The notes beneath the pieces are model-generated. The model was given only the letters and a program-made list of their open reading frames with translations. It had not been told where the DNA came from and did not search any database. Below are positions 1 through 64,000 of a DNA stretch of 64,000 nt, piece after piece; within the stretch, counting starts at the first letter, position 1; each line of letters starts with the position of its first letter. Location: assembly GCF_029603165.1 (NCBI RefSeq), contig NZ_JAQSVC010000002.1, forward strand, positions 62,001 to 126,000, given 5' to 3'. This DNA is from Galbibacter pacificus (GTDB lineage Bacteria > Bacteroidota > Bacteroidia > Flavobacteriales > Flavobacteriaceae). The translations under genes and the position numbers were made by a program.

Positions 1-381
1 TATTATGTAATGAAAATGTATACCGTACACCACGATGCACAACTCTTGCCAATATCTTTTGAATCACCAAAATATAAAGTTGATGGAAAATCGTTGCCCG
101 CCATATCGGCTTCTGCATCAAAAGACAGTAACAATACTGTTCACGTTTCCTTGGTAAATATAGATGCCCATAAAACAAACACAGTTACCGTAAATATGAA
201 CGGATTGAACATAAAAAATGTATCGGCAACAATTTTAAGTTCCGAGAAACTTCAGGATCACAATACTTTTGAGGAACCAAATAAGGTCCAGTCCAAGGAG
301 TTTAAGGACTTTAAATTGAAAAAAGGAATGTTAAGTGTGGATTTGCCTCCTTTTTCTGTGGTTGTGATTGAAGGTAAATAG
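1..381 (+). CDS. GH51 alpha-L-arabinofuranosidase, C-terminal fragment
   Basis: The frame is open from the first base of the window (codons Y-Y-V precede the first Met), so this is the 3' end of a gene whose start lies to the left. About 126 residues remain. They resemble the C-terminal beta-sandwich of GH51 arabinofuranosidases: a stretch reading VHVSLVNIDAHK, then a final hydrophobic strand LPPFSVVVIEGK. The catalytic barrel is not in view, so activity cannot be checked. It lies 21 bp before the GH127 gene and the araBDA genes, which fits release of L-arabinose from arabinan or arabinoxylan side chains. The family call rests on this short tail plus context; another beta-sandwich glycosidase is possible. 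Confidence 0.72.
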   Translation, partial: YYVMKMYTVHHDAQLLPISFESPKYKVDGKSLPAISASASKDSNNTVHVSLVNIDAHKTNTVTVNMNGLNIKNVSATILSSEKLQDHNTFEEPNKVQSKEFKDFKLKKGMLSVDLPPFSVVVIEGK

Positions 382-402
382 CCAATAAGCAAGTGTGAAA
401 TT

Positions 403-2394
403 ATGAAACGAATTACAAAAATATATGTATTAATTCCTTTTTTGAGTTTTTGTTTAGTTGCGTGTAATTCTTCAGAAGAAAAAAAAGAGGAACAAGAAAA
501 AATAGAAGGGTACCAAATAGAATCGGTTAACATTCAGCATGTAAAATTAAACGATGATTTCTGGCTTCCCATTATTGAAAAAGTTCAGAACAAAACAATT
601 GAATATGCACTGGAAAAATGCGAGCAAGAAGGGCGGTTAGATAACTTTCTTGTGGCTGGAGGAAAAATGGAAGGCGAGGTAAAAGGCGCCATGCCCTTTG
701 ACGATACCGATGTTTATAAAATTATTGAGGGGGCTTCTTATTCGTTAATTAGTACCCCAAATCCACAACTTGAAAAAATATTGGATTCCCTGATAAGTAT
801 TGTAAAAGTAGGGCAGGAAAAAGATGGTTACTTAACTACATGGCGAACCATAAATCCAGCGCATCCGCCAGCAACATGGGTAAACGTTGACCAAGGAAAG
901 CGTTGGGAATCTTTAGAGGCTAGCCATGAATTATACAACGCAGGGCATTTATATGAAGCTGCCGCGGCACATTTTGAAGCAACCGGAAAGAAAAACTTTT
1001 TGGAAATTGCATTAAAGAACGCCGATTTAATGGTGAAGACCTTTGGTCCGGAAGAAGGCAAAATACATACAGTTCCAGGACATCAAATTATTGAAACCGG
1101 ATTGATAAGACTGTACAGAATTACCGATAAAAAAGAATATTTAAATCTAGCTAAGTATTTTCTTGACGGAAGAGGGCACCATGAAGGAAGAAAAGATTTT
1201 GGTCCATATACCCAAGACCATATTCCGGTAGTTCAACAAGATGAAGTAGTGGGGCATGCTGTAAGGGCAGTTTATATGTATGCGGGAATGACCGATATTG
1301 CCGCAATTGAAAACGATACGGCATATGCAAAAGCAATAAGCAAGCTTTGGGAGAATATGGTCAACAAAAAAATGTACATTACCGGTGGAATAGGCGCGAA
1401 ACATGAAGGAGAGGCTTTTGGAGAAAATTACGAACTTCCAAACTTAACGGCATACAGCGAAACCTGTGCCGCCATTGGAGATGTGTATTGGAATCATAGA
1501 TTGCACAATATGACCGGAGATGTAAAATATTTCGATGTAATCGAAAGAACGTTATACAATGGTTTAATCTCCGGACTTTCACTCGATGGTACTCAATTTT
1601 TCTATCCAAATGCATTGGAATCAGATGGGGTCTACAAATTTAATAGGGGTGCATGTACACGGCAGGATTGGTTTGATTGCTCTTGTTGTCCAACCAACGT
1701 TATTCGGTTTATCCCTTCCTTGCCGGGGCTAATTTATTCTAAAACAGCCGATACCGTTTTTGTTAATTTATATGCATCCAATCATGCAAAAATTAACCTA
1801 GCGCATACAAATCTGGAAATTGCCCAGGAAACCGCTTATCCGTGGAACGGAAATGTAAAATTAACGGTCACTCCCGAAACCGAATCAAACTTTACCCTAA
1901 AATTAAGGATTCCAGGCTGGGCCAGAAACGAAGTACTCCCGGGAACACTGTATTCATACAAAAAGAAAGTACATGCAACACCACAAATAAAGGTGAATGG
2001 AGAACAGGTTGAGGCTTCCATCAAAAATGGATACATAACGCTTACACGAAACTGGAAAAAAGGAGAAACCATTAACTTAAACATTCCTATGGAAGTTCGT
2101 GAAGCATTGGCCAATGAAAAGGTTGAAGAAGACCGAAACAAGGTTGCTTTGGAATATGGCCCAATGGTCTATGCTGTGGAAGAGATTGATAACAAAGAAA
2201 ATTTTGATGGCATTTCAATTTCAGAAAATGAAAGTTTTCAGGTAAAAAAGGAAGATAACCTGTTAGGCGGGGTGAATGTTCTAGAAAATGAAAAATTAAA
2301 AGCCATTCCATACTACGCATGGTCAAATCGAGGAATTGGAAAGATGAAGGTGTGGCTACCGTTACAATTACAATCTATAAAAGAATCTAAATAA
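403..2394 (+). CDS. GH127 (DUF1680) beta-L-arabinofuranosidase, lipoprotein
   Basis: A 663-residue lipoprotein: the signal peptide ends in a lipobox with Cys21 (LVAC), so the enzyme is probably tethered to a membrane. The GH127 zinc/thiolate site is visible: Glu353 and Cys355 in SETCAAIG, and Cys426, Cys428 and Cys429 in FDCSCCPTN. These match the Glu-Cys plus CxCC set of the characterised bifidobacterial enzyme, where one Cys is the nucleophile. Family enzymes release beta-linked L-arabinofuranose. The length is typical. It follows the GH51 gene by 21 bp and precedes the ribulokinase gene by 62 bp, so alpha- and beta-arabinofuranosidases feed the same catabolic operon. The family is secure; the natural substrate is inferred. 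Confidence 0.9.
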   Translation: MKRITKIYVLIPFLSFCLVACNSSEEKKEEQEKIEGYQIESVNIQHVKLNDDFWLPIIEKVQNKTIEYALEKCEQEGRLDNFLVAGGKMEGEVKGAMPFDDTDVYKIIEGASYSLISTPNPQLEKILDSLISIVKVGQEKDGYLTTWRTINPAHPPATWVNVDQGKRWESLEASHELYNAGHLYEAAAAHFEATGKKNFLEIALKNADLMVKTFGPEEGKIHTVPGHQIIETGLIRLYRITDKKEYLNLAKYFLDGRGHHEGRKDFGPYTQDHIPVVQQDEVVGHAVRAVYMYAGMTDIAAIENDTAYAKAISKLWENMVNKKMYITGGIGAKHEGEAFGENYELPNLTAYSETCAAIGDVYWNHRLHNMTGDVKYFDVIERTLYNGLISGLSLDGTQFFYPNALESDGVYKFNRGACTRQDWFDCSCCPTNVIRFIPSLPGLIYSKTADTVFVNLYASNHAKINLAHTNLEIAQETAYPWNGNVKLTVTPETESNFTLKLRIPGWARNEVLPGTLYSYKKKVHATPQIKVNGEQVEASIKNGYITLTRNWKKGETINLNIPMEVREALANEKVEEDRNKVALEYGPMVYAVEEIDNKENFDGISISENESFQVKKEDNLLGGVNVLENEKLKAIPYYAWSNRGIGKMKVWLPLQLQSIKESK

Positions 2395-2456
2395 AGCAAG
2401 GAGTTAAATTGGCTCCTTATTCTATAAACGTTTCAAATTGAAAATTAATTGATGCA

Positions 2457-4148
2457 ATGAGCGCGAACAAATCATACGTAATCGGGTTGGATTATGGTAC
2501 AGACTCCGTAAGGGCCGTACTGTTAAATGCTGCCAATGGCGAAGAAATGGCCACCGATGTTGCATACTACCAAAGATGGAAACAAAAATTATATTGTAAC
2601 GCATCCAAGAACCGGTTTCGCCAGCATCCCTTAGATCATATCGAAGGGTTGGAGCAGACCATAAAAACGGTAGTTTCAACTACTGGAGTCGATCCCAAAA
2701 CTATAAAAGGCATCTGTATCGATACCACGGGTTCGTCCCCCATGCCGCTTTCCAAAGATGGTAACCCCCTTGCGTTGTTGCCGGAATTTGCCGAGAACCC
2801 AAACGCCATGATGGTACTGTGGAAAGACCATACCGCCATAGAAGAGGCCAACGAAATCAACGGGCTTTCCAGAAGTTGGGGCGGCCGGGATTTTACCGAA
2901 TTCGAAGGGGGCATATATTCTTCCGAATGGTTCTGGGCAAAAATACTCCATGTTGCAAGGGAAGATGAAAAAGTTAAAAATGCCGCTTATACATGGATGG
3001 AACACTGCGATTACATTACCTATTTACTGTCGGACGAAAAAGACCTGAAAAGTTTCAAGCGAAGCCGTTGCGCAGCCGGGCATAAGGCCATGTGGCACCA
3101 AAACTGGGGCGGGCTCCCACCAGAAAAATTCTTGGGGAAGCTGGATCCTTATCTGGCCGAATTAAGGGGACGGCTTTATGACGAAACCTACACTTCTGAT
3201 ACGGTTGCGGGAAACCTGAACGCCGAATGGGCCGAAAGGTTGGGGTTAACAACCGAAACGGTCGTAGCCGTGGGTACCTTTGATGCCCATGCAGGAGCCG
3301 TTGGAGCAAAAATAGATAAACACACGCTTGTACGCGTTATGGGGACTTCGACCTGCGATATTATTGTAGCTGATGAAAATTTGATTAAAGAGAAAGCCGT
3401 AAAAGGTATTTGCGGCCAGGTAGACGGCTCCGTAATTCCCGGAATGGTGGGGCTGGAGGCCGGTCAATCGGCGTTCGGCGATTTGTTGGCCTGGTTTAAG
3501 GACGTGCTTTCATGGCCTTTGAGCAATTTGGTGTACACCGCAGAAAGTATTTCAGAAATTCAAAAAGCGGGTCTAAAGAAAGAAATAGAGGGGAACTTTA
3601 TCAAGGAACTGTCTATAGCCGCTGAAAATATCCCGTTGGAAGAAAGTATACCTACCGCATTGGATTGGATCAACGGCAGGAGGACGCCCGATGCCGATCA
3701 GGGATTAAAAGCCGCCATGATGGACCTGAGCTTGGGAACCAAGGCACCTCATGTCTTTAAGGCACTGGTAAATGCCATCTGTTTTGGCGCCAAAAAAATA
3801 GTTGACCGTTTTGAAGAAGAAGGGGTCAAGATCAATACCGTTATCGGGATTGGCGGAGTTGCCCGGAAATCCCCTTTTATCATGCAAACGCTCGCCAACG
3901 TGTTGAACATGCCCATAAAAATAGCGGCATCCGATCAGGCACCTGCTCTGGGGGCCGCCATATACGCCTCGGTAGCCGCAGGTATCTATAAAGATGTAAT
4001 TGAAGCGAGTAAGCATTTGGGAAGCGATTTTGAGGCCGAATACCATCCGCAGGAAGGTCAAGTGGAAGTTTATAAAAACTTATTGGCCTCTTATTCGGGG
4101 CTTTCGGCATATATAGAAAACAGTACGTCCAATAGATATAATCAGTAG
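2457..4148 (+). CDS. araB: L-ribulokinase
   Basis: A 563-residue FGGY-family sugar kinase, close to the usual 560-570 residues for ribulokinase and longer than xylulokinase (about 490). It opens with the phosphate-binding motif VIGLDYGTDSVRAVLL, contains the ribulokinase-like segment RVMGTSTCDI in its middle, and ends with the ATP-domain motif GIGGVARKSPF and a DQAPALGAA segment. It phosphorylates L-ribulose to L-ribulose 5-phosphate in the cytoplasm. The start at 2457 is preferred because the ATG five bases upstream meets a stop after one codon. araD begins 2 bp after its stop and araA follows, giving a compact araB-araD-araA operon. Confidence 0.97.
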   Translation: MSANKSYVIGLDYGTDSVRAVLLNAANGEEMATDVAYYQRWKQKLYCNASKNRFRQHPLDHIEGLEQTIKTVVSTTGVDPKTIKGICIDTTGSSPMPLSKDGNPLALLPEFAENPNAMMVLWKDHTAIEEANEINGLSRSWGGRDFTEFEGGIYSSEWFWAKILHVAREDEKVKNAAYTWMEHCDYITYLLSDEKDLKSFKRSRCAAGHKAMWHQNWGGLPPEKFLGKLDPYLAELRGRLYDETYTSDTVAGNLNAEWAERLGLTTETVVAVGTFDAHAGAVGAKIDKHTLVRVMGTSTCDIIVADENLIKEKAVKGICGQVDGSVIPGMVGLEAGQSAFGDLLAWFKDVLSWPLSNLVYTAESISEIQKAGLKKEIEGNFIKELSIAAENIPLEESIPTALDWINGRRTPDADQGLKAAMMDLSLGTKAPHVFKALVNAICFGAKKIVDRFEEEGVKINTVIGIGGVARKSPFIMQTLANVLNMPIKIAASDQAPALGAAIYASVAAGIYKDVIEASKHLGSDFEAEYHPQEGQVEVYKNLLASYSGLSAYIENSTSNRYNQ

Positions 4149-4150
4149 TT

Positions 4151-4855
4151 ATGGAATCTAAATACAAAGAATTGAAAAGGGAATGTTATGGGGCCAATAT
4201 GGAACTGAACGCACTGGACCTGGTAATCTACACCTTTGGAAATGTGAGCGCCGTTGACAGAAAGAACATGGTCTTTGCCATAAAGCCGAGCGGTGTTCCC
4301 TATGAAAAGCTGAAACCGGAGGATATTGTTATCGTCGATTTTGACAACAATATTGTCGAGGGGGAAATGCGCCCCTCTTCCGATACCAAGACCCATGCCT
4401 ATTTGTACAAACATTGGCAAGATATTGGCGGCATTGCGCATACACATGCTACTTACTCGGTGGCCTGGGCACAGGCGCATATGGACATTCCTATTTTCGG
4501 CACGACACATGCCGATCATTTGGTAGCCGATATCCCTTGCGCACCGCCAATGAAAGATGAATTGATCGAAGGGAACTACGAGCACAATACCGGGATCCAG
4601 ATTTTAGATTGCTTCAAGCACAAGAACATCTCGCACAAGGAAGTGCAAATGGTTTTGTTGGGCAACCACGGACCCTTTACATGGGGAGATTCGGCCTCGA
4701 AGGCAGTCTACAACAGCAAAGTATTGGAAGAAGTGGCCAAAATGGCCTATTTAACGCTTCAAATCAACCCGAACGCGCCACGGTTAAAAGATTCACTTAT
4801 AAAAAAACATTACGAACGTAAGCATGGCAAAGATGCCTATTACGGTCAGAAATAA
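4151..4855 (+). CDS. araD: L-ribulose-5-phosphate 4-epimerase
   Basis: A 234-residue class II aldolase-family protein, the typical AraD length. Metal-ligand histidines are visible at His97 and His99 (AHTHATYS) and at His173 (LGNHGPF). Their spacing equals that of the zinc ligands of the E. coli enzyme (95, 97, 171). It converts L-ribulose 5-phosphate to D-xylulose 5-phosphate, the point where arabinose and xylose catabolism meet. It starts 2 bp after araB. The longer reading of araA would overlap its end by 32 bp, but the likely araA start lies just after its stop. Confidence 0.97.
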
Positions 4856-4871
4856 TATTAAAACACAATTA

Positions 4872-6377
4872 ATGATTTCAACAGAAAAAGAAATATGGTT
4901 CGTAACGGGAAGCCAGCATTTATACGGACCTGAAACGCTTAAACAGGTAGCATCAAACGCAGGGACCATTGCAAAAGGCCTAGGCGCATCGCCACATATC
5001 GACCTAAAAATTGTAAATAAGAACATCGTTACCACGCCCGACGAGATAACCGCTATTTGCATTGAGGCGAACACGGCCGAAAATTGCATCGGGATCATTA
5101 CGTGGATGCATACGTTTTCCCCGGCCAAAATGTGGATTGCCGGTCTCAACATCCTAAAAAAGCCATTGTGCCATTTACACACGCAGTTCAATGCGGAAAT
5201 CCCTTGGAAAGATATCGATATGGATTTTATGAACCTGAACCAATCGGCGCACGGCGACCGGGAGTTTGGGTTCATGATGTCCAGGATGCGCCAAAAGAGG
5301 AAGGTAATCGTAGGCCATTGGAAGTCGGAAAGCGTACAAAAACAATTAGGGGTCTGGACACGCGTGGCCTTGGGCTGGGACGAGCTACGGCACATGAAAG
5401 TTGCCCGGATCGGAGATAATATGCGGCAGGTTGCCGTAACGGAAGGAGATAAGGTGCAGGCGCAGGTCCGTTTTGGGATGGCGGTAAACGGTTACGATCC
5501 GTCCGATGTGGTAAAACATATCGATGCCGTTACCGAAAAACAGTTAGATGGACTGCTCGATGTGTACGCATCAACGTACAATTTGACAGAACCGCTTAAA
5601 AAAGGTGGCGCAAAACGCCAATCGCTTATCGATGCCGCCAAAATAGAATTGGGGCTCCGTGCCTTTTTGGACGAAGGTGGATTTAAGGCCTTTACCGATA
5701 CTTTTGAAAATCTGGGAGCTTTAAAACAATTGCCGGGAATTGCCGTACAGCGGTTAATGGCCGACGGATATGGTTTTGGCGCCGAAGGCGATTGGAAAAC
5801 GGCAGCTATGTTGCGAGCCATGAAAGTGATGGCACAGGGACTGGACGGGGGGACCTCGTTCATGGAAGATTATACCTACCATTTCACGCCCGAAAAATCG
5901 TATGTGCTGGGCTCGCACATGCTCGAAATCTGTGCCTCGATTGCCGACGGAAAGATCTCGTGCGAAGTGCATCCGTTGGGGATTGGCGGGAAAGAAGACC
6001 CCGTGCGTTTGGTGTTCGGTTCACCGGCTGGTCCTGCCATTAATGCATCGTTGATAGATATGGGGAACCGTTTCAGGTTGATCGTCAACGAAGTAGAAGC
6101 CGTGAAGCCAATGGGGGAATTGCCAAAGCTGCCCGTGGCTAGGGTACTTTGGGATTGCAAACCAAATCTTGAAGAGGCGACTACCGCATGGATTTTGGCG
6201 GGCGGCGCGCATCATACGGTATATTCGCAGGCACTTTCAACGGTTTATATGGAAGATTTTGCAGATATTGCCGGAATAGAACTCTTGGTAATTGATGCCA
6301 ATACCAATATCCGGGAATTTAAAAACACGCTTAATGCCAACGAAGCATATTATCACTTGTTTCAACATGCAATGTAA
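4872..6377 (+). CDS. araA: L-arabinose isomerase
   Basis: Read from the ATG at 4872 this is 501 residues, the normal AraA length, and starts [20 protein letters not shown], which matches the conserved N-terminus of the family. The frame is open upstream to an ATG at 4824 inside araD, but the extra 16 residues ([16 protein letters not shown]) do not look like AraA and would force a 32-bp overlap, so 4872 is preferred. Internal segments fit the family, such as [11 protein letters not shown] near the N-terminus and the C-terminal [15 protein letters not shown]. The enzyme interconverts L-arabinose and L-ribulose in the cytoplasm. Third gene of the araBDA set. Confidence 0.96.
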
Positions 6378-6399
6378 CCGCCTAAACCTAAAATAAATT

Positions 6400-7593
6400 A
6401 TGAATATGTCTAAACGAAGTCTAAAATATGTTCTGCTTTTGTGCTTGGCACTTGTTTTCACTCAGTGTAAAACAAAAACAGAAAATGCATCTGATAACCA
6501 AGAACAAAATTCAACCAAAGGAATGACTACAAAGCATCAAATTTCAACATCCGAATTTGGTAAGCTTCCGTCCGGAGAAAAAATAACAAAATATCGACTT
6601 GTTAATGAAAATGGAATGGAAGTGGATATTATCAATTATGGTGGGATTATTACCAATTTGAAAGTTCCCGATAAAAATGGAGTTAATAAAGATGTTGTTT
6701 TAGGATTTAACTCTTTGGATGGATATTTAACCCCATCTCCTTATTTTGGGGCTATTATTGGTCGCTACGGAAATAGGATTGCCGGCGGGAAATTCGTAAT
6801 CGATGGTAAAGAGTATACCTTGGCGTTAAACGATGGAAAAAACCATTTGCACGGGGGTAACAAGGGCTTTGATAAAGTGGTTTGGGAAGCAACCCAAATT
6901 TCTAATTCAAAATCGGTTTCCCTACAATTATCTTATTTAAGCAAGGATATGGAAGAAGGCTATCCAGGGAATTTAAAAACCACGGTTACCTATACGCTCG
7001 ACAATTCTAATTCCTTGAAGGTGAAGTATGAAGCTACTTCCGATAAAAAAACGGTAGTGAACTTAACCCAGCATTCGTATTTTAATTTATCGGGGGATTT
7101 TTCAAAGAAGATATTAGATCATCAAATAATGATTAATGCTGATGCTTTTTTACCTGTTGATGCCACTTTAATTTCAACCGGGGAATTTCGAAAGGTAAAA
7201 GGAACCCCTTTCAATTTTACTTCGGCAAAAGCCATCGGAAAAGAAATCAATAGCGAAAACGAACAACTAAAACGTGGTTTGGGGTACGATCATTGTTGGG
7301 TATTAAAAGACCAAGACAAAGGACAGCGATTGGCGGCAACGGCATACGATCCTAAAAGTGGCAGGTTTATGGAAGTATTTACCGATCAACCTGGCATACA
7401 GTTTTACACCGGAAATTTTTTAGACGGCACCTTGCCGGCCAAAGGAGGCGGAACCTACGCAAAACGTACCGGTTTTTGTTTGGAAACCCAACATTTCCCC
7501 GATTCGCCAAACCAAAAAGACTTTCCATCGGTATTGTTAAGCCCAGGGGAAAAATACCAAACCGAAACTTCTTTTAAATTTTCCGTGAAATAG
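6400..7593 (+). CDS. galM: Aldose 1-epimerase (mutarotase), lipoprotein
   Basis: A 397-residue galactose-mutarotase-family protein with a lipoprotein signal whose acceptor is Cys23 (VFTQC). Active-site landmarks are present: NHLHGG, the TQHSYFNLSG histidine motif, and the C-terminal CLETQHFPDSPN containing the catalytic Glu. It interconverts the alpha and beta anomers of aldoses. Export as a lipoprotein suggests that it acts on free sugars outside the cytoplasm before uptake. An in-frame ATG two codons downstream (MSKRS) is an equally possible start. It sits between araA and a sodium:sugar symporter gene, as in other Bacteroidota arabinose operons. Confidence 0.92.
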   Translation: MNMSKRSLKYVLLLCLALVFTQCKTKTENASDNQEQNSTKGMTTKHQISTSEFGKLPSGEKITKYRLVNENGMEVDIINYGGIITNLKVPDKNGVNKDVVLGFNSLDGYLTPSPYFGAIIGRYGNRIAGGKFVIDGKEYTLALNDGKNHLHGGNKGFDKVVWEATQISNSKSVSLQLSYLSKDMEEGYPGNLKTTVTYTLDNSNSLKVKYEATSDKKTVVNLTQHSYFNLSGDFSKKILDHQIMINADAFLPVDATLISTGEFRKVKGTPFNFTSAKAIGKEINSENEQLKRGLGYDHCWVLKDQDKGQRLAATAYDPKSGRFMEVFTDQPGIQFYTGNFLDGTLPAKGGGTYAKRTGFCLETQHFPDSPNQKDFPSVLLSPGEKYQTETSFKFSVK

Positions 7594-7620
7594 CTATTAT
7601 AAACTTGTTATAACTTAAAA

Positions 7621-9240
7621 ATGAAAACTTTAGATACACTCGATTGGATTTGTATTGCTTTTTATTTCTTGATTTTGGTTGGGATTGCAATATGGATCAT
7701 CAGAAAAAAACAAAACAACACAGAAGATTACTTTCTTGCCGGCCGTAATGTGGGCTGGTTTGTTGTTGGTGCTTCTATTTTTGCCTCCAATATTGGTTCG
7801 GAACACGTTGTTGGTCTGGCCGGTGCCGGGGCTGGAAACAAACTGCCAATGCTTATTTACGAAATCCAAGCTTGGGTGGTATTAATTCTCGGTTGGGTAT
7901 TCCTGCCTTTTTATGCCCGTAGCGGCGTATTTACCATGCCCGAATTTTTAGAAAAGCGTTTTGATGCGCGTTCGCGTTGGGTGCTTTCGGTTTTTTCCAT
8001 TATAGCTTATGTCCTTACCAAAATTTCGGTGACTATTTATGCCGGGGGAATAGTGGTTTCGGCTCTTTTGGGCATTGATTTTTGGACAGGGGCCCTTTCA
8101 ACGGTGGTTTTAACGGGCCTGTATACCGTTGTTGGCGGAATGCGTGCCGTTGTTTATACCGAAACCTTGCAGGCCATTGTATTGGTAATAGGCGCAGCGG
8201 CATTAACAATTATTGGTCTGGATCATGTTGGCGGCTGGGAGAGTATGAAGGAGACCGTTACCCCAGAATATTTAAATATGTGGCGTTCGGCATCCGATCC
8301 CGAATTTCCTTGGCCAACACTGTTTATAACAAGCACTATTGTGGGAATTTGGTATTGGTGCACCGACCAATACATTGTTCAGCGTACCTTAACGGCCAAA
8401 AATATAAAAGAAGGGAGGCGGGGGACCATTTTTGGCGCCCTGCTTAAACTGCTTCCTGTATTTTTATTTTTAATCCCCGGGGTTATTGCGCTTACTTTAA
8501 AAATGAGGGGCGAACTGGAATGGGATACCCCCGATGAGGCGTTTCCGGTTTTAATGAGCAATTTATTGCCTTCCGGGTTGCGTGGCTTGGTAGCAGCAGG
8601 CTTGCTTGCCGCGCTTATGAGTTCGTTGGCATCGGTATTTAATTCGTGTTCAACACTTTTTACCGTTGATATTTATAAGAAATTAAAGCCGGATACGCCC
8701 GAGAAAAAACTGGTAAGAACCGGACAGATTGCTACCGTAATTGTGGTCATTATCGGAATTATCTGGATCCCCATCATGGCAAATATATCGGGAGTTTTAT
8801 ACGAATATCTTCAAAAAGTACAATCGTATATTTCTCCACCGATTACGGCAGTTTTTTTATTGGGGATTTTCCATAAGCGCATCAATGCACAAGGGGCATT
8901 TATTACCTTAATTACCGGTTTTGTTGTGGGCGCTATTCGCATCATTTTAGAACTGGTAAAAGGTTCGCTGGACCCCAACGGATTCCTTTTCAAATTGGGC
9001 GATATGAACTTTTTGACCTTTGGCGCATGGTTCTTCCTTTTTTGTGTAATACTCACTATTGTTGTAAGCTTGCTCAGTAAGGCTCCTTCAGAAGAAAAAG
9101 TAGAAAACCTTACGTTCAATACCATTTCAGAAGAAGAAAAAAATAACAATAAAAACAGTTATAATTGGATCGATATTTTGGTATCTGTACTTATAATTGC
9201 CATTGTAATTGGGGTGATGATACTTTTTAACGGAAAATAA
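7621..9240 (+). CDS. Sodium:solute symporter (SSS family), probable arabinose transporter
   Basis: A 539-residue integral membrane protein with about 13-14 hydrophobic segments. SSS/SGLT features are visible: an early DYFLAGRNVGWFVVGASIF segment, the SNIGSEHVVGLAG loop, WYWCTDQYIVQRTLTAK, and the helix SGLRGLVAAGLLAALMSSL. The family couples sodium entry to sugar uptake across the inner membrane. It is the last gene of the araBDA-galM block and is followed by a hairpin at 9262-9294, so arabinose is the likely cargo. The position indicates this; the sequence alone cannot fix the substrate. Confidence 0.92.
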   Translation: MKTLDTLDWICIAFYFLILVGIAIWIIRKKQNNTEDYFLAGRNVGWFVVGASIFASNIGSEHVVGLAGAGAGNKLPMLIYEIQAWVVLILGWVFLPFYARSGVFTMPEFLEKRFDARSRWVLSVFSIIAYVLTKISVTIYAGGIVVSALLGIDFWTGALSTVVLTGLYTVVGGMRAVVYTETLQAIVLVIGAAALTIIGLDHVGGWESMKETVTPEYLNMWRSASDPEFPWPTLFITSTIVGIWYWCTDQYIVQRTLTAKNIKEGRRGTIFGALLKLLPVFLFLIPGVIALTLKMRGELEWDTPDEAFPVLMSNLLPSGLRGLVAAGLLAALMSSLASVFNSCSTLFTVDIYKKLKPDTPEKKLVRTGQIATVIVVIIGIIWIPIMANISGVLYEYLQKVQSYISPPITAVFLLGIFHKRINAQGAFITLITGFVVGAIRIILELVKGSLDPNGFLFKLGDMNFLTFGAWFFLFCVILTIVVSLLSKAPSEEKVENLTFNTISEEEKNNNKNSYNWIDILVSVLIIAIVIGVMILFNGK

Positions 9241-9261
9241 ATCTATATATAATTGGTTGAA

Positions 9262-9294
9262 CAAAAGGGATTAAAATTATTTTAGTCCCTTTTG
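9262..9294 (+). terminator. Rho-independent terminator after the arabinose operon
   Basis: Arms at 9262-9277 and 9279-9294 are complementary over 16 positions with one G:T-type mismatch. The stem bears AAAAGGGA on one side and TCCCTTTT on the other. It lies 21 bp after the symporter stop. The innermost A/T pairs would open into a loop. Confidence 0.8.
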
Positions 9295-9338
9295 TTGTTG
9301 AAAATAATCCTTAAATTTAGAACCCTAAAAAAACTTTC

Positions 9339-10192
9339 ATGAGTACTATATAGAAAATCCACGAAGCAGTTTATGCACCAATTGACGATTTAGCGACATA
9401 TAGGGCAATTCCCACGCAAAGTATTATGTACTTAGATCCTTTTTTATTTTTAAACCATCATGGGTTGCAGGAATATGGCAAAAACAATAATGGTTTGCCT
9501 TTTGGCCCGCATCCGCACAGAGGGTTTGAAACCGTTACCTTTATACTGGAAGGCGACATAAAACATAAAGATTCTAATGGATACGAAAGTACAATAACGG
9601 CAGGAGGCGTGCAGTGGATGACTGCCGGAAAAGGGTTGATCCATGAAGAAGTTTCTTCGGATAAATTTAAAGAGCAAGGCGGTAACCTGGAAATATTGCA
9701 ATTATGGGTTAATTTGCCCGCCAAATATAAAATGGTGGAACCAAAATATATAGGTGTCCAAAAAGAAGGCATACCGAAGCTTGATAATAAGGACAAAACC
9801 GTTGTTATTAATGCGGTTTCGGGAATGTGGAAAGACACAAAAGGTGGAATAGATACATTAACCGATATTGCCTTGGCTACCATAGAAATTAAGAAAAATG
9901 CTACGTATTCGTTGACCATACCGAAGGTAAACAACATATTTTTTATGTAATAAAGGGAAATGTACTTGTAAATGGAAAAAATACAGAAAAGCATTACCTG
10001 GTTGAATTTAATAACGATGCCGAAGAATTAACCATTGAAGCACTTACCGAAGCCAAGATTTTACTGGGGCATGCCAAACCTTTTAACGAACCGGTAGCGG
10101 CCGAAGGACCTTTTGTGATGAATACGGAAAAGGAAATAAGGGAGGCATTTCAGGATTATCGATCAGGGAAGTTTGGAGTTTGGGAAGAATAG
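9339..10192 (+). pseudogene. Pirin-family gene broken by a stop and a frameshift
   Basis: Reading from the ATG at 9339 gives M-S-T-I, a TAG at 9351-9353, then the expected pirin N-terminus (PIDDLATYRA, MYLDPFLFLNHHG, PFGPHPHRGFETVTFI). The cupin domain then continues to a TAA at 9948-9950. Restoring one T in the T6 run at 9939-9944 gives a continuous protein through NIFFYVIKGNV to the natural end GKFGVWEE at 10190-10192. The metal-ligand motif HPHRGFET is intact. Two separate lesions make a true pseudogene the simplest reading, although translation from the ATG at 9426 could give a truncated cupin. Pirins are iron-binding cupins, some with quercetinase activity. The gene lies between the arabinose operon terminator and araR on the other strand. 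Confidence 0.8.
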
Positions 10193-10213
10193 GGAGCCAA
10201 AAATTAGGGTCGG

Positions 10214-10993
10214 CTACATTTCAAAATTAAATCCCTTTTCGGTAAGTTTTTTATAAATATCCGGGTCGAATTTATAGAGTTTTGCAGCTCTGTGCGACAC
10301 ATTTTGCTCTTTCTCCTTAAGGTCTGCCAAGAGTTTCATCTTCAATATTTTCCTTCTAAAGTTAGGCTTGTCCAATTCCACGTTTAAAATTTCCTGGTAG
10401 AGTTGCATAAGCTGCAAAAGCGTAAACTTTTCAGGGAGCAGGTTAAAGCCAATGGGTGCCTGGCGTACCCTGTTCCTTAAATGCTTTAAGCTGTAGTTTA
10501 AAATTTCGTTATGGTCGTATATTAAATGTTTAACATCGTCCATTTTGTACCATTTCGCATCCGATGCAGTAAACCCGGCCTTTACATCATAATCTTCTTT
10601 TTTTATCAGGGCATAATACCCAATGGTAATAACCCTGCCCAAAGGGAAACGTTTGGGGTCTCCAAAGGCTTTTAATTGCTCAAGGTATAGATTAGAGATT
10701 CCGGTAAGTTCCCTTAACAATCTGTTTGCGGCCTCATCGATACTTTCATCTTCTTTGATCCAACCGCCCGGTAAACCCCATTTTCCCTTGCTAATACCTT
10801 CTGCGTGCTCTATTAAAAGAACTTCCAGCTTGCCTTCGTCGAAACCAAATATTACACAGTCAATAGTAATGGCGTTCATTACCTTTTCTTCAATAACTTT
10901 TCCTGATTCCTCGTCGATGAATTTTTTAACCATCATTGTTTGTGTACGGTTGTTTTCAATTTGCATATATACAAAATAATTCCTATACGTCAC
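10214..10993 (-). CDS. araR: NrtR/Nudix-type transcriptional regulator, probable AraR
   Basis: A 259-residue protein with a Nudix-like domain (about residues 40-170) followed by a C-terminal winged-helix region (about 175-250). The Nudix box is recognisable (GGWIKEDESIDEAANRLL) but degenerate: the catalytic REUxEE element reads RLLREL, so two of its three acidic residues are replaced by Leu. That is expected for a sugar-sensing regulator, not a hydrolase. Bacteroides species use an NrtR-family AraR to control arabinose genes, and this gene stands between the ara genes and the divergent xyl operon. In-frame Met codons at residues 10, 20 and 21 make the start uncertain. The effector is inferred to be L-arabinose or a related pentose. 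Confidence 0.85.
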   Translation of the reverse strand: MTYRNYFVYMQIENNRTQTMMVKKFIDEESGKVIEEKVMNAITIDCVIFGFDEGKLEVLLIEHAEGISKGKWGLPGGWIKEDESIDEAANRLLRELTGISNLYLEQLKAFGDPKRFPLGRVITIGYYALIKKEDYDVKAGFTASDAKWYKMDDVKHLIYDHNEILNYSLKHLRNRVRQAPIGFNLLPEKFTLLQLMQLYQEILNVELDKPNFRRKILKMKLLADLKEKEQNVSHRAAKLYKFDPDIYKKLTEKGFNFEM

Positions 10994-11081
10994 CTTATTG
11001 TGTTTATTATTGACGATTATTTATTTTTAAATCTAAAATTTTGATAAAATGAAATTAATTAATTAGTATTGTAGTCAAATT

Positions 11082-11098
11082 AACTATAAGTTATAGTT
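11082..11098. promoter_or_regulatory. 17-bp palindrome, candidate regulator operator
   Basis: AACTATAA-G-TTATAGTT is a perfect 8+1+8 palindrome in the 120-bp divergent space between araR and the sugar transporter gene, ending 15 bp before the transporter ATG at 11114. Size and symmetry fit a dimeric winged-helix repressor. I do not recall the exact AraR consensus for this group, so the assignment to AraR rests on position. Confidence 0.55.
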
Positions 11099-11113
11099 TA
11101 ACTGACTATTATA

Positions 11114-12754
11114 ATGAACCAAACCAATTCAAAAGCCAAGAATGTATATTTAATAACTGCCGTAGCCAGTTTGGGCGGACTACTTTTTGGATATGACACT
11201 GCGGTAATCTCTGGCGCAGTAGGAGCATTAAGAAATTTCTTTATTGAACAGATTGGGGCTAACACTGCCGATGCACAAAACATCATTTTTCAGTTCAAGA
11301 CTGTAATTGTTTTGTGCTGCATTACTGTTTTTGCGCTATTTGGTTCTTTTTTCTTTAAGTTTTTCAAAAAGCAAACGGCAATTATAAGCTTGACGGTACT
11401 TTTTATATTTGGTGCCTATTTTCTTTTTTCCAATTTCTTATCAGAAGCAAATGCACTTACCGAAAACCTTACCAATTCCATTTTGGGCTTCATGGTAAGT
11501 AGCGCTTTGGTTGGTTGTATAATCGGTGCAGCTTTGGGAGACAGGGTTGCAAACTCTATGGGAAGGAGAAACGGATTGGTGCTTTCTGCAATATTATTTC
11601 TTGTGTCGGCGTTGGGTTCTGCTTATCCAGACACTCTTAATTTTTTACCCTCCGGCAGTTTGGCCGTATTTATTTTATATAGAATTATTGGTGGAATAGG
11701 AGTAGGGCTGGCCAGTATGCTGGCACCATTGTACATTGCCGAGATGGCTCCTGCCAATATTCGTGGCAAGCTGGTATCTTGCAATCAATTGGCTATTGTG
11801 GGCGGTATGTTTATTGTTTATTTCGTGAACTATTATATAGTAAAGGGCCAGGCCGAAGAATGGATTAATGGCATTGGCTGGCGGTATATGTTTTTATCGG
11901 AATGTATTCCGGCCATGCTTTTTTTAATGTTGCTGTTTTTTGTTCCGAAGACGCCACGCTTTCAAGTGCTTAAAGGAAATGAAGAAGCCGCGGTTAATAC
12001 GCTCATAAAGTATAACGGGGCTTCCAGGGCAACAATTATTTTAACCGAAATAAAAAAATCTTTTAATATAAAAAAAGCCCCTTGGCTAAGCTATGGCTGG
12101 GGTATTATTGTTATTGGACTTTTATTGTCTGTTTTTCAGCAATTTGTAGGGATTAATGTTGTGCTTTATTATGCTCCCGAAATATTTAAAGGTATGGGCA
12201 TGAAAACAGATGCCTCTATGTTGCAAACCATTATTGTGGGAGCCATTAACCTTCTTTTTACCATTGTTGCGATTTTTACGGTAGATAAGTTCGGAAGAAA
12301 AATTTTAATGCTCATCGGTAGTATTGTTATGGCCATAAGCATGATTGGCCTTGGTACTGTTCTGTATGCAGAAAACAACGGGATGCCAGCTTTATTGCTA
12401 ATGTTGCTTTATATAGCGGCATTTGCTGTTTCGTGGGGGCCGGTTACTTGGGTATTGCTTTCAGAAATTTTTCCGAATAAAATAAAAGGGGCCATGGCCG
12501 TGGCTGTTGCAATTCAGTGGTTGGCCAACCTTATTGTCTCGTGGACGTTCCCGATGATGAATAACAATGCCTATTTAACAGAAGTTTTCCATCATGGATT
12601 TTCTTATTGGGTATATGGAATAATGGCAGTGCTTTCGGCAATATTTATATGGAAGTTTGTGCCTGAAACCAAAGAAAAAACCTTGGAGGAAATGGAAGGC
12701 CTATGGGAAATAAAGAAAAAAGTTGTGATAACCACCAAAAAAGCAGAACTGTAA
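11114..12754 (+). CDS. xylE: MFS sugar:proton symporter, XylE-like
   Basis: A 546-residue major facilitator of the sugar-porter family. It shows the N-terminal signature GGLLFGYDTAVISGAVGAL, the DRVANSMGRRNG loop (GR[KR] motif), the FGRKILM loop and the C-terminal PETKEKTLEEMEG motif. It is longer than E. coli XylE (491). The extra length is mainly a segment of about 90 residues between the first helix and the VSSALVGCIIGAALGDR helix, with two additional hydrophobic stretches. It should import xylose or arabinose by proton symport at the inner membrane. xylB starts 1 bp after its stop and xylA follows, which points to xylose. Confidence 0.9.
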   Translation: MNQTNSKAKNVYLITAVASLGGLLFGYDTAVISGAVGALRNFFIEQIGANTADAQNIIFQFKTVIVLCCITVFALFGSFFFKFFKKQTAIISLTVLFIFGAYFLFSNFLSEANALTENLTNSILGFMVSSALVGCIIGAALGDRVANSMGRRNGLVLSAILFLVSALGSAYPDTLNFLPSGSLAVFILYRIIGGIGVGLASMLAPLYIAEMAPANIRGKLVSCNQLAIVGGMFIVYFVNYYIVKGQAEEWINGIGWRYMFLSECIPAMLFLMLLFFVPKTPRFQVLKGNEEAAVNTLIKYNGASRATIILTEIKKSFNIKKAPWLSYGWGIIVIGLLLSVFQQFVGINVVLYYAPEIFKGMGMKTDASMLQTIIVGAINLLFTIVAIFTVDKFGRKILMLIGSIVMAISMIGLGTVLYAENNGMPALLLMLLYIAAFAVSWGPVTWVLLSEIFPNKIKGAMAVAVAIQWLANLIVSWTFPMMNNNAYLTEVFHHGFSYWVYGIMAVLSAIFIWKFVPETKEKTLEEMEGLWEIKKKVVITTKKAEL

Positions 12755-12755
12755 C

Positions 12756-14237
12756 ATGTATTATTTAGGGATAGATTTGGGGAGTTCTTCTATAAAATTG
12801 GCTGTTTTTGATGCCGATAAAAATGCTTCTGTTTGTGCTTTAATGGTGCCGGACCACGAAATGGAAATGGCAGCTCCAGAATATGGTTGGGCAGAACAAG
12901 ATCCCAATATGTGGTGGGAGTATGTAAAGGAAGGAATTGAAAAAATCCGTAAGGAACATCATATAGATACAAAGAAAATTAAAGCCATTGGTATAGCCTA
13001 TCAAATGCATGGGTTGGTGGTGGTCGATGAAAATTTAGAGCCGGTACGTTCTTCCATTATTTGGTGTGATAGCCGTGCTGCCGAAATAGGGGAAACTACA
13101 TATAAAAGTATAGGAGAAGGGAAATGCCAACAACAAATTTTGGGAAGCCCCGGAAACTTTACGGCTTCAAAATTGAAATGGGTAAAAGAAAACCAACCGG
13201 AAATATATGCTCAAATAAAATACGCAATGCTTCCCGGAGATTTTATTGCGGCCAAACTAACCGGGATTGCCCAGATAAGCACCTCTGGACTTTCAGAAGC
13301 AGCACTATGGAATTTTAAGGAAAATAGATTGGCCACAGAAATCTTGAATGCCATGGAAATTTCACCGGAATTAATACCGGAAGTGGTTCCAAATTTTGGC
13401 AAACAGGCTAAAATAAGCAAACAAATAGCGGGAGAGCTTGGATTGAGTGAAGAAACAGAAGTTACATACCGGGCCGGAGACCAGCCCAACAATGCTTTGT
13501 CGTTAAACGTGCTCCATCCGGGAGAAATAGCAACAACAGCAGGTACTTCGGCGGTTATCTATGGAGTAAGTAGCACAGACGATTACGATGCAAACAACCG
13601 TATTAATACCTTTTTGCATGTGAATAACCAACTTGAAGAAAAGCGAAATGGCGTAATGGTATGTATTAACGGTTCGGGGATTCTATACCAGTGGATCCGT
13701 AAAATTATGTCGGTTTCTAAAGACGAATTAATTGATTACGAGCTTTTAAATCAATCGGCAGGACAGAGCCCCATTGGGAGCAACGAACTCCGTTTTTACC
13801 CGTTCGGGAACGGTGTAGAACGTATTTTTAATAACAAACCTACTTTTTCGGGGATTCAAAACCTAAATTTTAATATTCACCAAAAAGCAGATTTTGTCCG
13901 TGCGGCATGCGAAGGCATTGTGTTTGCAATGAACTATGGTTTTGAAATAATGCGCAATGTTGGTGTGGAAGGCAAAGTGGTTCGGGCCGGAAAGGCAAAC
14001 CTGTTTTTAAACCCCGTTTTTAGGGAGATATTTGTTAACACCACCAATACAACTTTGGAGCTGTACAATACTTCTGGGGCCGATGGCGCGGCAAGGGGAG
14101 CTGCATACGGACATGGGTTTTATTCAAAACTAGAAGAGGCCTTTAGTGGGCTTGCCTGTTTGGAGCGGGTTTCTCCCGACACCAAAAAGGTTGGTCAATA
14201 TCAGGAAATATATCAAACTTGGAAGAATAACATATAA
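12756..14237 (+). CDS. xylB: Xylulokinase
   Basis: A 493-residue FGGY kinase, the usual xylulokinase length. It begins YYLGIDLGSSSIKLAVFDAD (phosphate 1 motif). Further landmarks are GIAYQMHGLVVVD, the AGDQPNNALSLNVLHPGE segment with the catalytic Asp, the TAGTSAVIYG loop, and the C-terminal adenosine motif RAGKANLFLNPVF. It phosphorylates D-xylulose to xylulose 5-phosphate. It is packed between the transporter (1 bp) and xylA (14 bp), clearly one operon. Xylulokinase is preferred over other FGGY kinases because of the adjacent xylose isomerase. Confidence 0.95.
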   Translation: MYYLGIDLGSSSIKLAVFDADKNASVCALMVPDHEMEMAAPEYGWAEQDPNMWWEYVKEGIEKIRKEHHIDTKKIKAIGIAYQMHGLVVVDENLEPVRSSIIWCDSRAAEIGETTYKSIGEGKCQQQILGSPGNFTASKLKWVKENQPEIYAQIKYAMLPGDFIAAKLTGIAQISTSGLSEAALWNFKENRLATEILNAMEISPELIPEVVPNFGKQAKISKQIAGELGLSEETEVTYRAGDQPNNALSLNVLHPGEIATTAGTSAVIYGVSSTDDYDANNRINTFLHVNNQLEEKRNGVMVCINGSGILYQWIRKIMSVSKDELIDYELLNQSAGQSPIGSNELRFYPFGNGVERIFNNKPTFSGIQNLNFNIHQKADFVRAACEGIVFAMNYGFEIMRNVGVEGKVVRAGKANLFLNPVFREIFVNTTNTTLELYNTSGADGAARGAAYGHGFYSKLEEAFSGLACLERVSPDTKKVGQYQEIYQTWKNNI

Positions 14238-14251
14238 ATCAACTATAAAAA

Positions 14252-15559
14252 ATGAGCTATTTTAAGAATATCGATAAGATAAAATTTGAAGGAAAAGAAA
14301 GCGACAACCCATTGGCGTTTAAATGGTATGACGAAAATAAAGTTGTGGCAGGAAAAACACTAAAAGAGCGTTTGCGTTTTGCTACCGCATATTGGCATAC
14401 ATTCAACAACAAAGGAGGCGATCCTTTTGGAGCGCCAACCGAGGTTTTTTCTTGGGATCAATCCGAAAACGTTATAGACCGTGCCAAGGCAAAAATGGAC
14501 GCGGCCTTTGAGTTTATGGACAAACTTGGAACTCCTTTTTATTGCTTTCACGATATAGATGTAGTCGATGAGGCCCCTACTTTGGCCGAATTTGAAAAGC
14601 GCATCGAAACAATGGTTGAATATGCCAAACAAAAACAACAAGAAACCGGTATAAAACTGCTTTGGGGAACTTCCAATTTGTTTAGCAATCCAAGGTACAT
14701 GAACGGAGCGGCCACCAATCCAAACTTCGATGTGGTTGCATATGCGGCCGGACAGGCAAAAATTGCCATAGATGCAACCATTGCCCTTGGTGGCGAAAAT
14801 TATGTTTTTTGGGGCGGAAGGGAAGGTTATATGAGTTTGTTGAATACCGATATGAAACGTGAACTCGACCATATGGCCATGTTCTTGACCACCTGTAGGG
14901 ATTATGCAAGAAAACAGGGATTCAACGGTACATTCCTAATCGAGCCAAAACCCATGGAGCCTACAAAACATCAGTACGATTACGATGCAGCAACAACTAT
15001 AGGTTTTATCAATAAATATGGTTTGGAAAAAGATTTTAAACTGAATTTAGAAGTAAACCATGCAACATTGGCGGGACATACTTTTGAGCACGAACTTCAA
15101 GTGGCTGTAGATAATGGATTGTTGGGCAGTATCGATGCAAACAGGGGAGATTATCAAAATGGATGGGATACAGATCAGTTTCCATTAAACACTTACGAGA
15201 TTACAGAAGCCATGTTGGTAATACTACAAGGTGGCGGTATCAAAAAAGGGGGAATAAACTTCGATGCCAAAGTGCGCAGAAACTCTACCGATCTGGAAGA
15301 TAAATTCATCGCACACATTGCCGGAATGGATGCTTTTGCGCGCGGACTTATATGTGCCGATAAAATTTTAAACGATACAAACTATAAAAAGTTGAGATTG
15401 CAACGTTACCAAAGTTTTGACGGTGGAAACGGTGCCAAATTTGAAAAAGGGCAACTAACCTTGGAGGCGTTAAGCCAAATAGCCATTTCCAACGGAGAAC
15501 CACAACAATTAAGTGGCAAACAAGAATTATACGAGCAAATTATTGCCAATGCTATATAG
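14252..15559 (+). CDS. xylA: D-xylose isomerase
   Basis: A 435-residue class II xylose isomerase. Catalytic and metal-site segments are present: [10 protein letters not shown] with the active-site His, [10 protein letters not shown], the signature [16 protein letters not shown] with metal-binding Glu, [12 protein letters not shown], and the DANRGD segment near the C-terminal part of the barrel. It converts D-xylose to D-xylulose in the cytoplasm. Third gene of the transporter-xylB-xylA operon. Its last codons and the following leader are echoed about 400 bp downstream, just before susC. Confidence 0.97.
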
Positions 15560-15604
15560 CTGATTAATTAAAAACTGACAATTATTTATTATGGAAAAAC
15601 AACT
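15545..15604 (+). repeat. First copy of the duplicated xylA-end/susC-start junction
   Basis: The stretch from the last codons of xylA through ATGGAAAAACAA is matched by 15948-16004 with roughly six mismatches and two single-base gaps. The stop codon and the ATG lie at nearly the same spacing in both copies (31 and 29 bp). Confidence 0.75.
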
Positions 15605-15991
15605 AAAATCAAGTTTTGCTAATTCGTCATAGGGCATATTAGCATACCGTAACATGACATTTTTAAATTGTCATTAAACCTTCGACAACTTTAAATCCAA
15701 AATAATACATTTTTTGGTTTAAAGTATAACATTTATGGCCACATAACGAAGCATCTTTGACTGGTTTTGTATGTAGCTGTAAATATCTATATAATAAAAT
15801 TTTAAATATTAAAATGGGTTTGCCCACCGTGAAATAGGTACGGTGCTGGTCAATTTATTTTGTCTAAAATTATTAATGTAAAATTTACAATTATAATAAG
15901 GAGGCACAACAATAATTATGTACATGGCAAACATTGTAAAAATAACAGCCTGTGCTATTTAGCTAATTAATTAAAACTAACAATTTTTATT
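15560..15991. other. Intergenic region between xylA and susC with a duplicated junction
   Basis: This gap has no convincing gene. It begins and ends with two near-copies of the same junction sequence, annotated separately. The first copy carries a short frame at 15591-15632 (MEKQLKSSFANSS) that begins with the same four residues as the SusC protein. A small hairpin with CACCGT and ACGGTG arms lies at 15825-15845. The rest is A+T-rich, and no exact TAnnTTTG promoter box was seen. Confidence 0.6.
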
Positions 15992-16004
15992 ATGGAAAAA
16001 CAAT
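15948..16004 (+). repeat. Second copy of the duplicated xylA-end/susC-start junction
   Basis: Partner of 15545-15604. Here the sequence before the stop reads A-C-A-I-stop, where xylA reads A-N-A-I-stop. The following ATG at 15992 is the real susC start. Confidence 0.75.
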
Positions 16005-19000
16005 CAAATCGATTTTTAGAAAATCATTTTCTAAAAGTTGTATTGTTCTTCTTTGTTCTGCTTTTTCAAATGGGCTATGCTCACGCACAAAGCGGAACAA
16101 TTACGGGAACAATAACTTCTGCAGAAGATGGAATGCCAATTCCCGGTGCAAATGTTGTAGTTGTTGGTACCAATAACGGTACCACTACAGATTTTGATGG
16201 GAATTACACAATCAATGCATCAGCAGATGCTACATTACAATTTAGTTATATTGGGTTTGTAAGCCAGAATATTTCCGTAGGAGGTAAGTCAACCATAAAC
16301 GTCGCTTTGGCAACAGACACCCAACAACTGGACGAAGTTGTAGTGGTGGGTTATGGAACCCAAAAGAAAGAATTGGTAACCGGTGCCAATCTGCAAGTTT
16401 CGGGAGAAGATCTAGAAAGGCAGAGCACCACCAATGCATTACAGGCACTACAGGGGCAAACACCCGGGGTACAGATTACGTCAACTTCCGGGCAACCCGG
16501 CGAAGGGTTCAATGTGGTTATCCGTGGTTTGGGCTCAACGGGAAATAATGCTCCGCTATATGTTGTAGATGGGGTATTGACCAACGATATTTCTTATTTA
16601 AACAATGCAGATATAGAAAATATCTCCATTCTAAAAGATGCCGCATCAGCCGCTATTTATGGCTCGCAGGCAGCAAATGGTGTTGTGCTTGTAACCACCA
16701 AACAGGGTAAAAAAGGACATGCACAAATTACGTTCGATCATTATTACGGTTTGCAAGAAGTAACGAGAAAAATTGATATGCTAAATGCAACCGAATATGC
16801 AACTTTAATGAACGAGGAGGCAATCAGCTCGGGAAGCTCCCCGATTTTTAGCAATGCCGATATCGACCAAATGGGAGAAGGTACCAATTGGATGGACGAA
16901 ATGTTCGCTACCGCAAAAACCGAAAACTATACATTGGGCCTAACCGGGGGGAGCGATGCCTCTACGTATTCTTCTTCATTGTCTTATACCAATCAGGAGG
17001 GTGTTGTTGGCGGTGCCGATTTGTCTAATTACGAACGTTACAACTTTCGGTTTAATTCAGAACATAAATTTTATAACGACAGGGTAACGTTTGGGGAGAA
17101 TTTAAGTTTTGCATATATCAAAAATAATGGTATTGGCGTAGGTAATCAATACAATAATGCATTGCGTGGGGCTTTTCAGGCCAATCCGTTGATCCCGATG
17201 TATGATGCAGATGGTAATTATTACAACACAGCTGATGATGCTGAAGTTTGGTTGGCAGGAATGTCAAATCCGTATGCTTCAATGATCTATGGGAACCAAA
17301 ACAGGAATGAAACCCAAAAGTTATTGGGAAATGTATACATGGAATTTGAATTGCTGAAAAATTTAAAGTTCAGAACCAGTTTAGGATTGGATTATTTTTC
17401 TTCACAAGGGCATTCGTTTAGCCCTATTTATGAATTGTCATCTTACAACTTCAACAACTTTACCACGGCGACACAAAGTATGAATGAAGGTAAAACCCTT
17501 ATTTGGGATAATTTATTGACCTATACTTTTGATATTGACAGTAATCACCATTTCGAGACCATGTTGGGGTCTTCCTCTTTTAATTATGAAGGGGTTTCGA
17601 TGTACGGAAGTAATGTAAATTTAGTCTTTGACGATCTGGAACATGCCTGGCTAAGCAATGCCACTAATACCGAAGGGGCGCAAATAACCTTACAGGGCGG
17701 CCCTGACGCCCAAGTGAAGCGTATGTCGTATTTTGGAAGGTTAAACTATAACTTTAAAGAAACCTATTTATTGAATGTTACCTTTAGGGCCGATGGCTCG
17801 TCTAATTTTGCCAATGGAAACCGTTGGGGGTATTTTCCGTCTGTTTCAGGTGGATGGATTGTTACCAACGAGAACTTTATGGACAGCGCAAGCAATTGGT
17901 TAAGTTACTTTAAATTAAGAGCAAGCTGGGGGCAAGTAGGTAATCAAAATGTTGGGAACTTTCAGTATTTGGCCCCGGTTACTTATCGATACACAAATTA
18001 CATTTTTGGAGACGAAGAAGCAGTGTTAACACCGGGAGCTTACCCGAACAGATTAGCAAATCCGGCACTTACTTGGGAAACTTCAGAACAATTGGATATT
18101 GGTTTTGATGCCAGGTTTTTTCAATCAAAGTTGACCGTTAATTTCGACTGGTACGAAAAAACAACCAAAGATTGGTTAATCAGTATTCCTGTTTTACCAA
18201 CTTCTGGAGTTGAGAACAAATGGATTAATGGAGGAGATGTAACCAACCGTGGGGTTGAACTGGCACTTGCCTTTAGAGACCAAATTGGTGAAGATTTTTC
18301 TTATAACATTGGAATTAACGGAGCCTATAACCAAAATGAAGTAGGAAGTATTCCTACTGAAGACGGCATTATTCATGGTGAAACAGCGCAACTTTGGGAC
18401 AATTCACCAGAATTTTATAGGGCCGAAAATGGCCATCCGCTAGGATATTTCTGGGGGTATGAAACCGATGGTGTTTTTCAAACCGAAGAAGACGTTCAAA
18501 ACTATAGAAATACAGATGGAACAGTTATTCAGCCTACAGCTGTACCGGGAGATTTAAAATATGTAGATAGAAACGGAGATGGGGTTATTGATGTAAGCGA
18601 TAAAACACAAATTGGTAATCCAAACCCCGATTTAACCTATGGTATTTCTCTTGGTGCCAATTACAAAGCACTCGATTTCTCGGTGCAAACTAGTGGCGTT
18701 GCCGGAAATCAATTGGTGCAGTCGTACAGAAATATGTCGGGTGCCTACGGCACTTACACGGCAGAATTTTTAGACCGTTGGCATGGGCCGGGATCGTCGA
18801 ATACGCTTCCAAGATTAACGCTGGATAATAGAAACTATACCAAATTCTCTGATATTTATGTAAAAGACGGCGATTTCTTTAGAATTAATAATGTAACACT
18901 TGGTTACGATATCGCCAAAGGAGTGAACAAAGAAAACTTTTTTGCCAGCCAGCTTAGGGTTTACTTTTCTGTATTGAACTTATATACGTTTAGCAATTAT

Positions 19001-19126
19001 AACGGGATGGATCCTGAAGTTGGGTTTGGAGTTTCTTCAGACGAATACAACTTTTCTTCAGGCGTAGATGTTGGATATTACCCACGTCCAACAACATATA
19101 TGATGGGACTAAACATTAAATTCTAA
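15992..19126 (+). CDS. SusC-like TonB-dependent receptor (SusC/RagA family)
   Basis: A 1044-residue outer-membrane receptor. The signal peptide ends near residue 33 (GYAHAQ). A carboxypeptidase-D regulatory-like domain follows (about 35-115, GTITSAEDGMPIPGANV), then the TonB-box region DEVVVVGYGTQKK, the plug domain (about 125-235, including NAPLYVVDGV and LKDAASAAIYGSQAANGVV), and a long beta-barrel ending in a strand with C-terminal Phe. It imports oligosaccharides through the outer membrane with its SusD partner, using TonB energy. susD begins 4 bp after its stop. The ligand cannot be read from the sequence; the downstream glycosidases suggest a xylose- and galactose-bearing oligosaccharide. 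Confidence 0.95.
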   Translation: MEKQSNRFLENHFLKVVLFFFVLLFQMGYAHAQSGTITGTITSAEDGMPIPGANVVVVGTNNGTTTDFDGNYTINASADATLQFSYIGFVSQNISVGGKSTINVALATDTQQLDEVVVVGYGTQKKELVTGANLQVSGEDLERQSTTNALQALQGQTPGVQITSTSGQPGEGFNVVIRGLGSTGNNAPLYVVDGVLTNDISYLNNADIENISILKDAASAAIYGSQAANGVVLVTTKQGKKGHAQITFDHYYGLQEVTRKIDMLNATEYATLMNEEAISSGSSPIFSNADIDQMGEGTNWMDEMFATAKTENYTLGLTGGSDASTYSSSLSYTNQEGVVGGADLSNYERYNFRFNSEHKFYNDRVTFGENLSFAYIKNNGIGVGNQYNNALRGAFQANPLIPMYDADGNYYNTADDAEVWLAGMSNPYASMIYGNQNRNETQKLLGNVYMEFELLKNLKFRTSLGLDYFSSQGHSFSPIYELSSYNFNNFTTATQSMNEGKTLIWDNLLTYTFDIDSNHHFETMLGSSSFNYEGVSMYGSNVNLVFDDLEHAWLSNATNTEGAQITLQGGPDAQVKRMSYFGRLNYNFKETYLLNVTFRADGSSNFANGNRWGYFPSVSGGWIVTNENFMDSASNWLSYFKLRASWGQVGNQNVGNFQYLAPVTYRYTNYIFGDEEAVLTPGAYPNRLANPALTWETSEQLDIGFDARFFQSKLTVNFDWYEKTTKDWLISIPVLPTSGVENKWINGGDVTNRGVELALAFRDQIGEDFSYNIGINGAYNQNEVGSIPTEDGIIHGETAQLWDNSPEFYRAENGHPLGYFWGYETDGVFQTEEDVQNYRNTDGTVIQPTAVPGDLKYVDRNGDGVIDVSDKTQIGNPNPDLTYGISLGANYKALDFSVQTSGVAGNQLVQSYRNMSGAYGTYTAEFLDRWHGPGSSNTLPRLTLDNRNYTKFSDIYVKDGDFFRINNVTLGYDIAKGVNKENFFASQLRVYFSVLNLYTFSNYNGMDPEVGFGVSSDEYNFSSGVDVGYYPRPTTYMMGLNIKF

Positions 19127-19130
19127 AAAA

Positions 19131-20726
19131 ATGAAAAAACTTAGCATATACACAATAACATTAGCAATGTTGATATTGGGTTCCTGTACCAAGGATTATC
19201 TGGACACAGAACCAATGACAGAGCTTACAAGCGACAGCTTTTATCAAAATCCGGGAGATGCATACGATGCACTTGTTGGATGTTACGACGGAATGCAGAT
19301 AGCAGTGGGCGCATCGGGATTGTCGTTCCCGATTGCTTCCGAAGTATTATCAGACGATTGTTTTGGAGGAACAGGGAATTCAGATGGATTTGGTTACCAA
19401 ATGTTGGATGAATTTGATGTGAGCAGGTCACCATCTGATGTAGATTTGTACAACGATACTTGGATAAAATACTATCAGGCCATCTTTAGGTGCAACACCT
19501 TGCTTCAAAAAATGGATCAAATTGATTGGTCTGGAAATGAAGAGTTACAGTTAACATACGAATCGGAAGCCCGGTTCATTAGGGCCTATTTATATTTCGA
19601 TTTGGTGCGCTTGTTTGGTCAAGTTCCATTATTAACCGAACCTTCAGATGAGAACATTCCACAATCTGCACCCGAAGAAATTTATGCGGTAATTGCTCAA
19701 GATTTGCTTTTTGCTTCAGAAAATATGTCGTCTGAGCCTTACACTTCGGTTCAGGCCGGTAGGGTTACCAAATGGGCAGCAAAATCAATGTTGGCACGAG
19801 TTTACCTGTATTATACAGGATATTATGGAGCTTCAGACTTGGTTGGTTTGGTTAATCAATCTTCAGCATTGGCACAATTAGAAGATGTCATAGCGCAAAG
19901 CGGTCATGGTTTGGTAGACGATTTTAGTACTTTATGGCCTGCTGCTTCCGTTGAAAATTTTGAAGGAGAAAATAACAAGGAAATTGTTTTTTCAATAAAA
20001 TTCACCTATACAAGTGATTATGATGGGAATACTGATGGAAACCACTGGATGGTAATGTTCGGTATGCGTGAATTTGATTATTATCCTTTTGGAAGGGGAT
20101 GGGGAGTTACCGTGAACCCGGAATTGTATAATTTATATGAAGAAGGCGACGCAAGGAGAGCAGCCACCATAATTGCCATTGATGAAGATGAAATTCCATT
20201 TGAAAATCAGGACAAACAAAGGGAATATACCGGTTATTACAACAAAAAGTACAGTCCGATGACGGATTATGATGAAGACGGAAACCTGGGAAGCGTAGCA
20301 GAACAATTAGGCGCACTCAATTTTCAAATAGGCCAGTTTCAAGATTATTACGTAATGCGTTATGCCGATGTTTTATTGATGGCCGCAGAACTGGGAAGCT
20401 CCAATGCACAACAATACTTTGATGAAGTAAGGCAAAGGGCCCTTGGAGATAATTTTGTTTCGCTAACGGCAAACAAAAGCAACATAATGAAGGAGCGACA
20501 CAAAGAGTTTGCCATGGAAGGCATCAGGTATTGGGATCTGCTTCGCCAAGGAGTAAGCACAGCAGCCTCAACCTTGGCAACAAGCACTACTGTTTTAAAT
20601 GGTGGAGTAACGACCGAGAAAACCATTTCGGCAGGAAATATTCAAACCACAGAAGGTTTGCAACAAATACCAAATACGCAAATTACATTATCAAACAATG
20701 TTTTGAAGGAAAACACAGGATGGTAA
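19131..20726 (+). CDS. SusD-like glycan-binding lipoprotein (SusD/RagB family)
   Basis: A 531-residue lipoprotein with acceptor Cys19 (LILGSC). The start of the mature protein, TKDYLDTEPMTELTSDSF, is typical of SusD/RagB. Helical repeat segments follow (RFIRAYLYFDLVRLFGQVPL, AGRVTKWAAKSMLARVYLYY), and the C-terminal signature is DYYVMRYADVLLMAAE with ERHKEFAMEGIRYWDLLRQG. It caps the SusC barrel at the cell surface and binds the glycan. It is directly downstream of susC, and the genes that follow form the rest of the utilisation locus. Confidence 0.95.
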   Translation: MKKLSIYTITLAMLILGSCTKDYLDTEPMTELTSDSFYQNPGDAYDALVGCYDGMQIAVGASGLSFPIASEVLSDDCFGGTGNSDGFGYQMLDEFDVSRSPSDVDLYNDTWIKYYQAIFRCNTLLQKMDQIDWSGNEELQLTYESEARFIRAYLYFDLVRLFGQVPLLTEPSDENIPQSAPEEIYAVIAQDLLFASENMSSEPYTSVQAGRVTKWAAKSMLARVYLYYTGYYGASDLVGLVNQSSALAQLEDVIAQSGHGLVDDFSTLWPAASVENFEGENNKEIVFSIKFTYTSDYDGNTDGNHWMVMFGMREFDYYPFGRGWGVTVNPELYNLYEEGDARRAATIIAIDEDEIPFENQDKQREYTGYYNKKYSPMTDYDEDGNLGSVAEQLGALNFQIGQFQDYYVMRYADVLLMAAELGSSNAQQYFDEVRQRALGDNFVSLTANKSNIMKERHKEFAMEGIRYWDLLRQGVSTAASTLATSTTVLNGGVTTEKTISAGNIQTTEGLQQIPNTQITLSNNVLKENTGW

Positions 20727-20750
20727 TTATTAAATTTAAAAAATAGAAAA

Positions 20751-22115
20751 ATGAAAACTATATATAAATTTGGTCTCATGGTATTGTGCATTGCGGCATT
20801 TTTTGCTTCGTGCGATGATCATGAAAATAGCCTGGGGGATAAATTAGACCCATCTGAACTTCAATATACCATTGAGCAGGATTATTCCATAGACGAAGGG
20901 GGTAATACAGTAATTCTCACCAATAATACTCCAGAAACGGTGCCTGTATGGAATTATGGAACAGGACGCTCCAACAGGGCCGTGGATACCATTCATTTTG
21001 CTTTTGCAGGCGATTATACCATCCAGTTTTCGGCAATGACCGATGGCGGTTTGGTGGATGCAGATCCGGTAACTGTTTCGGTAACACAAGACAACCTGAA
21101 TTATGTAAACGACGAACTTTGGATATTTTTATCTGGAGGGCCCGGACATGAAAAGTCATGGGTTTTTGATAACGGCCAATATGGGTTGGCTCCCGGGGCA
21201 ATGTCGTATGCAGACCCGTCTGGAGTTGTAGAATGGAACGATTTTACGCCAAACTGGGAACCCGAAGGCAATGCAAATGGAAGTACAGATGAAGATATGC
21301 ATTGGGGAAACTACATGACCTTTAGCTTAATTGGAGGACCGTACATGACCACACACGATAGCGAAGGAAATGAATTAGAAAGCGGGACGTACTATTTAGA
21401 CAAGGAAGCACATACCTTAACAACTACCGATGCCACTATTTTAAGACCGGATAATTTTATTCCGAATGTAAATAATTGGAATAACGATCTTAAAATATTG
21501 ACATTGACAGAAGACCAGTTGCGAATAGCCACTTTGCGGACCAATGATGAAGGCGAATGGTGGTATATATGGAATTATGTCTCTAAAGAATATGCCGATA
21601 ACTATGTTCCGGAAGAAACAGAACCCGAAGTTGATGAAGGCTTTGAGCCTACTTTCGAGCCCGGTGAATTGCTTGAAATGCTAACAGGCGGTATTGGTTC
21701 GGGCAGGATTTGGGAGCTCGATGGAAACGGAAACCCTGTAGATTGGCTGGCTTCTGGTGCCGGTTGGACGGTAGACCATACCAGTTCGTATAGTTGGGGA
21801 TGGGACGATAATTGGGCGGCCATTGCATCCAATTCTTGGATTCGTTTCGATCAATGGAACGGGACACAAACGTATACCCGAAATCAAGATGGCGTAGAAA
21901 CTTCCGGTACGTTTACCATTAACGAGGCAACCAACGAAATTACTTTAGATGGCGAAACCTTAATTCAAAATGAAGGACATTGGATGAACCCAACTACCAA
22001 TACAATTACAGTTGTTAAAGCGTTTGACGATTTTGACACGCAAGGTATTTGGTTTGGTACCAGTTATAATCCAGATAGCGACGAATGGTTGGTTTTCCAT
22101 TACATCATTCCGTAA
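20751..22115 (+). CDS. Putative surface glycan-binding lipoprotein (SusE/F position)
   Basis: A 454-residue lipoprotein (acceptor Cys21, FFASC) with no enzyme motif that I recognise. After the lipobox there is a PKD-like region of about 100 residues (IDEGGNTVILTNNTPETVPV, AGDYTIQFSAMTDGG). Two Trp-rich beta modules follow, one near residues 115-275 and one near 305-450. Both contain similar words: a GGPGHEKSWVFD segment in the first corresponds to GGIGSGRIWELDGNGNPVDW in the second, which suggests an internal duplication. Many exposed aromatic residues and the position just after susD fit a surface glycan-binding protein. The role is inferred from position. Confidence 0.75.
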   Translation: MKTIYKFGLMVLCIAAFFASCDDHENSLGDKLDPSELQYTIEQDYSIDEGGNTVILTNNTPETVPVWNYGTGRSNRAVDTIHFAFAGDYTIQFSAMTDGGLVDADPVTVSVTQDNLNYVNDELWIFLSGGPGHEKSWVFDNGQYGLAPGAMSYADPSGVVEWNDFTPNWEPEGNANGSTDEDMHWGNYMTFSLIGGPYMTTHDSEGNELESGTYYLDKEAHTLTTTDATILRPDNFIPNVNNWNNDLKILTLTEDQLRIATLRTNDEGEWWYIWNYVSKEYADNYVPEETEPEVDEGFEPTFEPGELLEMLTGGIGSGRIWELDGNGNPVDWLASGAGWTVDHTSSYSWGWDDNWAAIASNSWIRFDQWNGTQTYTRNQDGVETSGTFTINEATNEITLDGETLIQNEGHWMNPTTNTITVVKAFDDFDTQGIWFGTSYNPDSDEWLVFHYIIP

Positions 22116-22135
22116 GGCATTATTTTAAATTACAG

Positions 22136-22163
22136 AAGGAGAGTAGCGTATGTTACTTTCCTT
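22136..22163 (+). terminator. Hairpin between the binding-protein and GH2 genes
   Basis: Arms AAGGAGAGTA (22136-22145) and TACTTTCCTT (22154-22163) pair with one G:T wobble around an 8-base loop. No strong T-run follows, so it may be a weak terminator or an mRNA-stabilising hairpin that lets the surface genes be expressed above the enzyme genes. Confidence 0.45.
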
Positions 22164-22190
22164 GCTGTTATAACTATAGATATATAAACA

Positions 22191-24683
22191 ATGCAATTAT
22201 TTTTAAACAGAAAGTTTAAGTTAGCTTTTTATATTGCATGCGTCGGGTTGTTCGGCGCATGCAATTCTTCATTAAAAAACGAAGCGTTGGACTTTGATAG
22301 AAAAGCCGACTTTAACGATAAATGGAGTTTTTATTTAAACGATAGTATTCGTGATAACGATACAATTTCTGAAACAACAGAATGGCGTACACTAAACCTG
22401 CCACACGATTGGAGTATTGAAAAGCTTTTTGACGAAAACAGCCCGACAGGTCATGGCGGAGGCTATCTTTCTGGAGGTTTGGGATGGTATAAAAAGGAAT
22501 TTTCTATTGATGAAAGCGGTAAAAATAAATTAATCTCTATTGTTTTTGATGGAGTTTACAGCAATAGCCAAGTTTGGATCAATGGGCATTATCTTGGAAA
22601 AAGGCCAAATGGATATATCTGGTTTGAATACAACCTGACACCTTTTTTGAATTACGGAAAAACTAAAAACGTGATTCTTGTAAAAGTAGACAACTCCAAA
22701 CAACCAAATTCACGTTGGTATTCTGGTTCGGGCATATACCGAAATGTGTGGTTAAAAACAACCGCAAAACTTCATGTGGATACTTGGGGAACGTACATTA
22801 CCACTCCAAAAGTGTCTAAAGACAGCGCAGTTGTTAAAATAGAAACTGCTGTTCAAAATTCAGATAGGCAAGAAAAAACTGCCATGTTGCGTACACGTAT
22901 TTTCGACGCAAATACTATGGTTAAAACCGTTAAGGAAGCGTTTGCCATTGGTGCGGGTCAAAACCAAAAAATAACTCAAAATATCCTGTTAGATGCTCCC
23001 AAACTATGGTCGGACGCGCATCCACATTTGTATCGGGCATATACCGAAATTTTTGTTGATGGCGAATTGATAGACCAATACAAAACAAATTTTGGGGTAA
23101 GAAGCTTTAAATTCGATCTGGATAAAGGTTTTATGCTAAACGGAAAGCAAACAAAAATAAAAGGTGTGTGTATGCACCACGATTTGGGACCTTTAGGAGC
23201 AGCCATCAATACTCGTGCTATCGAGCGTCAATTAGAAATTCTAAAAGAAATGGGGGTAAATGGAATTAGGACTTCCCACAATCCACCGGCACCCGAACTT
23301 TTGGATTTATGCGATGAAATGGGCTTTATCGTTATGGACGAAGCTTTTGATATGTGGGAGCGAAGCAAAACTAAATTCGATTATGGAAATGTTTGGGAAG
23401 AATGGCATAAAAAAGATTTGGAAGCCCAAATTTTAAGAGACCGTAACCACCCCAGCATTTTTATGTGGAGCATCGGAAATGAGATTCCGGAACAATGGAA
23501 CGAACGTGGTGCAGAAATAGGAAGGGAATTATCAAAAATTGTAAAAACCCTTGATACAACACGCTTGGTAACAGCGGGAATGAATCCTCCAATCCATATA
23601 AAAAATAAGGAAGTAACCCTTCAGTTTGAAGATACGGCAGCCGAACCCAATGCTTTGGCAGGATCGGGTGCGTTGGATATTATTGGGTACAATTATGCGC
23701 ATCAAACGTATGCCCAGCATCAAAAGAATTTCCCGAATACACCTTTTATTGCCACCGAAACCACCTCGACTTTGCAGACAAGGGGACATTATGATTTTCC
23801 TTCGGATACCACCAAAATATGGCCCGTGCGCTGGGACAAGGTTTTTACGGAAGGAAACCCGGACAATACGGTTTCTGCTTTCGATCAAGTAAGGGCGCCT
23901 TGGGGTTCGTTGCACGAAACGGCTTGGAAAATCATTAAAAAACACGACTATCTTTCCGGAATGTACATCTGGACAGGGTTTGATTACATAGGTGAACCTA
24001 CGCCATACACTTGGCCTTCCAGAAGCTCGTATTTTGGAATTGTAGACTTGGCAGGTTTCCCAAAAGATGTGTATTATATGTACCAAAGCGAATGGACCGA
24101 TAAAACCGTGTTGCATTTATTTCCGCATTGGAACTGGAAAGAAGGTCAAACAGTGGATATTTGGGCATATTACAATCATGCTGATGAGGTAGAGCTCTTT
24201 TTAAATGAAAAATCTTTAGGAACGAAGCGCAAAGAAGCTGATGATCTTCATGTTATGTGGCGCGTTCCTTTTGAAGCGGGCACGTTAAAAGCAATTTCTA
24301 GAAAAAATGGAGCAGTTGTTATGGAAAAAGAAATTAAAACTGCCGGAAAAGCGGCGCAGTTAAAATTGCATGCCGATAGAAATACCATTAAAGCCAACGG
24401 AAAAGACCTTTCTTTCATTACGGTAAACATTCAGGATAACAAGGGCATATTTGTTCCTAAGGCCAATAATAAAATTTCTTTTCAGTTGGGAGGAGATGGC
24501 AAAATTGTGGGCGTTGCCAGTGGCGATCCAACCAATCACGAATCATTTAAAGGAACAAAACATAGTGCATTGAATGGAAAATGTTTGGTAATTGTTCAAG
24601 CCGGAGATAAAGCATCAACAGTAACGCTTACAGCTACGTCACCGGGTTTAAAAGAAGCAACTATCAATATTCAACTCAACTAA
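22191..24683 (+). CDS. GH2 beta-galactosidase-type glycosidase, lipoprotein
   Basis: An 830-residue lipoprotein (acceptor Cys24, FGAC). The order is a GH2 sugar-binding domain (about 45-210, LPHDWSIEKLF, RWYSGSGIYRNVWL), an immunoglobulin-like domain (about 215-320), a TIM barrel from about 325 to 620 (KGVCMHHDLGPLG, GVNGIRTSHNPPAPELLDLC), and C-terminal beta domains of the DUF4982 and Big type. The probable acid/base is Glu431 in MWSIGNEIP and the probable nucleophile is Glu523 in IATETTS. The architecture is that of Bacteroidota exo-beta-galactosidases. Within this locus it would remove galactose from decorated oligosaccharides. Other GH2 specificities cannot be excluded. Confidence 0.9.
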   Translation: MQLFLNRKFKLAFYIACVGLFGACNSSLKNEALDFDRKADFNDKWSFYLNDSIRDNDTISETTEWRTLNLPHDWSIEKLFDENSPTGHGGGYLSGGLGWYKKEFSIDESGKNKLISIVFDGVYSNSQVWINGHYLGKRPNGYIWFEYNLTPFLNYGKTKNVILVKVDNSKQPNSRWYSGSGIYRNVWLKTTAKLHVDTWGTYITTPKVSKDSAVVKIETAVQNSDRQEKTAMLRTRIFDANTMVKTVKEAFAIGAGQNQKITQNILLDAPKLWSDAHPHLYRAYTEIFVDGELIDQYKTNFGVRSFKFDLDKGFMLNGKQTKIKGVCMHHDLGPLGAAINTRAIERQLEILKEMGVNGIRTSHNPPAPELLDLCDEMGFIVMDEAFDMWERSKTKFDYGNVWEEWHKKDLEAQILRDRNHPSIFMWSIGNEIPEQWNERGAEIGRELSKIVKTLDTTRLVTAGMNPPIHIKNKEVTLQFEDTAAEPNALAGSGALDIIGYNYAHQTYAQHQKNFPNTPFIATETTSTLQTRGHYDFPSDTTKIWPVRWDKVFTEGNPDNTVSAFDQVRAPWGSLHETAWKIIKKHDYLSGMYIWTGFDYIGEPTPYTWPSRSSYFGIVDLAGFPKDVYYMYQSEWTDKTVLHLFPHWNWKEGQTVDIWAYYNHADEVELFLNEKSLGTKRKEADDLHVMWRVPFEAGTLKAISRKNGAVVMEKEIKTAGKAAQLKLHADRNTIKANGKDLSFITVNIQDNKGIFVPKANNKISFQLGGDGKIVGVASGDPTNHESFKGTKHSALNGKCLVIVQAGDKASTVTLTATSPGLKEATINIQLN

Positions 24684-24711
24684 AAAACGAGCGTACAATT
24701 AACTAAAAACA

Positions 24712-27129
24712 ATGAAAAGAGAACATCATACAAAAAGGAGTAGCATCAACAAGTACATTGCAGGAAGTGTTCTTGCCTTGCTGATGTTTACCAAAACCGA
24801 TGCGCAAATACAACATGCCGATGTATTGAATGCGCCGGTCGATATAAGCAAAGATTTTTATAATTACGAAAACACATTTTATTTTGCAGATCATTTAACA
24901 GATTTTGATCCCAAATCGGGGAAAGGAACCCTTGAATATAAAAGATACCAATACCAAAGTAGGCAGGCATTCAACAATATGTTGATGAAACCAGATACGG
25001 TTCCGGCAAACGAATTTCCGGCCACAGAATATGAGTCGGCACCACATTTGCCATTTCAAATTCAGTTTGTTTCAGATAGGACGATCCGCATAAAAATGAC
25101 ATCGGGACCGCAATTTCATCCGCAGGAAGAATCGTTGATGTTGGTTAATGGAAAAGCACCCAACAATCCCGATGCATGGACGTATAAAAAAATAGAGGGC
25201 GGTTATCAATATTCCAATGAAAACGGAAAAGTCGTAATTATTGAAAACCCTTGGCATGTTAAGATTTATGACGGAAAAGGAAAACTTTTAACCAGTACTT
25301 TGCACAATACAGATGTAACCAATACATACACACCGGTGCTGCCATTTTCTTATGTAAGAAGGAACAGCGATTATTCCCGAAGCATGGCGGCGGTTTTTTC
25401 GCTTCAACCGGATGAGAAAATCTTTGGTTGCGGAGAATCTTTCATACAATTCAACAAGCGTGGAGAAAAGGTGGTTTTATATACAGATGATGCCAACGGA
25501 GTACAAAACGAAACCATGTACAAGCCAATTCCTTTTTACATGAGCAGTCGCGGTTATGGTGTTTTTATGCATCATTCAACACCAATTACGGTCGATTTCG
25601 GCAAGTATTTTAGTGGCGCCAACGAAATGATGATTGGCGACGATGAAGCCGATTTGTTTATCTTTTTGGGCGAACCTAAAGATATTTTGGACGAGTACAC
25701 AGATTTGACCGGTAAATCTGTAATGCCGCCGTTATGGTCGTTTGGTTTTTGGATGAGCAGGATTACCTATTTCTCGGAAAAAGAGGGCAGGGAAGTGGCC
25801 AAGGAATTGCGCAAGAATAAAATTCCGAGCGATGTTATTCATTTCGACACCGGTTGGTTTGATGTAGATTGGAGAAACAATTATGAGTTTGCTTCAGAAA
25901 GGTTCAATAATCCTAAAAAAATGTTATCCGACCTTAAAGACGAAGGTTTTGAAGTATGTTTGTGGCAATTGCCATATTTTACGCCCAAAAATACCTTGTT
26001 TAATGAGATTGTCGATAATGGTTTGGCTGTAAAAGATAGAAAAGGAAACATTCCTTATGAAGATGCCGTGCTGGATTTTTCCAACCCAAAAACAGTGGAG
26101 TGGTATCAGGAAAAACTGAAACATTTGTTCGATTTGGGCGTGAGTGTTTTTAAAGTTGATTTTGGAGAAGCAGCACCGGCAAATGGAATTTATCATTCAG
26201 GACGTACCGGTTTTTACGAGCATAATTTATATCCGTTACGATACAACAAAGCAGTTGCAGAAATCACTAAAAAAGAAAAAGGATATACGCTTATTTGGGC
26301 ACGGAGTACCTGGGCTGGAAGTCAACGTTACCCATTGCATTGGGGAGGAGATGCCGCAACTACCAATACGGCAATGTCTGCAACACTTCGCGGCGGACTT
26401 TCATTAGGGTTGAGCGGTTTTTCTTTTTGGAGCCACGATGTTGGAGGATTTGTTACAAAATCTCCTGAAGATTTGTATAGAAGGTGGACCCCTTTCGGGA
26501 TGCTTTCGTCGCATGTAAGAAGTCATGGCGAACCACCAACAGAACCTTGGTTGTACAATAAAGATTTCCTCGATGCTTTTAGAAAGGCAGACAACATGCG
26601 TTACGAATTAATGCCATATATTTATGCGCAAGCCAAAGAAAGTTCGGAAAAAGGATTGCCAATGATGCGGGCTCTTTTTGTAGAGTTTCCAAACGATCCG
26701 GGCGCATGGCTTGTGGATAATGAATACCTTTTTGGTGCTAGCATGTTGGTAGCTCCTTTGTTTGAAAATGAAACATCCAGAGCAGTATACCTTCCCGAAG
26801 GTACCTGGATAGACTATCAAACTAAAAAAGTATACCAAAGTGGTTGGCATACCATTGAAGCTGGTGAAATACCAATTGTAGTGTTGGTAAAAAACGGAAC
26901 GGTAATCCCTCATATTAAATTGGCACAATCTACTAAAAATATGGATTGGACACAGTTGAAGCTTAACGTATATGCTACTGCTGAAACGACAACTGCTAAA
27001 GGGAAAGTGTACCTTCCGGCAGGGGAAAAATTACATACTGTTACTGTTGAAAAAACCGGAAATACTTTTGAAGTTGAATCAAATTCACTTCAAGGAAAAA
27101 CATCGTTTAAGGTAGAATGGACTAAATAA
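24712..27129 (+). CDS. GH31 glycosidase, alpha-xylosidase type
   Basis: An 805-residue secreted GH31 enzyme with an N-terminal signal sequence ending near TKTDAQ. The nucleophile is Asp483 in FKVDFGEAAP. This resembles the KTDFGE motif of characterised alpha-xylosidases such as YicI; GH31 alpha-glucosidases typically have W[IL]DMNE. The acid/base is Asp547 in HWGGDAATT, 64 residues later (66 in YicI). The SFWSHDVGGF segment is also present. An N-terminal beta-sandwich and C-terminal beta domains flank the barrel. It should remove alpha-xylosyl groups, as in xyloglucan side chains, and the xylose would feed xylAB. It lies between GH2 and GH97 genes with gaps of 28 and 6 bp. Confidence 0.9.
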   Translation: MKREHHTKRSSINKYIAGSVLALLMFTKTDAQIQHADVLNAPVDISKDFYNYENTFYFADHLTDFDPKSGKGTLEYKRYQYQSRQAFNNMLMKPDTVPANEFPATEYESAPHLPFQIQFVSDRTIRIKMTSGPQFHPQEESLMLVNGKAPNNPDAWTYKKIEGGYQYSNENGKVVIIENPWHVKIYDGKGKLLTSTLHNTDVTNTYTPVLPFSYVRRNSDYSRSMAAVFSLQPDEKIFGCGESFIQFNKRGEKVVLYTDDANGVQNETMYKPIPFYMSSRGYGVFMHHSTPITVDFGKYFSGANEMMIGDDEADLFIFLGEPKDILDEYTDLTGKSVMPPLWSFGFWMSRITYFSEKEGREVAKELRKNKIPSDVIHFDTGWFDVDWRNNYEFASERFNNPKKMLSDLKDEGFEVCLWQLPYFTPKNTLFNEIVDNGLAVKDRKGNIPYEDAVLDFSNPKTVEWYQEKLKHLFDLGVSVFKVDFGEAAPANGIYHSGRTGFYEHNLYPLRYNKAVAEITKKEKGYTLIWARSTWAGSQRYPLHWGGDAATTNTAMSATLRGGLSLGLSGFSFWSHDVGGFVTKSPEDLYRRWTPFGMLSSHVRSHGEPPTEPWLYNKDFLDAFRKADNMRYELMPYIYAQAKESSEKGLPMMRALFVEFPNDPGAWLVDNEYLFGASMLVAPLFENETSRAVYLPEGTWIDYQTKKVYQSGWHTIEAGEIPIVVLVKNGTVIPHIKLAQSTKNMDWTQLKLNVYATAETTTAKGKVYLPAGEKLHTVTVEKTGNTFEVESNSLQGKTSFKVEWTK

Positions 27130-27135
27130 TAAACT

Positions 27136-29148
27136 ATGCTCATAAAATTAAAATACTGTATAACCACTATTTGTGCATATGCTCTAATTGCATGTACCAA
27201 AGAACAGAAACCAATAGAAGTTTCATCACCCGGGAATGTAAATAAAATAACATTTTCATTATCAAACAATGGCATTCCACAATACCAGGTTTTGCACGGA
27301 GAAACACAGGTTTTAAACCCTTCAGAAATGGGGTTTGTATTTAAGGATGCCGATTCTCTATATAAAAATTTTGAGATTGTAAATGTTCGGCAAGACTCTT
27401 TCGATAACACTTGGACACAGGTTTGGGGTGAAAAAAAAGAGATCAGAAATCATTACAACGAATTAAAAGTTGAATTGAAGGAAAAAGGAACAAAGAACCG
27501 AAAGTTGAATATTGAATTCAGGGCTTTTGACGATGGGGTTGCATTTCGGTACGTATTTCCGGAACAGGGAATTAAAGACAGCATTTTTATCATGGACGAG
27601 TTGACCACTTTCAACCTTTCAGATGATGGAAAAGCATGGTGGATTCCCGCTTATGGCCAACAGCGTTATGAATATCTTTATAAAGATTCGCCGGTGAGCG
27701 CATTAGATACCGTTCATACTCCATTAACAATAGAAAGCAAAAACGGATTGGCATTGAGCTTTCACGAGGCCAATTTGGTAGATTTTGCAAGTACTACTTT
27801 GGCACATACCAAAGAGACAACCTTAAAAACCGATTTAGTGCCTTGGGCAGATGGGGTAAAAGTGAGAACCACAAAATCGTTTACCACACCTTGGCGAACT
27901 TTGCAAATTGGTGAAAAACCAACCGATTTAATTACTTCGCACCTTATTTTAAACTTAAACGAGCCCAATAAAATTGAAGATACCAGTTGGATAAAGCCCT
28001 TTAAATATATGGGAATTTGGTGGGCGATGCATATTGGAAAATATACTTTTTGGGAAGGGGAAAAACAAGGAGCTACAACCAAACATGCCGAGGAATATAT
28101 TGATTTTGCCGAAAAAGAAGGCATAGACCATTTATTGATTGAAGGTTGGAACAAAGGTTGGACGCCTGATTGGTACAAAAATGCCATGCATCAATTTAGT
28201 TTTACCAATGAAGCCGATAATTTCGATTTAGAAACGGTTACCGATTATGCTGCCAAACATAATGTTCGCATTATCGGGTACCACGAAACAGGTTCGAACA
28301 TCGATAATTACTTAAAGCAAATTGACAGTGCTTTTGCATTGTACAATAAAGTAGGTATTCACGATGTAAAAATTGGGCATGTAGGTTCGTTGTTAAAAAT
28401 GAAAGAATGGCATCATGGTCAATTTGGCGTGAATTATTTTAGATATGTTTTAGAAAAAGCGGCCGAATATCACCTTACCGTTCTGTATCACGAACCAATT
28501 AAAGACACCGGGGAACGAAGGACATTCCCGAACATGATGGCCCGGGAAGGGGCACGCGGGCAAGAATACAATGCATGGAGCGAAGGAAATCCGCCGAGTT
28601 ATACCACCATTTTGCCATTTACGAGGCTTTTATCGGGCCCCATGGATTTTACCGCCGGAATTCTGGATGTGGAAGTAAAGCAAGGATATCCGGGACGGCG
28701 GGTGCACAGTACAGCAGCCAAACAATTGGCTTTGTTGGTAACCGTTTTTTCGCCTATACAAATGTTGGCAGATCTTCCTGAAAATTACGAAGGACAACCG
28801 GCTTTTCAATTTTTAAAAGAAGTACCTACCAATTGGGAGGATACCAAAATTTTGAACGGAGAAATTGGCTCATATATTACAACCGTTAGAAAAGATATTA
28901 ATAGCGACGATTGGTATTTGGGAAGCATGACCAATGAAAAGGCTAGAGATTTTGATATTCCATTATCCTTTTTAGAAGAAAATGCCACTTATGAAGCACA
29001 AATTTATGCCGATGCCGAAGGAACCGATGAAACCCATAACCCGGATGCCATTGCTATTTCAAAGAAAAAAGTTACCACTTCTGATGTGTTAAAACTCCAT
29101 TTGGGTGCCAGTGGAGGAGCAGCTATTCGTTTTAAAAAACTGAATTAA
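27136..29148 (+). CDS. GH97 alpha-glucosidase-type glycosidase, inverting subgroup, lipoprotein
   Basis: A 670-residue lipoprotein (acceptor Cys20, LIAC) with the GH97 layout: an N-terminal beta-sandwich (FRAFDDGVAFRYVFPEQ), a TIM barrel from about residue 285, and a small C-terminal beta domain. Glu384 (GYHETG), Glu453 (LYHEPI) and Glu477 (ARGQEYNA) have exactly the spacing (69 and 24) of the three catalytic Glu residues that I recall for SusB. The position where retaining GH97 alpha-galactosidases have a nucleophilic Asp reads KIGHVG. This points to an inverting alpha-glucosidase-like enzyme. It is the last gene of the locus and is followed by a terminator. The substrate in this context is uncertain. 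Confidence 0.88.
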   Translation: MLIKLKYCITTICAYALIACTKEQKPIEVSSPGNVNKITFSLSNNGIPQYQVLHGETQVLNPSEMGFVFKDADSLYKNFEIVNVRQDSFDNTWTQVWGEKKEIRNHYNELKVELKEKGTKNRKLNIEFRAFDDGVAFRYVFPEQGIKDSIFIMDELTTFNLSDDGKAWWIPAYGQQRYEYLYKDSPVSALDTVHTPLTIESKNGLALSFHEANLVDFASTTLAHTKETTLKTDLVPWADGVKVRTTKSFTTPWRTLQIGEKPTDLITSHLILNLNEPNKIEDTSWIKPFKYMGIWWAMHIGKYTFWEGEKQGATTKHAEEYIDFAEKEGIDHLLIEGWNKGWTPDWYKNAMHQFSFTNEADNFDLETVTDYAAKHNVRIIGYHETGSNIDNYLKQIDSAFALYNKVGIHDVKIGHVGSLLKMKEWHHGQFGVNYFRYVLEKAAEYHLTVLYHEPIKDTGERRTFPNMMAREGARGQEYNAWSEGNPPSYTTILPFTRLLSGPMDFTAGILDVEVKQGYPGRRVHSTAAKQLALLVTVFSPIQMLADLPENYEGQPAFQFLKEVPTNWEDTKILNGEIGSYITTVRKDINSDDWYLGSMTNEKARDFDIPLSFLEENATYEAQIYADAEGTDETHNPDAIAISKKKVTTSDVLKLHLGASGGAAIRFKKLN

Positions 29149-29624
29149 GTTTTTTTAAAAGAAGCATCGGTTAAAATAAAAAGAGAGGTATTTTGTTAAT
29201 ATGCTTTCAAAGAAAAAAGGGATATCATTAGGTATCCCTTTCTCATTTTCAGGATACTTTAAATAGGAAATCATTAAAATGTTAATAAAATCAGAACTTG
29301 TTAATTTTCAGTATTTTAGTAAATAGACTCATTTTCTGCAAAATAAATCTTTAAATCGAAGTATATAATCTTGTTAATCAGTAATTTATAGGGTCGCTAT
29401 TATTTTTTTTGTTTTAATATAAAATTAATATTTATATTTAAATCGTTGAAAAACAGTATTTTGTGATGTATTGATAAAATTTAACATTTTTATTGTACGA
29501 CTTGTAGTCCAAACGGAGTTATACAACGTATACATAAAGAGGTATTTTGTCGGTAATATATGCATTTCGTCTATTGTTTTTAAACAAGCCTCAATACTAA
29601 AATTAATTTTAAAAGAACTTAACC
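29149..29624. other. A+T-rich intergenic region after the glycan locus
   Basis: It holds the terminator at 29216-29241 and otherwise only A+T-rich sequence. The 13-bp word AGAGGTATTTTGT is seen in full or nearly so near 29183 and near 29537. The second copy, with its following bases, may be part of the promoter of the next gene. No gene or RNA was recognised. Confidence 0.5.
29216..29241 (+). terminator. Rho-independent terminator after the GH97 gene
   Basis: AAAGGGATA (29216-29224) and TATCCCTTT (29233-29241) form a perfect 9-bp stem with an 8-base loop, followed by TCTCATTTTC. It lies about 70 bp after the GH97 stop. Confidence 0.8.
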
Positions 29625-31511
29625 ATGAAAAAAAATAGCTGGTCGATGCTGTTGATTTTATTGATGATTTTTTTCACGTCCTGTACAGATGATAAGGCTT
29701 TGGAGTCTTTAATTAATGGAGAGGATGATAATATGGAAATAATCGATCCGGATCCTGAAGATTCAGACGATCCCTATAATGTAATTACAGATGCGGTAGA
29801 TATTCCCTGTGATTACGATTTTGCCGCTACAGAGGCAAATGCTTCCCTTAACATTAGTTGCGATTACGATTTGGGCGGTAAGTCCATTCAATTGGCATCG
29901 GGTGTAAAATTAAATTTCGACGGTGGAGAAATAGTAAACGGAAGTTTGGATTTTTCCGGAGACGGGGTAATCGATGGTCAGTTATTAAATATTGACCTGA
30001 AAATAGACGGCGATGTAAAAATAGAACACCCCCATTTTATTTTCGAACCTTCCCGATGGGATATGGTGGAAGGCAAAACTTCTGATGAAAATGCCTTTCA
30101 GAATAAAGAACATATAAATGTTGCATTAGAACTTACTCATGAAATTGGCGGCGAGGTTTTTGAAATTGATAAATTGGATGCCTATTTCTATGGAAAGCGC
30201 CTTACAAATCATCCTCCGTATAGTTATGCTGATAATTCCATTAAAGTACCTACGGATACACATATTCTTATGAGCGACAATACATTTCTTAGGGTACAAC
30301 CTACTAATAACCCCTTCAGCAGGCTTCTTACTACTTTTAAAGGCCAAAATATAACCATTGAAGGTGGGAATTTAGTAGGAGACCGTTACACACACGATTA
30401 TTCTGCGGTTGTAGATGAAGTTGGCGTTTCAAGAAATACCCATGAATATGGTGGCCTGCTCATGATATTGGGTTCGCATAACGTAGTTGTTGATAATGTA
30501 AATATTTACGAAGGAAGTGGCGACGGAATTATGGTACAAGGTTCTTCTATACGGGAAAGGGACGGTTCTATTAAGGATGGAAACTTTCAATCTGAAAATG
30601 TGGTGATAAGCAACAGCTTTATAGATAAATGCCGAAGAAACAATATTTCAATAACCGACGGGAGTGGTATTACGGTAGAAAACTGTACCATTTCGGGAGC
30701 CGGGGGCGAACACGGTTCTGGTAAAGATTACGAGGGGACTGCCCCGGAAATAGGAATCGACCTTGAAGCATACAGGGAGAGAAAAGACGACGGCTCGCTT
30801 TATGCATATGAGCAGTTGGAAAACGTTACCATTAAAAATAATAAATTTACGGGCAATCATGTGGCCGATGTACTTGTTTTTACTGCTGATTTTATCAACA
30901 TAGAAAACAATACAATGGATAACAGAATAGGGATTAACGCAGGTCATGATGTGAAGATTACCGGAAATACCATGAAAGCAAAACCGGATATCCAAACAAA
31001 TGTAGGTATTGGTTTTGACCATTATACCGTTGCAAATGAAGAGTTGACATATAATATCGAGGCAAGCAACAACAAAATAGCGGGATACGATACTTCTATC
31101 CGTGTAGGAAGCTTTAATGTAAAAGTGAATGGAAACGAATTTTATGACTTTAAGCAAGCCATTTACATTACCAATATAGAAGATGCCGAAATAGGAAACA
31201 ATGTATTTGTTAGCGACAGGGACGTGAGTTATGCATATTTTGCAATGGGCAAAACTACGGTTGCAAAAAACGTAACCATAAAAGGTGAAGATATTAGCGT
31301 GACACACCGCCCATTATACTTGACCAATTTGAACGATGCTATTGGCAGCTCCAGCGAACGTATTACTTTTGATGAATGTAAATTTTCATCTTCTAGAGAG
31401 CTGTATCTGGATAACTGTAAAAACATCACCATAAAAAACAGTAGTATGAATACGGAGGTCGAGCAAATCAATTCCGAGAATATAGTATTGCAGAATAATA
31501 AAATGGAATAA
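29625..31511 (+). CDS. Right-handed beta-helix lipoprotein of unknown role
   Basis: A 628-residue lipoprotein (acceptor Cys20, FFTSC) followed by an acidic linker rich in Asp and Glu (about 25-50). From about residue 85 to the end it is a parallel beta-helix: many short turns with N-N or S-N ladders such as NITIEGGNLVGD, VVVDNVNIYEGSGDGIMVQG, GITVENCTISGAGG and NVTIKNNKFTGN. This fold occurs in pectate lyases, epimerases, phage depolymerases and adhesins, and no catalytic motif is obvious. It is monocistronic, between the hemicellulose locus and the exopolysaccharide locus, with a strong hairpin after it. A role in modifying or binding polysaccharide is possible but unproven. Confidence 0.8.
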   Translation: MKKNSWSMLLILLMIFFTSCTDDKALESLINGEDDNMEIIDPDPEDSDDPYNVITDAVDIPCDYDFAATEANASLNISCDYDLGGKSIQLASGVKLNFDGGEIVNGSLDFSGDGVIDGQLLNIDLKIDGDVKIEHPHFIFEPSRWDMVEGKTSDENAFQNKEHINVALELTHEIGGEVFEIDKLDAYFYGKRLTNHPPYSYADNSIKVPTDTHILMSDNTFLRVQPTNNPFSRLLTTFKGQNITIEGGNLVGDRYTHDYSAVVDEVGVSRNTHEYGGLLMILGSHNVVVDNVNIYEGSGDGIMVQGSSIRERDGSIKDGNFQSENVVISNSFIDKCRRNNISITDGSGITVENCTISGAGGEHGSGKDYEGTAPEIGIDLEAYRERKDDGSLYAYEQLENVTIKNNKFTGNHVADVLVFTADFINIENNTMDNRIGINAGHDVKITGNTMKAKPDIQTNVGIGFDHYTVANEELTYNIEASNNKIAGYDTSIRVGSFNVKVNGNEFYDFKQAIYITNIEDAEIGNNVFVSDRDVSYAYFAMGKTTVAKNVTIKGEDISVTHRPLYLTNLNDAIGSSSERITFDECKFSSSRELYLDNCKNITIKNSSMNTEVEQINSENIVLQNNKME

Positions 31512-31564
31512 ATTTTATTTGGATTGCCCACTATAATCATATCATAAAATAATGTTTAATGTCG

Positions 31565-31600
31565 CTTCGATCCCGACCAATAATAGCGTCGGGATCGAAG
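31565..31600 (+). terminator. Strong hairpin after the beta-helix gene
   Basis: CTTCGATCCCGAC (31565-31577) and GTCGGGATCGAAG (31588-31600) form a perfect 13-bp stem with a 10-base loop. It is 53 bp after the stop codon. There is no long T-run, but the stem is stable. Confidence 0.75.
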
Positions 31601-31625
31601 TTGCATATTATTAATAAGGCAATTA

Positions 31626-31670
31626 GTCAATAAGTTAATAAGAAAAGGGTTTTTCTAGTTTAGAGTTGAG
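31626..31670 (+). repeat. Left copy of the inverted repeat flanking the polysaccharide module
   Basis: These 45 bases match the reverse complement of 42072-42116: the first 14 and last 24 are identical, and only the 7-base middle differs (AAGAAAA versus GAAGAAA). The two copies lie 10.4 kb apart and enclose nine polysaccharide genes. Confidence 0.85.
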
Positions 31671-31674
31671 GGTT

Positions 31675-31703
31675 CAGAGTTGCAGAGGTTCAAAGTTGCA
31701 AAG
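31675..31703 (+). repeat. Second repeat word, left copy
   Basis: These 29 bases match the reverse complement of 42181-42209 with a single mismatch. Relative to the 45-bp element, the order of the two words is swapped between the two blocks, so the blocks are built from shuffled modules. Confidence 0.8.
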
Positions 31704-31906
31704 TTCCAAAATTCATCTAACAATGATTAACTAGTAGAGCTCTAGTCACTTTTTCGTTGTTAGCATTAGTTAGCCTATTAACTAATAACAATTAACAATT
31801 TCCCTAACAATAATTATCAATTGATAAAAAACAGCCAACTGAGTTCTGCCGACTGCAATTCCAGAACTACCGTCCCAAAACCTAGAACTGCCGTCCCAAA
31901 ACCCAG

Positions 31907-32091
31907 AACTGCCGACTGCCAACTACATTTTGCCAACTGCAAACCCAAAACTACCGACTGCCAACTACATTTTGCCAACTGCAAACCCAGAACTACCATC
32001 CCAAAACCTAGAATTGTCAACCGCCATCTATATTGTGCCAACTGCAAACCCAAAACTACCGGCCGCCACTTACATTGTGCCAACTGCAACC
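31907..32091. repeat. Degenerate 42-bp tandem repeat
   Basis: Two adjacent copies, 31907-31948 and 31949-31990, differ at only a few bases and share the core TTTTGCCAACTGCAAACCCA. A third copy (31991-32053) has a 21-bp insertion, and a shorter fourth copy (32054-32091) ends the array. A related but more degenerate prelude starts near 31847. The unit is C-rich on the plus strand and lacks stop codons in several frames. Confidence 0.8.
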
Positions 32092-32420
32092 ATGAATTTT
32101 CAACTTCAACCTTTAAACATACAGCCAGAAAACCTATTAACAATTAATCAATACCAAAAACCAGAACTTTAATCATTCATTAACCAATTTTTAACTCAAT
32201 ATATTATAAAGTGCCATTCAACCTAAATATTTTGCATTTCAAATTATTATCTACACAGTTTAGAAGTTTTTTTTGATCTTTAACAACATAAACACGGCAA
32301 CCCTTTTAAGCTTGGTCGCTTAATTATGCACATGTTTATACCCCCGGCTTACGGTAATTCAATTGTCATTAAATAGGATTAATAGCAACCATAAATGTTA
32401 ATTGAATTTACAATAACAAC

Positions 32421-33938
32421 ATGTTATCAAAGCAAATAAAAGGTGGTGCTATTCTATCGTATGCAACAATATTTCTAACCAATATTGTTGGCATCCTGCT
32501 TACTCCATTTATCATTAGGTCCTTAGGTGCTTCAGAGTATGGTCTCTATACCATGATAGGTGCTTTTATTGGGTATATGAGCGTATTGGACCTAGGGCTT
32601 AACAATACCATAATAAGGTTTGTGGCAAAGTACCGTGCCGAAAACAACAAAAAGGAAGAAGCCAACTTTCTGGCCCTGTGCTTTATAATGTATGCCATTA
32701 TCTCATTGATTATTGTAGTTGTTGGCCTTGTATTATACTTTAACATTAACGGGCTGTTTGGAGATACCATGAATGCCGAAGAACTAAGGAAAGCCAAAAT
32801 AATGGCCGGCATTTTAATATTCAACCTTTCTATTACCCTGCCCGGGGGCGCCTTTACCGGAATATGTAATGGATATGAAGAATTTATTGCACCAAAAACA
32901 ATTAGCATTATACGCTACATTATCCGCTCGGTATTGATTGTTGCCATTTTGCTCATGGGAGCAAATTCTATTGGCATTGTAATAGTAGATACGTGTATGA
33001 ACCTGCTTTTTATGGCCAGTGTGGCCTATGTTGTTTTTAAAAAGCTGAAAGTAAAAATACGCTTGTACAAGTTTGATAAAGTTTTGCTGAAAACAATTTT
33101 AGGGTATTCCATTTGGATTTTTATCTTCAGTATCGTTAATCAGCTTAGGTGGCAATTTGGGCAGGTTATCCTTGGCCTGAACTACGAGACGGCCATTGTG
33201 GCCATTTATGCGGTAGGGGTAACCTTGGGGACTTATTATGGCGCTTTTTCGGGGGCCATTTCTTCTTTATTTCAGCCTAAGGCAATGAAAATGGTAGTAA
33301 AAAACGAGCCCAGCGTTATTGTTACCGATACGTTTATAAAAATATCTAGAATCCTACTGTTGGTTTTATTGTTTGTTTTTGGCGGTTTTATACTTACCGG
33401 AAAGCAATTTATTATACTTTGGGTAGGCAGCGAATTTACAGAAGCTTATAGCTACACCCTGCTTATCATGATCGGCCTTACGTTTATTCTAAGCCAGGGG
33501 TTTGCCAATAATATTTTACAGGCACACAACAAAATGACGTTCAGGGGGGTAACCCTAATTGTTACCACCTTGCTGGGCTTTATGCTGGGTTGGTATTACT
33601 CCCTTATTTATGGAGCATTGGGGCTTATAGTCTGCACGGTTGTTTTTATGTTTATAGAAAGGGCCTGCATTTGGTGGTATTTAAAAAAGAGCCTCGCTAT
33701 TAATATGGCACATTACTTTTCCAGAACATTGCCACTTTTTATATCGTTTCTTGTTGCCATTGCCGTGGGATATCTATGCATTGCCCAAATACAAGGTTCG
33801 GGCTGGTACATTTTTTCAGTTAAAGTACTTATTTATTCCATGATCTATTTTACATGTATATACTTTTCTCTTGATGATTTTGAAAAGGAATTGATAAAAA
33901 CTTCATTTAAAAAATTAAACACTATTAAAAGTTCTTAA
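32421..33938 (+). CDS. Wzx-type polysaccharide flippase
   Basis: A 505-residue membrane protein with about 12-14 hydrophobic helices and the polysaccharide-synthesis N-terminus of the MOP/MATE superfamily (GGAILSYATIFLTNIVGILL, RSLGASEYGLYTM). Family members flip undecaprenyl-linked repeat units across the inner membrane. It is the first gene of a compact co-directional module: the next glycosyltransferase starts 2 bp after its stop, and a Wzy-like polymerase lies downstream. Wzx/Wzy assembly is therefore indicated for the polymer made here. Confidence 0.92.
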   Translation: MLSKQIKGGAILSYATIFLTNIVGILLTPFIIRSLGASEYGLYTMIGAFIGYMSVLDLGLNNTIIRFVAKYRAENNKKEEANFLALCFIMYAIISLIIVVVGLVLYFNINGLFGDTMNAEELRKAKIMAGILIFNLSITLPGGAFTGICNGYEEFIAPKTISIIRYIIRSVLIVAILLMGANSIGIVIVDTCMNLLFMASVAYVVFKKLKVKIRLYKFDKVLLKTILGYSIWIFIFSIVNQLRWQFGQVILGLNYETAIVAIYAVGVTLGTYYGAFSGAISSLFQPKAMKMVVKNEPSVIVTDTFIKISRILLLVLLFVFGGFILTGKQFIILWVGSEFTEAYSYTLLIMIGLTFILSQGFANNILQAHNKMTFRGVTLIVTTLLGFMLGWYYSLIYGALGLIVCTVVFMFIERACIWWYLKKSLAINMAHYFSRTLPLFISFLVAIAVGYLCIAQIQGSGWYIFSVKVLIYSMIYFTCIYFSLDDFEKELIKTSFKKLNTIKSS

Positions 33939-33939
33939 A

Positions 33940-34941
33940 ATGAACCCCGTAGATATCTCCATAATAGTCCCTGTTTACAATGCCGAAAAGCAATTGGAGA
34001 AATGCATTGCCTCTATATTGTCGCAAACCTTAAAAACCATCGAGGTTATTGCCGTTGATGATGGCTCTACGGACAACTCTAATAACATATGCGGGAAATT
34101 TAAAGAAGAAGATGCCAGGTTTAAATTAATAACACAAAAAAACAGTGGAAAACCATTTGCCGTTAACAAAGGCTATTTGGTAGCCAAAGGGGAATATGTT
34201 CTAATCTTGGACAGCGATGATTATATTGAACCCGACTTATGCAAAACAGCCCTTGCAATAGCCAAGGAACAAAATGTAGATATTGTAAATTACAATTACT
34301 TTTACCAGCAAAATGGTCGCTCTGAAAAAAGGAGCACTCCTTTCCCCAAGAACAACGTTCTTTCCAAAAACGATTTTTTGTCGCTTTTAAAAAAAGATTC
34401 CCATGCTTCTAAATTGTTATGGTTTACATGGACCAACCTAATTAAGAAGGAGCTTCTGGATAAAAACAACATCCGCCATGACGAAAATTTAAGGGTCGGC
34501 GTAGATTCTACCTTCAATTTACTCTGTTACCTAAACGCCAATGGAATTTATGCCATTGAGGATGCCTTCTATCATTATGTAAACAACCCCTTGTCTATTA
34601 CACAAAGGCATTTTAAGCCCAACCTTACCAAGCATCTTTTAAATCAGTTTAAAAGTAAGCTGGACATATACCGGCACTATGGATTGACCGACAGGGAATA
34701 TACAGTTGATTTTTCAAGATATTATATAGAGCATAGCTTGTTTTTTATATTGGTAAACGAGCTAAACCACCCCGATGGCTATCAATTAAAAAGGATAAAA
34801 GCATTACGTAACAACGAAATGTACCAATATTGTTTTCGGTTTTATAAAGCTTCCGGTAACATCCCGATCAGGTTGAGGCTCGTTATCTTTTGCTTTAAAA
34901 ATAAAATATACTTCCCCATAAAGCCATTACTAAAGTTTTAA
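33940..34941 (+). CDS. GT2-family glycosyltransferase
   Basis: A 333-residue GT-A fold transferase. The N-terminus has the nucleotide-binding start DISIIVPVYNAEKQLEKC and VIAVDDGSTDNS. The DxD region is VLILDSDDYIEPD near residue 90. The C-terminal half is family-typical but not diagnostic of the sugar. It works at the cytoplasmic face of the inner membrane on a lipid-linked repeat unit. It starts 2 bp after wzx and 2 bp before the next transferase. Donor and acceptor are unknown. Confidence 0.93.
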   Translation: MNPVDISIIVPVYNAEKQLEKCIASILSQTLKTIEVIAVDDGSTDNSNNICGKFKEEDARFKLITQKNSGKPFAVNKGYLVAKGEYVLILDSDDYIEPDLCKTALAIAKEQNVDIVNYNYFYQQNGRSEKRSTPFPKNNVLSKNDFLSLLKKDSHASKLLWFTWTNLIKKELLDKNNIRHDENLRVGVDSTFNLLCYLNANGIYAIEDAFYHYVNNPLSITQRHFKPNLTKHLLNQFKSKLDIYRHYGLTDREYTVDFSRYYIEHSLFFILVNELNHPDGYQLKRIKALRNNEMYQYCFRFYKASGNIPIRLRLVIFCFKNKIYFPIKPLLKF

Positions 34942-34942
34942 T

Positions 34943-36067
34943 ATGATACATAAACCAACCATATTATTTGTTCATCCCGACTTAAGGGGTGGCGGTGCCG
35001 AAAAGGTACTTGTTAATTTATTGAATTCCATAGATTTAACCAAGTACGATGTAACGCTGTTGACTTATTTTGAAGAAGGCATCAATAGAAACGGGCTCGA
35101 TCCAGCAATTAAGCAAAAGTTTATTTTCAAGAAAGTCTTCAGGGGGTGGTCGGTCATTCAAAAAATACTTACGCCAAGGCAATTGTTCAAATTGTTCATA
35201 AAGGGCAAATACAACGTAATCGTTGCATACCTGGAAGGCGTTCCAACCCGCATGGTAAGCGGTTGCCCGCACCAGGGAACAAAACTTATATCGTGGCTGC
35301 ATATCGACCTTGAAAATTTTGGCATTGAAAAGGTATTTCAATCAACCAAAGAAATGGTTCATTGCTATGAAAAATTCGATGCCGTTGTTGCCGTTTCCAA
35401 GCGCTCCTTGGCTTCCTTAATAGAAATAGCAGACATTGACCGCTCTAAAGGATATGTTATCCATAATGTCGTGGAAACACAGTGGATACTGGATAACGGA
35501 AAGGAAAAAGTAACCAATATCGAGCTTGATCCCCAAACGGTAAACCTTTGCACCGTTGGAAGGCTTACCCGCCAAAAAGGCTATAAAAGACTGGTAAACG
35601 TAATGGGCCAAATAGTAAAGGTACATAGCAATGTTAAACTATATATTATTGGTGATGGCGAATTAAAAGATGAGCTGCTTGAGCTTATTGCCGAAAATAA
35701 ATTGCAAGACCACGTTTATCTATTGGGCTTTCAGGGCAACCCGCATAAATATGTGGCCAAGTGCGACCTTTTTGTGTGTTCTTCTTTTGAAGAAGGATAC
35801 AGTACGGCCGTTACAGAGTCGGTTATATTGGGCACCCCGGTATTAACCACCGCCTGTGCCGGAATGGACGAAATACTGGACGACGGGAATACGGGAATGA
35901 TTGTGGAAAACTCCGAAGATGGTTTGCATAACGGTTTGTTGAACCTATTGGAAAACCCAGATTTAATAAATCTTTTTAAAGAGAAAACACAGTTAAAATC
36001 TACATACTACCAAAATCTAAACAATGCCGGAAAAGTAGAAATGCTTTTTGATACACTGCTAAAATGA
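34943..36067 (+). CDS. GT4-family glycosyltransferase
   Basis: A 374-residue GT-B fold transferase. The N-terminal domain opens ILFVHPDLRGGGAEKVLVNL, a glycine-rich acceptor-side loop typical of GT4. The C-terminal domain begins near CTVGRLTRQKGYKRLV and contains the EEGYSTAVTESV motif, in which two Glu about seven residues apart contact the nucleotide sugar. A retaining transferase is expected. It sits between a GT2 gene and an acetyltransferase gene in the same packed operon. Confidence 0.93.
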   Translation: MIHKPTILFVHPDLRGGGAEKVLVNLLNSIDLTKYDVTLLTYFEEGINRNGLDPAIKQKFIFKKVFRGWSVIQKILTPRQLFKLFIKGKYNVIVAYLEGVPTRMVSGCPHQGTKLISWLHIDLENFGIEKVFQSTKEMVHCYEKFDAVVAVSKRSLASLIEIADIDRSKGYVIHNVVETQWILDNGKEKVTNIELDPQTVNLCTVGRLTRQKGYKRLVNVMGQIVKVHSNVKLYIIGDGELKDELLELIAENKLQDHVYLLGFQGNPHKYVAKCDLFVCSSFEEGYSTAVTESVILGTPVLTTACAGMDEILDDGNTGMIVENSEDGLHNGLLNLLENPDLINLFKEKTQLKSTYYQNLNNAGKVEMLFDTLLK

Positions 36068-36074
36068 TACTAAA

Positions 36075-36629
36075 ATGGATGCAATAATAAAAGCCGACCT
36101 ATATAGGTACCAAGCAAGTACCGGCCGTAAACAGTTGATTAAAAAACTACTGAACCCTGCATTTTTGTATACCTTCTTATACAGAAAAACGGCAAAATAT
36201 AGTGGTTCGTCAATACAAGGCATCTTTTTTAGAATATTAAAACGCCATTTTGGATATTTCTATGGAGTACAAATACCGCCAACCACCAAAATAGGCGGCG
36301 GCCTGTTTATTGGCCATGTGGGCAATATTGTATTAAATCCCGATGCTGTTATTGGCAACAATTGCAATATTGCACAAGGGGTTACCATTGGCCAGGAAAA
36401 TAGGGGTCAAAAAAAAGGGGCACCCAAAATTGGTAACGAAGTATGGATTGGTGCCAATACGGTAATTGTTGGAAACATAACCATTGGAAACAATGTTTTA
36501 ATAGCCCCCAACTGCTTTGTGAATTTTGATGTGCCCAACAATGCCGTGGTGATAAGTAGCCAATGTAGTATACACCCAAAGGAAAATGCAACCGAAAACT
36601 ATATCGACTTTAAATATGTAACGCCATGA
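36075..36629 (+). CDS. Serine acetyltransferase-like hexapeptide O-acetyltransferase
   Basis: A 184-residue left-handed beta-helix acyltransferase. Hexapeptide repeats run from about residue 75 to 165 (IGGGLFIGHVGNIVLNPDAV, IGNNCNIAQGVTIG, IGNEVWIGANTVIVGNITIG), with the catalytic His probably in FIGHVGNIV. It resembles CysE/WcaF-type enzymes. Its place among glycosyltransferases, with its stop overlapping the next start by 4 bp, argues that it acetylates a sugar of the repeat unit and does not make O-acetylserine for cysteine synthesis. Confidence 0.88.
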   Translation: MDAIIKADLYRYQASTGRKQLIKKLLNPAFLYTFLYRKTAKYSGSSIQGIFFRILKRHFGYFYGVQIPPTTKIGGGLFIGHVGNIVLNPDAVIGNNCNIAQGVTIGQENRGQKKGAPKIGNEVWIGANTVIVGNITIGNNVLIAPNCFVNFDVPNNAVVISSQCSIHPKENATENYIDFKYVTP

Positions 36630-37645
36630 AACATCCCTTTTTTACTATTGTCATGCCCGTATATAAGGTCGAGAAATATATTGAAAGGTGTATTTTAAGT
36701 GTTCTTGGCCAAACATATACAAATTTTGAGCTGCTTATTGTAGATGATGGATCGCCGGATAAAAGCAGGGAAATAGCCAAAGGATATGCAAAAAAAGATG
36801 ACCGGGTAACAATCCTGAGCAAACCCAACGGTGGCTTGTCTGATGCAAGGAACTACGGTATTGACCGTGCAAAAGGAGATTACCTATATTTTATTGACAG
36901 CGACGATTGGATTGAAAACAATCTGCTGGAGACCATTGTGCACAAAATAACCGTCTCACCTGCCGATATATATGTTTTTGGCTATTTTCTGGATACCGAA
37001 ACCGATAACGGCAAATTGCTTCAGCAACAAAAAATAGCCTACAAAAATGCTCATTTTTTAAGGACATTGACATCGCCTCCGGAATTATCGGCGGAACTCC
37101 TCAATTTATTGGGCTATGCATGGAACAAAGTATATTCTAAAAAAATAATAGATACGTATAATCTCCGCTTCGATAAAGGAATTTCCCTTGTAGAAGATAT
37201 GCTTTTTAACTCTAGGGCCTATTGTAAAGCAAGTGCGGTAATTATTATAAAAGAACATTTATATCATTATATCAACAGAAATGTAGAAACACTTATAAAA
37301 ACCTACCATAAAGATTCTTTCGACCTTATTTTGAAAAAACACAAGGCCATTGAAGCTTTTCTTAACAACTGGAACTATACCGAAGCAGCTGTTAACAAAG
37401 CACTGGCCCATAACCTCGTTCTTGGTATACAATATTGCATTAACAACCTGTTGCTCTATGAAAATAACTTAACGGCTTCAGAAAAAAAAATGTACATCGA
37501 CCAAATGTTTCAAAATACCGAAACAAAGAAATACATCAACTGGTATGTCCCGGTGTCTAAAATTGATTTCATCTACAAAAAAATAATCAAATACAGATTG
37601 GTAACCTTAACAATGTATCTAAAGACATGGAAAAAGACAGCATAA
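36626..37645 (+). CDS. GT2-family glycosyltransferase
   Basis: A 339-residue GT2 protein with FFTIVMPVYKVEKYIERC at the start, LLIVDDGSPDKSREIAKG, the GGLSDARNYGIDRAKGDYL acceptor segment and the DxD region YFIDSDDWIENN. It overlaps the acetyltransferase gene by 4 bp, and its own end overlaps the pyruvyl transferase by 19 bp, so translation is probably coupled. The sugar is unknown. Confidence 0.93.
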   Translation: MKHPFFTIVMPVYKVEKYIERCILSVLGQTYTNFELLIVDDGSPDKSREIAKGYAKKDDRVTILSKPNGGLSDARNYGIDRAKGDYLYFIDSDDWIENNLLETIVHKITVSPADIYVFGYFLDTETDNGKLLQQQKIAYKNAHFLRTLTSPPELSAELLNLLGYAWNKVYSKKIIDTYNLRFDKGISLVEDMLFNSRAYCKASAVIIIKEHLYHYINRNVETLIKTYHKDSFDLILKKHKAIEAFLNNWNYTEAAVNKALAHNLVLGIQYCINNLLLYENNLTASEKKMYIDQMFQNTETKKYINWYVPVSKIDFIYKKIIKYRLVTLTMYLKTWKKTA

Positions 37646-38703
37646 TTAAAAAAATAAAAAAGGGGATTTCTTTTGAGACCAAAGTACGGTTGCACTTGGC
37701 AAAGCTAAAATATTCGGGCTCAAAAAAACCTTTCTTTCGTTTCAACAATAAAAAGTCCCGCGTTTATATTTTTTTGGCAGCCGATTACGGAAACCTTGGC
37801 GATGTGGCCATTACCTATGCCCAACATGCATTTTTAAAGCAATGTTTCCCGGAACGGCAGGTTATTGAAATTCCCATAAGCAAAACCTTGCAAGGATTAA
37901 CAATGGTAAAAAAACTGGTTACGCCCAACGATATAATAACTACTGTTGGCGGTGGGAACATGGGCGACCTTTACCACCAAATAGAATATTTTAGGCAGTT
38001 GGTAATAGAAGCATTTCCGAACAACAAAATAGTGTCTTTTCCTCAAACAATAGATTTTTCTATTGCTCCCGACGGAAGAAAAAAGTTGGACACCGCAAAA
38101 AAGGTGTATGGCTCTCACCAACATTTAACCTTAATAGCAAGAGAAGAAAAATCGTATCGCTTTTTTAAAGACAACTTTCCCAACAACAAAGTATTGCTAT
38201 TGCCCGATATTGTTATGACATTAAACAGGACAATTCCCAAATATAAAAGGGAAGGAATTATTATTTGCCTACGGGAAGACAAAGAAAAGAAACTAAATCC
38301 CGCACAAGAAAAACAATTAATCGAGTACACTAAAAAAAGGTTTAAACTCCATAATTATTACGATACCCATGTAGGCGGAACGCAGCTTTCCATGAAAAAA
38401 AGGCTGACAGCACTTTTTGCCATCTGGGAGGCCTTTAAAAAGGCAGAACTTGTTGTTACCGACAGGCTGCACGGAATGATTTTTTGTCATATCACCAATA
38501 CCCCTGCCCTGGTTTTCCTTAACAACAACCATAAAATAATCCAGTCTTACGAATGGATAAAACACAATAAAAAAATAACATTGATAAAAGAGTATGATTT
38601 TGCCGCAATACCCAAAGCCATGGATTTGGCCATTAACGGGGAAGAAAGCAAACAAATATCACTGATAAACAATTACAAAGATTTTAAAGACCTTATTAAA
38701 TAA
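37627..38703 (+). CDS. Polysaccharide pyruvyl transferase family protein
   Basis: A 358-residue protein of the CsaB/PS_pyruv_trans family. The N-terminal nucleotide-binding-like region is SRVYIFLAADYGNLGDVAIT followed by VGGGNMGDLYHQIEYFRQ. The C-terminal signature VVTDRLHGMIFCHITNTPAL contains the conserved Arg and His. The family places pyruvate ketals on sugars with phosphoenolpyruvate, adding negative charge to the polymer; some members have other roles. It overlaps the preceding GT2 gene by 19 bp and is followed at 6 bp by the polymerase gene. Confidence 0.88.
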   Translation: MEKDSIIKKIKKGISFETKVRLHLAKLKYSGSKKPFFRFNNKKSRVYIFLAADYGNLGDVAITYAQHAFLKQCFPERQVIEIPISKTLQGLTMVKKLVTPNDIITTVGGGNMGDLYHQIEYFRQLVIEAFPNNKIVSFPQTIDFSIAPDGRKKLDTAKKVYGSHQHLTLIAREEKSYRFFKDNFPNNKVLLLPDIVMTLNRTIPKYKREGIIICLREDKEKKLNPAQEKQLIEYTKKRFKLHNYYDTHVGGTQLSMKKRLTALFAIWEAFKKAELVVTDRLHGMIFCHITNTPALVFLNNNHKIIQSYEWIKHNKKITLIKEYDFAAIPKAMDLAINGEESKQISLINNYKDFKDLIK

Positions 38704-38709
38704 CCAACT

Positions 38710-39807
38710 ATGTTCGACCTTTTTCCCATAGAAAAATATGGTACCGTTTTTTATAATATGCAGGCGGCCGTAATACTCCTTACGGTATTCCATACGCAGA
38801 TTATGGACTATCAGGATAAAAAGGTTCAACAATACCTTGGGCTTATTGGCTGGCCATATGCCCTGTTTATACTATTCTTTATTGGGTTAAGGCCCATAAG
38901 CGGGGAATTTATAGACATGACCACTTATGCATATATGTTTCAACGGGAAATTTCCGGAAGTCCCATAGATATCGGTAGCGATTTTGGTTTTGGCTTTTTA
39001 GTAAAGTTTTCGGCCTTGGTTACCACGATTAATGGTTTCTTTTTTATCTGTGCCTGTATTTATATTTTGCCATTGGCCGTAGCATGCAGGAGGTTTTTTA
39101 AAAATTACTGGATCTATTGCTTTATTGCCCTCGTTGCTTCATTTTCATTTTATGCCTATGGTGTAAACGGCATTAGAAACGGAATGGCCACATCAATTTT
39201 TATTTTGGGGCTTTCATACCACAAAAAGCCCATTGTTTCGGGGTTAATTGTTTTTCTATCGTGTACCTTCCATCAATCTATGTACTTGCCTACCGCCGCT
39301 TATGTGATTACATTCTTTTTAAATTTTCCAAAGGCATATTTAATTGCATGGTTTGCGGCAATTCCACTTTCGTTGGTCTTTGGTTCACTGTTTATTATGA
39401 TATTTACAAGCTTGGGTTTTGCCGACGACCGCTTAAGTCAATATTTATTGGCCGATGTTGATAAAAGTGCTTTTTCGAATACAGGTTTTAGATGGGATTT
39501 TTTATTGTACAGTGCCACCGGAACATTTGCCGGATGGTATTTTATTTTCAAGAAAAAGTTTACCGACAAAATGTATCATCGTATTTATGGCACCTATTTA
39601 ATATCTAATGCTTTTTGGATTTTGATAATTACGGCCAATTTTTCAAACAGGTTTGCCTATTTGTCTTGGTTTATGTTGGCCGTGGTAATTTTTTATCCTT
39701 TTCTTAAAAAAAGGTTTTTTAATTATCAACATCAGGTTTTAGGTATTGTTTTATTGATGTATTTCCTCTTTACCTATTTATTGAATTTTGTAAAACCTAA
39801 TCTATAG
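38710..39807 (+). CDS. EpsG/Wzy-like polysaccharide polymerase
   Basis: A 365-residue integral membrane protein with roughly ten hydrophobic segments. The EpsG-family pattern is visible: an early FIGLRPISGEFIDMTTYAYM loop after the first helices, then YGVNGIRNGMATSIFILGLS and a FHQSMYLPTAAYV segment. Members polymerise repeat units on the periplasmic face. It is the only polymerase candidate in this Wzx-containing module. Wzy proteins are poorly conserved, so the call rests on topology, these motifs and position. Confidence 0.85.
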   Translation: MFDLFPIEKYGTVFYNMQAAVILLTVFHTQIMDYQDKKVQQYLGLIGWPYALFILFFIGLRPISGEFIDMTTYAYMFQREISGSPIDIGSDFGFGFLVKFSALVTTINGFFFICACIYILPLAVACRRFFKNYWIYCFIALVASFSFYAYGVNGIRNGMATSIFILGLSYHKKPIVSGLIVFLSCTFHQSMYLPTAAYVITFFLNFPKAYLIAWFAAIPLSLVFGSLFIMIFTSLGFADDRLSQYLLADVDKSAFSNTGFRWDFLLYSATGTFAGWYFIFKKKFTDKMYHRIYGTYLISNAFWILIITANFSNRFAYLSWFMLAVVIFYPFLKKRFFNYQHQVLGIVLLMYFLFTYLLNFVKPNL

Positions 39808-39814
39808 TCTAGTT

Positions 39815-40792
39815 ATGCATTTAAGTATTGTAATACCTGTTTATAATGTTGAAAAGTATATTGAAAGATGTATACTGTCTACGCTAAAGCAGAATTTGGA
39901 CAAAAACGATTATGAAATAGTAGTAGTTGATGACGAAACCCCCGACAACAGCATGGAAATAGTTAATAAGCTGACCAAAAAACATACCAATATTAAAACT
40001 GTTTCCCAAAAAAACAAGGGACTTGGCGGTGCAAGAAACACGGGGGTAAACCATGCCGAAGGAACGTATGTTTTGTTTTTGGATTCTGATGATTACTTAA
40101 ACGAAAATGTTTTAAAAGAGATTATTACAACAGCCCTTGACAACAATTTGGACATCTTAGATTTTGGCGCACAGGGAATACAGGAAGATGGCAAGGTAAT
40201 CTATACCGTAAAACAACTATTAACAGGCAAAGCCTATTCTGGAGCCGAATATTTTAGCCACGGCTATCATCAATCGGCTTGCGTTAGGCTCTATAAAAAG
40301 GCGTTTTTACAAAAAAACAAACTTCAATTTAGGGAAAAGGTATATGTAGAAGATGTTGAGTTTAACTTTAAAGCTGTTTTTCTGGCAGAAAAAATTATGG
40401 GAGTAAACACCATTGTTTCCAGTTTTGTGCAAACCACGGGATCTATTACCAGAAGCCACAATGAGTTAAAAAACAAAAAATTGGTCACCGATATTTTAGA
40501 TGCAATTAAAAAAATAGATTGTTTTAGCAAAGATATCATCACTAAAAATTCCGTTGCTTATAAAAAAAGTAGGGAAAAGGTAAACGAGCAAACCATTACA
40601 TTACTAAAGATACTTTTTACAAAAACCAAAGACTATTCCTTTTTTAAAGAAATAATCTGTCAGTTAAAAAATATAAATCTATATCCTTTGCAGTTTAGGT
40701 CTACAAATAAAAAAAGAGAACTTTTTAAAGTTTTTTCTAACAATGAATGGCTTTTTAGCCAATTTTACAAAGCTAAGCCTCATAAAAAATGA
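39815..40792 (+). CDS. GT2-family glycosyltransferase
   Basis: A 325-residue GT2 protein: HLSIVIPVYNVEKYIERCIL, the atypical IVVVDDETPDNSME in place of the usual DDGS/TDxS, KNKGLGGARNTGVNHAEG, and the DxD region VLFLDSDDYLNENV. It starts 8 bp after the polymerase gene, and its stop overlaps the next GT4 start by 4 bp. The N-terminal half is close to the transferase at 36626, which suggests a related pair. Donor unknown. Confidence 0.92.
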   Translation: MHLSIVIPVYNVEKYIERCILSTLKQNLDKNDYEIVVVDDETPDNSMEIVNKLTKKHTNIKTVSQKNKGLGGARNTGVNHAEGTYVLFLDSDDYLNENVLKEIITTALDNNLDILDFGAQGIQEDGKVIYTVKQLLTGKAYSGAEYFSHGYHQSACVRLYKKAFLQKNKLQFREKVYVEDVEFNFKAVFLAEKIMGVNTIVSSFVQTTGSITRSHNELKNKKLVTDILDAIKKIDCFSKDIITKNSVAYKKSREKVNEQTITLLKILFTKTKDYSFFKEIICQLKNINLYPLQFRSTNKKRELFKVFSNNEWLFSQFYKAKPHKK

Positions 40793-41922
40793 AAGATACT
40801 TTTTTAATAGTAACCACAGTTCCACAGTCTTTAAATTTTTTTAGGGGGCAAGTTCAGGTGTTAAAAAAACGTTTTAATGTAGAAGCAGTTTCAAGCCCCG
40901 GAGAACGATTGCAAAATTTTGAAGAAACCGAAAAGGTAAAAACATACGCCATAACTATTAAAAGAGAAATTTCATTATTAAACGATATTCAAAGCTTGTA
41001 CAAACTATATAGGCTCATAAAAAAAATACAACCAAAAGTAGTTCATGGCAATACCCCAAAAGGGGGGTTGCTTAGTATGCTGGCATCGTATTTTAATAAA
41101 ACCCCGATCAGGATTTACTTTTTACACGGTTTGCGCTACGAAGGCACATCGGGCATTAAAAGAAAATTTTTAATGTGCATGGAACGGATTGCCTGCAATT
41201 GTGCCACACATGTATTTTCTGTAAGTCATGGCGTAAAAAGTACGCTATACAAGGATAAAATAACTTCCAAACCGGTTGAAATTATATGGAATGGGAGCAT
41301 TAACGGAATCAATACAGAGGTTTTTAATCCCGATAATGTAGTAACAGCCCAAATTAAAGGAGTAAAATTTACAAAGGAGAACATTATTTTTGGATATGTA
41401 GGCCGACTTGTGGGCGACAAAGGCATTAACGAGCTCGTATCGGCATTTTCTTCCCTTTATGACGAATACTCACATATCCGACTGTTATTGGTAGGTATAT
41501 ATGAAGATATTCAGGATCCTGTATCACACAAAATAAAGGATCAAATAAAAACACATCCCGGAATATTTCACGTAGGGTACCAAAAAGATGTAAAACCCTT
41601 TTTAAAATTAATGGACATCTTTACATTTCCATCATACAGAGAAGGTTTTGGAATTGTATTAATGGAAGCTGCCGCCATGAAAACGCCCGCCATATCTTCA
41701 GATATTACGGGTTGTAATGAAATTATACAAAATGATTATAACGGAATTTTAATTCCGCCAAAAAACATGGAAGCCTTGATGAAGGCCATGGAAGAAATTA
41801 TAACCCATCCTGAAAAAATAACAATTTTAAGCAATCAGGCAAGAGATTGTGTTATAAACAAATACAATCAAAAAACTCTTTGGAATAAAGCATTGTCTAC
41901 ATATAGCGATATCTGTAAATAA
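40789..41922 (+). CDS. GT4-family glycosyltransferase
   Basis: A 377-residue GT-B transferase. The N-terminal domain has HGNTPKGGLLSMLASYF and IRIYFLHGLRYEGTSG, as in transferases that act on lipid-linked N-acetylated sugars. The C-terminal domain starts near IFGYVGRLVGDKGINELV and carries FPSYREGFGIVLMEAAAMK, the Glu-x7-Glu motif. It is the last gene of the module and ends directly before the second intergenic repeat block. The substrate is unknown. Confidence 0.92.
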   Translation: MKDTFLIVTTVPQSLNFFRGQVQVLKKRFNVEAVSSPGERLQNFEETEKVKTYAITIKREISLLNDIQSLYKLYRLIKKIQPKVVHGNTPKGGLLSMLASYFNKTPIRIYFLHGLRYEGTSGIKRKFLMCMERIACNCATHVFSVSHGVKSTLYKDKITSKPVEIIWNGSINGINTEVFNPDNVVTAQIKGVKFTKENIIFGYVGRLVGDKGINELVSAFSSLYDEYSHIRLLLVGIYEDIQDPVSHKIKDQIKTHPGIFHVGYQKDVKPFLKLMDIFTFPSYREGFGIVLMEAAAMKTPAISSDITGCNEIIQNDYNGILIPPKNMEALMKAMEEIITHPEKITILSNQARDCVINKYNQKTLWNKALSTYSDICK

Positions 41923-41945
41923 CGAAGCCTCCCCAAACCTTGAAT

Positions 41946-42026
41946 AGTGATTAGGGGTTAGTTAATTGTTAATGGTTAATTGTTATTAGGGAATAGGGAA
42001 AAGTGATTAGGGGTTAGTTAATTGTT
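41946..42026. repeat. Perfect 25-bp direct repeat pair
   Basis: Positions 41946-41970 and 42002-42026 are identical and contain GATTAGGGGTTAGTTAATTG. Between them are AATTGTTATTAGGG words of the same style. The reverse complement resembles the AACAATTAAC words near 31787 in the left block. Confidence 0.8.
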
Positions 42027-42071
42027 TTATGTTAGCGATATTTAAAACCTGAAACTTGAACCTTCTAAACT

Positions 42072-42116
42072 CTCAACTCTAAACTAGAAAAACCCTTTCT
42101 TCATTAACTTATTGAC
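42072..42116 (-). repeat. Right copy of the inverted repeat flanking the polysaccharide module
   Basis: Reverse-complement partner of 31626-31670, with 38 of 45 positions in two perfect blocks. It lies 149 bp after the last glycosyltransferase of the module. Confidence 0.85.
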
Positions 42117-42180
42117 TCATTACTTTATGTGACTTCTCCTTCGTCGAAGTGACTGGAACTTTACTCGTTGTTAGTTGAAT

Positions 42181-42209
42181 CTTTGCAACTTTGAACCTTT
42201 GCAACTCTG
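42181..42209 (-). repeat. Second repeat word, right copy
   Basis: Reverse-complement partner of 31675-31703, with one mismatch over 29 bp. Confidence 0.8.
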
Positions 42210-42290
42210 TCCCTCTGTAACTTTGATTCTCTCACCTCTCAACAAAATAGCGTCATAGCATCGTAACAACATAACAGCATATCAACAAAC

Positions 42291-43691
42291 TCAAGCTCCT
42301 TCGCCAATGCGGTAATAATTAAAGCCTAATGTGTCGAGTTTTTCTTTGTCAAGTATCCTTCTTCCGTCAAAGACAAAGGCAGGCTTCAACATGTTTTTAT
42401 AGATAGTTTCCCAGTCGTATTTTTTAAACTCGTCCCATTCAGTTAAAACGGCAATGGCATGCGCTTCTTTGGTAGCTTCAACGGGTTCTTTTACAACGGT
42501 AACCAGTTTCCGGTTTTCTTCTTCGGTACGGGTATTAAGGTAATCCAGATCGGCATAAATACGTTCTTCGGATACTTTTGGGTCGTATACCACAATTTCG
42601 GCCTGTTCATCCAACAGGGCATCGGCTACATAAATAGCGGCCGATTCACGGGTATCGTTTGTATCCTTTTTAAAGGCCCATCCGTAGAAAACAATTTTTT
42701 TACCGGAAACGGTGTTGTACAGTGAGCTAACAATATTATTGGCAAACCTTCTTTTTTGATAGTCGTTTATAAGGATAACCTGCTCCCAGTAATCGGAAAC
42801 TTCATTTAAACCATATGTTTTGGCAATATATACAAGGTTGAGGATATCTTTTTGAAAACAAGAACCGCCAAATCCAACAGAAGCATTTAAAAATTTAGGG
42901 CCAATTCTACTATCTAGGCCAATTGCCTTAGAGACTTCTTGTACATTGGCATCGGTTTTTTCGCAAAGTGCAGAAATAGAATTAATAGACGAGATACGCT
43001 GTGCCAAAAAGGCATTTGCTACCAGTTTGGAAAGCTCGGACGACCATATGTTGGTTTTTAAAATTTTATTGTCGGGCAACCAATGCCCGTAAATAGCGGC
43101 AAGGGCATCTTTGGCCTCTGTTCCCGAGGGGGTATCGTCTCCACCAATAAGAATCCTATCTGCATACAACAAATCGTTAATGGCAGTCCCTTCTGCCAGA
43201 AACTCGGGATTTGACAAAATTTCAAAATTTACATGGTTTCCCGTATTATCCAAAATGTTTTTTATGGCTTGGGCCGTGCGTACCGGTAGGGTAGATTTTT
43301 CCACTACAATTTTATCGGTTTTTGCAACTTTGGCAATATTGCGGGCACACAATTCGATATATTTAAGGTCTGCTGCCTGCCCTTTACCTTTACCATAGGT
43401 TTTGGTAGGAGTGTTTACCGAGATAAATATCATGTCTGCCTCATCAATGGCCTTGTCTATTTGGGTAGAAAAAAATAGGTTTTTACCTCTGGTTTCGGCA
43501 ACAATCTCTTTTAGTCCGGGTTCGTAAACGGGTAAATTATCCAGGTTCTTATCGTTCCATGCATCAATTCTTTTTTCGTTAATGTCTACAACGGTAACTT
43601 CTATACCTGGGCATTTATAAGCAATTACAGACATGGTGGGCCCGCCAACATATCCTGCACCGATACAGCAGATTTTATTTATTTTTTTCAC
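42291..43691 (-). CDS. ugd: UDP-glucose 6-dehydrogenase, eukaryote-like length
   Basis: A 466-residue UDP-sugar dehydrogenase with an N-terminal Rossmann motif ([17 protein letters not shown]), the catalytic Cys278 in [11 protein letters not shown], and the C-terminal UDP-binding domain ([18 protein letters not shown]). Length and Cys position resemble the animal and plant type (Cys276 in human) more than the shorter E. coli type. It oxidises UDP-glucose to UDP-glucuronate, supplying an acidic sugar for the exopolysaccharide. It is transcribed against the neighbouring modules and ends right at the repeat block. Confidence 0.95.
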
Positions 43692-44256
43692 GTTATTTTT
43701 TTTGAAAGTAATTTATTATAGAATCGTGGGTTTTATAATAATTGCAACAAGTTTACATTGCCACAAATAAAAAAGACGATACAAATATAAAGTCTTCTTG
43801 GAAACTACTCTATTAAATTTATGATAATCGACAATGAACTTCATTTGTTCTTTAAAATGGCGTTTCTGTAAGAGAATTACGATATCAATGCGAATAAAGC
43901 AAGAAGAAATGCATATAAAGACGATAAAATACCATTTTTTTAACGTTTTGTTTACAAAAAAGTAGTTAACCGAATTTAATCCGTCGTTCACCGAATTAGC
44001 AATTTGTTCATTGAATACTTTATTACTTTTACACTGTTCTTTTTTGATATTTAATTGATTAATAGCAACGTATTGATTTAATATTGAAAAAGCTTATACT
44101 TATCTGGCAATCAAATTGCTATGTAACTTCATCTTAAGTTTTTATTCTTATTATTTCGGTGCATTTAAAAAACAAGGGGCAATTGCTTTTTTGTTTTTGC
44201 CAACCAACCAAAATCTTACTTTCTCGCTTAACTCTTATGAAAAAGATAAGAGTAAA
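43692..44256. other. Divergent promoter region between ugd and the aminotransferase gene
   Basis: A 565-bp A+T-rich stretch between divergently read genes. A 91-codon minus frame inside it is not convincing. A CAAATATA word at 43782-43789 reads TATATTTG on the minus strand, a match to the Bacteroidota -7 box. For the plus-strand gene no exact TAnnTTTG box was seen. The frame of the aminotransferase is open upstream to an ATG at 44116, but that extension does not resemble the family. Confidence 0.5.
43782..43789 (-). promoter_or_regulatory. Candidate -7 box for ugd
   Basis: On the minus strand it reads TATATTTG, matching TAnnTTTG, about 90 bp upstream of the ugd start. No clear TTG at the expected -33 position was found, so support is partial. 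Confidence 0.35.
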
Positions 44257-45390
44257 ATGATTGCAACAAACAAAAAAATATGGTTATCATCACCACACTT
44301 GGGCGGCACCGAACAAAAATATGTAGCCGAAGCTTTTTCAACCAATTGGGTAGCGCCTTTGGGCCCAAATGTAGATGCTTTTGAAGAAGCCATAGCCTTA
44401 TATTTAAAAGAAGATGTGCATGTGGCCGCTGTAGCTTCGGGTACTTCTGCAATTCATTTAGCGCTTGTACTGTTAGGCGTTGGTCCTGGAGACGATGTGC
44501 TTTGCCAGAGTTTTACCTTTTCGGCATCTGCCAACCCGATTTTGTACCAAGGTGCCAACCCCATTTTTATAGACAGCGAAGCGGATACCTGGAACATTTC
44601 GGCAGCATTATTGGAAGAAGCAATTATAAAAAGGATACAAAAAAACAAAAAACCAAAAGCAATAGTGGCAGTCCATTTATATGGAATGCCTTACGATGCC
44701 TTGGCCATTAACCAAATAAGCAAGAAATACAATATCCCGGTAATTGAAGACAGTGCAGAAGCATTGGGGAGCGAATATCTTGGCATAAAATGCGGAACAC
44801 TTGGAGATATATCCATTTTATCGTTCAACGGAAACAAAATTATTACAACTTCCGGGGGCGGGGCACTTGTTACGCAAAATAAGGAATTAAAGAAAAAAGC
44901 CGTTTTTCTGGCAACACAGGCTAGGGACAATGCACCTCATTATCAGCATTCCGTGGTTGGTTACAATTACCGTATGAGCAATGTTGTAGCCGGAATAGGA
45001 AGAGGACAGATGGAAGTGCTTAACGACCGCGTATTGGCAAGAAGGAAGAATTATCAATATTACCGTGAACGTCTTGAAAATATACCGGGTATTTATTTTT
45101 TAAGGGAACCGGAAGGAACGAAGTCCAACCGATGGTTGACCACAATTCTTTTAAATTCCTACGAAGAAAGGGAAAGAGTACGCTTGTGCCTGGAAAATGA
45201 AAACATAGATTCCCGGCCTTTATGGAAACCCATGCACCTGCAACCGGTATTTAAAAATGCCCTTGCATATACCAACGGTGTATCTGAAATGCTTTTCGAC
45301 AGGGGCCTCTGCTTGCCCAGTGGTTCTAACCTTGTTGAAGAAGACCTGGAAAAAGTAACCAACCTAATTAAAAATACCTTACTGAGATGA
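44257..45390 (+). CDS. DegT/DnrJ/EryC1-family sugar aminotransferase
   Basis: From the ATG at 44257 this is 377 residues, the usual length, and starts with KKIWLSSPHLGGTEQKYVAE, a typical family N-terminus. The open frame extends 47 codons further up with a hydrophobic, unrelated sequence, so the internal start is preferred. The PLP-binding Lys is Lys194 in SFNGNKIITTSGGGAL. Other family segments are VASGTSAIHLAL and EDSAEALGSEY. It transfers an amino group to a 4-keto (or 3-keto) nucleotide sugar. The dehydratase gene overlaps its stop by 4 bp, so the two probably make an amino-deoxy sugar together. Confidence 0.92.
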   Translation: MIATNKKIWLSSPHLGGTEQKYVAEAFSTNWVAPLGPNVDAFEEAIALYLKEDVHVAAVASGTSAIHLALVLLGVGPGDDVLCQSFTFSASANPILYQGANPIFIDSEADTWNISAALLEEAIIKRIQKNKKPKAIVAVHLYGMPYDALAINQISKKYNIPVIEDSAEALGSEYLGIKCGTLGDISILSFNGNKIITTSGGGALVTQNKELKKKAVFLATQARDNAPHYQHSVVGYNYRMSNVVAGIGRGQMEVLNDRVLARRKNYQYYRERLENIPGIYFLREPEGTKSNRWLTTILLNSYEERERVRLCLENENIDSRPLWKPMHLQPVFKNALAYTNGVSEMLFDRGLCLPSGSNLVEEDLEKVTNLIKNTLLR

Positions 45391-47351
45391 TTTACAAATA
45401 CCTAATTTCCAAAGCCCCGAGATATGCCTCCAAATGGCTGGTACTGGCTATAGATATAATGCTGGTATTGATTACGCTCTTTTTGGTGTATTTTATACGT
45501 TTTCACTTAACGTTAAATTTTAATGTAGGCAGTTTTTTAAAAGAAATGCCAATTGTCGGGGTTCTGGCACTTATGAGTTTTTTAATTACAGGGTCTTATA
45601 AAGGAGTGATAAGGTATACGGGTGTAAAAGATTTAATGAAAATATTTTTGGCCACAATGCTTTTGGCCGTTTTAACATCGGTTTTTGTAGTAACCAATAA
45701 AGAACTGGCCATGGTTCCGGGAATTACCATCCCTAAATCCATTATAATAATGCACGCCTTTTTAAACTTTGTTGTACTGGCAAAAACCAGGCTTGTTTTT
45801 AAAATAGCCTACCAATACATTAACTGTAAGTTAAAGTCTACAAAGCATATATTGATATACGGTGCAGGAGAATCGGGGATTATGACCCACAATGCGCTGG
45901 TTAATAATATGGACCAAAAAAATAAAGTAGTAGCGTTTATAGAAGATAGCGAAGACAAAATAGGAAACAGCATAAACGGGACCAAAATAATAGGAAGGAC
46001 TTCTGTAAACGAAGCTTTTATAAAAAAGCATCAAATAAACGAAATTATAGTAGCCATTCAAAATACTTCATCTTCAACACTGAGAAAGAACATAGATGAA
46101 TTAATTGATGTTGTGCCCAATATAAAAGTGGTGCCGCCCATTGATAAATGGATGAACGGCGAACTGAGCGTCAATCAAATAAAACCCATTCAACTGGAAG
46201 ATTTGTTAGACAGAACGCCCATCAATATTGAAAATAAGGAGCTTAAAAAGGAGTTCGACGGAAAAGTATTGCTTGTTACCGGGGCGGCGGGATCCATAGG
46301 GAGCGAGATATCCAGACAATTATCGGCTTTTAATTTTAAGAAGCTCATCTTGGTAGATATTGCCGAATCTGCCCTATACGACCTTCAGCAGGAATTAAAA
46401 CAGGGCGGGGTAAACAATTTCTATCCCATTGTAACCGATGTCAGGGACCAACACGCACTGGAAAGTGTTTTTGAAACCTATAAACCCAATATTATTTTTC
46501 ATGCAGCAGCATACAAGCACGTACCCTTAATGGAACACAATCCTTATGAGGCCGTAAAAATTAATGTTGGCGGGACACGCATTGTTTCTAAAATGGCATT
46601 AAAGTATAAAGTGGACAAATTTGTATTTGTTTCTACCGACAAAGCCGTAAACCCAACCAATGTAATGGGCGCTACCAAACGTACTGCCGAGATTTATATT
46701 GGAAGCCTCCAAAAAGAGTCCAAGCACACAAAATTTATAACCACAAGGTTTGGAAACGTTTTGGGGTCTAACGGATCGGTAATCCCGTTATTTAAAAAAC
46801 AATTGGAAAAAGGCGGGCCGCTAACCGTTACCCATAAAGATGTAACGCGGTATTTTATGACCATCCCCGAAGCCTCGCAATTGGTCTTGGAGGCCGGAAC
46901 AATGGGGCAGGGAGGAGAGATTTTTATTTTCGACATGGGCGAGAGTGTAAAGATCATGAGCCTGGCAAAAAACATGATCCGTCTTTCTGGACTACGCTAT
47001 CCGGAAGATATAGACATAAAAATTACCGGACTTAGGCCCGGGGAAAAACTCTATGAAGAACTTTTGGCCAATGGCGAAAATACCTTGCCGACATACCACG
47101 AAAAAATTATGATAAGCAAGGTAAAAGAGATGGACTACGAAAAACTAAAAGCCAGAATAGATGCTCTTTGTATTTTAAACTTATATCACGACAAAAATAT
47201 TATTGTAAAGAAACTCAAGGAGATTGTGCCCGAATTTGTATCCAAAAACTCCGATTACGAACATTTGGACACCAAAGTACTGCAAACCACCATGCCCAAT
47301 TATACCATATTGCAATCGCTAAACTTTGTTCCCCATAGTTACAATTTATAA
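45387..47351 (+). CDS. Membrane-bound nucleotide-sugar 4,6-dehydratase (FlaA1/WbpM/CapD family)
   Basis: A 654-residue protein. Four N-terminal membrane helices (about 15-125) precede a CoA-binding-like Rossmann domain (HILIYGAGESGIMTHNAL, about 150-270) and the catalytic short-chain dehydrogenase domain (about 285-575). That domain has VTGAAGSIGSEISRQL, AAYKHVPLMEHNP and STDKAVNPTNVMGATKR, in which Met stands in place of the usual Tyr of the SYK triad, as known for WbpM. It dehydrates UDP-GlcNAc or a related sugar to a 4-keto-6-deoxy intermediate. The preceding aminotransferase overlaps it by 4 bp; wza and wzc follow. Confidence 0.92.
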   Translation: MIYKYLISKAPRYASKWLVLAIDIMLVLITLFLVYFIRFHLTLNFNVGSFLKEMPIVGVLALMSFLITGSYKGVIRYTGVKDLMKIFLATMLLAVLTSVFVVTNKELAMVPGITIPKSIIIMHAFLNFVVLAKTRLVFKIAYQYINCKLKSTKHILIYGAGESGIMTHNALVNNMDQKNKVVAFIEDSEDKIGNSINGTKIIGRTSVNEAFIKKHQINEIIVAIQNTSSSTLRKNIDELIDVVPNIKVVPPIDKWMNGELSVNQIKPIQLEDLLDRTPINIENKELKKEFDGKVLLVTGAAGSIGSEISRQLSAFNFKKLILVDIAESALYDLQQELKQGGVNNFYPIVTDVRDQHALESVFETYKPNIIFHAAAYKHVPLMEHNPYEAVKINVGGTRIVSKMALKYKVDKFVFVSTDKAVNPTNVMGATKRTAEIYIGSLQKESKHTKFITTRFGNVLGSNGSVIPLFKKQLEKGGPLTVTHKDVTRYFMTIPEASQLVLEAGTMGQGGEIFIFDMGESVKIMSLAKNMIRLSGLRYPEDIDIKITGLRPGEKLYEELLANGENTLPTYHEKIMISKVKEMDYEKLKARIDALCILNLYHDKNIIVKKLKEIVPEFVSKNSDYEHLDTKVLQTTMPNYTILQSLNFVPHSYNL

Positions 47352-47373
47352 TACTTGCTAAATACCTAACGAA

Positions 47374-48141
47374 ATGATTATTAGTGAAATAAATAATTAC
47401 ATTAAGATAACTACGCTCTTTATTATGCTGTTTTTAATTTCCTGCGGATCACGTAAGGATATTGTTTATTTGCAAAATGCCCAACAATTTGAAACAGAGG
47501 TAGAAACCAATACTTTCGAGCCAAAATTTAAAATAGACGATATTTTAAGTATTTATATTTCCAGTTTCGACATGGCCGCAACAACGCCCTTTAATTTAAC
47601 CAAGGGTTCCGGCGAAGATATACAGGAACTGGAATATGTAATTGATAAAGAAGGTTTTATTGATTTTCCCGTTTTGGGGAAGATAAAATTATTGGGGTTA
47701 TCTACTTCTGAAGCAAAAGAACTGTTCAGGACAAAGTTGATAGATGGCGGATATTTAAAAGACCCCATTGTTAACATTAGGATAAAAAACTTTAGGGTTA
47801 CGGTTTTAGGGCAGGTAAGGCAACCGGGAACATACAACGTGGCCGGCGAAAGGATAACCATTTTAGAAGCCATTGGCCTGGCAGGAGACCTGGATATTAA
47901 AGGAAGGCGCGATAACGTATTGGTAATAAGAGACTTTAACGGGGCAAAAACGTATACGCGTATCAATTTAACTACCAAGGAGTTTATACATTCTCCGGTA
48001 TATTACCTAACACAGAATGATGTGGTTTACATAGAGCCAAACAATTCAGTAGTAAAAACATCTAACCTGGACAGTAGGTTAACGATAGGGCTTTCGTTAT
48101 TTTCTATCATGCTTACTGCTATTATTGCAATTACACGATAA
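47374..48141 (+). CDS. Wza-like polysaccharide export lipoprotein
   Basis: A 255-residue lipoprotein (lipobox LISCGS) with the polysaccharide export domain (about 50-140, FKIDDILSIYISSFDMAAT) and one SLBB domain (about 145-225, VTVLGQVRQPGTYNVAGERI). It ends in a hydrophobic helix, LTIGLSLFSIMLTAIIAI. This is shorter than E. coli Wza and lacks its outer-membrane helix domain; it is the form common in Bacteroidota. It should form the export channel with the adjacent Wzc, whose start overlaps its last base. Confidence 0.93.
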   Translation: MIISEINNYIKITTLFIMLFLISCGSRKDIVYLQNAQQFETEVETNTFEPKFKIDDILSIYISSFDMAATTPFNLTKGSGEDIQELEYVIDKEGFIDFPVLGKIKLLGLSTSEAKELFRTKLIDGGYLKDPIVNIRIKNFRVTVLGQVRQPGTYNVAGERITILEAIGLAGDLDIKGRRDNVLVIRDFNGAKTYTRINLTTKEFIHSPVYYLTQNDVVYIEPNNSVVKTSNLDSRLTIGLSLFSIMLTAIIAITR

Positions 48142-50471
48142 TGAATTTACAAGATATACAGGAAACACCATCCAAGGTCAACATTAAAGAGTTTATAAAA
48201 CCTTATTTAAAGAAATGGTATTGGTTTGTTTTTAGTCTTTTGGTATGCGTGGCCATAGCATTTGCGGTTCTTCGTTATTCCAAACCAATTTATGGTGCCG
48301 AAGCCACTATTTTAATTGCCGATGAAACTAAACTTTCTCCCGAGGCTTCTGTTTTGGAAGGATTGTCGGAAACCCCTTTTAGCTCTACAAAAGTAGAAGG
48401 GGAAATACAGGTGCTCAAGTCAAGGGAACTTATGCAGACCGTGGTTGAAGATTTAAAGCTTAACCTTCAAATTTTTGCACAAGGCCGTATTAGCGATGTT
48501 GAAATATATCAAAATCAGCCATTTACCCTAAATTTTCTGGCCAAGGACTCGGTTATTAATAAATCTTCCTTGCGCTTTACCATTACCATTATTTCTGAAA
48601 CAAGTTTTAATTATGCCATTAACGATAGGCAGCCAAAGACATATTTATTTGGGGAAAACGTACCAACCAGTTTAGGTAGCCTTATTGTGATACCCAATTT
48701 GCAGTATTTTAAAAAATATACAGGAGAGCCATTAAAAGTTGTAATAAAACCTGTAAGCAGCGTGCGGGAACACTATAAAAACAAGCTTTCAGTGTCGTCT
48801 ATCTCAAAAGGGTCAAATATTGTATCAATATACTTGACAGATCCGGTACAGGATAAAGCAAAAGATATTGTAAACAAACTAACGGAAGTATACAACCAAT
48901 CTTCCATCGAAGAAAAAAATCAGGTAGCCAAAGCAACATCCGAGTTTATAGACGAACGTATAAACTTAATAGCTACCGACCTTTCTGAAGTAGACTTAAC
49001 CAAGGAACGCTTTAAGGTAGGCAACAAACTAACGGATATTACTTCAGAAGCGGGGATATTTTTAGAGAGCGGCGCCCAAAACGAACAAAATTTAATCCAA
49101 TTAGGGACAGAGCTCAATACAGTAAACTATATGAGCGATTATATTGGGTCTCAGGAAAACAACGAACTCTTGCCCACGAACATTGGGCTGTCCGACCCTA
49201 ATATTTCGTCCATAACAACCAAGTACAATGAACTTGTTCTGGAGCGTCAGCGGCTGTTAAAAACGTCGGGGGAAAACAACCCCATAGTGGTACAACTAGA
49301 CCAGCAATTAAACGGCCTTAGGTCTTCCATGCAGCAAAGTTTAAATAATTTAAAGAGCACAATTAACATACAAACAAGCAATTTAAGGGCTCAAGAAGAC
49401 CTTATTAATTCCAGGATTTCTTCTGTACCAGGCCAAGAAAGGAAAAACAGGGATATCCAACGACAACAAAACATTAAGGAAACCATTTACCTATACTTAT
49501 TGCAAAAGCGGGAAGAATCTGCCATTTCTATGGCAGCTACCTCTCCAAGTGCCAAAGTAATAGAGCCGGCATACAGTAGCTATAGGCCAATATCGTCTGG
49601 AACAAAAATATATTTTGCCAGTTTGTTTTTAGGTCTGTTGTTACCTTTTGGCTTTATTTATTTTAAAGAATTGCTGGACACCAAAATTCATAAAAAGGAA
49701 GATATTACAGAGACACTTCCCAATATGTCCGTTTTGGTTCAATTACCGCATATTGAACATAAAAAAGAGCTTACAATACAGGTAAACGACCGTTCTGTCC
49801 TTGCAGAATCTTTTAGGATATTAAGGACGAACATTGACTATCTTTTTAACAAAAAAGACAGTGGTAAAGGAGAGGTAATTTATGTTACATCTACCATTCC
49901 GGGTGAAGGAAAGTCGTTTGTATCGTACAATCTGGCTACTGTTTATGCATACTCAAATAAAAATGTTTTGCTTATTGGCGCCGATATTAGAAAGCCAAGC
50001 TTGACCAATTTTATTACAAATAGTTCGCAAATAGGGCTTTCAGAATACCTTCATGGTGATGCCGAAATAGACGATATTATCAAGCCAGTTTTATCTTTTA
50101 ACAGCTTGGATGTTATTCAATCGGGAAAAATACCGCCCAATCCGGCCGAATTATTAATGGACAATCGGTTGGATACCTTGTTTAAAACGGTAAAAGACAA
50201 ATACGATGTTATTTTGGTCGATACGGCACCGACATTGCCTGTTACAGATACCGTTTTGATTAGCAAATATGCCGACAGGACTATATATGTTACGCGTGCC
50301 AACTATACCGAAAAGTCATTGTTGAGCTTCGTAAAGGAACTTTATATTGATAAAAAGCTAAAAAACATATCGTTGATTATTAACGACGTAAAGGCAGCCA
50401 ATTTGGGGTATGGGGCCAAAATGGGGTACGGATACATTCAAAAGGACAACAAAAAGAAGAAATGGTTTTAA
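48141..50471 (+). CDS. Wzc-like polysaccharide co-polymerase / BY-kinase
   Basis: A 776-residue protein. An N-terminal Wzz domain is bounded by membrane helices near residues 32-50 and 490-510, with a long coiled-coil periplasmic part. A cytoplasmic tyrosine kinase domain follows (about 550-776). Walker A is IPGEGKSFVSYN (Lys591), Walker A' is LLIGADIRKPS, and Walker B is VILVDTAPT. The C-terminal Tyr cluster is short: Tyr757, Tyr763 and Tyr765, followed by a basic tail KKKKWF. It controls chain length and export together with Wza. The gene for the cognate phosphatase converges on it with a 4-bp overlap. Confidence 0.93.
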   Translation: MNLQDIQETPSKVNIKEFIKPYLKKWYWFVFSLLVCVAIAFAVLRYSKPIYGAEATILIADETKLSPEASVLEGLSETPFSSTKVEGEIQVLKSRELMQTVVEDLKLNLQIFAQGRISDVEIYQNQPFTLNFLAKDSVINKSSLRFTITIISETSFNYAINDRQPKTYLFGENVPTSLGSLIVIPNLQYFKKYTGEPLKVVIKPVSSVREHYKNKLSVSSISKGSNIVSIYLTDPVQDKAKDIVNKLTEVYNQSSIEEKNQVAKATSEFIDERINLIATDLSEVDLTKERFKVGNKLTDITSEAGIFLESGAQNEQNLIQLGTELNTVNYMSDYIGSQENNELLPTNIGLSDPNISSITTKYNELVLERQRLLKTSGENNPIVVQLDQQLNGLRSSMQQSLNNLKSTINIQTSNLRAQEDLINSRISSVPGQERKNRDIQRQQNIKETIYLYLLQKREESAISMAATSPSAKVIEPAYSSYRPISSGTKIYFASLFLGLLLPFGFIYFKELLDTKIHKKEDITETLPNMSVLVQLPHIEHKKELTIQVNDRSVLAESFRILRTNIDYLFNKKDSGKGEVIYVTSTIPGEGKSFVSYNLATVYAYSNKNVLLIGADIRKPSLTNFITNSSQIGLSEYLHGDAEIDDIIKPVLSFNSLDVIQSGKIPPNPAELLMDNRLDTLFKTVKDKYDVILVDTAPTLPVTDTVLISKYADRTIYVTRANYTEKSLLSFVKELYIDKKLKNISLIINDVKAANLGYGAKMGYGYIQKDNKKKKWF

Positions 50472-51211
50472 ACGGTACCGAAAGTGTTTTTGGTATTCTC
50501 TATAATTTTACTGATTTCATGATCGATTGCCTTTGTTAAAACAACCTCCTCAAGCTTAGAAATGTGTTGCTGGTTGTGTATGTCTGTTCCTATAAAAGAA
50601 ATGTAACCCGAATTTACAAGGTCTACGGCCATTTTATGGATACTCTTTCCGTAATAATTCCCTAAGGATAAAGCATTTAGTTGCAATAGGCACCCCATTT
50701 CCTTTAAATTTTTAAGCAAAAACTGTTGATGGTGAAAATAACGGTATCGTTCGGGGTGTGCCAAAACTGGAATATAATTGTTTGCCGTAAGCTGCTCGAT
50801 AATTCGTTCCATGTTCATTGGAACCTGTAAAAAGGGCAACTCAATCAATACATAGCGGTCTTTTAAAAACAAGAGATTTTTGTCTTCCAAAAGTTTTTCA
50901 AATTCACTGTCTACCATATATTCTGCGGCCACGTTAAAAACCGAAGGAGTTATTTTCTTTTCTTCCAAATACTTTTTTATCTCATCATAACCATTAGCGA
51001 TAGTTTGCGGGGTATTTGGGTATAAATCCGATAATACGTGTGGGGTGGCAATAAAGCCGGTAATACCCATATTCATGGCCCTGTTAATTAAGTAAAAAGA
51101 TTCGTAAAGGTTTTTCGCACCATCGTCTATGCCCGGAATTATATGGCAATGTATGTCGACAAAGTCTTTAAAACGGTCTGCCAGCCTCCTTTTTTTGGGA
51201 AATAATAGCAT
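50468..51211 (-). CDS. CpsB/YwqE-like tyrosine-protein phosphatase (PHP fold)
   Basis: From the Met at 51211 this is 247 residues and begins MLLFPKKRRLADRF; the frame is open to an ATG at 51244 (11 more residues), which fits the family less well. The PHP metal motif FVDIHCHIIPGIDDGAKN is clear, as are VLAHPERYRYF and FIGTDIHN, which supply further metal ligands. The family dephosphorylates the Tyr cluster of BY-kinases in capsule systems. Its 3' end overlaps the 3' end of the Wzc gene by 4 bp on the opposite strand, so the two transcripts are antisense at their ends. Confidence 0.92.
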   Translation of the reverse strand: MLLFPKKRRLADRFKDFVDIHCHIIPGIDDGAKNLYESFYLINRAMNMGITGFIATPHVLSDLYPNTPQTIANGYDEIKKYLEEKKITPSVFNVAAEYMVDSEFEKLLEDKNLLFLKDRYVLIELPFLQVPMNMERIIEQLTANNYIPVLAHPERYRYFHHQQFLLKNLKEMGCLLQLNALSLGNYYGKSIHKMAVDLVNSGYISFIGTDIHNQQHISKLEEVVLTKAIDHEISKIIENTKNTFGTV

Positions 51212-51402
51212 AGGGGTTAATAATTTACAGTACCAAAATAACAATTATGTTTTTTATTGAGGCAATTTTATATTAAATATATTGTATACATAAAGAAATT
51301 CCTTTCTCTGTAATTTTAACCCCAATAAAAAAGTTAAATGTAAAAAAATACTTATCTATCACATTTTAAAATTGTATATTTTAGTAGTTAATTTTACATA
51401 GA

Positions 51403-51579
51403 ATGATGATATTAAGCAACATATTACAAACGCCAGACGGCATTCCGAAACCGGGAAACAACGATCCCATTGACCTGAGTTCGTGGATTGATGTTACTTT
51501 TTATATTGTAATCCCCGTTTTAATTATAATCTTCTATTTAACATGGAGAAAAAAGAGACGCAATAAAAAAAATGAATGA
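51403..51579 (+). CDS. 58-residue single-helix membrane protein
   Basis: Small frame with tandem ATG codons at 51403 and 51406. It has a polar N-terminal half (ILQTPDGIPKPGNNDPIDLS), one strong membrane helix (about residues 32-47, FYIVIPVLIIIFYL) and a very basic tail (RKKRRNKKNE). The layout suggests an N-out, C-in orientation. I have the impression that similar short proteins are widespread in Flavobacteriia, sometimes under misleading names, but cannot confirm this here. It stands alone between the phosphatase and the FN3-FAS1 lipoprotein genes. Function unknown. Confidence 0.65.
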   Translation: MMILSNILQTPDGIPKPGNNDPIDLSSWIDVTFYIVIPVLIIIFYLTWRKKRRNKKNE

Positions 51580-51719
51580 TTTTTTACGCTTTCTATCCAC
51601 AATTAGCGGGATAACTAATCATAATATGTTAAAACAATGGGTGTTATAGTCTTATTTCCCCTTTTTAAACGTATGTAATTTATCAATTGTACCATTAATA
51701 TAAATTACATCTAAATCTA

Positions 51720-53066
51720 ATGAAAAACGCAGCCATGAAGTTCGGGCAACTATGCTTGTCCGTAATGATTTTATTTACAATTTCTTGTAATGACGACAGG
51801 GAAACATTAGACCAACTTTTAAGCGACACCGAAGCACCAACCGTACCCACGGGCCTAAGCGCCAGTAACGTAAAAACCGAATCGCTACAATTATCTTGGG
51901 AAGCCGCCACCGATAACGTTAAGGTAACCAATTACGAAGTCTTTCAGGACGGCGAGAGTATTGGACTTAGCGGAGGGAATGCATCCCTTGAAATAAGCGG
52001 ACTTATGGCCAATACCAGTTACGAATTTTCTGTACAAGCGTTGGATGGAGAAGACAATGCATCTTCCATGAGCGACCCTTTAACCGTAACAACTGCTGAT
52101 GAAGAGGACACAGAAAAACCAAGTCCTCCCGCCAATTTGCAGGCAACAAATATTACAGCGTCTTCCATGGAACTTTCTTGGGAAGCCTCCACCGATAACA
52201 ACGAAGTTACCGATTACGAAGTTTTCCAGAACGGAACCAGTATAGGTAAAACCAATGGTGAAGTAGTATTTACGGTAGACAATCTTGCAACAGGAACCGA
52301 ATATGAATTTTATGTCGTTGCCGAGGATCTTGCAGGGAACCTATCAGAAAAAAGCGCGACCATAACGGCCACGACACTGTCTGGTGAAGATACCGAGGAG
52401 CCTACCGTACCAACCAACATACAAGCAACCGATATTGCTTCTACAACACTAACCTTAACATGGACAGCCTCTACCGACAATGAAGCTATTAGCGAATACG
52501 AAGTTTTTCAAGACGGCGTCAGTATTGGCAGGGTTTCGGGCACAACCATGGAAGTTACCGGCTTAGCCCCGGACAACTCATATGAATTTACCGTACAGGC
52601 AATGGATGCGTCTGGAAATGTTTCAGAATTAAGTGATGCATATACTGCAAGTACCTCTGCCGAGCCCATAACCGATTCGGTCATAGATATTATTGTTGCC
52701 CGCGACGATCTATCTACGCTGCAAACGGTACTGGAAAGCACCGGGATGACGGCAAATCTGGAAGAAGATGGTCCGTTTACGGTATTTGCGCCCAACAACG
52801 CGGCGTTTACTGCCTATGGAACCCTTCCCGGCGGATTTGTGCTTAACCGCCTAATTGTTAACCATGTAGTTGAAGGAGAATTTACGGCACAGGAACTAAT
52901 TGCCGAAGCAATTGTTACAAACGGGCTAAACGAAGATCTTACCATAACAGAAGACGGCAGTGGGAATATTGTTATAAACGGGGAGGCTAAAATTATAATT
53001 AAAGACATAAAAGCCACCAATGGGATTATCCATATAATAGATAAAATTGTTCCAACAACCGACTAA
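51720..53066 (+). CDS. Lipoprotein with three FN3 domains and a C-terminal FAS1 domain
   Basis: A 448-residue lipoprotein (acceptor Cys23, FTISC). Three fibronectin type III repeats lie at about 38-126, 132-219 and 227-312; each has the pattern LxLxWxAxTDN followed by YEVFQ(D/N)G and ends with a YEF strand. A fasciclin domain follows at about 320-446 (FTVFAPNNAAF as H1-like motif, LIVNHVVEGEFT, GIIHIIDKIVPT as H2-like motif). FAS1 and FN3 domains mediate adhesion or glycan contact at the surface. It is monocistronic, with a strong terminator after it, and is the last host gene before the prophage. Confidence 0.92.
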   Translation: MKNAAMKFGQLCLSVMILFTISCNDDRETLDQLLSDTEAPTVPTGLSASNVKTESLQLSWEAATDNVKVTNYEVFQDGESIGLSGGNASLEISGLMANTSYEFSVQALDGEDNASSMSDPLTVTTADEEDTEKPSPPANLQATNITASSMELSWEASTDNNEVTDYEVFQNGTSIGKTNGEVVFTVDNLATGTEYEFYVVAEDLAGNLSEKSATITATTLSGEDTEEPTVPTNIQATDIASTTLTLTWTASTDNEAISEYEVFQDGVSIGRVSGTTMEVTGLAPDNSYEFTVQAMDASGNVSELSDAYTASTSAEPITDSVIDIIVARDDLSTLQTVLESTGMTANLEEDGPFTVFAPNNAAFTAYGTLPGGFVLNRLIVNHVVEGEFTAQELIAEAIVTNGLNEDLTITEDGSGNIVINGEAKIIIKDIKATNGIIHIIDKIVPTTD

Positions 53067-53090
53067 AACCAGCTTCAGGTATAATATTTT

Positions 53091-53138
53091 AAAAAGCTGC
53101 TATTTTACACAGGTAAATAGCAGCTTTTTTGTTTTTTT
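53091..53138 (+). terminator. Strong Rho-independent terminator
   Basis: AAAAAGCTGCTATTT (53091-53105) and AAATAGCAGCTTTTT (53115-53129) form a perfect 15-bp stem with a 9-base loop, followed by a T-rich tail to about 53138. It ends the FN3-FAS1 transcript and marks the last clear host signal before the prophage. Confidence 0.93.
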
Positions 53139-53529
53139 AGATAGTTTATAATACTGTTAATTGTGGTTTTGAACAATTTGTGAGCTTATATTAAGCATTT
53201 TCTTTTAGGTATTTAAATTTCAGATTTGTGTTTAAAACGATTTTATATAATCAAATTCATAGTTCACAAAGTTTTTTATGTTGCTATAGAGGCTTAATCT
53301 TGATGTCTTTTTAATTGCTTTATTTAACTGTTTTACCCCGTCCAATAACTTTTCAGCTTAAGAAACAATAATCCTTCCTCTTTTAATTTAATCAATACCT
53401 ACTGTTACATTATTGTAAACACAATCCTGCTATTTAAACAAATGTTTTAATTATAAATGTAGTTTATTGATGCAAATATAATATATTTGTATATATGTAC
53501 CAAATAAATTAATATTTATAACTATTACT
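53139..53529. other. Intergenic left edge of the prophage
   Basis: About 390 bp of A+T-rich DNA without a gene. It should contain attL, because serine integrase genes commonly lie next to an attachment site. A candidate -7 box lies at 53482-53489. I saw no obvious repeat that could be recognised as an att core from one end only. Confidence 0.5.
53482..53489 (+). promoter_or_regulatory. Candidate -7 box for the serine recombinase
   Basis: TATATTTG matches the Bacteroidota -7 consensus TAnnTTTG and lies 40 bp upstream of the ATG at 53530. The nearest upstream TTG (53467-53469) is closer than the usual spacing, so only half of the promoter is supported. Confidence 0.45.
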
Positions 53530-55071
53530 ATGTTAGCTATATACGTCCGTTTAAGCAAAGAAGATGAAGATTCAAATTCAATCAATAACCAACTTAATGA
53601 AGGCAAGGACTTTGCTAAAACTCATAAATTAAAATACAAAATATATAATGAAGGTGAGGGGGTAAGCGGTACTTTGGACATTGCACAACGTCCACAACTA
53701 CAGCTTCTGATGAATGAAATAAATAGCGGTGTTATTACTTCAGTATGGATGCGTAATCAGAACAGGCTCGATAGAAATAGCTTAACATTTGCTTTTTTCG
53801 TTGATATAGCAAAAAAGAATAATATTGATGTGTATTTTGGTAATAATGAAAAGCTGGATTTCAATAACCCTACAACACTTTTAACAACCTCAATACTATC
53901 AAATTTAAATCAATACCAAGCGCAACTTCAATCCTATCAAACCAAAAATGTAATACAAAAAAAAGTAAGTGAAGGTAAGACGCATGGCATTATTCCATTG
54001 GGATATAAAAAAGATGATAATGGATATATGGTGGTTGATGATGATGAAGCAAAATTTGTAAATGAGATATTCCAATTATACTTAAAAAATAATGACGGTG
54101 TGCAATTCCTTTGCAATAAACTAAATGATGAAGAACGATTAACTAGAAATGGCAAGCAATGGAAAAGCTATGTATTATGGAATTTATTGCACAACACAAC
54201 ATACATAGGTAAAAGACTATTTAAAAATAATATATACGAATGCCCAGCCATTATTGATAAAGGTTTATTTGATGCAGTCCAAAAAAAATTATCTAATTCA
54301 CAATCAAGTACGGGAAAAAAAGTAACGCACAGATACCTTTTAAAAGGCTTATTAAAATGTGGCAAGTGTGGACGTAACTACAATGGAAGAATAAATAAAA
54401 AAGCTGGTGATAAGCATTATATATGCGCAAGCGTTAGAAGTGGACATAAAAGCTGTGGCAATAGAAGATTGGATATAGATAAAATGGAAAATTTTATTTT
54501 CCAGCTTATAATAAATAACAGCTGGCTAATCGATAAGGTAAAGGATGAATATAAACATGATGATGATAAATTGAAGCGTTTAAAAGCCGATATAACAACT
54601 TATAATAACAATATAACGGCTTATAACAAAAAGAAAAATAAAGCCATTAGAATGACTGTTGATGGGCTTATTGATGAAAAGGACATAAAAGCAATAATAA
54701 ATGATTACGATTCAAGTATTGAAGCTGAAAAACAAAAAATAAAGGACGTTGAAAATATTATTAATAATATAACTAACAGCAATAAACTAATCAATAGCAT
54801 TGAAGAAGATATAAATGACTTGTCAAATAAATTAACCTTCAAAGAGAAAAAAGAAATTTTAAATAAATATATAAATAGCATAACCACAACCGATAACAAA
54901 ACAAAAAAAGAATACCACATTAATATCAATTTCAAAATAGATGTGGAAATGGAGAATTTTATTATTGATTTTAAATATGAAAACTACATATTATTAAAAG
55001 AAAATATGATATTTAAATTCAACCCACATCAAAAGAATTACGGTGAACCCGTATTTGAACTAATGCACTAA
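53530..55071 (+). CDS. Large serine recombinase / phage integrase
   Basis: A 513-residue recombinase. The catalytic resolvase domain is at about 1-145: nucleophile Ser9 in YVRLSKEDED, the NNQ segment, the ISGT-like GVSGTLD, and RNQNRLDRN with catalytic Arg. A recombinase domain follows (about 165-250, IPLGYKKDDNGYMVVDDDEA), then a zinc ribbon with Cys277, Cys280, Cys299 and Cys309 (LLKCGKCGRNY), a long coiled coil (about 325-445) and a C-terminal tail. Family members insert and excise phage or other elements between short attP and attB sites. Its place at the edge of the A+T-rich segment makes it the integrase of this prophage. Confidence 0.95.
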   Translation: MLAIYVRLSKEDEDSNSINNQLNEGKDFAKTHKLKYKIYNEGEGVSGTLDIAQRPQLQLLMNEINSGVITSVWMRNQNRLDRNSLTFAFFVDIAKKNNIDVYFGNNEKLDFNNPTTLLTTSILSNLNQYQAQLQSYQTKNVIQKKVSEGKTHGIIPLGYKKDDNGYMVVDDDEAKFVNEIFQLYLKNNDGVQFLCNKLNDEERLTRNGKQWKSYVLWNLLHNTTYIGKRLFKNNIYECPAIIDKGLFDAVQKKLSNSQSSTGKKVTHRYLLKGLLKCGKCGRNYNGRINKKAGDKHYICASVRSGHKSCGNRRLDIDKMENFIFQLIINNSWLIDKVKDEYKHDDDKLKRLKADITTYNNNITAYNKKKNKAIRMTVDGLIDEKDIKAIINDYDSSIEAEKQKIKDVENIINNITNSNKLINSIEEDINDLSNKLTFKEKKEILNKYINSITTTDNKTKKEYHININFKIDVEMENFIIDFKYENYILLKENMIFKFNPHQKNYGEPVFELMH

Positions 55072-55355
55072 ATTCAATTATTCCTTACCCCCAAATTCAA
55101 TTAACTTTTCAATTTCATACCATAAATAAAATCTATTATAAATTATACCTTAATAAGTTTTATATATAATAATACACCATAGAATCAAATTTAAGGTTAT
55201 TTAAATTAAATCTAAGAGCATTTAAATAAAAAATGTTATGTTATATCATAAAATAAATTAAATGCTCTTAAATGGCTTTAAAATGCGTTATAATAATTTA
55301 TTTAAAATAATATTCACTTTAACCAATTGCAGCATATTTATTATTAAAGATAAAA
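55072..55355. promoter_or_regulatory. Regulatory gap with a 13-bp inverted repeat
   Basis: No gene is seen. TAAGAGCATTTAA (55213-55225) and TTAAATGCTCTTA (55258-55270) are perfect inverted copies separated by 32 bases, about 85 bp before the sigma-like gene. They could be a split operator, or half-sites in an attachment or origin region; they are too far apart for a compact terminator. Confidence 0.5.
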
Positions 55356-56129
55356 ATGTACACACCAAAAAAATTAAAGGAATTATTAAAAAAATATAAA
55401 CCATTAACCGAAAAAAGGACAATTGAATTAATATTAGATTGTAAGAATAATAAAGATAATGATGCATTGCAGTTATTATATCTTCATAATATTAGATATA
55501 TAACATCCGCAACAAAAAAATATGTAAGGAACGAAGATGAATTATATGATTATATAAATGAGATATATTTTGTGATGGATGAATGTGTAAACAAATTTGA
55601 TTTAAATAAAAACATAAAATTTATAACATATCTGAATCTATATATAAAAAAGAAATGCAGGGAAATAACCAACCAAAGGGAAATTGTTAATTTGAATTAT
55701 AATACTCATTTTATATTTAAAAAAATTGAAAGATATATAAATCATAAGGCAAACAATGAGCATATATATTTTACCGAATGTGACACCCATATTATTGCGG
55801 ATGATTTGAACATTGCAACAGCCATGGTTAAAAGGTATTTTAAGCATGCATACAACAGTTATATATCGCTTAATACAAAATATGATGGTGATGAAGAAAT
55901 GATTGATTATATGGCTTCCAATGATGATTATGATTTGGATTATAAATTAATAATTCAACATTATAAAAATATTATACAGAAAAAGAACCCAAAACATTTT
56001 AATATGATTATGGATTATTTTAATGGCAATTATACTTATGAGAGTTTGGGGAAAATATATAACCTTTCGGATGAAAGGGTAAGACAGATAATAAAGGGGT
56101 TAAAGAATATAAATGAATTTAATAATTGA
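55356..56129 (+). CDS. Divergent sigma-70-like factor, phage-encoded
   Basis: A 257-residue protein with the layout of a small sigma factor. A region-2-like segment lies at about 45-110 (DELYDYINEIYFVMDECVNK, FDLNKNIKFITYLNLYIKKK). A middle part near 145-190 (NIATAMVKRYFKHAYNSYIS) is region-3-like. A clear region-4 helix-turn-helix ends the protein at about 225-252 (YTYESLGKIYNLSDERVRQI). The family would direct RNA polymerase to phage promoters. It is the first gene of a rightward group after the integrase and overlaps the next gene by 17 bp. A non-sigma DNA-binding role cannot be excluded, because region 2 is weakly conserved. Confidence 0.75.
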   Translation: MYTPKKLKELLKKYKPLTEKRTIELILDCKNNKDNDALQLLYLHNIRYITSATKKYVRNEDELYDYINEIYFVMDECVNKFDLNKNIKFITYLNLYIKKKCREITNQREIVNLNYNTHFIFKKIERYINHKANNEHIYFTECDTHIIADDLNIATAMVKRYFKHAYNSYISLNTKYDGDEEMIDYMASNDDYDLDYKLIIQHYKNIIQKKNPKHFNMIMDYFNGNYTYESLGKIYNLSDERVRQIIKGLKNINEFNN

Positions 56130-56415
56130 AACGTTGGGATGTTATGGCATATGTAACATCATTGTATTTGGTAGTATTTTTGAAAATATTAGATTGTATT
56201 TGAACGTAAAATTTTACGTTTTATCCAAATTATTAAGTTGCATGATGTGCTTATCATTTTGGATTGGATTGTTAATTGGATTTATTGGGCATAATGATTT
56301 TAATTTATATCAAATACTATTATATGCATGTTATTTTAGTGGCACAACATGGCTATTGTACCATGTACAAAGCGCAATTGAAGGGTTGATTGGTTATTTG
56401 AATGGTTATGATTGA
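56113..56415 (+). CDS. Small multi-helix membrane protein with a CxxC-like motif
   Basis: A 100-residue, very hydrophobic protein with about three membrane segments: residues 3-22, a central helix following SKLLSCMMCLSFW, and LYQILLYACYFSGTTWLLYH. The C-M-M-C-L-S-F-W-I-G pattern resembles small phage and bacterial membrane proteins that bear a Cys pair at a helix start. Function unknown. Its start lies inside the sigma-like gene (17-bp overlap), so the two are translationally coupled. A terminator follows it. Confidence 0.7.
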   Translation: MNLIIETLGCYGICNIIVFGSIFENIRLYLNVKFYVLSKLLSCMMCLSFWIGLLIGFIGHNDFNLYQILLYACYFSGTTWLLYHVQSAIEGLIGYLNGYD

Positions 56416-56499
56416 TATGAGCATATTGTTTATATAATTTTTTATTGGTATATTTGAGATATATATAATTTTTCATTTTGATATTATGTTATACGTTAT

Positions 56500-56536
56500 A
56501 ATGGCTGGGTTATTTGTTACCAGCCATTTTTATTTA
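56500..56536 (+). terminator. Rho-independent terminator in the rightward prophage group
   Basis: AATGGCTGG (56500-56508) and CCAGCCATT (56520-56528) form a perfect 9-bp stem with an 11-base loop, and TTTATTTA follows. It separates the sigma/CxxC pair from the tail-anchored genes. Confidence 0.85.
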
Positions 56537-56570
56537 TGGTTACCTTTAATAAATAAATAACTATATAACG

Positions 56571-56972
56571 ATGGAAAAAAATAACTTCAAACCAACAGAT
56601 AAACAAAAGATGTTGTTGTTAAATATATTTGATAACACAGATAAGATTATATGGAATTATAATTTGTATAATCATCTACATGAGGTATTAAGTAAAACTG
56701 AATTTAATACCATATTTTCCAGCTTAAGATTAACTGGTTTAATCAAACAAAACGGACATCAAGAAAAGGTTTATAGGTTAACAGATAAAGGTAGAAAGGT
56801 AAAACAATTGGGTAGTGTAGATAAATATTATGATGAAATAGATAGGGTAGAAGAACTAAAGATAAATGTATTAAAGAGTACTAAAATAACTAACAATGTT
56901 TCAATGGTAGTATCAATAACAACTTTAATTGTTTCAGTATTAACCTTTATAACATTAATATTAAGCAACTAA
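56571..56972 (+). CDS. Winged-helix-like protein with a C-terminal membrane anchor
   Basis: A 133-residue protein. Residues about 8-85 look like a winged helix: TDKQKMLLLNIFDNTDKI, then YNHLHEVLSKTEFNTIFSSL as recognition region, LRLTGLIKQNG, and a wing-like KVYRLTDKGRKVKQL. A short linker leads to one hydrophobic helix at the very end (about 108-131, VSMVVSITTLIVSVLTFITL). This suggests a DNA-binding or adaptor domain held at the inner membrane from the C-terminus. It is one of four prophage proteins here with this single-anchor layout. The role is unknown. Confidence 0.7.
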   Translation: MEKNNFKPTDKQKMLLLNIFDNTDKIIWNYNLYNHLHEVLSKTEFNTIFSSLRLTGLIKQNGHQEKVYRLTDKGRKVKQLGSVDKYYDEIDRVEELKINVLKSTKITNNVSMVVSITTLIVSVLTFITLILSN

Positions 56973-57012
56973 TATTATATATGGATATTGAATTAAAGAT
57001 AAATAACCAACC

Positions 57013-57411
57013 ATGAATATTAATATATCATATGATTCCAATGAACTAGCCAATAATAAAGACATACCATTGGATAAGAGTTACATTTTAATCAAGGGCA
57101 ATAAATTGTTATTGTATTATGGGATGATATATGGTGATAATGGTAATGAAATGAGTTATGAAACTTTGAATACACCCTACCAATTAGTTTATATGAAAAA
57201 AGATGAACGTGGCTTTTATGGTACAGATAAACAATATTACATTGAAACCGATGATATTTATATTCCATTCATATTCTTTAACCTCACATGGTATCAGTAT
57301 TTAATTCTTAAGTTTAATAATATAATATACAACCATACAGCCATTGTAATAGCTATATTTTCATTAATAGTTGCAATAACAAGCTTATGTTATCATATTA
57401 TGAGAGGGTAG
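57013..57411 (+). CDS. Tail-anchored small protein with WYQY motif
   Basis: A 132-residue protein with a soluble N-terminal part of about 95 residues rich in Tyr and Asp, and a C-terminal membrane helix (about 107-128, HTAIVIAIFSLIVAITSLCY). Just before the helix is FNLTWYQYLILKF, which corresponds to IHLKWYQYWKIKY in the minus-strand protein at 58336. It seems to be a diverged relative read from the opposite strand. No enzyme motif is visible. It follows the winged-helix membrane protein by 40 bp and is the last rightward gene here. Confidence 0.65.
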   Translation: MNINISYDSNELANNKDIPLDKSYILIKGNKLLLYYGMIYGDNGNEMSYETLNTPYQLVYMKKDERGFYGTDKQYYIETDDIYIPFIFFNLTWYQYLILKFNNIIYNHTAIVIAIFSLIVAITSLCYHIMRG

Positions 57412-57737
57412 GGGATAGGTTAATTAATCATACCATTTATGCATCATAGATTTTTATTATAGCAACATATAAAAAACTTATTTTACATAAGGTAAATTAT
57501 AATGCAATATTTTATCATTGAAATTAATGGAATTTAATCCAATATAAATTATCTGTATATTTTTAATTAATTTATTCATCGTAAAATACCGATAAAGCCA
57601 GTAAAATCAATATATACAAGAGTTTTTTATATGTTTTTTTTAGTGGGTAAAGTAAGCAAAAAATATAATAAACCTTATACTTTAATACATTTTCTATTCA
57701 ATATTTCAATTATATTTCACACATAACAAACTCATAA
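57412..57737. other. Convergent intergenic region in the prophage
   Basis: A 326-bp A+T-rich gap where the rightward and leftward gene groups meet. A weak stem (TTTAC/GTAAA, near 57483-57496) and several T-runs could help termination, but no strong hairpin was found. No gene was recognised. Confidence 0.5.
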
Positions 57738-58226
57738 TCAGTTAAATATAAATTCAGTTAACAAAAGAGTGATAAAACTACCGATTAACATGAATACAAT
57801 TTTATCTATTAATTTGCTTCTATGTAACCAAGTATCTTTTTTATGGCATTTAATTTTCCAATATTCGAACATATTAAGGTATATATAAACTTGTTTTTCG
57901 GTAATTTCTATAGAGGGGGAAGATATTTCATAATTTACATTATTAATACCTAAATTTTTTATATCTGTTTTGGACAACTTGTTAATTTCTATATCTTCTC
58001 TAATATTAGTTTTATGTTCAACTATTACACTATGTATATCTTCATTATAATATAGTGCTTTTATTTCTTTTAGTTTACCTTTTTCAATTATAACATAGAG
58101 GTTCTTTGTATTTTTAATATATTCTTCGCTATTGGTAAAATCTTCTTCAAATTGCGTTAATGTATAACTTATGTTAACTTCAAATTGTTTTTTGGTTTTT
58201 TTACTGTAGTAGATTGTTTTTTTCAT
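57738..58226 (-). CDS. Tail-anchored small protein, paralogue A
   Basis: A 162-residue protein with a soluble N-terminal domain (about 1-115; starts KKTIYYSKKTKKQFEV) and a C-terminal module MFEYWKIKCHKKDTWLHRSK followed by the helix KIVFMLIGSFITLLLTEFIF. The module is nearly identical to that of the neighbour at 58336, whereas the N-terminal domains share little beyond the YYSK start and a DNGK/EKGK-like strand. It is therefore a constant anchor fused to a variable head. The positive KKDTWLHRSK segment before the helix suggests a cytoplasmic head. Function unknown. It is read leftward at the end of the minus-strand group. Confidence 0.72.
   Translation of the reverse strand: MKKTIYYSKKTKKQFEVNISYTLTQFEEDFTNSEEYIKNTKNLYVIIEKGKLKEIKALYYNEDIHSVIVEHKTNIREDIEINKLSKTDIKNLGINNVNYEISSPSIEITEKQVYIYLNMFEYWKIKCHKKDTWLHRSKLIDKIVFMLIGSFITLLLTEFIFN
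57756..57865 (-). repeat. Anchor-module repeat, copy A
   Basis: These 110 bases match 58354-58463 with about nine mismatches by eye. They code for the end of the pre-anchor motif and the membrane helix of paralogue A. Confidence 0.85.
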
Positions 58227-58253
58227 TGGTTGTTATAATGTTCTTGTTTTATG

Positions 58254-58276
58254 TTGAAGATGTTTATTGTATGGTT
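58254..58276 (-). promoter_or_regulatory. Duplicated 23-bp leader upstream of paralogue A
   Basis: Identical to 58833-58855; it contains CATACAATAAACATCTTC on the minus strand and lies 27 bp before the start codon at 58226. The exact conservation next to diverged coding sequence suggests a promoter or translation element. Confidence 0.5.
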
Positions 58277-58335
58277 ATTTAACTAAATTGCCGATTTCAG
58301 GTTAAAATAAGGGGTTTAGGTTAATAAATATATAT

Positions 58336-58824
58336 TCAGTTAATTATAAACTTAGTTAACAAAAGGGTGATAATACTACCGATTAAGGTGAATACAATTT
58401 TATCTATTAATTTGCTTCTATGTAACCAAGTATCTTTTTTATCATACTTAATTTTCCAATATTGATACCATTTTAGATGGATAAAGGTTATTAGTTCATG
58501 TTTATTTGGTATTAGTATTTTAACTCTATAATTGTTAGTAATTTCATGAACCATTTTATCATACTTGGTTATTTTATTTATTTCAAAATTATATTCAACA
58601 ATATTATTATTACTTCTCTTTTGAATAAAATATGAATTAATTTCTTTTATTTTTCCATTATCTATAATTATATAATCATTACTTATACTATTTTCAAATT
58701 CATTTATTTCATCTGAATAATTTGAATTAATTACCCTAATATCTTTTTCATAATATACTGGTTTAAAACTTTCTTTATATATATCCAATATTTCTTTACT
58801 ATAATATAATTTGGTTTTAATCAT
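58336..58824 (-). CDS. Tail-anchored small protein, paralogue B
   Basis: A 162-residue protein of the same length and layout as the gene at 57738. The N-terminal head starts IKTKLYYSKEILDIY and contains IIIDNGKIKEINSYF. The C-terminal module is HLKWYQYWKIKYDKKDTWLH, then a helix VFTLIGSIITLLLTKFII. The DNA coding for the anchor is about 92% identical to that of paralogue A, and the 5' leader is also duplicated, which points to a recent tandem duplication followed by divergence of the heads. Function unknown. Confidence 0.72.
   Translation of the reverse strand: MIKTKLYYSKEILDIYKESFKPVYYEKDIRVINSNYSDEINEFENSISNDYIIIDNGKIKEINSYFIQKRSNNNIVEYNFEINKITKYDKMVHEITNNYRVKILIPNKHELITFIHLKWYQYWKIKYDKKDTWLHRSKLIDKIVFTLIGSIITLLLTKFIIN
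58354..58463 (-). repeat. Anchor-module repeat, copy B
   Basis: Partner of 57756-57865, 598 bp away in the same orientation, in paralogue B. Confidence 0.85.
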
Positions 58825-58832
58825 TTTATATA

Positions 58833-58855
58833 TTGAAGATGTTTATTGTATGGTT
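58833..58855 (-). promoter_or_regulatory. Duplicated 23-bp leader upstream of paralogue B
   Basis: Identical to 58254-58276; here it lies 8 bp before the start codon at 58824. Confidence 0.5.
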
Positions 58856-58879
58856 GCAGTACCAAATATAGATATTATA

Positions 58880-59119
58880 TCAAATATCTTTGTTCATATT
58901 GTTTATTATCCGTTGCACTTGTCTTGTGGAAAGTTCATAATCATTGGCAAGAATAAGATATTTTGATGTTTCGTTTAATTTAATTTCCTTCCATTTTTTA
59001 TATATCTCAATATCCCGTATTATGGTAAATGACAACAGCCCATATTGCACCATTTGATGTATTATGGGTTCATTTTTTGTTATAAAATCAATTAACTTAT
59101 CATTGTTTTGGTTTAACAT
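58880..59119 (-). CDS. Small HTH protein, phage regulator type
   Basis: A 79-residue protein. The C-terminal half ends with a helix-turn-helix (about 52-74, KYLILANDYELSTRQVQRII) like those of Mor-type or region-4-type activators. The N-terminal part (VQYGLLSFTIIRDIEIYKKW) looks like a helical dimer or packing segment. Its start overlaps the end of the sigma gene upstream by 20 bp, so the two are co-translated. It probably regulates transcription of prophage genes. I cannot name an exact family. Confidence 0.7.
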   Translation of the reverse strand: MLNQNNDKLIDFITKNEPIIHQMVQYGLLSFTIIRDIEIYKKWKEIKLNETSKYLILANDYELSTRQVQRIINNMNKDI

Positions 59120-59738
59120 TTTCTTTTATCAGTTCAATGGCTTCGTTATATAATTGGTATATTCTGCTTCTGCTTACCCCCAATGTATCACCTATTTCCT
59201 GCATGCTTCTTTTTTTAACGTTCAATCCCATATAATTAATAACTATATACCTATGTTTTGGATATTGGTTTAAAGCGTTCAAACACATATCTATTCTTTT
59301 ATTATTTATTTCTTCTTCTTCCAAATCATCGTATATATAGTTTGCGTCCTCATATAGATTTGATGTTATGTTATAATTGAACGAAATATTTTTATAGGGG
59401 TAGGTTTCATTTTTTTCATAATACTTGTGCATTGGAATGTGTATTGTGGAGGTTTTGCCCTTCATATATTTGTTCATTTCTCCCCATATAAAAGAATGGG
59501 CGTATGTTACAAATGAAAAGTTCTTATTATAATCAAAACCATCAAATGCCCTTAATAAGCCTATATTTCCAACTTGTATCAAATCTTGCTTATGTTCCTT
59601 CCTGTTCCATTTATTGGCAATGCTAATAACAAATGGTATATGGTTCTCAATGATATTATTCTTTATTTTTTCCTTTTTAATTTGATTGTCCGTGTTGTGG
59701 TATTGTTCAAATAATTTTAATGTTTTAATCTTTGTCAA
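59100..59738 (-). CDS. Sigma-70 family RNA polymerase sigma factor, phage-encoded
   Basis: A 212-residue sigma factor. Region 2 is clear at about 30-95: ENHIPFVISIANKWNRKEHK, then QDLIQVGNIGLLRAFDGFDY and NFSFVTYAHSFIWGEMNKYM. A region-3-like segment follows (TSTIHIPMHKYYEKNE). Region 4 ends the protein (about 175-205, SMQEIGDTLGVSRSRIYQLY). It looks like a compact RpoD-type or sporulation-type factor with no region 1.1. It lies downstream of the tail genes on the same strand, next to a small HTH gene, and probably switches on a prophage promoter class. It is clearly different from the sigma-like protein at 55356. Confidence 0.9.
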   Translation of the reverse strand: MTKIKTLKLFEQYHNTDNQIKKEKIKNNIIENHIPFVISIANKWNRKEHKQDLIQVGNIGLLRAFDGFDYNKNFSFVTYAHSFIWGEMNKYMKGKTSTIHIPMHKYYEKNETYPYKNISFNYNITSNLYEDANYIYDDLEEEEINNKRIDMCLNALNQYPKHRYIVINYMGLNVKKRSMQEIGDTLGVSRSRIYQLYNEAIELIKENVKPKQ

Positions 59739-59835
59739 TTGGGGTATAATTAAATGGCTCGTTATTGATTATTGCATGTGCAAATTCTTTCAAATGTTTT
59801 GTTCGTTCAATAATTTCCTTTATATCATTTTTCAT
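59725..59835 (-). CDS. Possible 36-residue protein upstream of the sigma gene
   Basis: A short frame reads MKNDIKEIIERTKHLKEFAH and ends NYTPIDKD. Its stop overlaps the sigma start by 14 bp, an arrangement suited to translational coupling. The sequence is charged and helix-forming. Nothing else supports it, so it could be a chance frame. Confidence 0.4.
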   Translation of the reverse strand: MKNDIKEIIERTKHLKEFAHAIINNEPFNYTPIDKD

Positions 59836-59900
59836 ATTGAAATTGTTTTATTAATAAATATGTGGCAATTGATTAAAAGTTCATTTATTTTTAAATAATT

Positions 59901-59929
59901 ATGGGCATACCTTTATTTGATATGCCCAT
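59901..59929 (-). terminator. Hairpin after the tape-measure gene
   Basis: ATGGGCATA (59901-59909) and TATGCCCAT (59921-59929) form a perfect 9-bp stem with an 11-base loop, 5 bp beyond the stop of the minus-strand tape-measure gene. The following minus-strand sequence is A/T-rich but lacks a pure T-run. It should separate the tail operon from the sigma/HTH group. Confidence 0.8.
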
Positions 59930-59934
59930 TGGAA

Positions 59935-62406
59935 TTATAAATTTGCTCCCGATTGTATAACGCTTACCCTGTTGTTAACATCGTTTATTTCTTCCACGCT
60001 CACAACTGGTGATGGTGCATTTGAATAAGCAACTAGCATGCTTTGCGTTAATAGGTTATAATCGATTAATGGTGAAGCTGTATTTGATGGTTTACCCACA
60101 ACGCCACCAGTTGCAAAGCCAGGTACCCCGATTGATTTAAATAGGGCATCGCCACCCAATAATGCTTGTTGGTTTTCATTTAATATTACCTCACCATCCT
60201 TGGCTGTAATCAATCTATTATCTCCATTGCTCCTGCTTATTGCTTGTCCACCGTTTATCCTTCCACCCGTTGCATAACCATTAATATCTGTTGATGGCAT
60301 TGATGGTTCTTTTGTGGATGTTATTTGTTTTACGTTTGCAATACCAGCTGCAACGGCTGCCGCTGCGGCAACCGCACCCAATGCTGGCCCAACAATTGGA
60401 ATTCCTGCCATTGCATTATATGCAGCAACTGCCGATGCATATGTATCAATGGTTGCCTGTGCAATTGCAAATGCTTTTCCTGCGGTTGATTCCTTGCCCA
60501 TTATGGCAACCATATTGCCCAATGTCTGCGATGCGATATTTAATTTTGCCTGTGCTGTTGCTTGTTTTATCTTTTCTTCTAACTTGGCATATTTTTCTTC
60601 TATTTTTGTTTTATCCTTTCCAGTTTTATCGGCTGTGGATAGTTCTTGTTGTTTTTGTTTGTTCAAATAATTAAGTTGCCCATCCAAATTGAATTGCCAA
60701 TTTTCCGCTTGTGCCTGTCTATCTATTTCAAGGTTAATTAAATCATTTTCGATTTCTGCCTGTCTTTGTTCTTCCTTTAATTGTTGCAGTTGTGCATCCC
60801 TTTCAGTTTGGGCAAGCAAAAGTAAATCCGTTTTTTGTTGTTCCGTTAACCTTAAATTTTCCAGTTCCTTTTGTTGTGCTTCATAATCTGCAAGTATTTT
60901 TTGTTCCCTATATTCAAAATCATTTTCGATTGTGTATGCCCTTATTTCATCTTCTATTGCCTTTTTTCTTGCTTGGAAATCTTGCAGTTGTGCAATTTCT
61001 TCATTGTTAAGTGCGTTTTGGTTTGCCAAGTATTCGGAACGTTGCCCTTCAATCCTGTTTTCAACTTCCAATCTTTCGTTCTTTAACCGCAATACCTCAT
61101 TTTCCAAATCGATATTGCCCTTGTTAAGTGAAGCTTCTTTTGATGCACCGCTTATTTTTAAATCGATTAATTTTAATTCTGCTTCTGCCTGTTCATCCAG
61201 TACCTTTGCCAGTTCTTCATTTATTTTCTTTCTTTCTTCAATTGTCTTTGATTCATCATCCCTTGCCTGTCTTAGTTTTTCAGCTTGTCTTTCAAATTGT
61301 TGGATAATACCTTCCTGTTGAATAACAAGCCTTTCCATGTTATTCTTTATATCGGTTAGGGCTTTGGCATCATCTATTATTTTTGAGTAATCTATTTTTG
61401 ATACATTATTGGCAATTGCCTTTCCAGTTTCCTTTAATTCGTCATATGCGCCCCCTATGTTATTGTACACTTGTTTTCCAGCAATGATTGCCTGTTTTCC
61501 AAGTTCATCAATGGTTGCTTTTGTATTTGCCAAATCATCTTCCAGTTCCTTTATTTTGGTTGAATCATTATTACCGAATATTGATTTTTCCCATAATAAT
61601 TGCGCACCCAAAATGGATGCCTTTATACCATGAAATGCCAATTGAACTGGGGTTAAACCAAGCGTTATTAAACCTTTTGCGGTTTTGGTTAAATTATCAA
61701 AACCATTTGTTGCGTTATATACTTGCGTTACAGTATCAACCACAGTACCAACAACCTTATCGAAGGTTATTGAAATGGCATTGAATACCGTATTGATTGT
61801 ATTTGCAATCTTTTGGTTACGTGTTAAAGCTTCCGTGAATTTTGTTATTGCACCGACAATAAGCAATATACCAGTTGCCTTTAATGCTGCACCAAATGCC
61901 TTAACACCTATTTTGGCTTTATTGATTGCTGATGTATAGCCACCTATTGATTGTTTTTGCTGTTCTAACCTTGATGTATTTTGCTTTATAAAGGCATTGT
62001 TCTTATCAATCTTATCATTGATAAGTTCCACAGCTTGCGCACCCTCTTTGGTGGAAGTGTTTAATTGGTTACGAAGTTTTTTTAATTCCTTATTATTGTT
62101 TGAAGCTTCATCAATCGATTTATTTTCTTTTGTAATTGCTGATGTTAACTTTGTGGTAACCTGAACTTGTTTGCCTTGTTCATCAATCAATTGTTCAACT
62201 ACCTTTTTTTGATTGTTGAACGAAGATGTTAATGATTTTAATTGCGCTTCATTTTTTACATATTGTTCCGAATTGGTATCACCTTGTTTTTTTAACTCCT
62301 TTTGTGATTCCTTTAATTCGTCAATACTTTTTTTTGTGTCACCTAATTTTTTTATTAAGCCATCTGTGTTTATATCTAAGTCTAGTATATTTACCTTTTG
62401 TGCCAC
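59935..62406 (-). CDS. Phage tail tape-measure protein
   Basis: An 823-residue protein. A long N-terminal coiled coil is rich in Lys, Gln and Asn (about 1-160). A hydrophobic stretch follows near 170-195 (FGAALKATGILLIVGAITKF), then a second very long Gln/Glu-rich coiled coil (about 355-625), and a hydrophobic Ala/Gly-rich part (about 665-705, VGPALGAVAAAAAVAAGIAN). The C-terminal domain, with YATGGRINGGQAISRSNGDN, KDGEVILNENQQALLGG and GVPGFATGGV, is typical of tape-measure C-termini in Bacteroidota phages. It sets tail length and helps DNA passage. The tail-protein gene lies 23 bp upstream on the same strand. It implies a long-tailed phage. Confidence 0.9.
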   Translation of the reverse strand: MAQKVNILDLDINTDGLIKKLGDTKKSIDELKESQKELKKQGDTNSEQYVKNEAQLKSLTSSFNNQKKVVEQLIDEQGKQVQVTTKLTSAITKENKSIDEASNNNKELKKLRNQLNTSTKEGAQAVELINDKIDKNNAFIKQNTSRLEQQKQSIGGYTSAINKAKIGVKAFGAALKATGILLIVGAITKFTEALTRNQKIANTINTVFNAISITFDKVVGTVVDTVTQVYNATNGFDNLTKTAKGLITLGLTPVQLAFHGIKASILGAQLLWEKSIFGNNDSTKIKELEDDLANTKATIDELGKQAIIAGKQVYNNIGGAYDELKETGKAIANNVSKIDYSKIIDDAKALTDIKNNMERLVIQQEGIIQQFERQAEKLRQARDDESKTIEERKKINEELAKVLDEQAEAELKLIDLKISGASKEASLNKGNIDLENEVLRLKNERLEVENRIEGQRSEYLANQNALNNEEIAQLQDFQARKKAIEDEIRAYTIENDFEYREQKILADYEAQQKELENLRLTEQQKTDLLLLAQTERDAQLQQLKEEQRQAEIENDLINLEIDRQAQAENWQFNLDGQLNYLNKQKQQELSTADKTGKDKTKIEEKYAKLEEKIKQATAQAKLNIASQTLGNMVAIMGKESTAGKAFAIAQATIDTYASAVAAYNAMAGIPIVGPALGAVAAAAAVAAGIANVKQITSTKEPSMPSTDINGYATGGRINGGQAISRSNGDNRLITAKDGEVILNENQQALLGGDALFKSIGVPGFATGGVVGKPSNTASPLIDYNLLTQSMLVAYSNAPSPVVSVEEINDVNNRVSVIQSGANL

Positions 62407-62429
62407 TCATATTTTCTTTATTTTAATCG

Positions 62430-64000
62430 TTATACATAAAATGGTATCTCAACCAAAACCACATCTGAAATTGGTTTATTTGGGTTAAATCGAATATTAT
62501 TAATGAAATAGTACTTACCAGTTTGTTCTAAAAAAATCAACTTGTAGAACGAAAAGTTATATATGTCCACAATTGATAGTTTCATTTTCATTTTAACTTC
62601 TTTATAGTTTTGTAAAAGTTGAATGAATTTATTGTAATAGGTATCCAAATAATATTGCATGCTGGTATCTTCCAACGTTACATAACCTATTAATTGAGGT
62701 GATGCCGTAACGCTAAAAGGTGTATCATTTAATAACCTTGCATTGAATGTTGATGGTAAGCCCCTTTTTAGTTTGAACAGATATAAGGGTGATGTTTCTT
62801 CCTTTGCCACCAATTTATCATTGTCTTCATCATAGTTTAAAAGTGGTAACCTATATAATGATTTGGTTTTGAATTGTCTAGTGCCAGCATATGCGATATT
62901 GAAGACGCTTGTATATATTTCCTTTTGTTCTGCTAGTACTGGATTATTGATGGTAAAATAACCATCCAATGGTTCATCAATATAATTTTCATCATAATTA
63001 AATTTAAAATTATTTTTTTGGTAGTATGATGATTTATATAATTCGCCTTCACTTGATTGATATTTTGTTGTCCAATTGTCAGCATTATCAAAATCGGTTA
63101 TAAGGTTATCTATATTTTTTAATTCATATGTATTGTTAAGTGCATTATAATTAATCAATAAACCATAACGGTTCATAACGTCCTTTATATAATCCAGTTG
63201 CGTTATTTCGGAATTGCTTATGATGTTAACATCGTATGATGATGGTGCAATTTCCTTTGCCGTTCCATTAATCCTTGCGCTTAATACAACATCATAACTA
63301 CCATTTGAAACCGATATTAATTCAAAACCTATATCATCACCATTGTTTAAAATGGTGTTCACCTCATAATTTGTTTCGGTTATATCATCGTCAAACTGAA
63401 ATGAATCTATGGTAACATTATTCTTGGTTATTCTTATCGTTCCAATACCATCATCGCATGTGCACGTGAATGTACATGTGAATTGGATTGGTTTATTATT
63501 TGAATTACATGTTATTTTGTTAGAACTAACCGATAATGGGGATGATAATGAGTTGCTTGTTATATTAAAATCATTTTCAATATGAATTGGGGCAATACCA
63601 TCAGTTACGTTCTTTGTAATTGTATTTGTGGCAAAACTACCCAATGCAGTATCGCCACCACCACCAGCATCTGTAATATTATATGCATCGGTGATATTGG
63701 TTATCTCATCATTGCCAATGGTTTCATCGATATAATCACCAGTTACAATTAAATCGCTTTGGGTAAAAATATTTTTAAATAGCTGTTTTACCCTTAACAT
63801 TGGGTATTGCTTGTCAATTTGTACCGTTGCTGGAAAGATGTTTGTGTACTCCCAATCAGAATAATCAACAACTGGATATTGATACAATGTATTATCACTT
63901 AATAAACCATCCTTATAGCTATTTTCGCTCAAAGTGTGATTCGCATAAGAATAATCCAAATCTGCCATTGTTTTACCTTGCAATGCTGTTGCCAAGGTTA
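62430..64000 (-). CDS. Phage tail/baseplate-type structural protein, partial
   Basis: The minus-strand frame is open to the last base of the window without an ATG in the first codons, so the N-terminus lies beyond 64000. At least 523 residues are seen, ending PISDVVLVEIPFYV. The protein is rich in Asn, Thr, Asp and Tyr, with beta-strand-like repeats and a Gly-rich turn (TDAGGGGDTALG). It resembles structural proteins found next to tape-measure genes in Bacteroidota phages, but I cannot name an exact family. A distal-tail or baseplate role is inferred from its place 23 bp before the tape-measure gene. Confidence 0.65.
   Translation of the reverse strand, partial: TLATALQGKTMADLDYSYANHTLSENSYKDGLLSDNTLYQYPVVDYSDWEYTNIFPATVQIDKQYPMLRVKQLFKNIFTQSDLIVTGDYIDETIGNDEITNITDAYNITDAGGGGDTALGSFATNTITKNVTDGIAPIHIENDFNITSNSLSSPLSVSSNKITCNSNNKPIQFTCTFTCTCDDGIGTIRITKNNVTIDSFQFDDDITETNYEVNTILNNGDDIGFELISVSNGSYDVVLSARINGTAKEIAPSSYDVNIISNSEITQLDYIKDVMNRYGLLINYNALNNTYELKNIDNLITDFDNADNWTTKYQSSEGELYKSSYYQKNNFKFNYDENYIDEPLDGYFTINNPVLAEQKEIYTSVFNIAYAGTRQFKTKSLYRLPLLNYDEDNDKLVAKEETSPLYLFKLKRGLPSTFNARLLNDTPFSVTASPQLIGYVTLEDTSMQYYLDTYYNKFIQLLQNYKEVKMKMKLSIVDIYNFSFYKLIFLEQTGKYYFINNIRFNPNKPISDVVLVEIPFYV

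Follow-up and report, generated by a model that had tools for sequence, protein, structure and literature searches.

Gene content and prophage setting

The window, by which we mean the whole 64,000-nucleotide stretch that was analysed (G000:C14:62001–126000), contains a cluster of four small genes with intact reading frames, each referred to below by its first coordinate. Two are on the plus strand: 56571..56972 encodes a 133-residue protein with a putative winged-helix head and a hydrophobic segment at residues 113–131, and 57013..57411 encodes a 132-residue protein with a soluble head, a WYQY pre-anchor motif and a segment at residues 111–129. The other two, on the minus strand, form a tandem pair, 58336..58824 (paralogue 1, which also has the WYQY pre-anchor) and 57738..58226 (paralogue 2); both products are 162 residues long and join a head to a nearly constant tail anchor with its segment at residues 143–161. 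Exactly one hydropathy segment is present in each of the four proteins (Kyte–Doolittle, 19-residue mean 2.34–2.55), and the C-terminus lies 1–3 residues past the end of that segment. The locus had been introduced in a preliminary description as four small genes, each with a head and one hydrophobic C-terminal helix, and this layout is borne out.

A single segment ending at most 12 residues from the C-terminus is found in 6 of 312 open reading frames (ORFs) that were mechanically called, non-overlapping and at least 80 residues long, in seven regions (one from this genome and six from other genomes, covering prophage and chromosomal flanks). Four of the six are the neighbours described here and two lie in genome G159, a grouping beyond what chance would give. 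The count leaves out the second prophage region of the same genome, where two further ORFs are flagged: a relative of the winged-helix gene and a 100-residue ORF outside the prophage.

Tail-anchored proteins are defined by one segment that lies no more than about 30 residues from the C-terminus, with neither a further segment nor a signal peptide. Judged by hydropathy only, all four cluster proteins have such a segment and no other. According to the positive-inside rule, basic residues before the helix leave the head in the cytoplasm. In 56571, 57738 and 58336 the 15 residues that precede the helix include basic ones and no basic residue follows it, so that a cytoplasmic head, and with it a location at the inner face of the membrane, is plausible for these three. 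The same location had been suggested for the whole set; in 57013 one basic residue is found on each side of the helix.

The cluster belongs to a prophage that begins, as far as recognised genes go, with a serine integrase (53530..55071, plus strand; Pfam Resolvase, Recombinase and Zn_ribbon_recom, E 1.1e-18, 1.1e-15 and 1.4e-11; phrog_95 integrase, 4.6e-84). This integrase is 49% identical to that of the second prophage and 39% identical to that of G044. The right end of the prophage is put near C14:149 kb, beyond the window, because a gene there is common to the end of the second prophage. Minus-strand prophage genes extend to about C14:144 kb and encode a tape measure protein, terminase, endolysin, tail fibres, portal, maturation protease and DNA methyltransferase. 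The four genes are situated where the plus-strand genes of the integrase side meet the 3′ end of these structural genes. On the integrase side they are preceded by a phage sigma-70-like factor (55356..56129, plus strand; Pfam Sigma70_r4, 2.1e-6; phrog_351, 8.6e-18) and by a 100-residue protein with two membrane segments predicted from hydropathy (56113..56415, plus strand). On the late-gene side, all on the minus strand, lie a small Mor-like helix-turn-helix protein (58880..59119; Pfam Mor, E 2.4e-4, below its cut-off), a second sigma-70-like factor (59100..59738; Pfam Sigma70_r2, 7.1e-12; phrog_351, 1.2e-33) and the tape measure protein, the nearest recognised structural gene (59935..62406; phrog_3336, 1.9e-20).

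At E 1e-15 the late-side sigma factor matches its own genome only (1 of 397 family genomes), and neither sigma factor has a match in viral_contigs. Integrase relatives at E 1e-20 are absent from the phages searched; one related locus was found in viral_contigs, and inspection by eye of its ORFs between 1500 and 7000 revealed no head-plus-anchor gene. Of the two genes that flank the prophage, one has matches in 7 of 7 genus genomes and the other in 5 of 7, with several copies present, and no empty site was found among these genomes, the best flank matches being at least 32 kb apart or on different contigs. A search for RNA families found none, and both the single terminator-like site detected and the sigma-70-like promoter matches are no more than chance would give.

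Among the 149 phage records that the portal matched, Cellulophaga phage phi46:1 (NC_021800) ranks best. Going by the hosts of the related phages, the bacterium that carries the prophage would belong to the Bacteroidota. Twelve genes of the prophage match this phage in the same order, from the protease (gp01) to the tape measure protein (gp21), with 36% identity for the portal and 29% for the tape measure protein. The phages differ in their integrase, which in phi46:1 is annotated as PF00589 and is presumably of the tyrosine type, and in the cluster: none of the four genes matches phi46:1. The phi46:1 proteins annotated as found by mass spectrometry end at the tape measure protein. In the prophage described here, the endolysin gene is at C14:130722–131171 (phrog_7, 3.7e-51), about 9.9 kb from the cluster, and together with a weakly spanin-like gene (E 0.024) occupies about C14:130.7–131.6 kb. 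The four genes themselves have no holin or spanin matches. Since the phi46:1-like block ends at the tape measure protein and the endolysin lies elsewhere, the cluster is outside the recognised virion and lysis genes, and its products are, as far as tested, not ordinary virion or holin proteins.

The accessory genes of related prophages include some for other membrane proteins. A true SieB is present as an accessory gene in G355 (PF14163, E 4.1e-18), and the surroundings of the G044 integrase encode three membrane proteins with two, two and three segments. An ORF with a single C-terminal segment was not found in the related regions of G044, G029 and G355, and the layout is therefore not a constant part of these phages.

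The tandem pair and the WYQY motif

The products of 57738 and 58336 are 43% identical over 160 residues (E 3e-30), and this identity is very unevenly spread. In the stretch that begins at Y122 of 58336 and runs to the C-terminus, the two agree at 35 of 41 residues and 91% of bases; in the heads, identity drops to 37 of 111 aligned positions for the proteins and 53% for the DNA. Even so, the head-only score is reached by none of 2,000 shuffles, which makes the heads homologous. The contrast extends to silent sites: third positions agree at 36 of 41 codons in the anchor and 46 of 111 in the head, and among shared degenerate residues the same codon is used for 31 of 33 anchor and 20 of 36 head residues (Fisher p = 2.9e-4). 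The anchor block spans 142 nt at 89% identity, and the likeness fades soon past the stop codon. Because selection at the protein level alone would not hold silent sites, either the DNA of the anchor was homogenised or a head that had diverged was brought in between similar flanks; a single conversion would suffice for the contrast. Read from its sequence, the minus-strand pair is thus a tandem duplication in which the anchor DNA was homogenised and the heads, though homologous, have diverged. That the two genes are paralogues with a nearly constant anchor had been proposed before and holds, whereas the accompanying picture of a constant anchor joined to changing heads, in the sense of unrelated heads swapped onto it, gives way to this duplication. 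A model of the 58336 head is poor (mean pLDDT 45).

Each gene of the pair is preceded by the same 22-nt leader on the minus strand, 8 nt upstream of the start codon in paralogue 1 (58833..58854) and 27 nt upstream in paralogue 2 (58254..58275). The genome contains these two exact copies and one copy with three mismatches on C11. A candidate −7 box, TATATTTG, is found upstream of paralogue 1 (58863..58870, minus strand) and fits TAnnTTTG, the Bacteroidota consensus for this element; within the window, this motif is no commoner than chance predicts (81 matches against 102.5 expected).

The F-x-L-x-WYQY motif and the helix that follows it are common to 57013 and 58336, and WYQY occurs only in these two proteins among 247,940 residues translated in six frames from stop to stop (frames of at least 60 residues). 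At the corresponding position 57738 reads FEYWKIK, so the earlier claim of a WYQY link across the strands applies, weakly, to 58336 and not to its paralogue. The similarity between 57013 and 58336 is located in the pre-anchor and anchor. Over the full length none of 2,000 shuffles scores as well; with the pre-anchor kept and the helix removed, 7 of 2,000 do (1 of 1,000 in a separate run in which 28 pairs were compared); and with the head alone, 681 of 2,000 do. For 57013 and 57738 the figure is 915 of 2,000. A two-row profile of the pair gives 57013 −0.2 bits, below many shuffles, and does not find it. A common origin of 57013 and the tandem pair is thus only suggested by the sequences.

A search of the genome itself with 58336 returned, besides the query and its paralogue, one match at E 0.19; with 57013 the query was joined by one match at E 0.09, which has an internal stop. 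No relative of either was found in phages or viral_contigs, and none of 57738 in genome_contigs. The pair profile matches only this genome in the genus (1 of 7) and 9 of 397 genomes in the family at E 0.01. The eight family matches outside this genome (E 5.8e-5 to 0.0094) were rejected: five contain stop codons, two lie inside frames of 956 and 1,887 residues, and one is in what we take to be a dehydroquinase-like frame. No credible relative of the pair was found outside its own genome among the 397 family genomes, in searches that were lossy at the first look (at most 8 candidates per genome were scored for the pair in the family, and 10 for the winged helix in the order), so that absence is not proof. 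The preliminary description had treated absence of the motif outside this prophage, coupled with a lack of transcripts, as counting against it; for the pair the searches found no relative outside this prophage, whereas the winged-helix member recurs in the second prophage.

The winged-helix member and its relatives

The profile matches of 56571 itself are weak (phrog_11046, E 1.2e-4; PadR, E 0.01, with 16.3 bits against a cut-off of 27). A relative is encoded in the same genome at C14:461734–462126 (31–33% identity, E 3.4e-10), where it adjoins the serine integrase of the second prophage, on the other strand. The model of this relative (mean pLDDT 79) has a winged helix, with wing strands at residues 58–61 and 64–67, and a long helix from residue 80 to 129. 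A Foldseek search of the PDB with this model returned, among others, MarR, LmrR, PadR-like, Sso10a and MotA folds (best E 0.023), and the best viral match is unnamed (E 0.0031). The predicted head fold is thus like the winged helices of PadR/LmrR, MarR and MotA. It is unlike them in that the long helix here continues the winged helix into the C-terminal hydrophobic segment, and the scores are below the family cut-offs. Modelling therefore supports a winged-helix fold for the relative, of no particular family. For 56571 itself, the alignment to the modelled relative and the weak profile matches hint at the same fold, so that the winged-helix head attributed to it earlier is fairly confidently modelled in the relative and weakly indicated in the protein for which it was proposed.

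A third member may exist in another family of the order. Genome G638 encodes an intact 173-residue protein with a predicted winged helix, a membrane helix and a coiled tail, the soluble part of which aligns with 56571 and with its relative better than any of 1,000 shuffles in each case. It was found with a two-row winged-helix profile that matches 6 of 395 genomes of the order, including this one. Of the remaining four matches, that in G483, to our eye PadR-like, has stops inside the match, and the other three look by eye like proteins that we take to be unrelated. In the family the winged-helix member is present in this genome only (1 of 378), and no relatives were found in viral_contigs and genome_contigs (two peptide patterns each in one search), phages or plasmids.

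A feature common to both prophages is the neighbour of the winged-helix gene. In the second prophage the relative is separated by 2 bp from a gene whose 238-residue product combines a soluble head and, nearer its C-terminus, one segment. In both prophages of the genome the winged-helix gene therefore adjoins a co-directional head-plus-helix gene. The gene order differs, and the heads of the two partners show no similarity (383 of 1,000 shuffles as good); for the 238-residue head the family scans covered Pfam, PHROGs, PADLOC and NCBIfam.

Possible roles of the cluster

No exclusion or defence family was found for any head in Pfam, PHROGs, NCBIfam or PADLOC, and none of these libraries puts a name to the proteins. 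The best PADLOC value among the four is E 0.016, to a CARF-type model, in what is a weak test, the SieB of G355 being without a match there too. SieB resembles the cluster proteins as a prophage accessory membrane protein with a cytoplasmic part, but the SieB of G355 has two segments, neither of them C-terminal, and is not similar to the cluster proteins. A search with the SieB model (PF14163, E up to 1) found no match among the four, and a SieB-like layout of segments is absent, the only segment being C-terminal in all four. SieA of phage P22 is likewise an exclusion protein encoded by a prophage, small and located in the inner membrane, and its three sequence types have diverged strongly, to less than 30% identity (PMC10883804). 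It differs in having three predicted segments within 162–164 residues, which leaves no room for a sizeable soluble head. Sbash gp30/gp31 and RexAB, for which membrane depolarisation or damage on a trigger has been proposed, are similar as prophage-expressed defence that combines a membrane protein with a partner (PMC6426596). They differ in consisting of a four-segment channel and a soluble partner, and were compared via family libraries only. Phage tail-anchored heads of the cluster kind were not found in the open-licence literature, among the matches listed. Prophage-borne membrane accessory proteins are well known as a class, and prophages hold many accessory membrane genes without names; new here are the single tail anchor, the pair with its apparently homogenised anchor and the repeated winged-helix neighbour.

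We tentatively read the cluster as a prophage accessory ('moron') locus beside the integrase, encoding tail-anchored inner-membrane proteins with cytoplasmic heads. Of the roles suggested in the preliminary description, display, exclusion and regulation are each possible. Judged from position and layout, the likeliest is exclusion at the inner membrane, followed by membrane regulation; superinfection exclusion or a similar membrane-linked block is our first choice, although at somewhat less than even odds. We infer membrane insertion, topology, expression in the lysogen and exclusion of phages. In a lysogen, a head at the inner face of the membrane would contact a component of an incoming phage or a partner in the host, and this contact would block entry or an early step. 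A unit of about 0.6 kb would have been duplicated in tandem to give the minus-strand pair; its heads would then have diverged strongly while recombination or conversion kept the anchor DNA similar, or else a diverged head would have recombined in between matching flanks. Divergence of the heads on one anchor could widen recognition, and the winged-helix tail-anchored gene, found twice beside a head-plus-helix gene, may encode a partner or regulator. If exclusion is the true role, a soluble head on a single C-terminal anchor would be an added layout among membrane exclusion types of known mechanism, and the tandem pair would allow a direct test of whether head divergence alters specificity. The divergence of the pair could equally reflect relaxed constraint. 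It is not safely read as changed specificity, because SieA types less than 30% identical showed no target difference in the test made (PMC10883804).

Regulation of the prophage from the membrane is the main alternative, though an unlikely one, in which the winged-helix protein would bind prophage DNA and the head-plus-helix proteins would act as co-sensors or antagonists that set repression or activation. The two sigma factors and the Mor-like protein adjoining the cluster are in keeping with it, as are the regulator folds retrieved with the modelled winged helix and the co-directional neighbour in both prophages. However, that neighbourhood differs in gene order and its partners are dissimilar, winged helices also serve protein contacts, and no operator was identified, the sole identical repeat noted being the leader that precedes the tandem pair. 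Related winged-helix members in two co-resident prophages make conflict or cross-talk between them testable.

Beyond exclusion as such, one anchor might serve as a fixed base for recognition heads, duplicated and diversified within unchanging DNA flanks, which, with the tail-anchored winged-helix partner, would make up a modular phage system. We regard this extension as unlikely; if true, a prophage could widen the phages excluded or the signals sensed through head change only.

Two further explanations appear improbable to about the same degree. Membrane effectors of an abortive-infection or toxin type, which would depolarise or damage the membrane when triggered, have a precedent in Sbash gp30/gp31 and RexAB, and the location by the integrase and the small membrane segments agree with it. 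Set against this are the absence of a convincing PADLOC match and the one helix per protein found here, compared with four predicted in gp31 and RexB (PMC6426596). The genes might instead be accessory ORFs that lack a selected function or are slowly decaying, the contrast within the pair resulting from one recent partial conversion. The silent-site contrast needs only that single event, and the pair has no credible relative in the 397 family genomes, but all four frames are intact and the winged-helix member is kept at 31–33% identity in two prophages, and G638, from another family of the order, encodes an intact relative. A role in lysis or in the virion (holin, spanin, minor tail or ejection protein), which small membrane proteins near the late genes and a tandem pair on the late-gene strand might bring to mind, is very improbable given the separate endolysin and spanin-like genes, the end of the phi46:1 virion proteins found by mass spectrometry at the tape measure protein and the lack of phi46:1 matches to the four genes.

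Phage phi46:1 does carry two very short genes whose products end in a hydrophobic segment, gp24 (60 residues), beside the integrase, and gp09 (42 residues).

A gene common to both prophages

The Galbibacter pacificus prophage beside whose integrase the four tail-anchored protein genes lie and a second prophage on the same contig each carry, near the right end, a gene for a small protein (contig positions 148677-149063, or L008:3677-4063, and 489068-489496, on L051, respectively; minus strand in both cases). These two genes are 82% identical, as against 23-53% for the other genes matching between the two prophages, and represent an accessory gene common to both. The encoded protein has a signal-like start and a DUF4367 match below the cut-off; judged by eye, it is a putative lipoprotein.

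Mg-chelatase gene parts around prophages

The second prophage is flanked by the two parts of a Mg-chelatase gene (Pfam; contig positions 458907-459561 and 489512-489955, on L043 and L051), as is the related prophage of genome G044 (Pfam; L027:2568-3446 and L028:16415-16999). Both prophages so placed encode serine integrases. We take the split gene to be of the comM/yifB type. The gene comM is described as a known target for other elements (PMC11472951).

Neighbours of the cluster and of related genes

Two sigma-70-like factors, on opposite strands, lie on either side of the cluster (window 55356-56129 and 59100-59738), and its prophage also encodes a Mor-like helix-turn-helix protein. The related prophage of G355 carries, at L033:15613-17110, a true SieB gene followed by one for a 261-amino-acid protein with three predicted segments. 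In G638 (L050:9212-10902), a genome from another family of the same order, a gene for a winged helix, membrane helix and coiled tail lies downstream of an apparent transposase gene, presumably of the IS1595 type.
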